From Pseudocercospora fijiensis CIRAD86 (Eukaryota; Ascomycota; Dothideomycetes; Mycosphaerellales; Mycosphaerellaceae), in NCBI RefSeq assembly GCF_000340215.1, contig NW_006921537.1:4047646-4111645 (forward strand): a stretch of DNA of 64,000 nt. Direction: 5' to 3'. Position numbers and translations under genes: made by a program. The notes below the pieces were generated by a model, which worked only from the letters and a program-made list of their open reading frames with translations, was not told the DNA's origin and did not search any database. Below are positions 1 to 64,000 of this stretch, piece by piece (positions within the stretch are counted from its first letter, which is position 1; each line of letters opens with the position of its first letter).

Positions 1-3000
1 AATAATAAGACGTAGATATCGAGCCTTAGTTAGAGACTATCCCTTTAGGGGTTCCCTAATAGCTATAGAAGATATTGTTCTATAGGGCTTTAGCTATATT
101 AATAGTAGTCTAATCCTTTCGAGTAGGGATGTAACGAGCGCCTTTAGTAAACCGATCTACTATAATAAGAACAGCATTAAAGACGTCCTTACTGCCCCTA
201 TGCTTAGTAGGCGGAAGGCCTATAATAAAGTCTATTATAAGCTCTATAAATGGTTTCTTTAGAACAGGAAGTGAAGATAACTCGCCGAATAGTAAGTGCT
301 TAGGTGCTTTAACTCGCTAGTATACTGCATAGGTCTATATATACTCCTTTATATACCGCTTACTATTTAGCTAGTAGTATATACGCGATAGTAACTCGTA
401 CGACCTCTCTATACTATAGTAACTAGCGAGCTTACTATTATAGTGCCTCTTTAAAAGCTCTTGTCTAATCGATTGTTTAGCGGGGATATAGTATCTACCC
501 TTAAACTTTAAGTAACCCTTGTCGTCGATCGACTAATTATTATTACTCTTACTAGATCGAGTCGTTCGCCTACTTATAAGCCTATTAATACGTTTAATAG
601 CAAAGGCGTCCCTCTACTAAGCACGCAATAGCTTATCTATAAACGATTAACTATCCCTATTTATAAGGTTATTTAATAGTACCCGTGCTATCGAACGAGG
701 TACGTATTGTATATATCTAATAGCACTAGTAGCCGGAACTACTGCAACCTCTTCTATAGTACTATCGCTATATAGGCTATTACTATAGATAGCAATATCT
801 TTAATCGAGTTATTATAGCTCGAGCGATCTACGTCCCTTCTTTTAACGTGTACTAGAAGAAAGACAACTCCGCTATAGTATTTGTTGCCGCCGCGGGGTC
901 CGGAAGTCCGCTTATTCTACGCTTGCCTTACTACGAGGTCTATAGCAATCTTGTGCTATAGGGTTAGAAACAGAGAATTAATAGATTAATAAGTCTCGCT
1001 ATCGTAATTAGGTCGCCTCGATAGGCTATTAGTAGGGTTACTTACGCCTAGCCGATATAATATATTAAAATCGAACCTAGCGAGGTAGACGGCCTATCTA
1101 GCCTATCGACCTATAACCCTAGTAACCTTCGTAATTCTACGGAGGTTGTTATAGTCCGTATAGACCTAAATATTATGCTATGCACTATCGAGATAGTAGC
1201 GCTAGTGCTTAAAGGCCTCGATAATAGCTAGGAGCTCTTACTCGTAGGTCTTATAGCGACGCTTAGCATTAATTATCTTCTGTAAAAACTAAAAAGAAGG
1301 CAATTAGGTGCTAGTAATAGTTATTATCTAATTGCTATAATATAATAGCCGATATAGCGAACTATAAAGCGTTAGTCTTAATCCGGATCTATTTACTTAG
1401 TACGAAATAGTATAGTAAGGGGACTTTAGTAAAGCGTTGCTTTAGGCCGTTAAAAGCGGCTTGTGCTCTATTAGTCTATTTAAATTCTCTAGATAGGTTA
1501 GCCTTAGTTTTAGTAAGCTTAGTTAGGGGCATTATATGCTATAAATAGCTCTTAATAAACCGACGATAGAAGTTAGCGAAGCCGAGGAATAACTAAAGTT
1601 CCTTAATTCGAGCGGAGCGATAGATTTAATAGGCACCTAGAGCAACCTAAGCGAGCGAAGCGAGTAAATAGTTATAGAAGGTGTCTAGTAAATCTAGCGT
1701 AGAGCTCGAGAACAAATTAGATTAGTGCTATACAACGTATAGAAGGAGGCTGAATTTGAAAGATGCGCCCGCAAAACAGAGCGCGCGATGTAATTAGTTA
1801 ACAATTCGAATCGCAATTACGTATATCGAGCCTAAGGCCATTCCTTCTGCTTTACGTTACTAACAACTACAACAACAATAGCTATTGTTACAATATTGCA
1901 CGCTAAATACACGCTTCCGCACGCGCTAAATACACGCTTCCGAATGCGCTAAATGCACGCTTCCGATACGCGTAGGCCGGAGTCCGATACGTAGATAGCT
2001 ACCGACCGCATAGCAGCAAAATTGAAAGAAAGAGTTAGACTAGCGCAGCAAAAATAAGGACTTCGAGTAAAGGATATAGCGATCGCTATACGAGTGTATT
2101 GTTGTAATAGCATAAGTATAGATACAAGCGCTCTATAGGCGCTAATCTGACTTTGTTCTCGAGCTCTACGTCGTCGCTCCGCTCGAATAGGACAAGTACT
2201 ATAGGGCTTAAACGATACTTTATACTAGTAGGTGTTAGCTACTTAGTAATAGTCTTAATCCGGTTAGGATTAGCCTTAACACCCTCGGTTAATACGAGGA
2301 AGCTAAGGAAAGACACCTCTTTAGTAGTAAAGGTATATTTAGAAGGCTTATAATATAAGCTATAGGCCCTTAGGCGGTCGAGGACCTTACGGACTATAGC
2401 CTAGTACTCCGCAATATTAGGTAAATAGGTATAAACTAGGATGTTATCTAGGTAAACTATATAGAGATAGTCTAATAGGCCCGAGAGGGCCCGATTAATA
2501 TAGGACTAGAATATAGTAGGGGCGTTAGCTAGGCCGAATAGTATAAGTTGTATAACTAAGTACTCGAAATAGCTATAACGAGTGCGAAAGGCTGTCTTCT
2601 ATTTATCGCCCTTACGAATACAGATGCGGTAATAGGCGTCCTTAATGTCTAATATAGTATAGTAGTAGGTACTAGAAAGGCGATCGAGGGTCTTATTAAT
2701 AAGCGGAAGTAGATAGCGGTCCTTAATAGTAATAGCATTAAGTCTACGGTAATTAATATATAGGCGTAGGCTACTATCCTTCTTTAGTACGAATAGGATA
2801 GGTATACTAGTAGGGCTGTTACTATATCGAATTCGACTATTAGCTAGGTTCTTATCTAGATATTTACGCAATATAGCGAGTTTACATTTACTAAGGTTAT
2901 AGAGTAGTCTAAAAGGAACCTCTTTGCCCTCTATAATATTAATCTTATAATCCGTCTCTTTAAATATAGGCAATATCGATGCTAGGTAGTGTTTGAATAT

Positions 3001-3640
3001 ATTAATATAGGTCTCTCGAATAGGCTCTAGTATACGAGCGAGCTAATTAGGGTCTATGCTATTAGGGGGCACAGGTTTATCGTTATTACTACCGAGCAGG
3101 TCGGTAGTCGGATTAGCTAGAGTTAGGTTGCTAATAAATAGGACCCTAATATCGTTAGGGCACTCGCTAGTATTAATGTATTTAATGTCTTCCTTTCTTG
3201 CGATCCTAAATCGCTATTATTAGCTGCCTAGGTCTATAGCTACGGCGTAGTGCTTAAGAATAGGGTTTCCGAGGACAATATCGGATAGAAGGTTGTCTAT
3301 ATCTACTATATAGGTAGTAAAATCTAGTAGGCGTTTATTTCCGAGGTCGTCCTTTAGAACTATAGGAACATAATAGGCCCTATAGGTTAAGTGCCGAGCG
3401 TTATTAAACTAAGCAAGGGTTGGTAGGTTAGCCCTATTTAATTGTCGAAGGTCTAGTTGCTTAGCTAGGCGATAGCTAATAAGGGCACTAACTAAATTTG
3501 CTAGGTCTAGTATAACCTTAGTCTTATAGACAGTTCTATACGTGTCCTATATAAGGTAGGTGCGTATAATAGCTAGTATAATATCGATAGTTTTACGCCG
3601 TACAAGGCTAATAGTTAGTACGGCGCTTATTCTTTTTTCG
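1..3640 (-). pseudogene. pol: Decayed Gypsy pol polyprotein (PR-RT-RNaseH-IN), A1
   Basis: The pol polyprotein copies element RNA into DNA and integrates it. An uninterrupted RT stretch lies at 2599-2973 with motifs SIPILFVLKKD, LRLYINYRRLNAIT and YTILDIKDAYYRI, typical of Ty3/Gypsy RT domains. Downstream on the minus strand (about 2450-2490) the catalytic motif reads YLDNILVYT. The second aspartate of the expected DD pair is N, a change RIP would cause. The integrase core is seen at about 150-240 (IDFIIGLPPTKHRGSKDVF). The protease region lies near 3250-3560. The frame is interrupted at about 1603-2222 by an insertion and elsewhere by RIP stops, so the gene is dead. Confidence 0.85.
1603..2222. 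mobile_element. ~0.6 kb non-autonomous insertion with inverted ends inside A1 pol
   Basis: A2 and A3 run continuously where A1 is interrupted: A2 reads CTCCTTAATACTAGTAGG with nothing between. The inserted DNA has inverted ends. ATTCGAGCGGAGCGA at about 1603 recurs inverted near 2172-2190, and GTAGAGCTCGAGAACAA at about 1700 recurs inverted near 2151-2168. Inside is a roughly 23-bp tandem repeat with three units (CGCTAAATACACGCTTCCG core, 1901-1965). The segment keeps more CpA and TpG than its surroundings, so it is younger or less RIP-mutated. No coding capacity was seen. The exact ends and TSD could not be fixed. Confidence 0.6.
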
Positions 3641-4976
3641 ACTAATTAGAAGGACCGATAGGGGTAGCGTTAGCGGCTAAAAGGTGCTTTCGGTATTTAG
3701 CGGTAGTACGGTCGATTCGGGCCTAGTCCTTAGGTTTGTCGCATTAGCCTAGTAAATAGCTAGTACTATTACAATTGAAGCACTTCAATCCGGTTAGTAG
3801 ATTGCCGTAGCTATTGTTATTATTAGTAGAGCGGTTAGTATTGTAGGGATACGAGCCCCTTCTACGGCCCCTATCGCGGCCTCCTCTATATAGCCGCCGG
3901 CTACGGCCTCTTCTACGGTCGTTGTTACTGTTCCTATTGTTAGTATTATTGTTTTAGTAGGAGCCTTAGTTTCCTCCGTAGCTACTACGGTTGCTACGGT
4001 TAGTACTAGTCGGTCGGATCCTCGACTCTAGCTATTACTAAAGCTAAACAGCTCGTTTAGCTGTTTCTACTTCGACTATAAATTAAATACGTATTAGATT
4101 AGTCTGTTCGAATATACGGCGGCGGTCTAATTTAAGGACTAATTCCTATCTCAATTTAGGGCGTATTTCGGAGATCTGTATAGAATTAGTCTTAGCCGGA
4201 AGGTTATCTTCGAGGGTCTTTAAATAGGCCTTAAATAAGCGAGCCGATTAATTAGTCTTTTGTTTAGCTCGAAGGTACTAGTCCTAAGCGTGTTATTGCC
4301 TTAGTATTAGGTTTCTAAGGGTGTCTAGTATAATAGTTTTGTAGATTTGCTACTAAATAGCGGTCTAGTTATTAAGGGAGTCAAAATAGTTATCCTAGAT
4401 GCGCTTTAGGTCTCTATTAATGTATTATATAGTATAGACGACTAACGAGTAGTCGTCTAGAAGGGCCCTTAGCGCGTTTCGCTAATTAAGCTCGCAGTTA
4501 CGGATGTAGTCGTTGTATTATTTTCGACTAGAGCTATTAAATACGGTACAGTCCTTAAGTTTAGCATCCTTCTTTTAGACTAAAATAGATAGGGAGGAAG
4601 GCCCTGCTATTGGTTTAGTATTAGTTGCTAGGGCTTCCTATAGGCGATAAATCTCGAGGAGGTTATCCTTTAGCTATTGTTCTTAACGTAAGGTAGTAAG
4701 CCTATTCTAAGTAGCTTCTTAAAGCCTCGCTATCGGCTAGGGCCTAAAGGCTAGTTAGCTATATCGTCGATTAACAATATTATTAAGAATGTCGTTAACA
4801 GGCAATTCTAGATTATTACCTAGAATTACAGGTTCTTCTTTAGTAGGCCCTCTAGTAGGCTCTTTAGCAGGTACTTTAGTAGGCACTATGCTACTAGCGT
4901 TGTCGTTACTAGCGCTGCTAGCGGCGCCGCGGTTGTTATTGCTTTGTAATAAGCCGGCTATTATAAGGGGTAACAC
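3640..4976 (-). pseudogene. gag: Decayed Gypsy gag, A1
   Basis: The structural capsid/nucleocapsid protein lies just inside the LTR and leader. The amino end (4976 to 4755) is open and rich in S/N/P/T. A central capsid-like helical region follows. The carboxyl part is very rich in R and G (for example RRRGRSRRLYRGGRDRGRRR). It ends in a nucleocapsid knuckle at 3741-3782 reading CFNC, eight residues, then a stop and C. The spacing fits CX2CX4HX4C, but the histidine position reads Y, Y and C in A1, A2 and A3. The original third ligand is therefore uncertain. The start codon was not fixed. Confidence 0.75.
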
Positions 4977-5233
4977 TAATAATGTATTATAGGCCCCTAA
5001 GATGCGGATATAGCGGAATTAGTAGATATCGGTCTAGTACGATTAACTCGGTGTAATAGGCCGTATAGAAGGCCTTGCTTAATAATTAGTACAGTTGTTT
5101 TAATAGAATAGTACGTATAGGTCCCGTTCTTCGGGCGTAATATAGTTAAATCGATAGTTTTCGTAGCTATACCGCTAAAAGCTTGAAATAAGGACTATCT
5201 AGCTACTACCTTTAAAGGGTAGATCGAATACTA

Positions 5234-5422
5234 TATAAGAAGGGTTATATTAGGAGGTAGATAGGGTAGTAGTAAATTAATATAGTATTCGATAGAGATC
5301 TAAGAGGAGAGGGAGGAAGGTAGGCTAGTTAGCCTAACGCTAAGCGCTAAGCCTTGCCTAAGGTATTAGGACCCTAGGTTTACTCGGTCTAGTTACATAC
5401 TAATTACGTATAACCTCTAACA
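5234..5422 (-). repeat. 5' LTR of A1 (197-bp LTR family)
   Basis: The family is defined by comparison with 30209-30405, 59062-59258 and 59704-59900, each exactly 197 bp. On the plus strand it begins TGTAAGAAGGGT (TATAAGAAGG where RIP-mutated) and ends CCCTAACA, so the element-sense ends are TG...CA. This copy is 189 bp because it lacks about 8 bp (TTAGCCC) near its outer end. Confidence 0.85.
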
Positions 5423-5763
5423 TCTAGCGCTAGCGAGTCTATTAATCGATAGTTATAATAGACTCTAGCCTACTTTTAGGGCTAAAGAGGCTATACGTAA
5501 TTAGTATATAATTAGGCCGAGTAAAGCTAGGGTCTTAGTACCTTAGGTAGGGCCTATCTCCGTTTCAGCCCCTTGCTATTTAAGCGCAAGGAGGTTTTTA
5601 GTATAGCAGGTAGTAGGCTCTTTCTAACTACTACCTTTACTACCTTTACTACCTTCTACCTTCTACCTTCTACCTTCTACCTTCTACCTCTAACTATTCT
5701 ATATCGGACTACTACGCGACTAGACCTATACACCTATATACTAAACTACACTAACCTCCTTAA
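5423..5763. other. Junk between A1 and A2: inverted LTR fragment and CTACCTT repeats
   Basis: About 5472-5556 is the family A LTR in inverted orientation (plus strand TTAGGGCTAAAGAGG, then CTAGGGTCTTAGTACC). It forms a short-spaced inverted repeat with the A1 LTR at about 5340-5417. Then comes a pyrimidine-rich stretch of CTACCTT/CTTCTAC units (5636-5693). At 5764 the A2 integrase sequence starts abruptly. No gene was seen; the short open frame at 5573-5842 crosses this junction and is fortuitous. Confidence 0.6.
5636..5693 (+). repeat. CTACCTT / CTTCTAC short tandem repeat
   Basis: Seven-base units ACTACCTTT / TACCTTC repeat about eight times. A similar repeat in the opposite sense occurs at the far end of element D (29505-29565). 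Confidence 0.8.
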
Positions 5764-8100
5764 ACGAGGTACGTATTATATATATCTAATAGCACTAGTA
5801 GCCGGAACTACTATAACCTCTTCTATAGTGCTATCGCTATAGATAGTAATATCTTTAATCGAGTTATTATAGCTCGAGCGATCTACGTTCTTTCTTTTAA
5901 CGTATACTAGAAGAACGACAACTCCGCTATAGTATTTGTTGCCGCCGCGGGGTCCGGAAGTCCGCTTATCCTACGCTTGCTTATTAATAATACGGGCTAT
6001 AGCAATCTTATACTATAGGGTTAGAAACAATAAATTAATATACTAAGTCTCGCTATCGTAATTAGGTCGCCTCGATAGGCTATTAGTAGGGTTGCTTACG
6101 CCTAGCCGGTATAATATATTAAAATCGAACCTAGCGAGGTAGACGGCCTATCTAGCCTATCGACCTATAACCCTTATAACCTTAGTAATACTACGTAGGT
6201 TGTTATAGTCCGTATAGACCTAAATTGTATGCTAAGCACTATCGAGATAGTAGCGCTAATACTTAAAGGCTTCTACGATTGCTAAGAGCTCTTACTCGTA
6301 GGTCTCGTATCGACGTTCTATATCGATTATCTTCCGTAAAAAGAAGGCAATCGGGTGCTAGTAGATATTATTAGCCTACTATAACATAATAGCTCATATA
6401 GCAAACTTTAAAGCGTTAGTCTCAATTCGGATCTGTTTGCTTAGTACGAAATAGTGTAATAAGGGGACTTTAGTAAAGCGTTACTTTAAACCGTTAAAAG
6501 CGGCTTGTGTTTTATTAGTCTATTTAAACTCTCTAGAAGGGTTTGCCTTAGTCTTAGTAAGCTTAGTTAATAGCATTACATGCCTCGAATAGCCCTTAAT
6601 AAAGCGGCGGTAAAAGTTAGCAAAACTTAGGAATAATTAAAGCTCCTTAATACTAGTAGGGGTTGGCTATTTAGTAATTGTTTTAATCCGGTCTAGATTA
6701 GCCTTAACACTATTAGTTAATATAAGGAAGCCGAGGAATAATACCTCTTTAGTAGCAAAGGTGCATTTAGAAGGCTTATAATATAAGCTATAGGTTCTTA
6801 GGCGATCGAGTACCTTACGGACTATAGCCTAGTGCTCCGTAATATTAGGTAAGTATATATAAACTAGGATATTATCTAGGTAAACTATATAGAGGTAGTC
6901 TAATAGGCCTAATAGGGCCCGATTAATATAGGACTAGAAGGTTATAGGGGCATTAGCTAGCCTAAATAGTATAACTAAGTACTCGAAATAGCTATAACGA
7001 GTATAGAAGGCTATCTTCTATTTATCGCCTTTACGAATATAGATACGATAGTACGCATCCTTAATATCCAATATAGTATAGAAATAGGCGCTAGAAAGGC
7101 GATCGAGGGTCTTATTAATAAGCGGAAGTAGGCAGCGGTCTTTAATAGTAATAGCATTAAGTCTACGGTAGTTAACGTATAACCGTAGGCTACTATCCTT
7201 CTTTAGGACAAACAGGATTAGTATACTAGCGGGGCTGTTACTATACTAAATTCGACTATTAGCTAGGTTCTTATCTAGGTACTTACGTAATATAGTAAGC
7301 TCTCGTTTACTAAGGTTATAGAGGGGCCTAAAAGGAACCTCCTTGCCCTATATAATATCGATCTTATAGTCCGTCTCTTTAAATATAGGCAATGGCGATG
7401 CTAGGTAGTATTTAAACATATCGATATAGGTCTCTTAAATAGGCTATAGTATACGAGCGAGCTAATTAGGGTCTATACTATTAGGGGGCATAGGTTTATC
7501 GTTATCTCCGCCGAGAAGGTTAGCTATCGGATTAGCTAAGGCAGGTGTTAGGTTGCTAATAAATAGGACCCTAATATCGTTAGGGCACTCGCTAGTATTA
7601 ATGTGTTTAATATCCTCTTTCCTAGCGATTCTAAATCGCTACTATTAGCTGCCTAGGTCTATAGCTACGGCGTAGTGCTTAAGGACAGGGTTACTAATAA
7701 TAATAGTAGCTCCCCTATATAGGTTGTCTATATCTACTACGTAGGCAGTAAAATCTAGCAAGCGCTCGTTACCGAGGTCGTCCCTTAGAACTATAGGAAT
7801 ATAGTAAGCCCTATAGGTTAAGTACCGAGCGTTATTAAACTAAGTAAGGGTTAGTAGGTTAGCCCTATTTAATTGTCGAAGGTCTAATTACTTAGCTAGG
7901 CGATAGCTAATAAGGGCGCTAACTAAATTGCCTAGGTCTAGTATAACCTTAGTCTTATAGTTAGTGCTATACGTGTCCTATATAAGACAGGTACGTATAA
8001 TAGCTAGTATAATATCGATAGTCTTACGCCGTATAAGGCTAACAGTTAGTACGGCGCTTATTCTTTTTTCGACTAATTAAAAGAGCCGATAGGGGTAGCG
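5764..8100 (-). pseudogene. pol: Decayed Gypsy pol, A2
   Basis: This is the same pol as A1 and A3 but with more stops, so no long open stretch remains. The RT block (about 7000-7330) and the integrase fragment at 5764-6000 align with A1. The region 6650-6665 is uninterrupted and shows the empty site of the A1 insertion. It is truncated on the integrase side, with no chromodomain. The gene is dead. Confidence 0.8.
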
Positions 8101-8753
8101 TTAGCGGCTAAAAGGTATTTCCTATACTTAGCGGAAGTACAGTTAATTCGGGCCTAGTCCTTAGGTTTATTATATTAGCCTAGTAGATAGCTAGTACTAT
8201 TACAGTTAAAGCACTTTAATCCGGTTAGGGGGTTGCTATAACCGTTGTTACTACTATTATTGTTAGTCGAGCGGTTAGCATTATAGGGATACGAGCCCCT
8301 TCTACGGCCCCTATTACGGCCTCCTCTATATAGCCGTCGGCTACGGCCTCTTCTACGGTTATTGTTACTATTCCTATTATTAGTACTATTGTTCTAATAG
8401 GAACCTTAGCTTCCTCCGTAGCTACAGTTGCTACGGTTAGTAATAGCTAGTCGGATCCTCGATTCTAGTCGTTATTAGAGCTAGACAGCTCGTTTAGCTG
8501 TTTCTACCTCGACTATAAATTAAATACGTATTAGGTTGGCCTATTTAAATATATAGGGACGATCTAATTCGAGGATAAGCTCCTATCTAAGCTTTAGGCG
8601 TATTTCCGAGATCTATATAGAATTAGTCTTAGCCGGAAGGTCGTCTTTAAGGGTCTTTAAATAGGCCTCGAATAAGCGAGCCGATTAATTAGTCTTTTGC
8701 TTAGCTCGAAGGTACTAGTCCTAAGTATATTATTGACTTAGTATAGGGTTTCT
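8100..8753 (-). pseudogene. gag: Decayed Gypsy gag, A2, carboxyl part
   Basis: The nucleocapsid knuckle is at 8172-8213 and reads CFNC...G, stop, Y, so the last cysteine has become tyrosine (TGC to TAT). The R/G-rich run precedes it (8280-8420). The gene is cut at 8753 by insertion of element D. The remaining gag is at 29630-30208 and 59259-59345. Confidence 0.75.
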
Positions 8754-9388
8754 CTATCTCTACGCAGACCCTTGCTTACTAAGATGCTACTATATATCCG
8801 TAGGCAGGTATGTATTGTACATATCTATCTATCTACTTATAGGCAGGTAGGTAGGAGCAAGACAAACATGTAGATCCGGCAGTATTCTAGGATTAGCGTT
8901 ATCTCGGTATGTAATAATAGTTGCGGTAGCACCTTGCGCTAGTAAGGGTCTGCTGCCGAAAGTACTTAGTATAATAATCCTATACTACGAGGTTGCGATC
9001 TTAACAACTACTACGAAATATATAAATATTATCGGTATATATTGTAGCGTAGGTATTTGCGAGCTTATATATGTAAAAATCAAGTCTATGCGACGTATAG
9101 TTATTAAGTTATTGTTAATCTGCTAAAGCCACTTCGTTTAGCTAGGTATAGCTAGGTACGCAGCTAGCCGCCCGCCCTACTAATATAGATCTCATTTTTT
9201 GAATATGTCTATATATTATATCGAGCTTGTAGAGCAAGACCTAGCGATTCATTTGCCGTATAAGCGACGTTCTAAATGCGTTGTATCGTTAAGATATAGC
9301 CCGTCGAGGGAACAAAGCAGCCGACTATATACTAAGACTTTACTAATATAGCATATAAAAGACACGCGTTATAAGTACGCGTACGTCC
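8754..9388. other. Left subterminal region of element D, no gene
   Basis: The sequence is TIR-proximal with CTAT-rich and GTAGGCAGGTAGGTAGG short repeats (8800-8860). I see no coding frame before about 9389. Confidence 0.5.
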
Positions 9389-12300
9389 GTGCGTCTATAT
9401 ACCCGCATAGTAAACACTCTTGCTTACGCTTCTACTTCCGACTCCTACTTACGCCTTAACACTTCCGACTCTTGCTTACGCTTTAATACTTCCGACTCTT
9501 GCTTGCGCTTTAACACTTCTAAAATAGCCTCGAATACGCCCGCGATATCGAACAAGGATATAAGCAACGTTACTCGCGCCTTCGGCAATCTAACTAGCGA
9601 CGATGCTAAACCGTTCTTAGACCTACTATTAGATATCGCGGCTTAGATATAGGATAAGGAGATGTAGGATAGGCTAGAAGATATAGATATCGATAATCTA
9701 GAAGAAGAGACAGACGTAGAAGAAGATAATAGCAGCTCTAACGACTCGGATTTAGACTTAGACTTAGAAGCAGACCTTAACGACGAGGGTAGCGTTGAAA
9801 TTAGCGACTTAGAGGAAGAAATAGATAACTAGCTAGACTATTATAATAGGTCTAATAGGGACTTCGAGCTAGGTATAGGCGATGGATACGACAGTAGCGA
9901 TAATAAGCTCGCCCCTACTCGCGTACTAGAGACTCGACAAGCCGCTACCGCTAGACAAGGTACTATTATCGCCGATAATCGAGTGCGTATACAGCGTCGT
10001 ACTAAGGAAGAGAAGTACACCGATATCCTTACAGAGATACGCCGTACCCGTATGCTACTAGTTGAGTTCGTCGGTCTCTAGGTTAGTAATTATAGCACGG
10101 CGACATATAAGCGTCGTATAAAGGAGTTAATCGAAGGGCCTTTATCGTAGGAGAGATTTAGCAGTAGCCGTGTCTTTCGCTCCGAGCTAAAACACCTTAT
10201 CGGACATCTATTTATAGGCTAGTACGATCTAGCAAAGAGTATAGAGCCTGTCGATATTAAGGCTATCTTCTAGGATATTAAGGAGACAGCCCTAACCTAG
10301 GCTTATCTGCTCGAAAAGGACTTGTTATTGAATCAGAAGTACAACATTATAAGCGTACACTCTCGTCTAGAGGATAAAGTAGAGCGTATACGGAAGCGTA
10401 TTACAATGATTACTATAATCGCTATGCGCTCTATCGCCCTTAAGCAAGCTAACTACTTTAGTAACGCCTTCGGGGTATACTTAGCAACTAGTAGTGTAAA
10501 GCACTCTGTTATTAATATCCTTAACAATATAAGCCTCTCTGCGTCGCTAAAGGTTATCCGTAGTTTAATTAAGTAGAATGCGAAGGAGCAGGTACGTATT
10601 GTCTATAATCGATTGCGTCGTTATTTATTGCTAATAGTATGTCTAGGTTAAGGCTGCCTACAAGATAGCTAAGGACCTACGATCTATAGGAGCATATAAC
10701 AACATCGTTAAGAAGATGCTATATATAGCGAACTAGACAGTCGGTAACAAGTTAGACATATTAAATATAACTAGCTCCTATATTACTATTAATAAGCGCT
10801 TGCTAGAGACCGGCCTAAAGAAGGATATACTGCACTAGGATATTGTTCTTAAGCCGATAGATATAATTAAGAAGATACTAAAGGATAAGTACTAGAAGGC
10901 AACCTCTCTGTATCTTATCGATAAAGCGATCGGCCTTGCTATCGGTAAGGAGCTAAAGGATGTCTTTAAGGGCTTTAAGTTTAGCGATAACAATCCTAGC
11001 GCTAACGCTACTTAGCGGTTCGTATAGCTATATATCGATAAGATTAAGGTTGATAGTAAGCCTACTAATATCCTTCCGCTTAAGATCTCGATATACGACG
11101 AGGTCTCTATTACCGGCACTATAGAAGTATAGAAAGACATCTTTATTAACAACCTTAACCTAGATAAGGATAAGGACTTCGAGGAGCGTCTCTAGCTAGT
11201 TGTTAGTGATTAAATAACTAATGCCCGTAGTCGCGCTGTCTAAATGCAGAGTGTTAAGAGCAAGCGTGCTTTCGATCGCCGAGATTAGTTAGTATATTGC
11301 CTAGGTTGGTTCTATGTTAGTATAAACGTATGCTACGGTCCGTTGAGAACCTATTAGAGCACTAGAAAGGTATGCTTAAGCTATACGGACCTTAATCGAC
11401 GATCTTATTAACTTCGCTTAGGATAATAAGGCTCTCGCCTATACTATACGCGGCGACGCTGTCCTATTTACTATAGATAGTATAAGTAGGGACAGTTAGA
11501 AGTTCTTCCTGCATCTCTAGCTTGCTAAGCGCTCGTACGCTAGTCGTATCCTTAGTCTATATATCGAGTAGCTAAGTAAGCGTAGCCTTATTGATTTCAC
11601 ATTACTAGAGTATAAGAAGATAAACCGTATTAAGGTTGTAAAGGCTGCTATATCGAAGCTAAAGCTAGGGATGCATATCTAGATTGTAGAAGCTATTTAC
11701 TAGATAGCATTCAGCAAGGAGGCTTAGGTTAGTAAGAATCGGGACTATGTTATAAGTCGTGTTAGTAGGTTATTGTCCGCGATGCAGTGTTTATTACTAA
11801 CAATTTGCAGGTCGAGGACCCGTTATTTACTACTATATGCCGCCTGCTAAAGCAGACCGAGAACATGCTTATCGTCCGGGAGGCTATTCGCAAGATAGAT
11901 ATAGGCTAGCTTAAGCGTATAATTCTATACTTAGCTATCGACTTTGCCGGCTGCAACTAGTCTAACTATGCTAAGGAAATAGTCTAGCTCTTCTAGATGC
12001 TTAAGGCTTCTAGCAAGGAGCTATACGATAGCATTATAGCTATAGCTATGCTCAATTTATCTAGAAAGCGTAGTAAGGGTATTATAGGAGACGAAGAGAT
12101 TGAGCTCTATAATAAGGAGTACTCTAAGGATATTAAGAATGTTACTAACTCTACGCATAACATCGCTACTACTATTCGCAACAAGGCACTAAACCGCCGT
12201 GCTGCTCGTGTCTTCCGTAATATCTTCTAGAAGGATATCGGCTTCGAGGGTACTAACTACTATACGAATAAGAGCGAGGTTGTTAACTAGTTCCTCCTTA

Positions 12301-12671
12301 TAGATAAGCTCTTTACCGAGGATTTAATAAAGCTAACAAAGACGGCAGATAGTGTCTAAAAGACTCGTAGTCTCTCGATCGATATTAAGCAGATTAGTAT
12401 AGAGAAGCTACTATCGATTATTAAGGATTAGAACGTATTAGTTAAGCAGCGTACTAGTAGTATTACTAGCTATATTGACGAGACAGATATTAATAGAGTA
12501 GATAACATCGACGGCGCCGATGCCCGTAAGCGCGTATAGGAGCTTAATCGTAGTCCTAGTACGAGTATAATAGCTACCGATAAGGATGCTAACGACCGCT
12601 TCGTTAACGATAAAGGCTTCGTCAACCTCGATATGCTAGACGATAACTTAAACGTAATTAGTAGTATATAA
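9389..12671 (+). pseudogene. DUF6589-like protein gene of element D (decayed)
   Basis: A chain of frames runs across about 3.3 kb with TAG/TAA at former Q/W codons. The amino end has three ~10-residue repeats (TSDSCLRFN, 9438-9513), then an acidic D/E-rich stretch (9690-9900). A helical region follows, with open pieces at 10322-10576 and 11997-12230. The segment around 11095-11330 (IYDEVSITGTIEVQKDIF, then SVKSKRAFDRRD, then the CLG/FYVSINVCYGPL region) resembles the central part of fungal DUF6589 proteins as I remember them: a 'GDxxT...R...W' block followed by a 'GLFH'-like block. That assignment is by recall, not by search. Function is unknown. As the only other large gene of D it may drive transposition. 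The frame changes near 10,620 and 11,280 could be introns or indels. Confidence 0.5.
9438..9513 (+). repeat. 30-bp coding tandem repeat in the DUF6589-like gene
   Basis: There are three units of about 30 bp (CTTCCGACTCTTGCTTACGC...), each giving about 10 residues (SDSCLRFNT). Confidence 0.75.
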
Positions 12672-13686
12672 GGTTAGAATAGAGCACTATTATAGAAATG
12701 GCTTTTCGGTATCTAGGTATATAGCAATCTATAAGCCTAGTGCTCGTCGTTACCGGCTAATCTATCCTTAAGCGTATCCGGAAGCTAAGCGTAGTGCTTA
12801 TCGTCGCATTAGATAGGGTCTTAGTAGGAGTAGCAGCCTCTACCTCTACCTTATTAGTACCTTTAATTAGTACTGCTACTGTTAATAGTACTGCTGTCCT
12901 AACAGTATCTTTAATTAGTGCTGCCGCTGTTGCTAGTGCTGCTATTGCTAGGTCTTTAAATATATAGTAATCCTTATCTAGGTTCAAGATGGCGAACAAG
13001 CGAAGGATAAGCGCGGTACTCGTCGTCGCTAGCTAAGCCATCCGTAAGCGTGTCCGATAGGATAATCTTCTACGAGAAGCTAAGCGTAGTAGTCGTCGTC
13101 GCTAGTATAGCCTCTAGTCGCTAGTATAGCCTCTAGTCGCTAGCAATTCTAGCCTTAGGCATTTAACTAGCAGTCGGTAGTAACGCATAGCCGTTATTAT
13201 TACCTTGCTATTGTCGTATAAATAGCGCAATACTATTAGTGCGCTAACCTTACCTACGCGGCGAATATAGACCTCCGCTTTAACTTCTTTAACTTCTTCT
13301 TCTTCTATATACTAACACACTAACACCCCTAGCAATATACTAGCTGTCGGCTTCTAATAGCAACAGTGTCGATACCTCCTTGTCGTATATAGGTAGCTCT
13401 ATAGCGATTAACACTATCCTTGCTAGTTCTGCGACTTGCTACCGATAGAACCGCTTAATTAATAGTTGAGGCTCCTCGACAGGTAGTTTGTTTAGTCCTT
13501 CTAGTCTCCGATAGGCTTTGCCGACGCAAGACGTTACGAAGGCAACTCTCCTAGCGAGTAGGTGCTTAGCAGTTAGTAGTTAGGTCGTAAGAGTTAGGTT
13601 AGGTTAGGTTAGGTTAGGTCGCAGTCTTAGTATAACTACAGAGGTCTTAGATAGATACACTTCCTACTAAGTAGATAATAGGTTTG

Positions 13687-13808
13687 TAGTATTGCTTTAG
13701 GTCTAACTCGGTAGGGACTCTTTAATAAGGTACACCTTGTAGCGGCTAGTATTGCTATAGGTCTAACTCGGTAGGGACTCTTTAATAAGGTATACCTTAA
13801 GTAGCGGC
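13687..13808 (+). repeat. 60-bp direct repeat, two units
   Basis: The units start at 13687 and 13747. Both contain AGGTCTAACTCGGTAGGGAC followed by CTTTAATAAGG, and differ by a few C/T changes. Confidence 0.85.
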
Positions 13809-15009
13809 TACTATAGGCTTCCTATGTTAGGCTCTCTATAGGATAATAGCTCCCCCCCGAGAACGTATCTAGTTGAGTTAGCGTAACGTATAGGTCGTGT
13901 TTAGATCCCGATTTAGTTCGAATCTATACCTCCTAATAGCCTTGTTAGGACTATTAGTTGCAATAGCCTTGTTCGCTACTAAAGGGCCTCTAGTCCTTAG
14001 CTGATTTATGCCTAATAGCGCTTAGTCTTTACTACTATACGACTGCAGATCATCCGAAAGCGCATTAAGACTATTATCCGACTATAGTGCGCCTCCCTCT
14101 AAGCGCATTAAGACTGTTATTCGACTATAGTACGCCTCCTTTTTTTTTCTAGTAAGCGTATCGACATTGCTATACGACTGCAACGCGCTCGACAACCTTT
14201 CTGCGGTATCTCTAATACTAAGGGCGCGTTACATCTATTATTGTCTAGGTACTAATAGGTGTCGCTTTAGCGAATACTATTATGTTTCGCTTAATAAGTC
14301 CCGTCCTATACACCTTGTCTTCGGTTATGCGTGCTATAGTTAGTAATAGAATGCGCTAATTGCTGCGTATACGCGTACTCGTTACGCGTACCCGTAGTAT
14401 ATAGGCTATATATAATTCTAGTGTGCTTTAGAGTGTGTGCTTCTATAGCCGCTTAGTACCGCTAGTTAAACAGATCCCTAGACGCAATTGCTCTTATCTA
14501 TACTGTCTTATATAGCAGTTAGTCCTTCTAGTAGATCGTAACTAAGATTTGAGCAAAGGAGGGCGTTAACGTAAGAGGGCTATTATAGCTTCTCGAAGAG
14601 TGCTTGCGCTCGATGTACGTTATCGCCTCGCGTATCTATCCTTACCGTATATATTATAGTGCCTACAAGAGCACGCGGTGCAATAAGTATAGTATTAGTA
14701 GTATTAGCAGTTTTAGAGGCGGTTCTTCGTACCTAAGGCGGCCGTCGTTATCGTGTTAGACACTTTTATTAGCGCTATTTGCTAGAAATACGCTTAATCG
14801 ACGTATCTCGTCGTAGCGGCGTAAAAGTAGTAAAGTCGGTATTGTGTTTTGTTATAATGTACGGAAGGAAGCAGCTATAACGTTTAATCCCGCTAATTAG
14901 GCGCCCTACTATACTAAATCCGGGTCTTAGCGGGACTCGATATCCTTATCGCTTCCTCGACTTTACGCTTCCTATTTCCTCGACTTTACGCTTCCTACTT
15001 AAGACTACC

Positions 15010-15390
15010 GCTAAGCGCGTTAATAGCTAAGGCAATATGCTCGACTACGAGGGCAAACCTGTCGGCTTCCTTAACGACAGACGCGTTAATAGCTAAGGCA
15101 ACGTACTCGACTACGAGGGCAAACTACCGGCAAGGACGTTAATAGCTAAGGCAATATGCTCGACTAGGGCAAACCTGCTTAGCGAGCTTACGAGGACATA
15201 ATAGAAGAAGAACCTGCTTAGCGAGCCTACGAGGACATAATAGAAGAGCCTGCTTAGCGAGCCTACGAGGACATAATAGAAAAAGAGCCTACTTAGCGAG
15301 CCTACGAGGATATAATAGAAGAGCCTACTTAGCGAGCTTACGAGGACAGGATAGAGTAAGAGCTGCCTAGCGAGCTTACGAGGACATAAT
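15010..15390 (+). repeat. Two adjacent tandem arrays in element D
   Basis: The first array (about 15017-15175) has three units around GTTAATAGCTAAGGCAATAT / GCTCGACTACGAGGGCAAAC. The second (about 15172-15390) has six to seven units of about 32-37 bp around TTAGCGAGCCTACGAGGACA / TAATAGAAGA. Unit lengths vary slightly and no open frame runs through. Confidence 0.85.
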
Positions 15391-15459
15391 AGAAGGGTAG
15401 TCCGGAGCTAGGACTGTATCAAAAAGCAATACTAATTCTAGCGCTAATAGATATATATA

Positions 15460-18237
15460 GTCTCTCTCCCCCTCCCTACTTGCGTAGGCCGCGTATACGA
15501 GTTAGGCTCTCTACTACCTTATCGTTACTCTTATTATTACTCTTATTATCCCTTAGAGTACCTTTTAGGCCCGTAGTAGCTGCCGCTTGATTCTCGCGAA
15601 CCTTGCGAGAGGTAGTAGTGCTTCTACTACTGCGGCGAATAGTCTTATAGGCGTTAACGAGGAGACTCTAGGCAGTTAGAGTATCGATTAGAGTACTAAA
15701 CTTATTGCTAGGAGCGGGACGAGTAGGAGTAGCCTAACGAGGTTCCTTCGTAGCCGGAGCGGTTAAGGACTCTATAGTAGAGTTAGTAGTACGCTTAGTT
15801 CTAGTAGCAGTAGTAGTAGTGCCGCTACGTCTACTTCTACTACGACTACGACTACGGCCGCGAGTACCGCGTCTACGACCGCTACGACCGCCTCTACTAC
15901 CGCGCTCGTTCGATCTACTACGCTTATTCTCTTCCTTATAATTAGGATCCTCTTACTAAGCTTTACGAGTAGCGTTATTAAGGATTGCAGTATTACGAAG
16001 TCTCGTAGCAGCCCTAGCGGAGTTAATACCGCTCCTAATTATATTAGCGTAGAGGTCTTCTAAAGTCGGCTCTACTAGCAGAGGACTAGCCTATGTCTCT
16101 AGCGCTGTTACTAGATTATCTCTGTTCGTACGCTTCTGCTTTAGCTCTTCCTTGCGCTTCTTATACGTATCCTAGACCTCTAGTGCTATACGTAGAAGCT
16201 TATTTACAAGATTAGCTATCTTAATCTGCGTCTTCCGCTCCTTTGCACCTAGACTAGTTGCGTTATACTACTTCTCGAACTTCGGCGCTGTTTCGAAGAC
16301 ATCCTAGCGTAAGAGAGGCGAGATCTTATTATTATTATCGCTATCTAGAGCCTCGTACCGTATAATATCGCAAAGCTCCTATATATACTAGTTATCGATA
16401 ATCGTAGAGGATAGCGCCTCGAAGAATAGGTTGTCGGTACTACCTGTCTGCTACGCTAACTAACGGCTTGCCTGCTATACGAACCACTTCTTTAAGATAG
16501 GCAATGTAAATGCCTGCTTTATATTAGCCCGCGGTGGCTTTGGCGGCTTTAGTACCTCGAATAGATCTCGCTTAACCTACTTAACTAGGCTCGAGAGGGC
16601 TAGGTTATAGACAAGGTTGTCGCACTTGTCCTTGTTAACGGGGTTAGATAGATATATCTTCTTGTTCTCCTCGTATAGCTCGTTAAGAATCTCGCGAGGG
16701 CATCGTAGTAGGTTTATATACTAGCTATTAATAAGGAGGCGCTAGATGTCTAGTAGCTTATTGCGTATGTCTATCTAAGACGTAGTCTAATCCTTATCTT
16801 TCTTACTACCGATAGGCTGCTTGCTAGCAGCCTTTACGCTTATATTAGTACTGCGTTTACCGCGTTTACGATCGCTAGTAGCGTCTTTATTGTTCTTAAA
16901 GCTATTACTAGCAAAGCCCTTACCTAGAAGCTCTTGATTGCGTAAGCCGCTCGGACGGAATAGGGTGTATACGATTGCCTATAGCGGAGTAGAGTATACG
17001 TTACTGCTTGCTATAGTACCGATACGCTTACGCGACAAGATAGACTTGTAACTAGAGTTCGCTAGCATAAGGCTAGCATTATTATCAATCTACTAGGGTA
17101 GGAACTAAGCGACGATTGTATTAGAGCCTCCTTATATACGACTAGTACGCCTAGCTTTCTAGACATTGTCGTTAATATCCTTTATAATTAGGAGACCGTA
17201 TAATACGACGTAGCGAATGTTAGATACGTTCGTACTAATTGCAGTTGCTAGGGTGCCTACTATGCCGCGGGTCTTAGACTCTATACCGGTCTTCTTAAAC
17301 TCCTAATACCGCAGGTTCTTGTCGTTAGTCGATATACGGGCTATATAGAAGGCGATAACCTAGCGTATATCGTAGCTACCGCTAGCTCTATTCTATATGT
17401 ACTTCTTAGTCGGATCTTTAATGCCTTCTATAAAGGTAACTAGCTAGCGACGGAATGTCTCTATATACTTATCGATAGTGCTATATCTATCGATAAAGAC
17501 AATAAACTTCTCTATCTTCTCTAGGGTCGCGTAGCCGGTCTCCTTATCGACTGCGTTACAGAAGAGATACTATAGTATACGGAAGTCTGCTTATTAAACA
17601 TCCTTTAGGATGAACTTGAATACGTAGGAGATGTCGGTACGATTAATACTGCTACGTATAACGATAGTCTTAAACGGTTTATCGCCTATCTCGCGTAGAC
17701 TAGTACGCTCGAAGAGATACTTAAGTATAGTTGCAGAGACTGTCGCAGAAGCGTAGAGTAGTAGCACATCGGTAGGCAGTAGTATACGTAGCTCGTATAG
17801 CTAAGAGAACTCTCTACGGAAGTTCTTCTACTTGTATATAAGATAGGCCTTATCGATAATATACAATCTAATACGAGAAGCTAACTTAAGGAAGACCTCG
17901 CGAAGTTCTAGAGATATAGCCTGCTCTAGGCTACAGAAGATATAATAATATTAGCCGTCGACAAGGTCCTAATACATCTATAAATCGAGAGCCTTAGTCT
18001 CGGCGGAGATTATATAGTATCGGACTAAGGTCTTCTTCTGCTTCTTAGGTATTAGCCGAGTGCTAGGAGCATTAGCGCTAGTAGCGACAGTTTTAGTAGC
18101 GACAGTGTTAGCAGCGATAGTATTAGCGCTAGTTGTCTAAGCTATAGTCTCTTCTACGGTCTTCTTAAGCAAACTAACCGCGAACTCGATATCGGCCTTC
18201 TACTCCTTACCGATACGGTTTAATAGGATAATTTGAA
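15460..18237 (-). pseudogene. RecQ/DEAH-type helicase of element D, main part (decayed, split by C1)
   Basis: On the minus strand this continues the helicase begun at 28437-27838; the frame joins cleanly across C1 (TGxITIQIILLNRIGKE). The DEAH-type Walker B box is at about 17830-17880, reading YIIDKAYLI (DEAH-type, E to K and H to Y). It is followed by helicase motif III-like YASATVSATIL (about 17730-17765), then the second lobe with FIVFIDRYSTIDKYIETFRR (about 17440-17500). The carboxyl tail is very R/S-rich (RGTRGRSRSRSRSRRSG, about 15830-15880). The layout fits RecQ-like helicases carried by fungal mobile elements, which unwind DNA. Stops are TAG/TAA at Q/W codons. The gene is broken both by C1 and by RIP. 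Confidence 0.7.
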
Positions 18238-18245
18238 TAGTAATC

Positions 18246-18812
18246 TAGACCCCGTAGTGGTTCGGTTTCCGAACCACCAAACGTATATGGTTTGGTTTCT
18301 TAGCGGCGAACTAGCTCCCTAGTTCCGGTTTGGTTTTTTCGAACTATATAGATTCCTAGTTTAAACTAGAGACTGTATTAGTTTTACTATAAGGACACTC
18401 TTATTCGACTGCCGGCTACGATTGCCGGCTATAATAGTAACTCTGTTACATTTACTACGCTCTTTTGCCGTTGCTAGGGCGTAGTTGCCGTTGCTAGGGC
18501 GTGGTTTTGCTACAAGGACACTCTTATTCGACTGCCGGCTACGATTGCCGGCTATAATAGTTACTAGGTTGTATTTACTACGCTTTATTACCGTTGCTAG
18601 GGCGTGGTTGCCGTTGCTAGGGCGTAGTTGCCGTTGCTAGGGCGTAGTTGCTATTGCCGGGGCGTAGTTGCCGTAGTTACGAAAGCTTACCTATATAACG
18701 TTACGTAGGCGGCAACAATTAGGGCTTCGCGATATTCTTACACTTTCAACTTCTTCCTCTATACCTATACCGATAACAACTACTATACGCTACGCCCCCG
18801 CCCCTTTCCCTT
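18246..18812. repeat. Left subterminal repeats of C1
   Basis: A ~115-bp direct repeat (about 18392 and 18512, starting ACAAGGACACTCTTATTCGA) contains GCCGGCTACGATTGCCGGCT. It is followed by multiple 20-bp units CCGTTGCTAGGGCGTAGTTG (18469-18665). Subterminal repeat clusters are common transposase-binding regions in hAT elements (family knowledge). C2 has one extra 20-bp unit in the first cluster. Confidence 0.8.
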
Positions 18813-19141
18813 ATAATAGTAAGAGAGAAGCGCGCTGCGCGCTAAACAGAAGATAGAACTAAAGACCGCGAGTTTGTTTTGCCTAAGCGTCTAACTAAAA
18901 AGCGCAAGACTAAAGAGGAGTACTCTACGAAGAAGAATTCCGTACGAGACCGCGAGAGAAAGGATAAGATAGATAAGGATAAAAGAGCTAAGGATAAGAG
19001 AAGAAAGGCGCGGAATAAGGCATTCTATCGATAGCTAGCGCCTATAGAAAAAAGTAAAGGTTAGAATAAGAAGACAACCTAAGAGAAGGCTAAGAGGAGG
19101 AAAGAATTGCGGCTAGTTTTCGAGCGTAAAGTTCTAGTAGC

Positions 19142-19248
19142 GTAAGTCAATCTAGCTAGCGGCCGTAGCTAGTAGCTATAGCCGGCAGCCGTAGCCGGCA
19201 GCTATAGCCGGCATATTTTTCTTTAACACGTTAACTAATAGCATTTAG
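19142..19248 (+). other. Intron in C1 ORF1 with GCCGGC repeats
   Basis: 5' site GTAAGT, branch-like TTAACTAATA, 3' site TTTAG. The frame joins as A-P-V-V-A-T. The intron contains three copies of TAGCCGGCA-type repeats (19185-19215). Confidence 0.7.
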
Positions 19249-19729
19249 ACCTGTAGTCGCTACCTCTATCGATACGACCGATAGTAACGGAGATGTTTAG
19301 ATAGCCGAGAACAACAATGCTAGAGTTTAGGATGCCGCGATAGAGCTTAATGCTATAAATAAAGGAACTGAAAAAAGCGAGGAGATACTATACGTCGATC
19401 TAGTAACAGGTGCAGTCTTAGGGCCTAACGCTATAGACGATAAGCGCTAGGAGTAGATCGAGTATAGTCAAAGAGACGAGATACTAGTAAAGGGCTAAGG
19501 CATAAGTCCTATTAATCTAGAAAATCATAGTTAAAGCTACTACGAAAAGCTAGTAAGGATTAGAATCGAGACTAGTCGTCTTTATATCCTCGATATAGAG
19601 TAGAAGTTTCTTTATTAGTATTAGAGCGAAGCCTTTGCGTCTATAAAGGCAAAGTAGCTTACGATTAATGCGATCGGGGCTAGGTATCTAGGGACGGTAG
19701 AAGTGTTACTATAGGAGGAAGGGGTACAG

Positions 19730-19795
19730 GTAATTATTCTATACTCGGCATATATAGCCGGCGTTCGTAGCCGGCAGATACTAATAGTTAAATAG
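19730..19795 (+). other. Intron in C1 ORF1 with GCCGGC repeats
   Basis: 5' site GTAATT, branch-like ATACTAATAG, 3' site AAATAG. The frame continues as phase 0 into AAA GCG TTT CTC. Two TAGCCGGC copies lie inside. Confidence 0.65.
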
Positions 19796-21124
19796 AAAGC
19801 GTTTCTCGAAGGCAGAGTGCTACTACTATATAAAATCTTTACTAAGGCAGAGAGGGCTTATATCCGGAATCTAAGCTACTAGTAGGATAGGTTAGCGTTA
19901 GAATTCTCTAAATCTCTATATAAGCCTCCGAAGGATTACCTATTTTAGCGATACGGCTTTATCTCGACTACTCCGTAGGTACCCGAAGAAGCTCGAGCGC
20001 TCTTTAAGGTCTTTACTAAGAAGCGGAAGGAGTTCGAGGATCAGGATTAGTTAATAGAGCTATTAGTTAGTCTTAGGTTTCGTAGTTAGACTCGGCCTAA
20101 GCATTTGCTTATCGAGTATCTTATACCGAAAGAGGATAGATTGAGACTAAAAACGAGCTTAGATTCGTTAGGTATAGTAGCTCGGTTCCGTTAGTAGGAG
20201 AGAGCCGCCGTATAGAAGGCAAAATTCAGGTAGTTAGGGTAGCTAGGAAAGAAATTCTAGTAGTTAGGCTAGCTAGGGTAGCTAGGAAAAAAAATCTAGT
20301 AGTTGGGTGGCTAGGAAACAAAAAAAAAGGTAGCTAGCTATTTACTACCTAGCTGTTCCTAACGATACGATACTATAAAAGAAAGGGTGTTTCTCTATAG
20401 CTACTAGTACACATCTACTACTCCTAAGTCCTTACCTTACCGTACGAAACCTTAAAACATGCCGACCGACATTGTATATATACTAGGCGCTATACTAGGA
20501 AGGGTAACAACGAGACGATAGTCGAAACAGTCTAGTATATAAGCGAGATTGCGATAACGTCGAGAGGAGGTCGTATACTCACCTTCGAGCCTATCGAGTC
20601 CTAGACGACGATTAGGGCTAGATTTATCCTCTCCGAATCCTAGTAGTAGGAATTTATTATAGGGTACTACTACCTAGTCCTTACCTTTACGGAGTCTAAG
20701 TAGAAGGTTGTTCGGAGATATAAGAACATCGAGTATTAACCCGGAAATCTTCGAAAAGGCTAGCTAGGCGTATCTTTAGAAACCCGAGTATATAGAGCAG
20801 TTCAATTAATAGGTCTATAAGATATAGTTCCCTTTATACTTACGTTCGAAGGAGTGTAAACTCCGGAAGTACTCGATGCGATAGGGGAGTAAGGAGCGAA
20901 CGGACACATTCTAGAAGTTCTTTATAGAGGGGGCATTATACCGTTATACGACTTCTCGACTTAAAGGTTAACTAGTAATTGTCTATAACTTCTACGGTTT
21001 AATCTTAAAATACCCGAAACTAGGGGATAGGAACTTATCGCCTACGAACTATCTCTATTCTAAACGGTGTCGGGAATCTTAAGGAGAGAGGAGAGTTAAT
21101 GTAGATATAGCGTTCTAGAAAGAG

Positions 21125-21203
21125 GTATGTCTTCTAAAATGCCGGCTATAGCTACCGGCTATAGCTGCCGGCTATAGATTCCGGCTACCTAAATCAACCG
21201 TAG
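21125..21203 (+). other. Intron in C1 transposase with GCCGGC repeats
   Basis: 79 nt, GTATGT at 21125, branch-like CTAAATCAAC, 3' CCGTAG. The frame is continuous on both sides (AAA GAG then AGA TCT). The interior is nearly all GCCGGCTATAGCT units (21140-21187). Confidence 0.8.
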
Positions 21204-22158
21204 AGATCTAGCTAATTATTATAGGCTACGCTTAAGGAAGCTCTAGGATTAAAGGCTACCGATTTCTCCCCCGAAGACTTTAAGCAACTAGCAAACGAAA
21301 TGCTAGCTATAAACGGTCTTCCGGAAGACTTCTACGAAAGGGAGTCTATATAGAAGATATACCTATATCTTACAAACTACCCTCCCCTATTTCTCGGCGC
21401 GACAACCTAGCGTGTTATATTCGAAAAGAATAAAGAGGCTGCGTTAGACGACATTCGGGAGATCCTCCGTAATACTCGCCGAGTAGCTATTACTATCGAT
21501 AGCTAGTTAAGCCGGACTATAAGAGCCTCCTTCCTCTCGATTATACTATACTTTATTAATTCGGATTGGAAACTCTAGGAACTTATAATCGGATTCCCTG
21601 AAATTCTAGGTTCCTATACTAGTAAGGATATAGCGAAGCTTGTCTATACGGCAATAGACAGGGTTAGCGTAACAACGAAACTAATCTCGATTACTACGGA
21701 TAACGCTAGTAATAATCGAACATTATATAAGGCGTTGTATATACAATTCACTCGCATATGTCTTTAAAATCACTAATTATATCGATAGGGTCGAGTGCGT
21801 AGAGGAGATTATAAGGTCTACAATCTAGCTTAATCTTCCGAATGTTAAGCTCGCTACGATTCCGGATACGTACGACAATACGTACGATAATAACGATAAA
21901 GAGGAGCCTATTAATAGCCCTAGCCCTATTGAATCGGAGCCGACGTCGTTGCTAGTTATATCCCTATAGAAGTTTCCCTACCTCGCTTATATAGTTTAAA
22001 TCGCGATCCGAGCCCTCTTTAAGACGCTTAAAATTGCACTATTAAACGACGACTAATAGAAGATCCTAGATAAGGATAAAGCAAAGTCGAAAGTCGAGAA
22101 ACTTATTATAGTAATAAGACGGGATAAGGTAGAGAGCCTCGCTCTCGTTTTATATAAG

Positions 22159-22227
22159 GTATAACTTTTGTCCGTAGCCGGTACCTATAGCCGGCAACCT
22201 AGTATAGTTCTAACTCTTTTTCTCTAG
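22159..22227 (+). other. Intron in C1 transposase with GCCGGC repeats
   Basis: 5' GTATAA, branch-like TTCTAAC, polypyrimidine tract and 3' CTAG. It contains GTAGCCGGTACCTATAGCCG. Confidence 0.7.
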
Positions 22228-23575
22228 CTTCGTCGTCTAGTAATATATACGAACTCGAGCTTATAGAGATATAACCGATTCGAGGCTATTTAAAAGAACC
22301 TAATCGAGCGCCCTAAAACCGATACCTAGAATATCGTATAGAATAAGCGATAGCAAAAGCGGCCTCCTTAGCGCCTACTCTGTTTTACTTAAGACGTTAA
22401 GACCCGGTTCGATTCGACTTTCTATATAGTTACGAGGGGATGTACTTTACGTACCGCTCTCGAGATCTATTAGAGTTCCGAGGGTATTAAGTAGCTCGGC
22501 CTTACCGCCGCCGAATAGCGCTAAGTAGAGTATCTCGTCGATATTAGTAAGTATTACGCGAAGGTTACTACTACGATTAGAAGAACCCGAGGACCGACGA
22601 TCTACCTTGTCTTTACGTACTATAACTAGCTCTTTAACGAGCTCGAGGAAACCGTAGCTAAGCTAGCTAAGAAGAGCGTTCCCTAGAAAGTAGCTATAAC
22701 GAAAGCTATAGACACCTCCTATACTAAGTTGCATAAATATTACAGTACTACCTTTAACTCGTTCGGGGATATCTATAGCGTTGCGTGCTTGCTTAACCCG
22801 GTAGAAAAGGATATATACTAGCAAAGGCCGGAATAGAAGGCGGACGAGGTATAGCCGAAGCATTACTAGACTATTCTAGAAAAGATATTCTACGAGCGTC
22901 GGAAAGAAACTAGTCTAAATACAGCTCCTATAAAGAAAAAGAAGGTTTAGAAGGCTCCGATATTATACCTATTTCGTAGGTAGGAAGTAGAGGCAGAAGA
23001 GGAAGCAACTACTAAAGTAAATAAGGAAGAGTTCGATCTCTATCGGCGCGCGAGTAAGTATAAACCCGTAGGCTCGGAAAGAGGGCTAATAATCTCTAGA
23101 TCTTACCGGTCTTCTAAACGAATTCGGAGACGATATTCTCGCTATATAGTAGCGGTTAGAGCCTAAGTTTCTAACGATAGCGTCGGTCGCTCGGGACGTC
23201 CTCGCTATCCCGAGCGTAGGTATAGGCTATAAGAGGTCTTTTAGTATCGCTCGTTACTAGGGCCGCTTTAATCGAATATACTCGCCTACTACCTTCGAAT
23301 CTATTATAGTATTCCGATACTATCTCCTCTACTAGAATCGCTAAGGTAGGTTACTAAAGATTATACTAAAGGAGTTAATCGAGGAATTAGAAAACCTTAA
23401 GATCGAAGAAACCTAGGAGCGCGAAGAGAATGCGAAATTTAGTCTAAGCGAAACCCTAATTAGCGATAACGAAGAGGAGGAGGGCGGAGGTAGAAGGCGA
23501 TACCGGGTCGAGAAGCGGAAACGTATATAGGCTTAGAGCAGCTTTAAGGAGACGAAGCGTTTACGTATAAGGTAA

Positions 23576-23904
23576 TATAGCCGGCGTATATAGCCGGTAT
23601 ATGTCCGAAATGTATTTCGAATTCCTAGGACCTAAACAGACTAGTTGCTATAGCAACCGACCCCGCTTACCTACGGACTATTTCTAATTCTCTATTCGCT
23701 CTTCCTCTCCTTCTTCCCTTTCCCTATATTCTTAAAGACAAACATACCTTAAGGATTCGGCTCTTCGGGCCTTCCTAAGCCGGCTGCCTCCCCTTCCTTA
23801 AGCTACTATCCTTTATTCGAATCTAACGATAACCTAATAAGGCGGTTTAATAGAAGACTATTTGTTCTAGAAGGTAAGAAGCATTAATATCTCCCTACGA
23901 TTAT
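23576..23904. promoter_or_regulatory. Presumed promoter region of the CenH3-like gene in C1
   Basis: It starts with two TAGCCGG repeats (23577-23600) just after the transposase stop, then a pyrimidine-rich tract (CTCTTCCTCTCCTTCTTCCC, 23699-23718) typical of fungal promoters. No ORF. The promoter role is inferred from position. Confidence 0.35.
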
Positions 23905-24528
23905 ATGCTTATTAATTTTCTAGGTCCTACCGATATACCCTCGTCGCCTAAACGCGTAGATAAATATCTTTAGAGGCTAAAGGGCAAGGGTAAAGCAAGC
24001 TAAGTATAGGGAGACCGTAGCGAGAACGAGATATCGGAAGAGCAAGGCTCTCCGTAGTATATACGAAGGAAGGGGGTTCCTCGGAAAACAGTACCGAAAA
24101 ACAAGAAGGCTATAGGTAGACAGGAGAAGGCTAAAAAGAGTAGGCGGACGAAGACTATCGCGAAGAAAAGTTATCTTTCTATTAAAAGAAAGGGAACAAG
24201 GCAGGACTCGACGACAAAGAAGCGGCGCTTTAAACTAGGTACTATTGCCCTTCGCTAGATCCGGCTTTTCTAAAACAAAAGAGGGACCGAGCTTTTAATC
24301 CCTAAGACTCCCTTCTAGCGACTCGTCCGAGAAATTACATTAGATTTTCGGTCTAGTATACGATTTACGGCTAAGGCGATTAGTGCTCTTTAGGAAGCTA
24401 CGGAGGCATTTCTCGTAACCGAGCTTAAGCTTTTAAACCTCCTTACTATCTATACGAAGCGGGTTACTCTTTAAAATAAAGATATACAGCTTCTAGCTAA
24501 AATTCGGCGTCGGTTTATAGCGGATTAG
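23905..24528 (+). pseudogene. Centromeric-type histone H3-like gene (CenH3-like) of C1, RIP-damaged
   Basis: A frame of 208 codons runs from ATG 23905 to TAG 24526; internal stops are only at expected Q codons. About the first 110 residues are a basic, disordered tail (KKAIGRQEKAKKSRRTKT). Then comes a histone H3 fold: GTIALR (stop) IRLF (stop) N (the aN helix), TELLIPKTPF (stop) RLVREI, DFRSSIRF, AISAL (stop) EATEAFLV, IYTKRVT and KDIQLLAKIRRRFI. These match the H3 blocks IRRYQK, LPFQRLVREI, ALQEA.EAYLV, HAKRVT and KDIQLARRI. A long tail, EATEAFLV and an ending like RRxRxFI recall CENP-A/Cse4 (inference). Histone H3 family is clear; CenH3 subtype is not. The same frame stays coherent for about 190 codons past the TAG. 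Confidence 0.82.
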
Positions 24529-25833
24529 TTGGAAATTGTATTTAGTCGTTAGATTAACCTAGGAGGAGGCCTATTTTCGCATCCTTTTGCCGGCTATAGG
24601 TGCCGGCTACATTTCTAATTTTATCTCCGCGCCGTCCCTAAATCTAAGGTACGAAGTAGAAACCTAGCGCTCTATATTTACCCGGCTCTTATAGAGACGA
24701 GCTACATTCAGATTAGTTTCTTCGTATATCGCGACCTAGCGGGTAGTAAGCGAAAGGGCGATAGAACGTTTATAATACGTCTCTATTTAGACCTAAAATA
24801 CAAAGGTCCTAAGGAGCCCTAGTATCCTAACTATAAGGAGATTCTTTAGTATTAGCACTTTAATCCTCTATACTACGAGGTAGATAGCAAGCCTACGAGA
24901 GAGAAACTTTAACGAGAAATTCTCTATAATGCGTAGCGCTATTGTATAGCTATAGATGCGTACTAAGTCCGGCAACTCGAAGAAGAATTAAGACAGCGTA
25001 TTAGCGACCGAGGAGGAGATCGATAGTATACTAGTAGAGTCGAGGTCTTATAAGCGAAGTATAAGATAATATAGGCTCTTAGTCGTATAGAGTAACGTAC
25101 TATATAAATAACTAGGCGTGCTACTCTTATTTACTTACGACCTATATCCTAGGATACTCTTCTTATACTTTTTATACTCTTTTCTAATACCTTACCTGTA
25201 AGCGCTCCGCGACAACCGAGTGAATATAAGCTATAGGGTTTCCGCTCGGTACCTCAGCCTCCGAGATAGGGCGGAGTTGAATTTAGAGCGATAGCCGGCA
25301 CTCGTAGCCGGCACTCGTAGCCGGCATATAGAGACGGTAGTAGGCCTTTTCCTGCTAAATGACTAGCTTGTTTAGTATAGCCTACCTGATATTTCTTATA
25401 TTTACTAGCAATAGGCCTAGGTTACTTATAAGATTACTATAGCTAGTAAAGGCACTACTAAAGAATATCTATACTATAGTAGGATACTATTATTACGCCG
25501 GCTATTTATTAAAAGGAGGCTTTCGCCTATTACTATACCGGCTATATATACCGGCTATATTTCAAAGTCTGCCGTACCTGCCTTTTTTAGCCGTACCTGC
25601 CTTTTTTAGCCGTGCCTGCCTTCTTTCCTTGCTCTAACGTTACTATAATATAGGCTTGCGCGAAGCTTACTCTATTGCCTAGCGACACCGCGACACTACC
25701 GCTATATTTAACCTTCGCATCGATACCTATACCTCTACGCTCTATATCTACTACCTCCGCAATACCCTCGCTCCGCGCGCGCCTTCGTATACCTTCGTAA
25801 CGCACTTTTTTCCTCAATTCGACGACTTTTACA
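24529..25833 (+). other. C1 stretch after the CenH3-like gene: coherent frame then repeat DNA
   Basis: To about 25100 the CenH3 frame continues with only Q-type TAG/TAA stops and unrecognised sequence (for example YIQISFFVYRDLAGSKRKGD, VRQLEEELRQRI). It could be a carboxyl extension if TAG 24526 was once CAG. A GCCGGC repeat pair at 24589-24612 may mark another intron. From 25285 on, TAGCCGGCACTCG units (25288-25330), GCCGGCTAT units (25540-25560) and CCTGCCTTTTTTAGCCGTAC units (25575-25625) occupy the DNA upstream of the next gene. The minus frame at 25587-25817 is likely a shadow. Confidence 0.45.
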
Positions 25834-26125
25834 ATAGCGAGTCTACTTAACTAAGTTACGACGCCTCGTAAGAAGGGACCTACTACTTCTACGGGTCGTA
25901 ATAAGATCGGAAATAGTAGAACGAGCATAGTATATCAACGTAAGATAGCTGCTACTACTACCGCTAGCTCCGGTGCTAGAAAGGGCGTCGCGAGTAAGGC
26001 TCCGCGTAAGACAACGGCGGGCAAGGCTCCGCGTAAGACAACGGCGGGCAAGGCTCTACGTAAGACGACAACTAGCGCTTCTGCTACTAGTAGCAATCGT
26101 GCGAAGCGTCGATAGCGCCTAGGAA

Positions 26126-26216
26126 GTAAGTCCTATTTATAGCCGGTAGCGTAGCCGGTAGCGTAGCCGGTAGCGTAGCCGGCATTCTTACTGTCTTTTT
26201 ACTAATCCTTCTTTAG
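26126..26216 (+). other. Intron 1 of the H3-like gene in C1
   Basis: 91 nt, GTAAGT start, branch-like TTTTACTAATCC, 3' CTTTAG. It contains four AGCCGGTAGCGT units. Splicing restores the H3 sequence LGTVALYEIR, strong support for the boundaries. Confidence 0.85.
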
Positions 26217-26399
26217 CCGTAGCCCTCTATGAGATTCGGTAGTATTAGAAGAGTTCTTAGCTCCTAATCCGCAAAACTCCTTTCTAACGACTTATTCGCG
26301 AAATTACCTAGGATTATAGAACGGACCTTCGCTTCTAAGCCTCCGCGATAGGCGCCCTTTAAGAGGCTATAGAAGCCTACCTAGTTCGTATCTTCGAAT

Positions 26400-26447
26400 A
26401 TATATTTCTCTTCTACCTCTTTTCGGACTATACTAATACTATTTTAG
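26400..26447 (+). other. Intron 2 of the H3-like gene in C1, donor destroyed
   Basis: 48 nt. The 3' end TACTAATACTATTTTAG is clear. The donor reads ATATAT where GTATAT is expected, a TG to TA change. Frame on both sides fits the H3 fold (RIFE then VNLIAI). Confidence 0.65.
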
Positions 26448-26879
26448 CGGTCAACCTTATAGCTATCTACGCGAAGCGTATAACGATTATAGACAAGGAT
26501 TTCAAAGTACTCGATCAGATTCTAAAAGGCTAGAATATCTACATTCGAGACGGTGCTAGGTAGGATAGATATTCTAGTAGAAAGGATGTTCGTAGTGTTA
26601 TCTACAAGCTTTTCTATATACGAAATGAGCCGCTGTTATACGGCGCTATATACCGCGCTCTAAATACTCTCTAAGTATATATATATAGTATAGTATGCTT
26701 TATTGGCCGTACGGAATAGAAGTCTCCTAAAATCCCGTTAGTACTAAGGAGTAAAAAGGCCGGCTACGCTGCCGGCTACGCTGCCGGCTACGCTACTAGC
26801 TACGCTACTAGGTTTTTTAAAGAACTAAAAGAAGATAGACATTCCGGTTGATTTGTATTAGTTTAGATTTTTATAAAAA

Positions 26880-26948
26880 GAAAACAGGGAAAAATAAGGA
26901 AGGTTGAAGAGCCTAATAGTTATAGTTATAGGCACTATCCCTGTTTTC
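26880..26948. repeat. Inverted repeat GAAAACAGGGA...TCCCTGTTTTC
   Basis: Perfect 11-bp arms with a 47-bp spacer, conserved in C2 (about 42219-42288). The arms kept their CpA/TpG in both copies. It lies between the H3-like gene and the minus-strand ORF and could be a transcript-end hairpin or a binding site. Confidence 0.7.
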
Positions 26949-27019
26949 TAGAGCATATTATATACCTGCCTTCGCAACTCTACCTAATACTCCCTCTAAA
27001 TATCCTTATACTCTACCTA

Positions 27020-27480
27020 CTAAAAATTCAACTAGGTACCTAGACCTGTAGCTGCCTCTATATCTTTTACTATCTTCTATAGGTTGAAGGCCTCTTCTAT
27101 AGCAGCCTCTACCTCCTTATATAATACGAAGTCACTACCTACCCTACCCTTTATATCTCCTAAATAACTAAGAGTTCTAAGGAACGAACTAGCATTCGGC
27201 CTTAGTATAGCGAGTGACTAGTAGAACGTTCTACAGAGCTGCCTTATAGCTCTTTTATATACTATACCGATACCGAGGGAGGAGCTATCCTAGTACTTAA
27301 TATTGTCGAATAGTTCGGTAGGAAAGTGTATAAACTTCTTAAGGAGGAGGACTTCTAAGGAAATCGATAAGTTCTGCCTAGATCTAGATAAAGATATTCT
27401 GCTAAGCAGTTAGGGAATTGAACTGTAAACGAAAGGATAAAATTTATACCTAAGGAGTATAGTTTCCGAACTGAACTATA
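27020..27480 (-). pseudogene. Small unknown ORF at the right end of C1 (decayed)
   Basis: A coherent minus-strand frame ends at 27020. It contains SISLEVLLLKKFIHFPTELF, then KRAIRQLCRTFY, RPNASSFLRTLSYLGDIKG and EVEAAIEEAFNL, with stops only at Q/W-type codons. It is predicted helical and about 120-150 residues long. Not recognised. The start is uncertain. It faces the H3-like gene convergently and is present in C2. Confidence 0.4.
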
Positions 27481-27837
27481 ATGCCTTATATATATATATA
27501 TATGCTTTTAATTGGTTAGTGCCCTTAGCTGATTGTCTATAGATTTAAGGTTATATAAGTACCTTTATACAACTACGTAGCCTAAGTAGGATTCGAAAAT
27601 TCTATAAGTACTAAGGACTAAAAATGCCGGCTACGCTGCCGGCTACACTGCTAAGTCTTACAAAGGGCTTGCTTGAAGCTACGTATACATTCGTACACTT
27701 CTTAAAAACCGATAAATTATATGGTTCGAACTAGCTACTTATATAGTTGCTTAGCAAACCAACCCAAACCAAACTAGAGTTTCGGCTTAGTAAACCAAAC
27801 CAAACCAACCCGAACCACTGCGGGGTCTATAGTAATC

Positions 27838-28437
27838 TAGCCAGTTAATAACGTAAAGGCTTAATATATAAGGCTCTTGCTGCCTCTAGTACGCTTAATA
27901 AGGACGACGTCCTTATATACGAAGATAATACTCTATAGTATATCAATCTAGATCTCGCGTACCTTATACTCCTTTCTAGGATAGAAGATATTTAATATAT
28001 ACTTCAACCCCTTGTTAATAATATCGTGCTAGAGACCTACGGCCTAGTTATAGCATCTAGTATCGAATACTAGGATCTAAAGCTCCTCGAGTGCTATTAA
28101 CGGGATCTTGTCGATGCGCTCTTAGAAGTAGTTAATCTAGTCCTCGAGAGATACATCCTCTAGTAGCAATACTAGACGCTCTACATTACTAGACTACTCT
28201 AGCTATATACGGTTAATCGGCTTACGTATTAGAAGTCGAGCCTTAAAAGCGGTAGGCTTCTTCCTCTGCTTTATACCCTTAGTAGTTAGACGGCCGGGAT
28301 TATACTTAGAAGTGCCCTTTGCATCGCGCTTAGCTTTATCCTTAGACTTCTTACCTATATTAAACGGAGTCGAGGGCGGTGTATTATTAGATATAGTATT
28401 AGATAGGGATCGGGTTAGCAAAGGCGGCGGCGGCGGC
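27838..28437 (-). pseudogene. RecQ/DEAH-type helicase of element D, amino part
   Basis: This is the amino part of the helicase gene cut by C1. A basic low-complexity start (KKSKDKAKRDAKGTSKYNPG, about 28330) is followed by a RecQ-like entry (FYPRKEYKVREIQIDILQSI, a Q-motif-like region, about 27960-28010). The Walker A loop is at about 27858-27885 and reads KRTRGSKSL, where ARTGGGKSL-type loops are usual. The missing glycines fit RIP. The frame continues at 18237 after removal of C1 and one TSD copy. No ATG was seen, so the start is uncertain. Confidence 0.65.
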
Positions 28438-29621
28438 GGATACGAACCCTAATAGAATAGAGATGTATATCTCGAGTGCGACAAGCCTAATAGTGTTTAG
28501 GAGTCCTATTGCGCGCGGTAGACGATTGCGTAGTATTAGCGGTATTAGAATAGCGGTCGGACGTAGTTAAAGCAGGCGGGCTTTTAATACATATATCTAG
28601 CAAACGCGACACACGGACTAAGTATATACGCGTTTGCGACACGCAGCTAAGTTATTCGAGAAGGGTCTACGCTTTTACAGTATATATACTAGGCGTTACT
28701 AGCGGTAAATAGCTGCTATGCGACTCGAATAGCTGCGAGAAGAGATAGATATATAACACTATAAAGAAGGGACTCTACTATATATTTATAGGTACGAAAA
28801 CGATCTAAAATACCTATTCGATAATGCCGCCGTCGTTTACCTGCCGTCGGAAGCTCGACGGACGACTATATACCGCCGGTTTACGAATTTCGACTAGCAA
28901 TAGGGACCCTATTACGGCTATAGGAAGACATCTATGCAACTGCTAGACACTTGTAAGACTTTATCTTAAGTACCTATCGAGACGATCTGCCGGCTTAGAA
29001 TGTTTATACCTACTCCGTCGCAAATTTAGCAAGTTATTTAGTAAAAAGCAGGCTTAAAAAGCGGGCTTTGCGAAGACAGCGTACTATACTATAACGCGAC
29101 TCTTCTGTATTTTACGAATACTCGGAGGTGTTTCGTAGGATAAAGAAGAGGGATACTGCTTATTTAGAATGTAGTAGGTAGTCTATATTCCTGTCGATAC
29201 TGTATCAATTCGGCTATAGGTACCGTAACGTACGGATGTCAATTCTTTTGTCTAATTTTTTCTTTTATAGCTTCGCAATTTGTCTATATATTATTTACGA
29301 TATATATCGATCGCTATATAGCGGAGGGGCCGCCCTGCAGTTATATTTGCACCCGATAAATAGTTGTTAGTATATAGTCAAAAAACCAATGTTAGCCCTA
29401 TAAAGGCGTAGTGTACGGATAATGCATTTGGTACTTCCGGCTATAGGCCCTTCTACGAAGGCTTTTATCCTGCCGGTTTCCGATCGACGCTAATATCTAC
29501 GTATAGGTTAGAAGATAGAAGGTAGGTTGGAAGATAGAAGGTGGGTTAGAAGATAGAAGGTAGTATACTAGACCCTAGATTTCTATAAAAAGCCTACGAG
29601 AAGGGCCTGCTTTAGAGGCAG
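28438..29621. other. Right subterminal region of element D, no gene recognised
   Basis: TpA-rich DNA without a long frame. It has a GCGACACACGGAC / GCGACACGCAGC partial repeat (28605-28650). It ends with three ~19-bp units of GGTTAGAAGATAGAAGGTA (29505-29565) and the right TIR at about 29602-29621. Confidence 0.5.
29505..29565 (+). repeat. 19-bp tandem repeat near right end of D
   Basis: There are three units of GGTTAGAAGATAGAAGGTA with single-base differences. It is the reverse sense of the CTTCTACC-type repeat at 5636. Confidence 0.8.
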
Positions 29622-29629
29622 GGGTTTCT

Positions 29630-30208
29630 AAGGGTGTCTAGTATAATAGTTTTATAGGTTTGCTACTAAATAGCGGTCTAATTATCGAGGGAGTTAAAAT
29701 AGTTATCCTAGGTGCGTTTTAGGTCGCTATTAATGTATTATATAGCGTAGACAACTAATAAATAGTCGTCTAGAAGAGCCCTCGGTATATTTCGTTAGTA
29801 AAGCTTGCAATCGCGTATATAATCATTATACTGCTTACGACTAGAGCCGTTAAATACGGTGCAATCCTTAAGCTTAGTATCCTTCTTTTAGGCTAATAGT
29901 AAGGAAGGTCCTACTATTAGTTTAGTAGTAGTTATTAGGGCTTCCTAAAGGCGGCGAAGCTCGAGGAGGTTATCCTTTAGCTATTGTTCTTAGCGTAGAG
30001 CAGTAAGCCTATTCTAGGTAGCTTCTTAAAGTCTCGCTACTAGCTAGGGCCTAAAGGCTAGTTAGCTATATCGTCGATTAATAATATTATTAAGAATGTC
30101 GTTAATAGGCAATTCTAGATTATTACCTAGAACTATAGGTTCTTCGGCGGGCCTAGTAGTAGGCTCTTTAGTAGGTGCTTTAGTAGGCACTTTAGTAGGC
30201 ACTATACT
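29630..30208 (-). pseudogene. gag: A2 gag, middle segment between D and A3
   Basis: This is colinear with A1 4315-4890 and A3 58110-58705. The left edge carries the D TSD (29622-29629) and the right edge the A3 TSD ATACT (30204-30208). It is short and decayed. Confidence 0.85.
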
Positions 30209-30405
30209 TGTAAGAAGGGTATATTAGCAGGTAGATAGGGTAGTAGTAGGTACAGGTAGTATTCGATAAGGAGCTAGGAGGAGAGGGAGGAAGGTAGGCA
30301 AGTTAGCCTATTGCTAAGTGCTAAGCCCTGCCTAAGGTACTAAGACCCTAGCTTCACTCGAGCCCGGTTATATGCCAATTACGTGTAACCTCTTTAGCCC
30401 TAATA
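30209..30405 (-). repeat. 3' LTR of A3, 197 bp
   Basis: Plus strand TGTAAGAAGGG...CCCTAATA. It keeps the TG terminus, which the 5' LTR copy has lost to TA. Confidence 0.9.
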
Positions 30406-31640
30406 CACGCTTCCCTTCTAAAGGCCGCGCCCTCGTAGCCTATCTATACTCTAATCTCGACCTCTATTACTACTAACTTAGCAGATCTAGCAAGCTGTCT
30501 AGTCCGCGCTAAGTTGAATACTTAACTACCTAATTATATAACTATATTAAACCTTACCTCTAACATAATACAATATACAACTCTAACTGCGCTATCCTTG
30601 TATATAATAAAGTAAAGGGATATAGAGCTACAAGAATCGAGGGCTATTAACTAATTATAATACGAGCGCGTCTTCCCTACTATAATAGGTAGACGTACGA
30701 GGTATTACAGCCCTACCTCCGCTCTAAGTAATATCGTTCCGAGTTCTTTGCGTCTACTCTAAAAGACCTAGAAATGTCCGCTCCGAGGGTTTATCCGTTC
30801 CGAGGGTTGTTCTTATTGTTACAAGGACTATTATTTACTATCGTAGTTTTACTAGCCCTAATTAGTTAGGTTTGGTAGCCTTTAAGTGTTAACTAATTAT
30901 ATCTTTTCAAAAAACTTAGTTCTTCTAGTTTCTATAGGTAAAGGCTATTATAAGTGCAATAGTTAAGGTTCGCCTCGCTTAAAGGGTTAGAAAGATCGAG
31001 GAGTAACCTATTGTCCGCAAGATCGACCCCGGCTAGCTTAGCTCTATAGTTTTTGCCCTTAGTTAGTCTATTAATCGCTTAATCTTTTAAGCGGCTTAAA
31101 GTTTTAATCAAAGTTTTAATTAAACCTTTAATATAGCTATTCTTTTAACTTAATTAGTATAGCGCGCCTCCGGCCTTAGGCTATAGTATAGGGGAGGTTG
31201 TCTTCGCAAGTATAGCGGCAATAGTAGGTAATATTAATAATAGCGGCGCTAGTCATTTTAGCGCTAACTTTACCTTCTTCTAATTTCCTTCTTTAACTAA
31301 CAACAACTCGGCAATACCGTTACTAATATAGCTATATCCTTCCTTTCTTAAATAGCAATACACTCTATAACACCGTTACTAATATAGCCGCGCCGGCCGC
31401 GCCGTTATAAGCGCGACGCCGCCCTCGCCGATCGCCTAGGCCTCGAGGCCTCGATAGAATAAAGGAATAAGAGGGAGACCTATAGGGCTCGGTAGTAGAG
31501 AGGTAGGTATCTTTTAGAAGAGTAGGTAATTAATTAATGCGTTATAGCGCGCTTATTAATACTCGGTGCGCGTTTACTATAGTAGTATAGTCTTATTATC
31601 CTTATTGCTAACAATTGCTTGTCCCTAATTAGTTAGCTAG
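30406..31640. other. A3 region between the 3' LTR and the chromodomain, no gene seen
   Basis: In element sense this follows pol. It holds AATTA-rich DNA, a GCCGCGCCGGCCGCGCCG GC-rich patch (31389-31406) and GCCTAGGCCTCGAGGCCTCG (31435-31454). An RNA-structure role is possible but nothing is recognised. Confidence 0.5.
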
Positions 31641-31662
31641 TAGCACCCCGGGGGTAGCATTA
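31640..31662. repeat. CCCCGGGGGTAGCATTA motif after A3 pol
   Basis: GTAGCACCCCGGGGGTAGCA matches the right arm and centre of the 27-bp palindromes of element B, but the left arm differs. It lies just beyond the chromodomain coding end. Confidence 0.6.
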
Positions 31663-31689
31663 ATCCTAGGCCCTAATAGTAGCATTATA

Positions 31690-33627
31690 GGCCCTTAGCC
31701 TTCTTCTTATTCTTCATACTAGTCTAGTACTCGTCTAATAGCTTAGTTATATCCTCGAACGAGTCTTTAGCTTCCTATAAGTCCTATTTAGGTAGATAGC
31801 CTTACTATCTTAGTAGGTACTCCTTCTTACCTTGTCTAGTCCGATACTTTAGTATACGCTCTATAGACTATAGCTCTTTACTATTAGCTAAGACTTCTTC
31901 TAACTTAGTAGGCGCTTTATCGCCTTCGCGCTAGTAGTATAGTTTAAGGAGGGATATATAGAAGGTGTTATAGATAGTATAATAGGGTAGAAGCTATAAC
32001 TAGTAGGCCTATACGGAAGAGCCCTTAACTTCTCGAATACGGAATAGGCTAATGTATCTTAGTACGAGCTTGGGCCTTATTTTGCTATTAGGTAATAGGT
32101 GCTTACGGATACGGAGGTTCTTCGTGCTAAGTATAACTATATCGCCTTGTTTAAAGGTTATCGGTATATAGCGCTTATCGTAGTAGGCCTTTTAATACTC
32201 TTAAGCCTTTGTTAGCTTCTTAGCTATCTTAGCATAGATTTCTCGCATCTTCTAGATACGTTCTATCGCCGCTAGTGTCTCTAGTACTTAACGCGCTTCC
32301 CTTTCCTTACGCTCGGCCTCGAGCGATAGTAGGTCTTATAGTATAGTAGCGTTCTAGCCTATTATAGCTATGTATAGTAACACCTTAGTCGATAAGTAGA
32401 CACTATTATTATATACGAATTCAGCTAGTTGTAGGAGGTTGACCTAGTCGTTAGGGTTCTCGTTAATATAACTGCATAGATACTGCTATAGGGTAGCATT
32501 CTACCTCTCTATTTGACCGTTAGTCTATAGACAGAAGGCTGTTAATAGCCGATGCTTTAGTCTTACCTACAAGCAAATCTCGCTCTAATAGTAAGATATT
32601 AGTATCGATCTACGATCGGATACGATCCCCTTAGGGGTTCCCTAATAGGTATAGAAGATATTAGTCTATAGCGCCTCTACTATATTAATAGCAGTCTAAT
32701 CCTTACGCGCCGGGATATATCGAGCGCCTTTAGTAAATCGATCTACTATAATAAGGATAGTATTATATATATCCTTGCTGCCCCTACGCTTAGTAGGCGG
32801 AAGGCCTATAATAAAGTCTATTATAAGCTTAGCAAATAGCTTCCTAGGAATAGGAAGTAAAGACAACTCGCTAAATAGTAAGTGCTTTAGTGCTTTAACT
32901 CGCTAGCATACTATATAGGTCTGTATATACTCCTTTATATGCCGCTTACTATTTAGCTAGTAGTATATATGCGATAGTAACTTCTGCGACCTCTCTATAC
33001 TATAGTAACTAGCGAGTTTACTATTGTGGTGCCTCTTTAAAAGCTCTTATCTAATCGATTGTTTAGCGGGGATATAGTATCTGCCCTTAAACTTCAAGTA
33101 ACCCCTATCGTCGATCGACTAATTGTTATTACTCTTACTAGATCGAGTCGCCCGTCTACTTACAAGCCTATTAATACGCTCGACAGCAAAGGCGTCCCTC
33201 TACTAAGCACGCAATAGCTTATCTATAAACGATTAACTATCCCTATTTGCAAGGTTATTTAACAGTACCCGTACTATCGAACGAGGTACGCATTATATAT
33301 ATCTAATAGTACTAGTAGCCGGAACTACTATAACCTCTTCTATAGTGCTGTCGCTATATAGGCTATTACTATAGATAGCAATGTCTTTAATCGAGTTATT
33401 ATAGCTCGAGCGATCTACGTCCTTTCTAACGCGTACTAGAAGAACGACAACTCCGCTATAGTATTTATTGCCGCCGCGGGGTCCGGAAGTCCGCTTATCC
33501 TACGCTTGCTTATTAATAATATAGGCTGTAGCAATCTTATACTATAGGGTTAGAAACAAAGAATTAATGTGTTAGGTCTCGCTATCGTAATTAGGTCGCC
33601 TCGATAGGCTATTAGTAGGGTTGCTTA
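31690..33627 (-). pseudogene. pol: A3 pol, integrase and chromodomain part
   Basis: The chromodomain is at about 31720-31850 on minus: EYLLR, two stops (W/W- or W/Q-type), GYLPK, DL, EAKDSFEDITKLLDEY. This matches the chromodomain frame Y-L-x-x-W-x-G-Y...W-E...L-x-x-Y. The integrase core lies at about 32750-32830, with the same sequence as A1 150-240. The frame is cut at 33627 by C2. Many RIP stops; nonfunctional. Confidence 0.8.
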
Positions 33628-34214
33628 TAGACCCCGTAGTGGTTCGGTTTCCGAACTACTAAACGTATATAGTTTAGTTTCTTAGCGGCGAACTAGCTCC
33701 CTAGTTCCGGTTTAGTTTTTTCGAACTATATAGATTCCTAGTTTGAACTAGAGACTGTATTAGTTTTACTATAAGGACACTCTTATTCGACTGCCGGCTA
33801 CGATTGCCGGCTATAATAGTAACTCTGTTACATTTACTACGCTCTTTTGCCGTTGCTAGGGCGTAGTTGCCGTTACTAGGGCGTAGTTGCCGTTGCTAGG
33901 GCGTAGTTTTGCTATAAGGATACTCTTATTCGACTACCGGCTACGATTGCCGGCTATAATAGTTACTAGGTTGTATTTACTACGCTTTATTACCGTTGCT
34001 AGGGCGTAGTTACCGTTGCTAGGGCGTAGTTGCCGTTGCTAGGGCGTAGTTGCTATTACCGGGGCGTAGTTGCCGTAGTTGCGAAAGCTTACCTATATAA
34101 CGTTACGTAGGCGGCAATAATTAGGGCTTCGCGATATTCTTATACTTTCAACTTCTTCCTCTATACCTATACCGACAATAACTACTATACGCTGCGCCCC
34201 CGCCCCTTTCCCTT

Positions 34215-35748
34215 ATAATAGCAAGAGAGAAGCGCGCCGCGCGCTAAATAGAAGATAGAACTAAAGACCGCGAGTTTGTTTTATCTAAGCGTCTAACTAA
34301 AAAGCGTAAGACTAAAGAGGAGTACTCTACGAAGAAGAATTCCGTACGAGACCGCGAGAGAAAGGACAAGATAGATAAGGATAAAAGAGCTAAGGATAAA
34401 AGAAGAAAGGCGCGGAATAAGGCATTCTATTAATAGCTAGCGCCTATAGAAAAAAGTAAAGGTTAGAATAAGAAGACAACCTAAGAGAAGGCTAAGAGGA
34501 GGAAAGAATTACGGCTAGTTTTCGAGCGTAAAGTTCTAGTAGCGTAAGTCAATCTAGCTAGCGGCCGTAGCTAGTAGCTATAGCCGGCAGCCGTAGCCGG
34601 TAGCTGTAGCCGGCATATTTTTCTTTAATACGTTAACTAATAGTATTCAGACCTATAGCCGCTACCTCTATCGATACGACCAATAGTAACGGAGATGTTC
34701 AAATAGCCGAGAACAACAATACTAGAGTTTAGAATGCCGCGACAGAGCTTAATGCTACGAATAAAGGAACTAAAAAAAGCGAGAAGATACTATACGTCGA
34801 TCTAGTAACAGGTACAGTCTTAGGGCCTAACGCTATAGACGATAAGCGCTAGGAGTGGATCGAGTATAGTTAAAGAGACGAGATACTAGTAAAGGGCTAA
34901 GGTATAAGTCCTATTAATCTAGAAAATTATAGTTAAAGCTGCTGCGAAAAGCTAGTAAGGATTAGAATCGAGACTAGTCGTCTTTATATCCTCGATATAG
35001 AGTAGAAGTTTCTTTATTAGTATTAGAGCGAAGCCTTTACGTCTATAAAGGCAAAGTGGCTTACGATTAATGCGATCGGGGCTAGGTATCTAGGGACAGC
35101 AGAAGTATTACTATAGGAGGAAGGGGTATAGGTAATTATTCTGTACTCGGTATATATAGCCGGCGTTCGTAGCCGGCAGATACTAACAGTTAAATAGAAA
35201 GCGTTTCTCGAAGGCAGAGTGCTACTGCTATATAAAATCTTTACTAAGGCAGAGAGGGCTTATATCCGGAATCTAAGCTACTAGTAGGATAGGTTAACGT
35301 TAGAATTCTCTAAATCTCTATATAAGCCTCCGAAGGATTACCTATTTTAGCGATACGGCTTTATCTCGACTACTCCGTAGGTACCTAAAGAAGCTTAAGC
35401 GCTCTTTAAGGTCTTTACTAAGAAGCGGAAGGAGTTCGAGGATTAGGATTAGTTAATAGAGCTATTAGTTAGTCTTAGGTTTCGTAGTTAGACTCGGCCT
35501 AAGCATTTGCTTATCGAGTGTCTTATACCGAAAGAGGATAGATTGAGACTAAAAACGAGCTTAGATTCGTTAGGTATAGTAGCTCGGTTCCGTTAGTAGG
35601 AGAGAGCCGCCGTATAGAAGGCAAAATTCAGGTAGTTAGGGTAGCTAGGAAAGAAATTCTAGTAGTTAGGCTAGCTAGGGTAGCTAGGAAAAAAAATCTA
35701 GTAGTTAGGTAGCTAGGAAACAAAAAAAAAAGGTAGCTAGCTATTTAC
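34215..35748 (+). pseudogene. hAT family C ORF1 in C2, unknown basic protein
   Basis: The counterpart of 18813-20345 in C1, with both GCCGGC-repeat introns at the same places and the same lysine-rich amino part. It has more stops than C1. Not recognised. Confidence 0.5.
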
Positions 35749-35861
35749 TGCCTAGCTGTTCCTAACGATACGATACTATAAAAGAAAGGGTGTTTCTCTA
35801 TAGCTACTAGTATATATCTACTACTCTTAAGTCCTTACCTTACCGTACGAAACCTTAAAAC

Positions 35862-38800
35862 ATACCGACCGATATTATATATATACTAGGCGCTACACTA
35901 GGAAGGGTAACAACGAGACGATAGTCGAAACAGTCTAGTATACGAGTAAGATTGCGATAATGTCGAGAGGAGGTCGTATACTTACCTTCGAGCCTATCGA
36001 GTCCTAGACTACGATTAGGGCTAGATTTATCCTCTCCGAATCCTAGTAGTAGGAATTCATTATAGGGTACTACTACCTAGTCCTTACCTTTACGGAGTCT
36101 AAGCAGAAGGTTGTTCGGAGATATAAGAATATCGAGTATTAATCCGGAAATCTTCGAAAAGGCTAGCTAGGCGTATCTTTAGAAACCCGAGTATATAGAG
36201 CAGTTCAATTAATAGGTCTATAAGATATAGTTCCCTTTATACTTACGTTCGAAGGAGTATAAACTCCGGAAGTACTCGATGCGATAGGGGAGTCAGGAGC
36301 GAACGGACATATTCTAGAAGTTCTTTATAGAGGGGGCATTACACCGTTATACGACTTCTCGACTTAAAGGTTAACTAGTAATTGTTTGCAACTTCTACGG
36401 TTTAATCTTAAAATACCCGAAACTAGGGGATAGGAACTTATCGCCTACGAACTATCTCTATTCTAAACGGTATCGGGAATCTTAAGGAGAGAGGAGAGTT
36501 AATATAGATATAGCGTTCTAGAAAGAGGTATATCTTCTAAAATGCCGGCTATAGCTACCGGCTATAGCTACCGGCTATAGATTCCGGCTACTTAAATCAA
36601 CCGTAGAGATCTAGCTAATTATTATAGGCTGCGCTTAAGGAAGCTCTAGGATTAAAGGCTACCGATTTCTCCCCCGAAGACTTTAAGCAACTAGCAAACG
36701 AAATGCTAGCTATAAACGGTCTTCCGGAAGACTTCTACGAAAGGGAGTCTATATAGAAGACATACCTATATCTTATAAACTACCCTCCCCTATTTCTCGG
36801 CGCGATAACCTAGCGTATTATATTCGAAAAGAACAAAGAGGCTACGTTAGACGATATTCGGGAGATCCTCCGTAATACTCGCCGAGTAGCTATTACTATC
36901 GATAGCTAGTTAAGCCGGACTATAAGAGCCTCCTTCCTCTCGATTATACTATACTTTATTAATTCGGATTAGAAACTCTAGGAACTTATAATCGGATTCT
37001 CTAAAATTCTAGGTTCCTATACTAGTAAGGATATAGCGAAGCTTATCTATACGGCAATAGATAGGGTTAGCGTAATAACGAAACTAATCTCGATTACTGC
37101 GGACAACGCTAGTAATAATCGAACATTGTATAAGGCGTTGTATATACAATTCACTCGTATATGTCTTTAAAATCACTAATTATATCGATAGGGTCGAGTG
37201 CGTAGAGGAGATTATAAGGTCTATAATCTAGCTTAATCTTCCGAATATTAAGCTCGCTACGATTCCGGATACGTACGACAATACGTACGATAATAACGAT
37301 AAAGAGGAGCCTATTAATAGCCCTAGCCCTATTAAATCGGAGCCGACGTCGTTACTAGTTATATCCCTATAGAAGTTTCCCTACCTCGCTTATATAGTTT
37401 AAATCGCGATCCGAGCCCTCTTTAAGATGCTTAAAATTGCACTATTAAACGACGACTAATAGAAGATCCTAAATAAGGATAAAGCAAAGTCGAAAGTCGA
37501 GAAACTTATTATAGCAATAAGACGGGATAAGGTAGAGAGCCTCGCTCTCGTTTTATATAAGGTATAACTTTTGTCCGTAGCCGGTACCTATAGCCGGCAA
37601 CCTAGTATAGTTCTAACTCTTTTTCTCTAGCTTCGTCGTCTAGCAATATATACGAACTCGAGCTTATAGAGATATAAACGATTCGAGGCTATTTAAAAGA
37701 ACCTAATCGAGCGCCCTAAAACCGATACCTAGAATATCGTATAGAATAAGCGATAGTAAAAGCGGCCTCCTTAGCGCCTACTCCGTTTTACCTAAGACGT
37801 TAAAACTCGGTTCGATTCGACTTTCTATATAGTTACGAGGGGATATACTTTACGTACCGCTCTCGAGATCTATTAGAGTTCCGAGGGTATTAAGTAGCTC
37901 GGCCTTACCGCCGCCGAATAGCGCTAAGTAGAGTATCTCGTCGATATTAGTAAGTATTACGCGAAGGTTACTACTACGATTAGAAGAACCCGAGGACCGA
38001 CGATCTACCTTGTCTTTACGTACTATAACTAGCTCTTTAACGAGCTCGAGGAAACCGTAGCTAAGCTAGCTAAGAAGAGCGTTCCCTAGAAAGTAGCTAT
38101 AACGAAAGCTATAGACACCTCCTATACTAAGTTGCATAAATATTATAGTACTACCTTTAACTCGTTCGGAGATATCTATAGCGTTACGTACTTACTCAAC
38201 CCGGTAGAAAAGGATATATACTAGTAGAGGCCGGAATAGAAGGCGGACGAGGTATAGCCGAAGCATTACTAGACTATTCTAGAAAAGATGTTCTACGAGC
38301 GTCGGAAAGAAACTAGTCTAAATACAGCTCCTATAAAGAAAAAGAAGGTTTAGAAGGCTCCGATATTATACCTGTTTCGTAGGTAGGAAGTAGAGGCAGA
38401 AGAGGAAGTAACTACTAAAGTAAATAAAGAAGAGTTCGATCTCTATCGGCGCGCGAGTAAGTATAAACCCGTAGGCTCGGAAAGAGGGCTAATAATCTCT
38501 AGATCTTACCGGTCTTCTAGACGAATTCGGAGACGATATTCTCGCTATATAGTAGCGGTTAGAGCCTAAGTTTCTAACGATAGCGTCGGTCGCTCGGGAC
38601 GTCCTCGCTATCCCGAGCGTAGGTATAGGCTATAAGAGGTCTTTTAGTATCGCTCGTTACTAGGGCCGCTTTAATCGAATATACTCGCCTACTACCTTCG
38701 AATCTATTATAGTATTCCGATACTATCTCCTCTACTAGAATCGCTAAGGCAGGTTACTAAAGATTATACTAAAGGAGTTAATCGAGGAATTAGAAAACCT

Positions 38801-38978
38801 TAAGATCGAAGAAACCTAGGAGCGCGAAGAGAATACGAAATTTAGTCTAAGCGAAACCCTAATTAGCGATAACGAAGAGGAGGAGGGTAGAGGTAGAAGG
38901 CGATACCGGGTCGAGAAGCGGAAACGTATATAGGCTTAGAGTAGCTTTAAGGAGACGAAGCGTTTACGTATAAGGTAA
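35862..38978 (+). pseudogene. hAT transposase of C2
   Basis: Colinear with C1 20459-23575 at a constant offset of 15,403. The start codon is ATA here against ATG in C1, a direct RIP hit. The ITTDNASNN-type region (C2 reads ITADNASNN, about 37090-37120) and the ARDVLAIPSVGIG dimerisation block (about 38590-38635) are readable. The introns carry the same GCCGGC repeats. Dead. Confidence 0.85.
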
Positions 38979-39307
38979 TATAGCCGGTATATATAGCCGG
39001 TATATGTCCGAAATGTGTTTCGAATTCCTAGGACCTAAATAGACTAGTTGCTATAGCAACCGACCCCGCTTACCTACGGACTATTTCTAATTCTCTATTC
39101 GCTCTTCCTCTCCTTCTTCCCTTTCCCTATATTCTTAAAGACAAATATACCTTAAGGATTCGGCTCTTCGGGCCTTCCTAAGCCGGCTGCCTCCCCTTCC
39201 TTAAGCTACTATCCTTTATTCGAATCTAACGATAACCTAATAAGGCGGTTTAATAGAAGACTATTTGTTCTAGAAGGCAAGAAGTATTAATGTCTCCTTA
39301 CGATTAT

Positions 39308-39931
39308 ATGCTTATTAATTTTCTAGGTCCTACCGATATACCCTCGTCGCCTAAACGCGTAGATAAATATCTTTAGAGGCTAAAAGGTAAGGGTAAAGCA
39401 AGCTAAGTATAGGGAGACCGTAGCGAGAACGAGATATCGGAAGAGTAAGGCTCTCCGTAGTATATACGAAGGAAGAGGGTTCCTCGGAAAACAGTACCGA
39501 AAAACAAGAAGGCTATAGGTAGATAGGAGAAGGCTAAAAAGAGTAGGCGGACGAAGACTATCGCGAAGAAAAGTTATCTTTCTATTAAAAGAAAGGGAAT
39601 AAGGTAGGACTCGACGACAAAGAAGCGGCGCTTTAAACTAGGTACTATTGCCCTTCGCTAGATCCGGCTTTTCTAAAATAAAAGAGGGACCGAGCTTTTA
39701 ATCCCTAAGACTCCCTTCTAGCGACTCGTCCGAGAAATTATATTAGATTTTCGGTCTAGTATACGATTTACGGCTAAGGCGATTAGTGCTCTTTAGGAAG
39801 CTACGGAGGCATTTCTCGTAACCGAGCTTAAGCTTTTAAACCTCCTTGCTATCTATACGAAGCGGGTTACTCTTTAAAATAAAGATATATAGCTTCTAGC
39901 TAAAATTCGGCGTCGGTTTATAGCGGATTAG
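39308..39931 (+). pseudogene. CenH3-like histone gene in C2
   Basis: Same length and frame as C1 23905-24528 (offset 15,403), with ATG kept at 39308. The H3-fold motifs TELLIPKTPF, RLVREI, AISAL and IYTKRVT are readable, with a few extra RIP stops. Being in both copies shows the gene is part of the element and not a chance capture by one copy. Confidence 0.82.
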
Positions 39932-41223
39932 TTGGAAATTGTATTTAGTCGTTAGATTAACCTAGGAGGAGGCCTATTTTCGCATCCTTTTGCCGGCTAT
40001 AGGTGCCGGCTACATTTCTAATTTTATCTCCGCGCCGTCCCTAAATCTAAGGTACGAAGTAGAAACCTAGCGCTCTATATTTACCCGGCTATTATAGAGA
40101 CGAGCTATATTTAGATTAGTTTCTTCGTATATCGCGACCTAGCGGGTAGTAAGCGAAAGGGCGATAGAACGTTTATAATACGTCTCTATTTAGACCTAAA
40201 ACACAAAGGTCCTAAGGAGCCCTAGCATCCTAACTATAAGGAGATTCTTTAGTATTAGCACTTTAATCCTCTATACTACGAGGTAGATAGCAAGCCTACG
40301 AAAGAGAAACTTTAACGAGAAATTCTCTATAATGCGTAGCGCTATTATATAGCTATAGATACGCACTAAGTCCGGCAACTCGAAGAAGAATTAAGATAGC
40401 GTATTAGCGACCGAGGAAGAGATCGATAGTATACTAGTAGAGTCGAGGTCTTATAAGCGAAGCATAAGATAATATAGGCTCTTAGTCGTATAGAGTAACG
40501 TACTATATAAATAACTAGGCGTACTACTCTTATTTACTTACGACCTATATCCTAGGATACTCTTCTCGTACTTTTTATACTCTTTTCTAATATCTTACCT
40601 ATAAGCGCTCCGCGACAACCGAGTAAATATAAGCTATAGGGTTTCCGCTCGGTACCTTAGCCTCCGAGATAGGGCGGAGTTGAATTTAGAGCGATAGCCG
40701 GCACTCGTAGCCGGCATATAGAGACGGTAGTAGGCCTTTTCCTGCTAAATAACTAGCTTGTTTAGTATAGCCTACCTAATATTTCTTATATTTACTAGCA
40801 ATAGGCCTAGGTTACTTATAAGATTACTATAGCTAGTAAAGGCATTACTAAAGAATATCTATACTATAGTAAGATACTATTATTACGCCGGCTATTTATT
40901 AAAAGGAGGCTTTCGCCTATTACTATACCGGCTATATATGCCGGCTATATTTCAAAGTCTCCCGTACCTGCCTTTTTTAGCCGTACCTACCTTTTTTAGC
41001 CGTACCTACCTTCTTTTCTTGCTCTAACGTTACTATAATATAGGCTTACGCGAAGCTTACTCTATTACCTAGCGATACCGCGATATTACCGCTATATTTA
41101 ACCTTCGTATCGATACCTATACCTCTACGCTCTATATCTACTACCTCCGTAATACCCTCGCTCCGCGCGCGTCTTCGTACACCTTCGTAACGCACTTTTT
41201 TCCTTAATTCGACGACTTTTATA

Positions 41224-42014
41224 ATAGCGAGTCTACTTAACTAAGTTACGACGCCTCGTAAGAAGGGACCTAGTACTTCTACGGGTCGTAACAAGACCGG
41301 AAATAGTAGAACGAGCATAGTATATCAACGTAAGAGGGCTGCTACTACTGCCGCTAGCTCCGGTGCTAGAAAGGGCGTCGCGAGTAAGGCTCCGCGTAAG
41401 ACAACGCCGGGGTAGGCTCTACGCAAGACGACAACTAGCGCTTCTACTACTAGTAGCAATCGTACGAAGCGTCGATAGCGCTTAGNNNNNNNNNNNNNNN
41501 NNNNNNNNNNNNNNNNNNNNNNNNNNNNNNNNNNNNNNNNNNNNNNNNNNNNNNNNNNNNNNNNNNNNNNNNNNNNNNNNNNNNNAGAAGAGTTCTAAGC
41601 TCCTAATCCGCAAAACACCTCTCTAACGACTTGTTCGCGAAATTGCCTAGGATTATAGAACGGACCTTCGCTTCTAAGCCTCCGCGATAGGCGCCCTTTA
41701 AGAGGCTATAGAAGCCTACCTAGTTCGTATCTTCGAATACAATATTTCTCTTCTACCTCTTTTCGGACTATACTAATACTATTTTAGCGGTCAACCTTAT
41801 AGCTATCTACGCGAAGCGTATAACGATTATAGACAAGGATTTCAAAGCACTCGATTAGATTCTAAAAGGCTGGAATGTCTATATTCGAGACGGTACTAGA
41901 TAGGATAGATGTTCTAGTAGAAAGGATGTTCGTAGTATTATCTACAAGCTTTTCTATATACGAAATAAGCCGCTATTATACGGCGCTGTATACCGCGCTC
42001 TAAATACTCTCTAA
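41224..42014 (+). pseudogene. Histone H3-like gene in C2, interrupted by assembly gap
   Basis: The counterpart of C1 25834-26674. The tail has only two GKAPRKTT-type units against three in C1, with the region between damaged. The 100-N gap removes the end of exon 1, intron 1 and the start of exon 2. Exons 2 and 3 resume at 41586 with LLIRKTP (stop-rich), the EAIEAYLV region and YAKRITI, ending at TAA 42012. Start ATA as in C1. Confidence 0.8.
41486..41585. other. Assembly gap, 100 N
   Basis: A run of exactly 100 N, the usual size for a gap of unknown length. The matching stretch in C1 is about 26126-26240 and includes the AGCCGGTAGCGT tandem units, which may explain the assembly failure. Confidence 0.99.
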
Positions 42015-42359
42015 GCATATATATATAGTATAGTATACTTTATTAGCCGTACGGAATAGAAGTCTCCCAAAATCCCGTTAGTACTAAGGAGTAAAAAGGC
42101 CGGCTACGCTACCGGCTACGCTGCCGGCTACGCTACTAGCTACGCTGCTAGGTTTTTTAAAGAACTAAAAGAAGATAGACATTCCGGTTGATTTGTATTA
42201 GTTTAGATTTTTATAAAAAGAAAACAGGGAAAAATAAGGAAGGTTGAAGAGCCTAATAGTTATAGTTATAGGCACTATCCCTGTTTTCTAGAGTATATTA
42301 TACACCTGCCTTCGCAACTCTACCTAATACTCCCTCTAAATATCCTTATACTCTACCTA

Positions 42360-42820
42360 CTAAAAATTCAACTAGGTACCTAGACCTATAGCTGCCTCTA
42401 TATCTTTTACTATCTTCTATAGGTTAAAGGCCTCTTCTATAGTAGCCTCTACCTCCTTATATAATACGAAGTTACTACCTGCCCTACCCTTTATATCTCC
42501 TAAATAACTAAGAGTTCTAAGGAACGAACTAGCATTCGGCCTTAGTATAGCGAGTAACTAGTAGAACGTTCTATAGAGCTGCCTTATAGCTCTTTTATAT
42601 ACTATACCGATACCGAGGGAGGAGCTATCCTAGTACTTAATATTGTCGAATAGTTCGGTAGGAAAGTATATAAACTTCTTAAGGAGGAGGACTTTTAGGG
42701 AAATCGATAAGTTCTACCTAGATCTAGATAAAGACATTCTACTAAGCAGTTAGGGAATTGAACCGTAAACGAAAGGATGAAATTCATACCTAAGGAGTAC
42801 AGTTTCCGAACTGAACTATA
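42360..42820 (-). pseudogene. Small unknown ORF at right end of C2
   Basis: The counterpart of the minus-strand frame at 27020-27480 in C1, with a few extra stops. Stop codon at 42360-42362. Not recognised. Confidence 0.4.
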
Positions 42821-43177
42821 ATGCCTTATATATATGTATGTATACTTTTAATTGGTTAGTGCCCTTAGCTAATTGTCTATAGATTTGAGGTTATATAAGT
42901 ACCTTTATACAACTACGTAGCCTAAGTAGGATTCGAAAATTCTATAAGTACTAAGGACTAAAAATACCGGCTACGCTGCCGGCTACACTACTAAGTCTTA
43001 TAAAGGGCTTGCTTGAAGCTACGTATACATTCGTACACTTCTTAAAAACCGATAAATTATATAGTTCGAACTAGCTACTTATATAGTTGCTTAGCAAACT
43101 AACCCAAACCAAACTAGAGTTTCGGCTTAGTAAACTAAACCAAACCAACCCAAACTACTGCGGGGTCTAGTTGCTTA

Positions 43178-43326
43178 CGCCTAGCTAATATAATATATTA
43201 AAATCAAACCCGGCGAAGTAGACGGCCTATCTAGCCTATCGACCTATAACCCTAGTAACCTTAGTAATACTATAATACTACGGAGGTTGTTATAGTCTAT
43301 ATAGACCTAAATGGTATACTATATAC
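43178..43326 (-). pseudogene. pol: A3 pol fragment between C2 and B
   Basis: 149 bp colinear with A1 1034-1183, isolated by C2 on the left (TSD GTTGCTTA, 43170-43177) and B on the right (TSD ATAC, 43323-43326). Confidence 0.9.
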
Positions 43327-43605
43327 TATTAGCTAGTAACCGGCTCTATACCTATAGGCCAGTTTTGAGCCTATATAAGAGGCCTCCTTCTATAGAGTAG
43401 ACAGATTATCAACCTCGTATAGTATATTGTTTATGTTACACTTCTACAATGCCTATATTGTAGGGCTCTAGTTATTAGCCTAAGCGACAGTCTCGTCATC
43501 CTATCTTACTAAATATAGCTGCCTATATTGCTATAGGTTATATTACCCTCGGTAGCCTATACTATTACTACAAGTAGTAGTAGTAGTGTTAGTTTCCGTC
43601 CTTTA
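43327..43605 (+). repeat. 5' LTR of element B, 279 bp
   Basis: Nearly identical to 55348-55626, differing at C/T and G/A sites. It contains TATATAAGAGGCC (about 43371-43383), a TATA-like site, and ends with TAGTAGTAGTAGT repeats. Confidence 0.95.
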
Positions 43606-44417
43606 TTAGAGCCGAAGGTAGGGCTATCTCTTTATATCTAACAGGTTCGGGTATGTTAAAGGTAGTCTCTAGGCACGAATAGCTATAACCGAAGCGAGGG
43701 CACGATAAGAGCCTACGATACGGACGATACCGAAGTATCTTAAGGGGCCGTTACGACAAGTAGAGAAACCTCTTAACGAGGGCATCGCTTTAACCCCGAA
43801 AAGCTACAAACCCTTAGAACTGTTATAGCTTAGGGCCTAGTCTATAACTATAGCTAGCTTCTAAGGACTCGGCTCTAGGTCGAAGACCTATTTAGTACCG
43901 CTTACTCGAGATAAGCCCCGCCTAAGGAGGAGATAGATTGATTACCTATCGGCCTTACTTAGTTTGCTAAGACTATCTATACGATAGCAATTTCTAGATT
44001 ATAGGTCGGATGCCTAGACAGTTCCCCTATTAACCGGATAGATTGCTTCGGGATTCGCTACCTCGTTCGGATAGTGCTTAGCCTTCTACTAAAAAAAGAA
44101 GGTCCCCGCCCCCCGCCTAGCTAAAGGAGATAACGATAGTTAGTAAAGTAGCTAGTTTCTAGGATCTAGGTATAAATAGAGATTACAGTTCCTTCCTCTA
44201 AGAGGCTTTTATCTAAATTTACTAAATTAAAGCTCCTAGGGATGTCTAGGCGACCCCTAGGAGGCTAAACTCTAATGCTACCCCGGGGGTAACATTAGAA
44301 GAAAACAGCCTAGTATACTATTTTCTCGCATAGCAATATCGAAACAAACCAAACCTACAATATATACTAAAAACACTTTCTTATAGCACTTCATTTTAAC
44401 TACTTTATAATAATCGA
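43606..44417. other. Leader of element B
   Basis: Untranslated region between LTR and gag. No primer-binding site was recognised. It has a G/C-rich patch CCCCGCCCCCCGCC (44105-44118) and the first palindrome (44272-44298). Confidence 0.5.
44272..44298. repeat. Palindrome P1 of element B (leader/gag)
   Basis: 27 bp: CTAATGCTACCCC, central G, GGGGTAACATTAG. The arms are complementary apart from one C/A pair that a G to A change explains. Confidence 0.85.
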
Positions 44418-47275
44418 ATAAGCTCTAGCGAAAGCGAGCATTACGAATTAGCGGAATCTTCGGAATCTAATAACCTACCGGACCCTATTAACGAAGAAAT
44501 CAGGCGACGACTAGTTATTATAAGCGCCGTCGACCTAGGGGCTATCGAGCCTTCTACGCCCGAGGCTCTCTACAATGTCGTTATAAAAATAATTTAAGGG
44601 CAAACTAACCTTCTCCGTTAGAATAGGCGTCGCCCGCTAGAGCTAAGAAGTAGTAGGAACCCTTTGTTCGAAGGGTGGAACGCTACGGCGTACGTAGAAC
44701 GCTTTAAGAACAACTTAGCCGAGTACGGACTCGAAGAGGAGTCGGACTAGTACAAGGTCCGGTCCCTTACGAGAACTACTATTACTAAGCTTTACCGAAC
44801 CCTTAGAACCCTAGTTAGCTACCTAGAAAAGGACGATAAGTCTAATACCAACTAGGAGGTCTTTAAGCAGGCCTTTATAAGGGAGTATCGGGATTGCGAT
44901 AGCCGTCGTATTAAAGGCAGTCGTACGTAGCTTAAGAACCTCTATATAGAGAGGCGTACCGAAGATAACGACCTAAAGGAGTACGTCCGCGAGTTTGTTA
45001 AGTTAGCGGACGGCATCGACTAGTAGGACCTCGAGAATTCTTAGAGAACGAGGCTACTCCTTAAAGGGTTGCCGTAGTCTACGGCTAAGCGTGTCTTCCG
45101 TCGCTATAAGCTTAGCGAAGCTAATCCCGAGACCTTTAGGAAGTACAAAGAGGTCCTAGAGGCTATTAAGGACGATATTAATAGCTCCGCTAATGCAAAG
45201 AAGTTTATTTACGGCGAGGACCGGAATAACCTAGCCTAGGTAAGGAACGATACCTCGGGAACTAGAGGGCCTAAGTTTCTTCCTAAATCGCAAAGTAGTC
45301 CTAGTACCGTAACTCCTACTATTACTAAGTATTCTTAGGACGTTACGGACTTAGCTAAATCCCTAGCCTAGCTCAACCTTAATACGAAAGCACTATAGCG
45401 AGTTAGGGAGGTCCTTAATACTAGTATACTAAAGGATATACTACTAGTCTACTAGGTCTCCGATCCTAACTACCCTAAGGCCCCTTTAGTTAACGTCTAC
45501 GCTATACGGAAGATCTATTCTAACTTGGATAGTAAGTGCTAAATATACGGCGGTTTTAAATATATTCAATTAGACTGCCCTATCTAGAAGGAGCTTCTTA
45601 AGAGGAAGCTCGTTATATAAGTAAATAGTCGGTTCTACTATACCGATACCGGCGACAAGATTAACTTCGAGTAGGATCGTAGAGCTCCGAAGCTACCTTA
45701 ACTTAGGAGTCTTCTAGAGAAGAAGTATAGTAGCAAGATCGAGTTTAAGGATACTAGGAACAGTACCCTCGCCGCTATTACTAAACGAGAAACTTAGAAG
45801 GTTAGGGCAAAACAGGTTAAGGAGCGGAGCAGTAATAGTACTACTAAGCCTATTAAAGTCAACTTTGTGTCTTAGGACCCGGACGCAGTTACTAATGTTT
45901 ACGCGGTTACTAAGAACAGTATAGATGTCTACGCTACTATAAGGTCCTAAACTCAGTCGTCCTAAACCTAGTCCTAGGGCAAGGGTAAGAGCCCGCAGAA
46001 CCCTACCCGCCCTAGTGCGGCAGCCCCTACTAGGATACTTAAGAAGTAGGCAGCTAATAAGGCTAAGAAACAGCGGGAATTAGTCGCTAAGACTAAGACA
46101 CTCTAGATAGCCGAAGACCGTGCAACCCGAGCTAGTATAGCTACTCTAGAGGTACTAGAAACTCTAGATATCGATATAGAGGATGCTACTACCGACCTTA
46201 GTAGTACCCTAGGCCTAGCTAACCCGCCGGCCTATAAACGAAAGTTAGCCGACCTAAAGAGCTTTCGCTTTAATAGGTATATAAAGAAGTATAGCGCCGG
46301 GCCTACTAACTCTTACGATATAAAGGCAAATGCTCTCTTCTAGGCTTTATAGTTCCTAGACCTTAAGTCTAACGTATCTATAGGAGAGCTTCTAGTATAC
46401 GGTTTGCCTACTAACCTATTCTAGAGCCGGATTCCTAACAATGCTACCTTTATAAAAGACCTTATAGCCCTCCGACGTAAATAGGGGCGAGAGGACTATA
46501 TCGACGTCTCTTCCCTATAGTTCCTTCCTAAATTTTTAGGGGCCTAGGAGTTAGCAGAAGGCGAATTAGTGACCTACGAGAGCTAGGAGACTATCGATAA
46601 TACTAACGAAGAGGGGATTAAGGAGATAGGCCGAGGGGATAATAATAATACCGACTCTGCTTCGGTTTTAGTTTCTATTAAGGCTATCCGATTTACTAGC
46701 TAACAAATCGGTCGAGTAGGACCTCCTCGACCTAAGGAACTTTACTCTATCCCTAATAATATAGACCTTTCCGTAGTTACCCGTTCCTTTGCCGTCGTTC
46801 CCGCAATCTATATTTAAGTTACTATCGGAAGCTATAGTTAGTAGTTGCTAGCAATGCTTAATAATGGTTTAGAGTCACTTATTATAAGTAAGCGCTAGGC
46901 TAAATAGCTCCGACTACTAATAAACAGAGATATTTCCCTTAGTATATAGGGAGTAAATAGGGAGGTTGCGCTAGTAGGTACCTACTATAATATTATAGTA
47001 GACGCTTTCGGTATATACTTTTCCTTTACCTTCTAGATTACCGCTAACCCGAATACGCTAATTATTCTAGGTCGACTATAGTCTCGTATAACCCGGGGTG
47101 TCTAGCGCAACTGCGACGATAGCTCCTAGGAAGGAACTATCGCTAACTAGAAGGGTAACCGAGTCGTATTTACTAGTTATATCGGAAACACTAGCTACAA
47201 GTCCTACGAGGATATCCTTGCTACTTCTAAGCGCTCTTCGGGAAACGCTATAGCGCGGTTGTAAGACCGGTAATC
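44418..47275 (+). pseudogene. gag: Element B gag-protease (decayed)
   Basis: One coherent frame with Q/W-type stops. The amino and capsid parts (about 44600-45130) include WNATAYVERFKNNL and YVREFVKLADGI, helical regions like Gypsy gag. A K/R-rich part follows (45700-46100). The protease active site is at about 46850-46880, reading AMLNNGLESLIIS; the pattern D-x-G-x-E with D to N by RIP is the likely origin. The start is probably ATA 44418 (ATG before RIP). The end near 47275 is approximate. No clear zinc knuckle was seen. Confidence 0.7.
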
Positions 47276-47512
47276 TGCGCTATAAGTTAGTATAGCTTAA
47301 ATAGGTTATATCTAGAGGTGCGCCGCTCCGTACGTTAAGGCAAGTTTCTAGGCTCTATACTAAGGAGGCGAATGCTCGAAGCGATAGCGAGTATAACAAC
47401 CCGGCAACGATAACCTAGTATACGAATCTCGGTAATAATACTATCGCAGGCATCGCCGCCGGAAGCGGATCTACCCGAGCCTAAATCCGAACTAACTAAT
47501 TAGAGCGCCGAG

Positions 47513-47539
47513 CTAATGCTACCCCGGGGATATTATTAG
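47513..47539. repeat. Palindrome P2 of element B (gag/pol)
   Basis: 27 bp: CTAATGCTACCCC, G, GGGATATTATTAG. Same length and phase as P1. It lies between the protease and RT frames. Confidence 0.85.
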
Positions 47540-50500
47540 GAATCTAACGTTTTCGCCGGAATTATAAATTAGGATTACCAGCTATATACCTACCGACTTA
47601 AGGAGACTTCTAATAAAGTTTACGCGCTATTCTATTACGCTAATCTCCGGGCCTAACGTTAAAGAGAGAGGGCTCGGGTATTACGAGCGGTTAGTATATA
47701 TACCCTATATAAGAGGGTAGCTAATAAGATTAAGCCCGTAAAGGGCAGCGTATATATAACCGATAGGTCCAATCCTAGCGGAAATCCTAACTAGCGACAA
47801 AAGTGCCTTAACCGCGAAGCGATATTAACACCTAGGGATAGTCTATACGACTAGAGGTACATTACTAAAAAGTTCTCCGCTATTCCTAGGGGATCGAGGC
47901 TAATGCCGGAGAGACTAGCGAACATTAAACCTAGTATCGAGCTTTCGGATCTTAAACTAGATTTGCTATACGAGCTTCTATATAACCGCGAAGCCGTATT
48001 AGTATATAACTTTACGCATCTAGGCAGGATTAACCCGGAGGTTGCCCCTCTATAGAGGATCCGAACGATCGAGTATAAGCCTTAGGCTTATCTAGGGTTT
48101 AAGCTAAACCTAAGCCTAAGAGGTATAGTTAAGGATATAATACGGTAGCGTATAAAGGCTAGCACCTTAGAGCCTTCCTATGCCTCGTATCGCAACCTAT
48201 ACTTCCTAGTTTAGAAGAAGACAGCTCCTAAGGAACTAAAGAAGTACCGTCTAATTAACGCTATATAAAAGTTTAACGTAGTTACGATTAGAGATGCTAA
48301 CCTCCCTCCGGAGACTAATAGGTTCTCGGAAGCTTTTGCTAACTGTATTGTAGCCTTACTAGTTAATGTTTTCTCGGGCTACGACTAGATCCCTCTCTAT
48401 CCTAATAGCCGCGACCTTACTAGTTTCGAGACATCTCTTAGGCTATATAGACAAACTACCCTTCTATAAGGGACAACCAACTCCGTAGCCTAGTTCGTTC
48501 GTATTATAAACTAAGTCCTCGCGGCCTATATCTCCTATACAGCGATGCCTTTCCTTAACGACATCGGTATTAAGGGCCCTAAAACTAGGTACGATAATAA
48601 AGAAGTAGAGCCTAGCATCCGCAGGTTCTTTCTCGAATATATTTAGAACCTCGATAGTATCCTCTACGACCTAGAGCGAGCTAACCTAACGGTATATAGG
48701 GAGAAGCTTTAGCTCCTATACAAACGAATAAACATTATCGGGTTTGTAACTAATAAGAACGGCCGCTATCCTAACAATGTACGGGTCCTAAAGATTGTGT
48801 CCTAGCCCGACCCTACCTATTAGAAAGATGTCCGGATCTAGCTTAGAGTAGTCTCCTACTTCCGTATCTAGGTCGAAAACTTTGCGTTAGTATACAAGCC
48901 TCTATACGCCTTGCTTAAGAAGGATATAGAGTTTAAATAGACCTCCGTTTACTAAGCCGCTAAGGATAAGGTTACTAAGGCACTTGTTAGCGCGCCTACG
49001 CTTACCTCTATTAACTACTCGGAAGGCGTAGGTCTGCTAATTATTGCTATCGACTCGAGCGGGGAAGGCTACAGCGAGATACTAATGCAGTATAATCGTA
49101 AGGAGCCCTCCTTATATTACCCTATCCGGTACGAGTCCGGTCTATAGAAACCTATCGAGGCCCGATACGATGCTAGCAAGCGAGAGTGCCTTAGTGTCTA
49201 TAAGGCTCTTAAGAAGTTCCGACCTTAGCTCTTTAGAGTGTTCTTTCGCCTAGAAGTCGACGCTTAGACGCTAGTCTATTAACTTAACCGTATAGCCTCC
49301 GACCTGCCTAACTCTACGATAGCTCGGTAGGTTGCCTAGATCTATTTATTTAATTTCGACGTCTTCTATATTCCTAGCAAGAAGCATACTAGACCGGATA
49401 GCCTTTCTAGAAGGCCTACTATAGAAGAAAACATCGCCGAGATAATAGAAGAAGAGGATGTCGACGCGGTTATTAACCGTACCTTCTTTACTACCTTCTA
49501 TATTAACGCTATACTGGTAATTACTAGGTCTACTGCTAACGACTAACCTAGTAACTAGCCTAACGAAGACCCTACTACTAACGGCGAAGACTAGGACGAT
49601 GCTAAGGCGGGCGAACTAGGTAGGGATAATATCCTTAATAGGGTCTACTCCGACGACTCCTATAATATCGCCTACTTCCTTACCTATACGAAGAGAGCTC
49701 CTAGTCTATTAAAGAGTTAATACCGTCGTATTATTCGCTATTCTCGGAGGTTCCTTATTAAGGATCGCATCCTTTAGCGATAGGCTATAGTTAATGCACC
49801 GCTCTAGCGTATTATTAACGATCTAGCAGCCCGATAAGAGATCCTTCGTTCTGTTTACGATAAGCTTAGCTACTAGGCGGCGGAGGGCACCTTCGATATC
49901 CTTCGTCGACGCTACTAGTAAGACGGCGTATAGGCTAATGTCTCCCGCTACTGTAAGAGCTGTCCTAAGTGCAACTTTAGGAACAGCTACCGGCGTCTAG
50001 GAGAGCTACGTATCCCTACTACCTAGTTAGTTAGGGAGCGGTAGTATAGCGATAGGGTCTATCTTAGTCGCAATAATAGCCTATATATTATTCGAGAGGG
50101 TCTTTCTCGATAGCCGGAGGCCTATTATTTTTATAAGGGTTGCGGTACTATTAATGCCCGTAATATAGCTACCTTCCTATTTAAGGATCTATTTTGCCGC
50201 TAGGGAACACCTTACGAGGTTATCTTAGACAACGCTACGAACAATATAGCTAAGGAGGTTTAAGCGCTACTTGTTTCGTATAGGGCTAAGAACGTTCGTA
50301 TCTCCCCGTACTATCCCTAGTCGAATACTATTATTAAGCGCGGCTATCGGTCGTTAATTAATGCCCTATCTAAGATAACTAATAGTAGCGACAGATTAGT
50401 TCCTATTTCTACCCGCGTCCTAGCCCTTCTCTAGGCAGACCGAACTACTATTGTCGACACGACTAGACTTATACTAGCGGAACTTATAATTGGGAGGGAC

Positions 50501-51268
50501 GCCGTTCTGCCTATTAAATTGTCCTATCGCACGTACGGCGTTTACGATTAGGGGTCTGTTCGTACTAGGGTAGACCTTCTTACCCTACGGGCTAAGGCTC
50601 TTAAGGATATAACTACGACTTCTTAAGAGGGTCTTGCTCGACAACGTCGGCTTCGGGAAGAGGCTAAGCAGTATTTTAATAACTATAATACTGTTAATTA
50701 GGAGCCTCTAAAGGTTGGCGATATAGTCCTTCTATACCGGTCCGAACTAGAGTATAGTTACTCCTATAAGCTAGCCTTTAAGTGGAAGGGTCCTTATAGA
50801 GTAAAGGAGGTCCTTTACTCGGGTTCCGTATACCTTCTTTAGGAGCTAGATAGTACTACCTTGAAGCATACTTACCCTCGGGCTAATCTAAAGAAGATCG
50901 TTAAGTTACGCGAACCTGCCTGCCCTCCGCCGACCGAGGAGGAAGTTAGTGCCTCTATAGACCCTCTACTGTCCTTAGATGCCTATCGGGAGGAGGATCC
51001 TACCGCTATTATAGATCCTGTTCTGCCTACGAACTATGCCTATCCCTAGATTCGTCTTAGTAAGCTATTAGGAATAACTTAAGAACAAAGGGAGGGTTAT
51101 ATACGGATTAACTATATATAGAGCGTTTCCGATGTTAATTCCGATTCTAATAGTAAACTAGACTTCTAGCTATCTAACTCTAACTCCGAGGAGGAACTCG
51201 ACTAGTCTAGCGACGAAGACCGCCTAGAATTATAGGTGTTAAACGACCCCGATCCCGAGACTAAATAA
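47540..51268 (+). pseudogene. pol: Element B pol (RT-RNaseH-integrase, decayed)
   Basis: The RT is at about 48150-48800, with KKYRLINAI, VNVFSGYD and catalytic MPFLNDIGIKG at about 48545-48580; the D of the usual DD pair is N. RNase H is at about 49030-49270 (IIAIDSSGEGYSEIL). The integrase zinc region ends with CKSCPKCNF (about 49950-49975), the core lies at about 50040-50400, and the GPY motif KWKGPYRVKEVL at about 50780-50815 precedes an uninterrupted end (50861-51049). Stop TAA 51266. No chromodomain was seen, unlike family A. The start after P2 is not fixed. Confidence 0.85.
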
Positions 51269-51533
51269 TTGCTTGCTCTTCCTTACCTCTATCTGCCTCT
51301 ACTACGTTGCTTCCTTACTCTTGTTAATCGTTCTCCGCGCTATTAATGCAGTGCCGCCCTGTACCTTTAGTCCTTACCTACTGTCCGTTCCTACTAATGT
51401 TTATGCTCTCGTTTGTTGCTTTTAGTTTATCTTGTTGTTGTCCTTTGCTTTGCCTTTGCTTTCGATTGATATTGCTATAACTTTATTCCTTTGCTCTTGT
51501 TTCCTTAGATAGAACTATACGAGGCGTGTTTTC
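51269..51533. other. Pyrimidine-rich spacer after element B pol
   Basis: It is rich in TTGCTTT/CTTGTTTCC runs (51400-51515) with no coding frame. It may be a promoter for the downstream ORFs (inference). Confidence 0.4.
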
Positions 51534-51560
51534 CTAATAATACTCTAGGGGTAGTATTAG
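51534..51560. repeat. Palindrome P3 of element B (after pol)
   Basis: 27 bp: CTAATAATACTCTAGGGGTA then GTATTAG. An ATG follows 4 bp later at 51565. Confidence 0.85.
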
Positions 51561-51564
51561 GAAA

Positions 51565-51963
51565 ATGGCCGAACCTAACCTCCCGCCCTTCTAGGACTAC
51601 TTCCCTCTAGTTTCCTAGTCTCTAGTAACCGCCCTTAGGTAGCAACGATAATAAGATACTCCGCTAGAGAAGATTGTTCCTACCCTAATTAGTATTAGTT
51701 ACGTAGGATACTAAGAAAGGGAGGATCCCTCTCCCTTCCTAGCTCTTAGATAGACGCAGCAACCTAGGCTTATAGCCTCTAAGGATAGGGACCTTAGGCC
51801 GCTAAGCTTAGTGTCTAGAAGAAAGAAGAACGCACGGGCTACGTTTACATGCCTGCTACTATAAAAGGTAATGCTACATCTATAACGACAGTACTATAGG
51901 CTAATACAAGCTACGCTAGGCCTAGGCGATTTGCTCCTAGTTGCCGAGCATCTCTAGAGAAAA
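51565..51963 (+). pseudogene. Element B short ORF between palindromes P3 and P4 (decayed)
   Basis: ATG at 51565 (AAAATGG context) opens about 133 codons that fill the gap between P3 and P4 exactly. Stops fall only at Q-type codons. It begins MAEPNLPPF and includes VSRRKKNARATFTCLLL and LGLGDLLLVAEHL. Not recognised. The fit between two palindromes and the retained ATG support a real former gene. Confidence 0.5.
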
Positions 51964-51964
51964 G

Positions 51965-51991
51965 CTAATACTACCCTAGGGGTATTATTAG
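51965..51991. repeat. Palindrome P4 of element B
   Basis: 27 bp: CTAATACTACCCTAGGGGTA then TTATTAG. Arms pair except at C/T positions. Confidence 0.85.
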
Positions 51992-52411
51992 TCCCGCTAG
52001 CCTTACTACTATAGATTACTACTAGGTACTCGAACTAACTAGTTACATTTCGAGTGCGCGGGAATCTACGAAAGCTAGAGGTTAATAAAGGCGCGTAGTC
52101 GCTACTAGTAATTAGCTAGATCGATTGTTAAACTTTAGCCGCCCTACTAATAAAGGAGTCTCGTATATAGCTTCACTTTTTAGGGTCTATATGTAATCGT
52201 TATCCGTTTGCTTTACCGGAATATACGGACTACGCTACCTTCGCACCCTATTTAAGGCAAGCCTTCTAAGCTCTTTCTTCTACTCGAATACTAACTAACT
52301 TACTACCGCCTACCCCCCCCCTCTTCTATCTAAACCCTTTAATTATTATTAACAAGCTACGAACGTTTTTGCAAACTCGTTACTAACTCCTTTCCGCTCC
52401 GGTCGACTAAG
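51992..52411. other. Spacer before the large extra ORF of element B
   Basis: No frame. A pyrimidine-rich stretch (CTACCCCCCCCCTCTTCTAT, 52310-52329) just before the ORF resembles a fungal promoter. Confidence 0.35.
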
Positions 52412-55212
52412 ATATCTTCCGGCGCCCTAAATCCGCTAGGCGCTAGTAGCAGTAGCAACCTACTAGCCCTAAACCTAGGCGTACTAGTTCTAATCGAAGC
52501 CCCCTCCGATAGCGCCTTAGCTACTACAACTAGCCTCGAGTACTACTTCTAGATCGTTACCGCCCTTAAAGACCCTTAAGAGAAGATCTAGAACGCTCGC
52601 ACCCTACTACGCGTTATTAATAGGAACATTAAGAAGGCTACTATCTTAGTTACGTACGGTATAAACAACTTACGTTAGTCTATCGGTAAGCGTATCTTTA
52701 AGCGCGAGGTTCTTAACGATATAGACATCGAACAAGCCTTTCCTATCGTCTATAGCCTCGAGACGGCCGGTACCTAGATTCGTTTACGCTTTAAGACCCT
52801 CGACTAGGCCTTCGAATATTAGGGAGGACTAAGCAGTCTTCCTAAGAGCCTTATTAACTTCGCCTACGGTAGATAAGAGCGTGCTAAGCAAGTCTCTTTG
52901 TTCGTTAATAAGTATAAGGTCCGACGTTAAGGCGCCGAGTATCTTTCCCGTACTATAATCTATCGTATATCTACTACTAGCAAGAAGGTAGGCAAGTAGT
53001 TACTTAACTTGTCCTTTGCGCTTAACGACTTTACGACAGCCTACTAGAAGAAGTACTACGATGCGATTATCTAGGTCGATCTTAACGTATAGACAACTAA
53101 GGATCTACTAAAAGAGAAGGGCTATCGCATTAATAGTATAGGCTTTATTATTAAAGGTTAAGAGGCTCCTATCGTTAATGTCCTTAAACGTAAGGCTCTT
53201 CGCCTAGAAACCGAGGCCGATACGGCTGCTAGTCTTACGCTCGCTATAGAAATGTAGGCTAAAGATCGTCGCTCGACCCGCAACCGTAAGGTCCTTTAAG
53301 AAGTTTAAGACGAGCGCGCTAAGGCCGAAGCAGCGCGTAAGAAGGCATTATATACTCGCTAGGCCCTCCGTAAGGCTACTAAGAAGTATAGTACTCCTTC
53401 TAGTACCGACTATAGTACTAACTATAGTACTAACTATAGTAACTCGGATATTAATATACTAGATATACTACTAGAAGATGTCTCCTCCGAAGGCTCCTTT
53501 AGCGAGCGTAGAGATAGAGGCCTCTCGCCGATCCTATTAACTAAGAATATCTGTAGTTCTTATAAGGGCGACTCTATTACGCACCTTATTACTAATATCG
53601 ATATAGTTCCTAAAGCCGATATAGGCAAAGCTCCTACCGCCCTATCTATCTATTAATAGCTCGATAACCTTAGCAAGCTAGGTAAAGATCGGTTTACTAT
53701 ATATACTAACTATATTAAGAAGGCTGCTAAGGTCTGTAGTCTTTACGCTAGTACTAAGACGAGTGTCCTTATTAGCCGCCTATTAAAGATTAGACGTAAT
53801 ATCGCTAATTAAGATGCCTTCGCTACCCTTAAGGCTAATTAGGCCTATGCTAACTAGTTTCCTAGACGCCCTGTTGCCGCCCTAATATCTCTAGGACTCT
53901 ACGCGTTCAACCCTACTAGTACTATTACTCGCGCCCTTACGCCGACGGATCGCTAGAGCAAGTTCGTTACCGGCATCCTTAGCTAAGGCACTTCCTTCGA
54001 CCGCTTTCGCTAGACTAGCAATGCTATTTTCCCTTAAGTCTTTAGCTAGTTGCAAGAGCCTCGTAGAGTATATCTTCCTTTCCTTATCGACCTAATATAG
54101 GAGGAGTTCGAAATATACCTTTAGTATATACGTACGATGCCTAAGTCTAAGTAGGAAGGCCGCAATACCCTTTAAACTTATAGTGTAAGCAACTAAATCG
54201 TCCGCTAGCACCCTGCCCTATAGCTCTTAGCTGTCGCCCTTCGACCTAATTACGTATACGAGCTTATCTCTATCCCTAAGCCTACTAAGTTCTTTAAGGT
54301 TAGCGGTACTTATAAAAACTGTCCTTCTAAGGAGTCTGCTCGTCTCGGATAAGATATAGTTAAGCTCGTAGCTAGCGAGGGTGCTAGTTATCTGCGTATT
54401 AAGGTCTGCCTTATGTCTAAGGATAAGACTAGCTACTCTACTATTGTCGAAGGTATATATTAGCCCGAGGTCTTTGCGAACTAGGTTGAGAAGCTTAAGG
54501 CTCGTAGCCTAGTCCTACTAAGCAAGATCGGCAAGCTTACTAATAAGTACCTTACCGACGACGACCTCGACTATATATTCGATAGTTAGCCTAATAGTAA
54601 GGGGCGTAAGGCGGAGTAGATCCTCAACCCTCTAAAGGAGTACAAGGTCTCTATTTAGATACTATATCTGCTATATAGTAATCTAAAGACTAAGAGCAAC
54701 CGTATATTAATTAACCTAGGCTACTCTCGCGTTATTAACGGCACTAAGGTTAAGGGCTACGAGAACTTAATAGTCTCTTAGGTTGCTAAAGCGTACCGCA
54801 ATCTAACCGCCCTCCTAGCCTCTAACTCCTTCGTACTATTCGCTTTCCCTACGGCTATCTTAGTCGAAGGCCTCGGCTATATCTCCGACGCCCTAGTTAG
54901 TAGGATTCCTTAGTTAAGTTACGTTGTTTAGAACGAAGTTAAACAGATCCTCTAGCTTAATAACGAAGGACTTAAGGAATATCTATACGATTAGGAGAAA
55001 GCTGCGACGGAAAAGGCTATTAACCTCCTCGTTAATTAAGCTTTCTACGAAGGATAGTACTTCGGTGCTAATAGCTTTAACGCGTATAGAGGAGATTTCG
55101 AGAGCCGACTAGCAGATAAGGTTATTGCTAGTAAGGATTACGGCGCGTTAAAGCAATAGTAGGTCTATATAGTGTTGCTTAGGAAGTTGTTTTTGCATAA
55201 TTATAGTATCTA
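52412..55212 (+). pseudogene. Large extra ORF of element B, ~930 codons, unknown (decayed)
   Basis: A single frame runs from ATA 52412 (AAGATATCT, probably ATG before RIP) to TAG 55210; all internal stops are Q/W-type. No RT, integrase or gag motif and no obvious membrane segment was seen. Features: an early helical part with KEVLNDIDIEQAF-like sequence (about 52700), a K/R/A/E-rich coiled-coil-like stretch (DERAKAEAARKKALYTRQAL, about 53307-53370), S/T/Y/N repeats (STNYSTNYS, 53410-53450) and a basic carboxyl half. It sits where env-like genes lie in some LTR elements, but nothing seen supports an envelope. Function unknown. Confidence 0.6.
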
Positions 55213-55215
55213 GGA

Positions 55216-55242
55216 TCAATGCTACCCTAGGGGTATTATTAC
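55216..55242. repeat. Palindrome P5 of element B (after the large ORF)
   Basis: 27 bp: TCAATGCTACCCTAGGGGTA then TTATTAC, 3 bp after the ORF stop. The outer bases are slightly diverged. Confidence 0.8.
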
Positions 55243-55347
55243 GGAGTTCTGAAAATAGCCTTAGCTAAGAACGCTAAGGATGCATATATGTTTGTTTTAA
55301 GCGCGCAATGTGAAGCGTGTCTAGTTAGATACGAAGAAAGGGAGGGA

Positions 55348-55626
55348 TATTAGCTAGTAACCGGCCCTATATCTATAGGCTAGTTTTGAGCCTATATAAG
55401 AGGCCTCCTTCTATAGAGTAGATAGATTATCAACCTCGTATAGTACATTGTTTATGTTACACTTCTACAATGCCTATATTGTAGGGCTCTAGTTATTAGC
55501 CTAAGCGACAGTCTCGTTATCCTATCTTGCTAAACATAGCTACCTATATTGCTATAGGTTATGTTACCCTCGGTAGCCTATACTATTGCTACAAGTAGTA
55601 GTAGTAGTATTGGTTTCCGTCCTTTA
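55348..55626 (+). repeat. 3' LTR of element B, 279 bp
   Basis: It matches the 5' LTR, is preceded by a polypurine tract and followed by TSD ATAC. Confidence 0.95.
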
Positions 55627-55630
55627 ATAC

Positions 55631-57430
55631 TATCGAGATAGTGCCTCTAATACTTAAAGGCCTCGATAATAGCTAGGAGCTCTTACTCGTAGGTCTCGTA
55701 GCGACGCTCTATATCGATTATCTTTCGTAAAAAGAAGGCAATTAGGTGCTAGTAATTGTCCTTATCTAATTGCTATAATATAATAGCCGATATAGCGAAC
55801 TATAAAGCGTTAGTCTTAATACGGATCTGCTTGCTTAGTATAAAATAGTGCAATAAGGGGACTTTAGTAAAGCGTTGCTTTAGACTATTAAAAGCGGCTT
55901 GTGTTTTGTTAGTCTATCTAAACTCTCTAGACGGGTTAGCCTTAGTTTTAGTAAGCTTAGTTAGTAGCATTATATGCCTCGAATAACTCTTAATAAACCG
56001 ACGGTAGAAGTTAGCAAAACCTAGGAATAATTGAAGCTCCTTAATAGACGTAGGAACAGGCCATTTAGTAATAGTCTTAATCCGATTAGGATTAGCCTTA
56101 ACACTATTAGTTAATACGATAAAGCTAAGGAAGGCTACCTCCTTAGCGGCGAAGGTGCATTTAGAAGGCTTATAATATAGTCTATAGGCTCGTAAGCGAT
56201 CGAGTACCTTACGGACTATAGCCTAGTACTCCGCGATATTAGGGGAGTATATATAAACTAGGATGTTATCTAGGTAAACTATATAAAGGTAGTCTAGTAG
56301 GCCGGATAAGGCCCGATTAATATAGGACTAGAATATAGCAGGGGCATTAGCTAGCCTAAATAGTATAACTAAGTACTCGAAATAGCTATAGCGAGTACGG
56401 AAGGCTGTCTTCTATTTATCGCCCTTGCGAATACAGATGCGGTAATAGGCGTCCTTAATGTCTAATATAGTATAGTAGTAGGTACTAGAAAGGCGGTCGA
56501 GGGCCTTATTAATAAGCGGGAGTAGATGGCGGTCTTTGGTAGTAATAGCGTTAAGCCTACGATAATTGGCATATAGGCGTAGGCTGCTATCCTTCTTTAG
56601 TACGAATAGGATAGGGGCGCTAGTAGGGCTATTACTATACCGAATGCGACTATTAGCTAGGTTTTCCTTTAGGTGCTTGCGCAATATAGTAAGCTCTCGT
56701 TTACTAAGGTTGTAGAGGGGGCTAAAAGGGACCTCTTTGCCCTCTATAATATTAATCTTATAATCCGTCTCTTTGAATATAGGTAATATCGATGCTAGGT
56801 AATGTTTAAATACATTAATATAGGTCTCTCGAATAGGCTCTAGTGTACGAGCAAGCTAATTAGGGTCTATGCTATTAGGGGGCATAGGTTTATCGTTATT
56901 ACTACCGAGCAGGTCGGCGGTCGGATTAGCTAGGGTTAGGTTACTAATAAATAGGACCCTAATATTATTAGAGCACTCGCTAATATTAATGTATTTAATA
57001 TCCTCTCTCCTAGCGATTCTAAATCGCTACTATTAACTACCTAAGTCTATAACTATAGTATAGTGCTTAAGGATAGGGTTACCGATAACAATATTAGATA
57101 GAAGGCTATCTATATCTACTATATAGGTAGTAAAGTCTAACAAACGCTTATTGCCGAGGTCGTCTTTTAGAACTGTAGGAACATAGTAGGCCCTATAGGT
57201 TAAGTGCCGAGCGTTATTAAACTAAGTAAGGACTAGTATATTAGTCCTAGGCAATTGTCGGAGGTCTAATTGCTTAGCTAAGCGATAGTTAATAAGGGCG
57301 CTAACTGAATTTCCGGGGTCTAGTATAACCTTTGCCTTATAGTTAGTATCGTACCTAGATATAAGACAGGTACGTATAATAGCTAGTATAATATCGATAG
57401 TCTTACGCCGTATAAGGCTAACAGTTAGTA
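55631..57430 (-). pseudogene. pol: A3 pol, RNase H, RT and protease part
   Basis: The RT has an uninterrupted run at 56412-56684 with SAPILFVLKKD, LRLYANYRRLNAIT and YTILDIKDAYYRI. The RNase H side is cut at 55630 by B. The protease region is at about 57000-57380. It is the least damaged RT of family A here but still has RIP stops. Confidence 0.85.
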
Positions 57431-58820
57431 CGGCGCTTACTCTTTTTTCGAAGGTTAGCCTATAGGGGTAGCGTTAGCCGCTAAGAGGTGCTTTCGGTAT
57501 TTAGCGGAAGTACGATTAATTCGGGCCTAGTCCTTAGGTTTGTCGTATTAGCCTAGTAGACAGCTAGTACTATTACAATTGAAGTACTTTAATCCGGTTA
57601 GTAGACTGCCGTAGCTGTTATTATTGTTAGTAGAGCGGTTAGTATTATAGGGATACGAGCCCCTTCTACGGCCCCTATCGCGGCCTCCTCTATATAGCCG
57701 CCGGCTACGGCCTCTTCTACGGTCGTTACTGTTCCTATTATTAGCATTGTTATTATAGTAGGAACCTTAGTTTCCTCCGCGGCTACGGTTGCTACGGTTA
57801 GTACTAGCTAGTCGGATCCTCGATTCTAGTCGTTATTAGAGCTAGATAGCTCGTTCGGCTGTTTCTACTTCGACTATAAATTAAATACGTATTAGGTTAA
57901 CTTATTCGAATATAGGGCGACGGTCTAATTCGAGGATAAGTTCCTATCTAAGTTTTAGGCGTATTTCCGAGATCTATATAGAATTAGTCTTAGCCGGAAG
58001 GTCGTCCTCGAGGGTCTTTAAATAGGCCTCGAATAAGCGAGCCGATTAATTAGTCTTTTGTTTAGCTCGAAGATACAGGTCCTAAGTATATTATTGCCTT
58101 AGTATAGGGTTTCTAAGAGTGTCTAGTATAATGGTTTTGTAGGTTTGCTACTAAACAGCGGTCTGATTAGTAAGGGAGTCGAAATAATTATCCTAGGTGC
58201 GTTTTAGGTCTCTATTAATATATTGTATAGCATAGACGACTAACGAGTAATCGTCCGGAAGAGCCCTAGGTACGTTTCGCTAGTTAAGCTTATAGTTACG
58301 AATATAGTCGTTGTATTGCTTTCGGCTAGAGCTATTAAATATAGTATAGTCCTTAAGTTTAGCATCCTTCTTTTAGACTATAACGGGTAGTAAAGAAGGC
58401 CCTACTATCGGCTTAGTATTAGTTATTAGGGCCCCCTAAAGGCGGCGAAGCTCGAGGAGGTTATCCTTTAGCTACTGCTCTTAACGTAGGGCAGTAAGCC
58501 TGTTTTAAGTAGCTTCTTAAAGTCTCCCTACTAGTTAGGGCCCGAAGGCTAGTTAGCTATATCGTCGATTAACAATGTTATTAAGAATGTCGTTAACAGG
58601 CAATTCTAGATTATCGCCTAGAACTATAGGTTCTTCGGCAGACCTAGTAGTAGGCTCTTTAGTAGGTACTTTAGCAGGCACTTCGGTAGGTACTTCGGTA
58701 GGCACTATGCTACTAGTATTGTTATTGCTAGCGCTACTAGCGGCGCCGCGGTTGTTGTTATTATTGTTTCGTAATAAGCCGGCTATTATAATAAGGGGTA
58801 GTACTAATAATGTATTATAG
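57430..58820 (-). pseudogene. gag: A3 gag (decayed)
   Basis: Same layout as the A1 gag. The knuckle at about 57546-57587 reads Y-FNC...C...G-stop-Y, so two cysteines are lost. The R/G-rich run is at 57660-57790 and the S/N/T-rich amino region at about 58600-58820. Start codon not fixed. Confidence 0.75.
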
Positions 58821-59061
58821 CCCCTTATAGTACGGATATAGCGGAATTAGTAGGTATCGACTTAGTACGATTAACTTAGTATAATAGGCCGTATAGAAGG
58901 CCTTGCTTAATAATTAGTACGGTTGTTTCGATAGAATAGTATATATAGGTCCCGTTCTTCGGGCGCAATATAGTTAGATTAGTCTTATTCGTAGCTATAC
59001 CGCTAAAAGCTTAAAATAAGGACTATCTAGCTACTACCCTTAAAGGGTAGATCGAATACTA

Positions 59062-59258
59062 TATAAGAAGGGTATATTAGCAGGTAGATAGGGTAGTAGT
59101 AGGTATAGGTAGTATTCGATAAGGAGCTAGGAGGAGAGGGAGGAAGGTAGGCAAGTTAGCCTATTACTAAGTGCTAAGCCCTACCTAAGGCACTAAGACC
59201 CTAGCTTTACTCGAGCCCGGTTATATACTAATTACGTATAACCTCTTTAGCCCTAACA
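59062..59258 (-). repeat. 5' LTR of A3, 197 bp
   Basis: Plus strand TATAAGAAGGG...CCCTAACA, followed directly by TSD ATACT and then the A2 gag sequence. In element sense a TAGTATTCGATC stretch follows; it may be an RIP-mutated TGG-type primer-binding site. Confidence 0.9.
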
Positions 59259-59431
59259 ATACTACTAGCGTTATCGTTACTAGCGCTACTAGCGGCGCCG
59301 CGGTTGTTATTACTTCGTAATAAGCCGGCTATTATAATAAGGGGTAGTACTAATAATATATTATAGGCCCCTATAGTACGGATATAGCGGAATTAGTAGG
59401 TATCGGCTTAGTGCGATTAACTTAGTATAAT

Positions 59432-59528
59432 CTACCTCCTTCTTAGCCGCTCCGTAGTGCCTTAGGTTAGCTTTGCTAAGGCTCTAGCGGAGCGTATAGC
59501 GCATTAGCAAGGGCCTATATAGAGGTAG
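59432..59528. mobile_element. 97-bp MITE with 8-bp TSD
   Basis: Ends CTACCTC...GAGGTAG. Perfect TSD AGTATAAT (59424-59431 and 59529-59536). A3 shows the empty site (AGTATAATAGGCC, 58880-58892). Internal inverted parts (CCGCTCCG...CGGAGCG; CCTTAG...CTAAGG) allow a hairpin. TSD length suggests hAT mobilisation, but the ends do not match C or D. Confidence 0.85.
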
Positions 59529-59703
59529 AGTATAATAGGCCGTATAGAAGGCCTTGCTTAATAATTAGTACGGTTGTTTTAGTAGAGTAGTACGTATAGG
59601 TCCTATTCTTCGAGCGTAATATAGTTAAATCGATAGTTTTCGTAGCTATACCGCGAAAAGAATACTATCTAGCTACTACCCTTAAAGGGTAGATCGAATA
59701 CTA

Positions 59704-59900
59704 TATAAGAAGGGTTATATTAGTAGGTAGATAGGGTAGTAGTAGGTATAGGTAGTATTCGATAGAGCTCTAGGAAGAGAAGGAGGAAGGCGGGCTAGTT
59801 AGCCTAATACTAAGCGCTAAGCCCTACCTAAGGCACTAAGACCCTAGCTTTACTTAGCCTAGTTATATACTAATTACGTATAGCCTCTTTAGCCCTAATA
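59704..59900 (-). repeat. 5' LTR of A2, 197 bp
   Basis: TATAAGAAGGG...CCCTAATA on the plus strand, colinear with the A3 LTRs. Confidence 0.88.
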
Positions 59901-60290
59901 AAAGATACTTTACTTAATCTACTATAGCTATTAGGTAGCTCTTATAAGCCGCGTCGCTATTAGAAGCCCTTAATTAGTAAGCTAGTAATACCTTCGAATC
60001 GCGCCTATAGAAGATTATATATAGATATACTATATTTACTACTTTATATTAATTAATCCTCTCGTAAGCTATCTCCTATACTAATTAGATAGTTTAGATT
60101 ACTAAAACGATAGATCTAAAGAGAGGTTATTACTTCTAAGCGGTAGAAGTAGTAATATATTCCTAAGGTATAGGCGTAGACTTAGTTGTTTTCGAGCGAT
60201 TACGGCTATTTAGAATAGTAGAAATCTAAGGTAATTAGGCTATATAAGGGGTGTTTCTAATATCCCGATTTGTTTACTAATTTCAGCAGT
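59901..60290. other. RIP-affected flank beyond A2
   Basis: TpA-rich, no terminal repeat and no ORF. The composition shifts to normal around 60280-60300. It may be host DNA reached by RIP spreading, or an older unrecognised repeat. Confidence 0.45.
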
Positions 60291-62083
60291 TTTGGGGCAC
60301 TCTGTAGGGGCATGTAGAACCCTCGAGGTGTGCTAAAGCTACTTTGAACTTAACTTCTTAGTTAGTGTACGTGGACCCAAAGAAGACCAGCTGGCGACTC
60401 AGCCTGCCCTGCTCGTATCATTTCTTGTGTTCCGGAAAATCATCACGTCTGAGCTCCGGCAGGCTGTCCTTGCCATCTGGGGTGAAGCGTGAACGGGTCA
60501 GTAGATTGGTCATGTCGTGTATCATGTCTCGGGAGTCGGTACTCCGCCACGAGCAGGATGATCATGCGAAAGAAACCACACGTGCTGATGATGGAGTTGA
60601 TGCTCGCGCCCGGCATATGCAGTAGTAGCGTTTCACCGCATCGAGAGATGCTGTATGTATTGGATGGTCAGAGGGGGAAGGCCAGTGCTTAGCCACTCGC
60701 GGCATCGCCACCGTTCTTGGAGTGTAGCTCATCAATCGATACAGTATCACATCACGGTTCGGGAGCATGATGATGGCGGGTAGTTCGGGCGACCGGTTGG
60801 CTGGGTGAAGTCAATTATCATACCGTGGGCATGGACAGCGGTCACAAAATGAAAGGGTCCTCATGCTAATAATTGAGCGACCCAGCCCAGCCTCCTTTTA
60901 CTGAAGATTTGCATGGATGCTGACGCTCAAATGGCGAAGACCAGACCCAGTATGGGTGGGTGTGTGTGTGTGTGAGAGAGGGTGGTGGCTGAACAGCGGC
61001 GCATAATGCTGAAAGGCGTGTACAGCATGCGAGAAGCAGGGCCGGGCAGAAGGCGTGAACAGCTGTGCCCTGCGTTGGAGACTTGGAGTGAGGTCGTCGC
61101 GACTCGCTTGCCGCCCAAAAAACGACGATGGCCAGAGGACTAGCTCAAACCTAAGCTCGGTCGGCACTAGCGCCAGACGCGTGCTACACGCTCTTGACGC
61201 GAAAGCTCCAGCTCGACGCGTGTCTGCAAGAGCTCCGGGCCTCTCCTCTCTGCTGCACGGAGCATCCTCACCAATGCCTGGGCGCGAGCCTCTTTCGGGG
61301 CGAAGCTCTGGGAGTGCATGGCGGGTAAAGGCTGCAGCAAAAGGTCTGTCACAGACAGCGGCCGCAGAGCTGGTGGCCATTGCGGTGCGCCGTTTGGCGG
61401 GCGCAGACTGCTGACCGCTGCAGTGCTGATGTATGTGCACAGCTCGTTCTCGCGCTGCCGTGTGACCAGCACATCGCGCGCGCCCAGTCCAACACGTCGC
61501 GTCTCACAGTAAACGACCTGCTGGCCATCATCACCGATTCCAACGTTACTTGCAACTCGCACGCGGATCAACCGGGCATGAGGGCTGCATCGCGAACTTT
61601 CGTGACGTCTGGTGCTCTTGATACTTCGATCTCTGCGTGAAAGCTTCGATCCGGAATTTGGGTCCGAGCTTTCACTAGCGCCATCTGCGATTCGCCGCGC
61701 TCGCTTTCCACAGCAGGCCCCGGCCCCGGCCCCAGTGGCCATTGCCGTTCGGTCGCTTTCCCTCGCCGCCGTCCCTTCCCAAAACCACACCACACTTCCA
61801 CCCGCCATACCGCCCACGTCGCCCAACCGCCAGATCCCGTACCAGAACATACAATTCCACTTCGACTTCTCGAACACGCCCATCTCCATCCCCATGCCGA
61901 TCGCGCACCACCGCTGAGCCATGCCGAGCGACTGAGCCGCTCCAGCGCCTGTTGCGACGGCGGCCTGCGCATTGCACCCCGAACAGCGTTTGCACCCGAC
62001 CCACCACTGGCCGCGCCTCTCGCCGAACCGCATACAGTACAGTAAACACAAACGGATCGCCCTTTGTTGACAGACGCGACGCC
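60291..62083. promoter_or_regulatory. Host intergenic DNA and upstream region of the gene at 62084
   Basis: Normal composition with many short overlapping frames on both strands, none with a recognisable domain; they look fortuitous. A (TG)n run lies at 60957-60974. GGCCCC repeats (61716-61731) and C/A-rich pyrimidine tracts (61790-61850) precede the gene, as in many fungal promoters and 5' UTRs. Confidence 0.5.
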
Positions 62084-64000
62084 ATGGAGCGCACGCGTCC
62101 TGCGCTCTCAATTGCGCTGCCGCTCAGCTGCCACTACCGCCACGACGACTCCCACATGCCCAAGACACCAGAGGCACAGCAGTGCGTTGAGGCCCAGTCT
62201 GCGACCGAGCCGCCGCCTCCACCACGACCTCAGCCCTTCAAGGTCAAGCGAAAGCGCCCATCTGCGCCCTTCCAGGAACCCATCATGCTCGACACCAACG
62301 TTATCCCGACAATAGAGATGTCTGAAGTGCCCACGCAAATGTCCAGCCCAACCATGCAGCCGACTTCAGCGCACTTGCTATCGCCTATTCCTATCTCATC
62401 TACTCTACACCGCGCTTTCACTCCGCCAAAAACGCCCGCACCAAAGCTGTACACTTCCTTTAGCCAGCTCGAGAGCCCAATGGCCGACGAGTGGGATCTA
62501 ATCAACAACACGAAGCCGGCCTTCCAACGCGCTGGTAGCGTTTGCTCAACATTCTCCGATTCTTCAGTTTCATCGTGTGGCAGCTCTGCCTTCTCCATGC
62601 CGACAGGCGGTGGTTACGACAGCCCGCAGTCGGACGCTACCGATCCCTTCATGGACGACGATTTGACTAAGCACGACAAGTTTATGTCCTCTCCACAGCC
62701 CGAGGCTGACACACCTCAAAACAAACGCATCAAGACGCGACGCAATGTCACCTGGACTCCACAGATGGACGACCACCTTTGGATGACATTCATGGCTTAC
62801 CTTTCCGACCCGACGCTGACGCCTTTCAAGATGCTTCCTGGCAGCACGCCACCGATGGGCGTGTGCGACCAGGTGGCAACCAAGGCCAAGCGAACTTGGC
62901 GTCCACGCAAGGTCGTCCCCGTCACTCCTGGCTCGATCGATGCTCTCTTGGAGGCCGAAGCCCGCCAGCAACGAGAAGGTTCACCCGACACCATCCGCCC
63001 AAGCACTCTGCAAGTCATGCAAGCGAAGTGGCCCAAGAGTGCTGCTACTCGGCGACGTCTTCGCGAGCTGTGTGCGCGGAGGCCTTCCATATCGGCCCAT
63101 TACCAACGCATGCTGCGAACTCGCAGTCCGTCCCCATTCGAGACCTCGAGTCCCGCCACCAGTGGACTTCCGCTTTCGTCTTCCTTCTCCAATTATGAAA
63201 TGATGAAGACGCTTGTCACATCCACCGCACCTTCAATGCAACCCGACAGTATGCTCGCGCAACTTGCCGGTGACGAGCCTCCACCGGCGCCCAAAGCGTC
63301 AAGACCACCCCGGCCCGAAGGTTGGTTCGACCGCATACCACGCTCGAAAGCTCACCAAAAGAGCGCTTCATTGCAGTCCGAGCTGAAGATTCACATGCAA
63401 GATATGGATCCCAAGCCTCTCGGCGGCCTCCATTCGCCTTTTGATGCAGAGCCTGGTGCTAGTCGCAGCCGCCTCTTGCGCAGCATGGCAAACACCAAGT
63501 CTCTTGGCCGCACGGAGTTCAATGGAAAGTCATTGGATTCACCTTTCGACTTCAAAGTCGGCGCGTCAACAGATCGTCGCTCACGCAAGCGTCGCTTCAG
63601 ATCAGACGAGGAGAAACCACGTCGGCCCGTTCTGACCGATGATATTTTTGGCCCTCCTGTCGACCAGCAGAATGTGGTGCGTGGCCGTGGCTTCAGCGTT
63701 GGGGCTGTCCGTGCTACAGACAATCTCTCGAAGCTGTGCACACCTCCGTCCATAAGTATGGACCACGAGATGCCTGACATCTCCATCACGTTGGCAGAGG
63801 CTCCCTCGGGGAGCCGTTCTGCACCACGCCGACTTGTAGAACCTGTCCCAAGGCTTGGATCACCTTTCATGGAGACACCACCTCCTCGCCGGCAACAGCA
63901 TAATACATTTCCTCGTAGCAGTCTGCTCCCATCCATGGGCAACCAGGAGCCTTTCCATCAGCGTTTGCTTGAGCTTGCCAACCAGCATGCTGGCGAAGAG
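62084..64000 (+). CDS. Large unrecognised protein with a conserved-looking W-rich basic domain, probable nuclear regulator (partial, runs off window)
   Basis: An uninterrupted frame of 639 codons runs from ATG 62084 (GACGCCATGG, good context) to the window end without introns or RIP damage. Residues 41-51 are proline-rich, and KVKRKRP at about 53-59 is a likely nuclear signal. S/T/P-rich disorder runs to about 210. Residues about 215-275 form the compact part: KRIKTRRNVTWTP, HLWMTFMAYL, LTPFKMLPG, ATKAKRTWRPRK. A related basic block with WPKS and TRRRLRELCARR follows near 310-330. The rest is S/P/R-rich. The pattern suggests a DNA-binding fungal regulator with a Myb- or TEA-like W-cluster (inference; family not recalled). 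Frame upstream of the ATG is also open for a few codons, so the start could shift slightly. Confidence 0.85.
   Translation, partial: MERTRPALSIALPLSCHYRHDDSHMPKTPEAQQCVEAQSATEPPPPPRPQPFKVKRKRPSAPFQEPIMLDTNVIPTIEMSEVPTQMSSPTMQPTSAHLLSPIPISSTLHRAFTPPKTPAPKLYTSFSQLESPMADEWDLINNTKPAFQRAGSVCSTFSDSSVSSCGSSAFSMPTGGGYDSPQSDATDPFMDDDLTKHDKFMSSPQPEADTPQNKRIKTRRNVTWTPQMDDHLWMTFMAYLSDPTLTPFKMLPGSTPPMGVCDQVATKAKRTWRPRKVVPVTPGSIDALLEAEARQQREGSPDTIRPSTLQVMQAKWPKSAATRRRLRELCARRPSISAHYQRMLRTRSPSPFETSSPATSGLPLSSSFSNYEMMKTLVTSTAPSMQPDSMLAQLAGDEPPPAPKASRPPRPEGWFDRIPRSKAHQKSASLQSELKIHMQDMDPKPLGGLHSPFDAEPGASRSRLLRSMANTKSLGRTEFNGKSLDSPFDFKVGASTDRRSRKRRFRSDEEKPRRPVLTDDIFGPPVDQQNVVRGRGFSVGAVRATDNLSKLCTPPSISMDHEMPDISITLAEAPSGSRSAPRRLVEPVPRLGSPFMETPPPRRQQHNTFPRSSLLPSMGNQEPFHQRLLELANQHAGEE

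What the first reader, a model, noticed from the sequence alone, without database searches (positions are those of the whole stretch)
23905..24528. A hAT transposon that carries a centromeric-type histone H3-like gene
Seen: in both C1 and C2, at the same place, a frame with a long basic tail and an H3 fold (TELLIPKTPF, RLVREI, EATEAFLV, IYTKRVT, KDIQLLAKI). Known: H3 and CENP-A are core nucleosome proteins, and I recall no DNA transposon family that carries them. Inference: the element could mark its own chromatin, target centromeric or silent chromatin, or escape silencing.
Basis: partly seen in the sequence, partly recalled or inferred. Interest (0 to 1): 0.93.

Follow-up and report, generated by a model that had tools for sequence, protein, structure and literature searches.

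The report
hAT transposon carrying histone H3 genes
A fungal jumping gene carries two altered copies of the DNA-packaging protein histone H3; this was already published, but the pattern of change suggests the copies were working genes rather than accidental passengers before the genome's defences destroyed them.

Summary
Both window elements (18246-27829, 33628-43169) are hAT-type transposons with matching terminal repeats and 8-bp target duplications, and each encodes a histone H3 fold at the stated place (PF00125, E 1.6e-22 and 2.3e-21). It is not new: Dhillon et al. 2019 described this family in Pseudocercospora fijiensis (784 H3-like copies), and Manning et al. 2013 a similar case in Pyrenophora tritici-repentis. 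"Centromeric-type" is not supported: host H3 outscores host CENP-A in 42 of 42 comparisons, and the tree agrees.

What I add: the two H3-like genes per element are different paralogs. The second, about 2 kb downstream, has an H3-like tail and two introns; the published "16-amino-acid insertion" is most simply a 48-nt intron. That argues against capture of a transcript for this gene. Both differ from host H3 far less in protein than neutral drift predicts (H3A 54% versus about 30% identity), so they diverged as coding genes. Constraint inside the element is shown for the transposase, only suggestive for the H3 genes. All 149 non-host rows scored carry stops. A chromatin role, such as resisting silencing, is inference.

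The parts
18246..27829 (+). Element C1: complete hAT-type transposon, 9584 bp
   Evidence: Terminal inverted repeat beginning TAGACCCCG at both ends and TSD TAGTAATC on both sides
33628..43169 (+). Element C2: second complete copy, 9542 bp, about 96% identical to C1
   Evidence: BLAST self-comparison; TSD GTTGCTTA on both sides
20402..23560 (+). Transposase reading frames in several exons, RIP-broken; hAT dimerisation-like motif about 23120-23330. Limits approximate
   Evidence: Frames; a 35-residue piece matches Dimer_Tnp_hAT at E 0.0049, 17.1 bits, below the 21.4 cut-off; purifying pattern between subfamilies A and D, P 1.1e-4
23905..24228 (+). H3A N-terminal part, basic tail
   Evidence: Translation; open pieces; no Pfam match for the 66-residue piece
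24229..24528 (+). H3A histone-fold core (the finding)
   Evidence: PF00125 at 24133-24507, E 1.6e-22; no indels in 21 copies
39539..39910 (+). H3A core in element C2
   Evidence: PF00125, E 2.3e-21
25855..26125 (+). H3B tail exon (start uncertain) with repeated H3-tail-like motif (RKTTAGKAPRKTTAGKA, like host RKSTGGKAPRK)
   Evidence: tblastn of host H3, E 4.7e-4; 27-bp tandem repeat 25996-26066; no Pfam match
26126..26216 (+). H3B intron 1, 91 nt in C1
   Evidence: GTAAGT donor and TAG acceptor in 20 of 20 readable copies (the other reads N); 69-116 nt in those 20; its removal puts tail and core of C1 in one frame
26217..26399 (+). H3B core exon 2
   Evidence: tblastn of host H3; aligns without gaps
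26400..26447 (+). H3B intron 2, 48 nt (most likely what the published account reads as a 16-aa insertion)
   Evidence: Donor sites +1 and +5 vary only between G (7) and A (14), TAG acceptor in 21 of 21, 48 nt in 20 of 21 and 49 nt in C2
26448..26530 (+). H3B core exon 3 (end uncertain)
   Evidence: tblastn; resumes alignment with H3 without a gap, by eye
41588..41737 (+). H3B core exon 2 (part) in element C2
   Evidence: tblastn, 68% identity over 50 residues to host H3

Best explanation
A high-copy hAT transposon family that carries two H3-type histone genes, H3A and H3B, now dead in this genome: every non-host copy scored has stops, most simply from RIP. A single H3-type ancestor, probably a genomic H3 gene with an intron, entered the element, duplicated before the present subfamilies split, and both genes were carried on as coding genes. 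While alive, the element would have made two H3 variants. I found no H4 in it, so these would have paired with host H4 and entered host nucleosomes. My most likely reading is that they changed chromatin in the element's favour, for example by weakening silencing. Shown: the element, the two paralogs, their H3-not-CENP-A affinity, intron 1 of H3B (intron 2 likely), and divergence from H3 under coding constraint. Inferred: single origin, selection inside the element, expression, nucleosome entry, effect on silencing.
For: Histone HMM. Both genes in 21 of 21 copies examined, 19 of them chosen for having H3A. Genome-wide word counts at up to one mismatch: 349 H3A, 330 transposase, 349 H3B, with backward-read controls 0, 0 and 1; 90 of 100 transposase words paired with H3A. 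Tree: H3A 100/99 and H3B 80/83, sisters at 95/82, beside host H3. Introns. Neutral simulations with the same numbers of transversions and transitions give 30% mean and 43.5% maximum amino-acid identity in 20,000 runs against 54% observed for H3A of C1, and 41% mean, 58% maximum against 67% for H3B exon 2 of C1. H3B core, subfamily A versus D: nonsynonymous/synonymous transversion ratio 0.40, P 0.03. No H4 match better than E 0.045 in the 21 copies. Expression precedent: ESTs of the P. tritici-repentis hAT H3L gene (PMC3538342, passages read).
Against: Purifying selection on the H3 genes between subfamilies is weak: H3A core ratio 0.64 (P 0.37) A-D, 0.41 (P 0.29) A-B, and 7 nonsynonymous to 0 synonymous B-D; H3B core 0.93 (P 0.54) B-D and 0.64 (P 0.32) A-B; H3B tail 1.93, 1.23 and 0.91. 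No correction for many tests was made. Constraint seen against host H3 could have acted in a host paralog before capture. RIP-type changes shared by H3A and H3B may inflate their sister grouping, which rests on 64 columns. A C-terminal H3A piece matches yeast Cse4 best. All 149 non-host rows are broken, so nothing shows activity today. Tail pieces of both genes match no Pfam family, and the H3B tail found no relative at E 0.001.
Confidence: 0.6

Rival explanations
1. Passive transduplication (published view): a hAT picked up a host H3 transcript by chance, amplified it as cargo, and RIP destroyed it; it never had a function for the element.
For: PMC6710886: all extra copies RIP-inactivated, no intron found in near-full-length copies. 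H3A lacks an intron at the host intron-2 site in the 21 copies. No significant constraint on the H3A core between subfamilies.
Against: H3B has a GTAAGT...TAG intron kept in 20 of 20 readable copies, by eye 3 nt from the host intron-2 position and in the same phase, plus a likely second intron. About 46% nucleotide difference from host H3 in C1 H3A, with much less protein loss than chance. Two H3 paralogs kept in three subfamilies.
Confidence: 0.3
2. Centromeric-type histone: the element carries a CENP-A-like gene that targets or marks centromeric chromatin.
For: A 44-residue C-terminal H3A piece matches yeast Cse4 at E 6.4e-8 versus H3 at 3.9e-6.
Against: Host H3 core outscores host CENP-A core in 42 of 42 comparisons; loop 1 has H3 length and F, not the CENP-A insertion and W; CENP-A forms its own group at 100/98 without H3A or H3B. 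The host CENP-A is a separate intact gene (L028; 76-84% identical to named relatives in Septoria, Sphaerulina, Cercospora and Lecanosticta).
Confidence: 0.04
3. A divergent host H3 paralog was captured late; the constraint seen reflects its earlier life in the host, and the element only carried it.
For: Constraint is clear against host H3 but weak between subfamilies.
Against: Among the 150 rows scored of 772 candidates, only host H3 and host CENP-A are stop-free, so no donor paralog was seen here. The H3A/H3B split predates the subfamilies.
Confidence: 0.2

Closest known systems
hAT family with histone H3-like sequences of Pseudocercospora fijiensis (Dhillon et al. 2019, PMC6710886)
   Same: Very probably the same family and species: about 9.5 kb, 20-bp TIR, 8-bp TSD, one or two H3-like copies per element, RIP in all, original H3 on scaffold 6 (here on contig C6).
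   Different: I read the second copy as a distinct paralog with two introns, its '16-aa insertion' as an intron, and both genes as formerly coding rather than a dead retrocopy. They could not identify the dimerisation domain; here one piece of it scores E 0.0049, below the cut-off.
hAT element with H3L gene of Pyrenophora tritici-repentis (Manning et al. 2013, PMC3538342)
   Different: 5.6 kb, one H3L, mostly intact and with ESTs; the 2019 paper found no similarity between the hAT elements and treats the captures as independent. I did not have its sequence.
Fungal CENP-A (Cse4)
   Same: H3-type fold; some C-terminal similarity.
   Different: Has a loop-1 insertion and tryptophan that H3A and H3B lack; separate group in the tree.

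Membership tests
hAT superfamily DNA transposon | 8-bp target-site duplication | tested here: met
   Identical 8-bp TSD in both window copies; in the other 19 copies the test did not find both ends
hAT superfamily DNA transposon | Short terminal inverted repeats | tested here: met
   Both ends of C1 and C2
hAT superfamily DNA transposon | hAT transposase with dimerisation domain | tested here: inconclusive
   A 35-residue piece matches Dimer_Tnp_hAT at E 0.0049, below the curated cut-off; none of the 47 genome rows of that model lies in the window; DUF659 reported by PMC6710886
Histone H3 | Histone fold above the curated Pfam cut-off | tested here: met
   85.7 and 81.9 bits versus 26.4 for H3A, read through stops by the tool
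Histone H3 | Closer to H3 than to CENP-A | tested here: met
   42 of 42 comparisons; tree; one piece disagrees
Histone H3 | Assembly into nucleosomes | not testable with these tools
   Needs an intact protein
CENP-A / CenH3 | Longer loop 1 and tryptophan in the RWQS motif | tested here: not met
   In C1, H3A DFRSSIRF and H3B DYRTDLRF have H3 length and F
CENP-A / CenH3 | Groups with CENP-A in a tree | tested here: not met
   CENP-A group at 100/98 excludes them; 64 columns only
CENP-A / CenH3 | Centromere localisation | not testable with these tools
   No experiment
Transduplicated H3 retrocopy (2019 model) | Absence of introns | tested here: not met
   H3B has intron 1 and most likely intron 2; H3A has none at the host intron-2 site

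The most novel reading that the evidence does not exclude
The two H3 genes are resident, selected parts of a hAT lineage: transposon-encoded H3 variants, made without H4, that alter host nucleosomes to protect or spread the element, an anti-silencing strategy built on histones, arisen at least twice in hAT elements of Dothideomycetes.
Probability: 0.3. Interest if true: 0.85.

Novelty: already known. Interest (0 to 1): 0.4.

Why it matters
The existence of H3-carrying hAT elements is published. If the genes were kept by selection, transposons would join viruses as makers of their own histones, and the repeated uptake of H3 by fungal hATs would become a testable case of a transposon manipulating chromatin. 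The intron evidence also questions the published capture-of-a-transcript model for the second gene.

Tried and rejected
H113 to Y, seen in both genes, was considered as a functional change and rejected: CAC to TAC is the change RIP makes. A protein-database search with the open H3B tail piece found nothing at E 0.001 among 114 candidates. Pfam on open pieces was weak: histone E 0.017, 0.077 and 0.024, all below the cut-off; the SelB, DUF4212 and TNP-like hits are also below their cut-offs and were not used; 4 of 10 pieces had no match. Selection on the H3A core between subfamilies, with 21 and then 29 copies, was not significant. Transversions between H3A of C1 and host H3 by codon position (20/15/23) were not decisive alone. 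One search used a wrong frame for H3B exon 3 and forced an alignment of 24640-25120, which is not homologous between subfamilies; its figures for those are superseded or dropped. Pieces of host H4 gave nothing better than E 0.045. Five paper searches were made; besides the two papers named I saw no other report of a transposon carrying H3 in the listings, and one search listed none. Of PMC9145170 on viral histones I saw two passages. Rows dropped: in the tree 3 of 11 H3A copies and 1 of 8 H3B copies asked for did not fit the extraction pattern, 1 of 6 and 2 of 6. In the intron-1 lengths C2 is left out because it reads N there. Copy L010 has a 391-nt insertion in the stretch from intron 2 to exon 3.

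Full report
Observation. The stated span holds the stated motifs in one frame with stops. The Pfam histone model reaches E 1.6e-22 at 24133-24507 and E 2.3e-21 at 39539-39910 (150 rows scored of 772 candidates). The two window elements are 96.4% identical over their two main aligned stretches, begin and end with the same inverted repeat, and are flanked by identical 8-bp duplications. The window shows strong CpA loss and TpA gain (0.34 and 1.7 of expected), the mark of RIP. In the 150 rows only host H3 is free of stops; in the 150 rows only host H3 and a piece of host CENP-A are.

Prior art. A paper search found Dhillon et al. 2019, PMC6710886; I read the abstract and parts 1-5 of 7 of the text. 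It describes this family in P. fijiensis: 784 H3-like sequences in 471 hAT elements, full length 9.5-9.9 kb, 20-bp TIR, 8-bp TSD, intact H3 on scaffold 6, the same event in five other species, and an earlier one in P. tritici-repentis. Of Manning et al. 2013, PMC3538342, I read passages: a 5.6-kb hAT with transposase, a central ORF and H3L, with ESTs. The present assembly (73.9 Mb, 30 contigs, intact H3 on C6, 772 and 780 first-look candidates) fits P. fijiensis; that identification is inference.

Two different H3 genes. tblastn of host H3 finds both genes in C1, C2 and 19 of 19 further copies (those 19 were chosen by their H3A hit). H3A of C1 is 46% identical to host H3 over residues 6-132 and 54% in the core, with a 2-residue insertion before helix 1. 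H3B exon 2 of C1 is 67% identical, aligns without gaps, and follows a tail exon in which an H3-tail motif is repeated. In C1 the two are 61% identical in the aligned part. In a tree of 34 rows and 64 columns (5 H3, 14 CENP-A, 8 H3A, 7 H3B) H3A and H3B each form one group across subfamilies A, B and D (100/99 and 80/83), are sisters (95/82), and lie beside host H3. Parallel RIP changes may help that grouping. By eye, L65 to A or T, which RIP does not make, is in all 15 element rows; S86 to A is in all 8 H3A rows but only 4 of 7 H3B rows.

Not CENP-A. Host H3 core beats host CENP-A core in bit score for both genes in all 21 copies, 42 of 42. Loop 1 is of H3 length and the tryptophan is missing. 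Against this, a C-terminal 44-residue piece of H3A scores best with yeast Cse4 among solved structures, while the preceding 24-residue piece matches H3.

Introns. Intron 1 of H3B (26126-26216) keeps GTAAGT and TAG in 20 of 20 readable copies; C2 reads N there. Its length in those 20 is 69-116 nt. In C1 it is 91 nt, so tail and core are in different frames unless it is removed (25855 and 26219 differ by 364; 364 less 91 is 273). By eye it lies 3 nt from the position of the host's second H3 intron, in the same phase. The second, 48 nt in 20 of 21 copies and 49 in C2, has G or A at donor positions +1 and +5 (7 G and 14 A at each, as RIP of GTATGT would give), TACTAAT as a possible branch site, and TAG at the end in 21 of 21. 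Because 48 is a multiple of three, an in-frame insertion, as published, is not strictly excluded; the splice signals favour an intron. By eye its sequence differs little between subfamilies, which I cannot explain. Intron 1 alone argues that H3B was not captured as a finished transcript, unless introns were gained later.

Constraint. With the same numbers of transversions, and of transitions at C or G sites, laid at random on host H3 (20,000 runs each), amino-acid identity would be 30% (maximum 43.5%) against 54% for H3A of C1; 32% (max 46%) against 55% for L009; 41% (max 58%) against 67% for H3B exon 2 of C1; and 39% (max 55%) against 55% for L009, P 5e-5. So the genes diverged as protein-coding genes. 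Whether they did so inside the element is less clear. Between subfamilies A and D, fixed transversions in the transposase avoid amino-acid changes (69 nonsynonymous, 34 synonymous, ratio 0.43, P 1.1e-4; shifted-frame control 1.10); B-D gives 0.53 (P 0.004) and A-B 0.29 (P 8e-4). H3B core gives 0.40 (P 0.03) A-D but 0.93 B-D and 0.64 A-B. H3A core gives 0.64 A-D, 0.41 A-B, and 7 to 0 B-D, none significant, with few changes at all. With eight more copies the H3A-core transversion columns by codon position are 5/1/6. These comparisons share copies and were not corrected for multiple testing.

Residence in the family. At up to one mismatch an 18-base H3A word occurs 349 times, a 22-base transposase word 330 times and a 21-base H3B word 349 times, with backward-read controls of 0, 0 and 1. 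Of the first 100 listed transposase words, 86 have the exact H3A word downstream, 81 of these at 1078-1083 bp; 3 more have a hit and 1 a hit; 10 are unresolved, and 4 of those have the H3B word 2.9-3.7 kb downstream by eye. H3 is thus a standing part of this family. Pieces of host H4 found nothing better than E 0.045 in the 21 copies.

Mechanism. Best-supported reading: the element once made two H3 variants that had to use host H4. What they did is inference; altering chromatin to resist silencing is my preferred idea, since I see little else a DNA transposon gains from H3, and by the published account hAT lineages took up H3 in two orders of fungi. The published passive-passenger model remains a serious rival, and nothing here tests expression or nucleosome entry.

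Noticed in passing
18246-27829 and 33628-43169: GCCGG is 3.5 per kb in C1 and 2.7 in C2 but 0.8 in the rest of the window; by eye many lie in putative introns and spacers, including H3B intron 1 at 26136-26183.
   Followed up: partly
24640-25120: A reading frame between H3A and H3B in subfamily A; most of it has no match in the B and D copies examined.
   Followed up: partly
contigs C11, C12, C13, C17, C20, C23 of the assembly: Among the 40 rows, the 11 most similar to the D query (84-100%) lie only on C11, C12, C17, C20 and C23 (5 on C23), and 5 of 6 B-type rows on C13: subfamilies look clustered by chromosome.
   Followed up: no
26700-27830: Subfamilies A and B are nearly identical at the 3' end (1 fixed transversion in 1127 sites) though partly unalignable in the middle, so the elements look mosaic.
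   Followed up: no
26930-27450, minus strand: A further broken reading frame of unknown kind on the reverse strand.
   Followed up: no
L028:2798-3320: The host's intact CENP-A gene, with one intron; named relatives in Septoria, Sphaerulina, Cercospora and Lecanosticta are 76-84% identical.
   Followed up: yes
18379-18629 and 33761-34051: Tandem repeats of 123 and 143 bp near the 5' end of each element.
   Followed up: no
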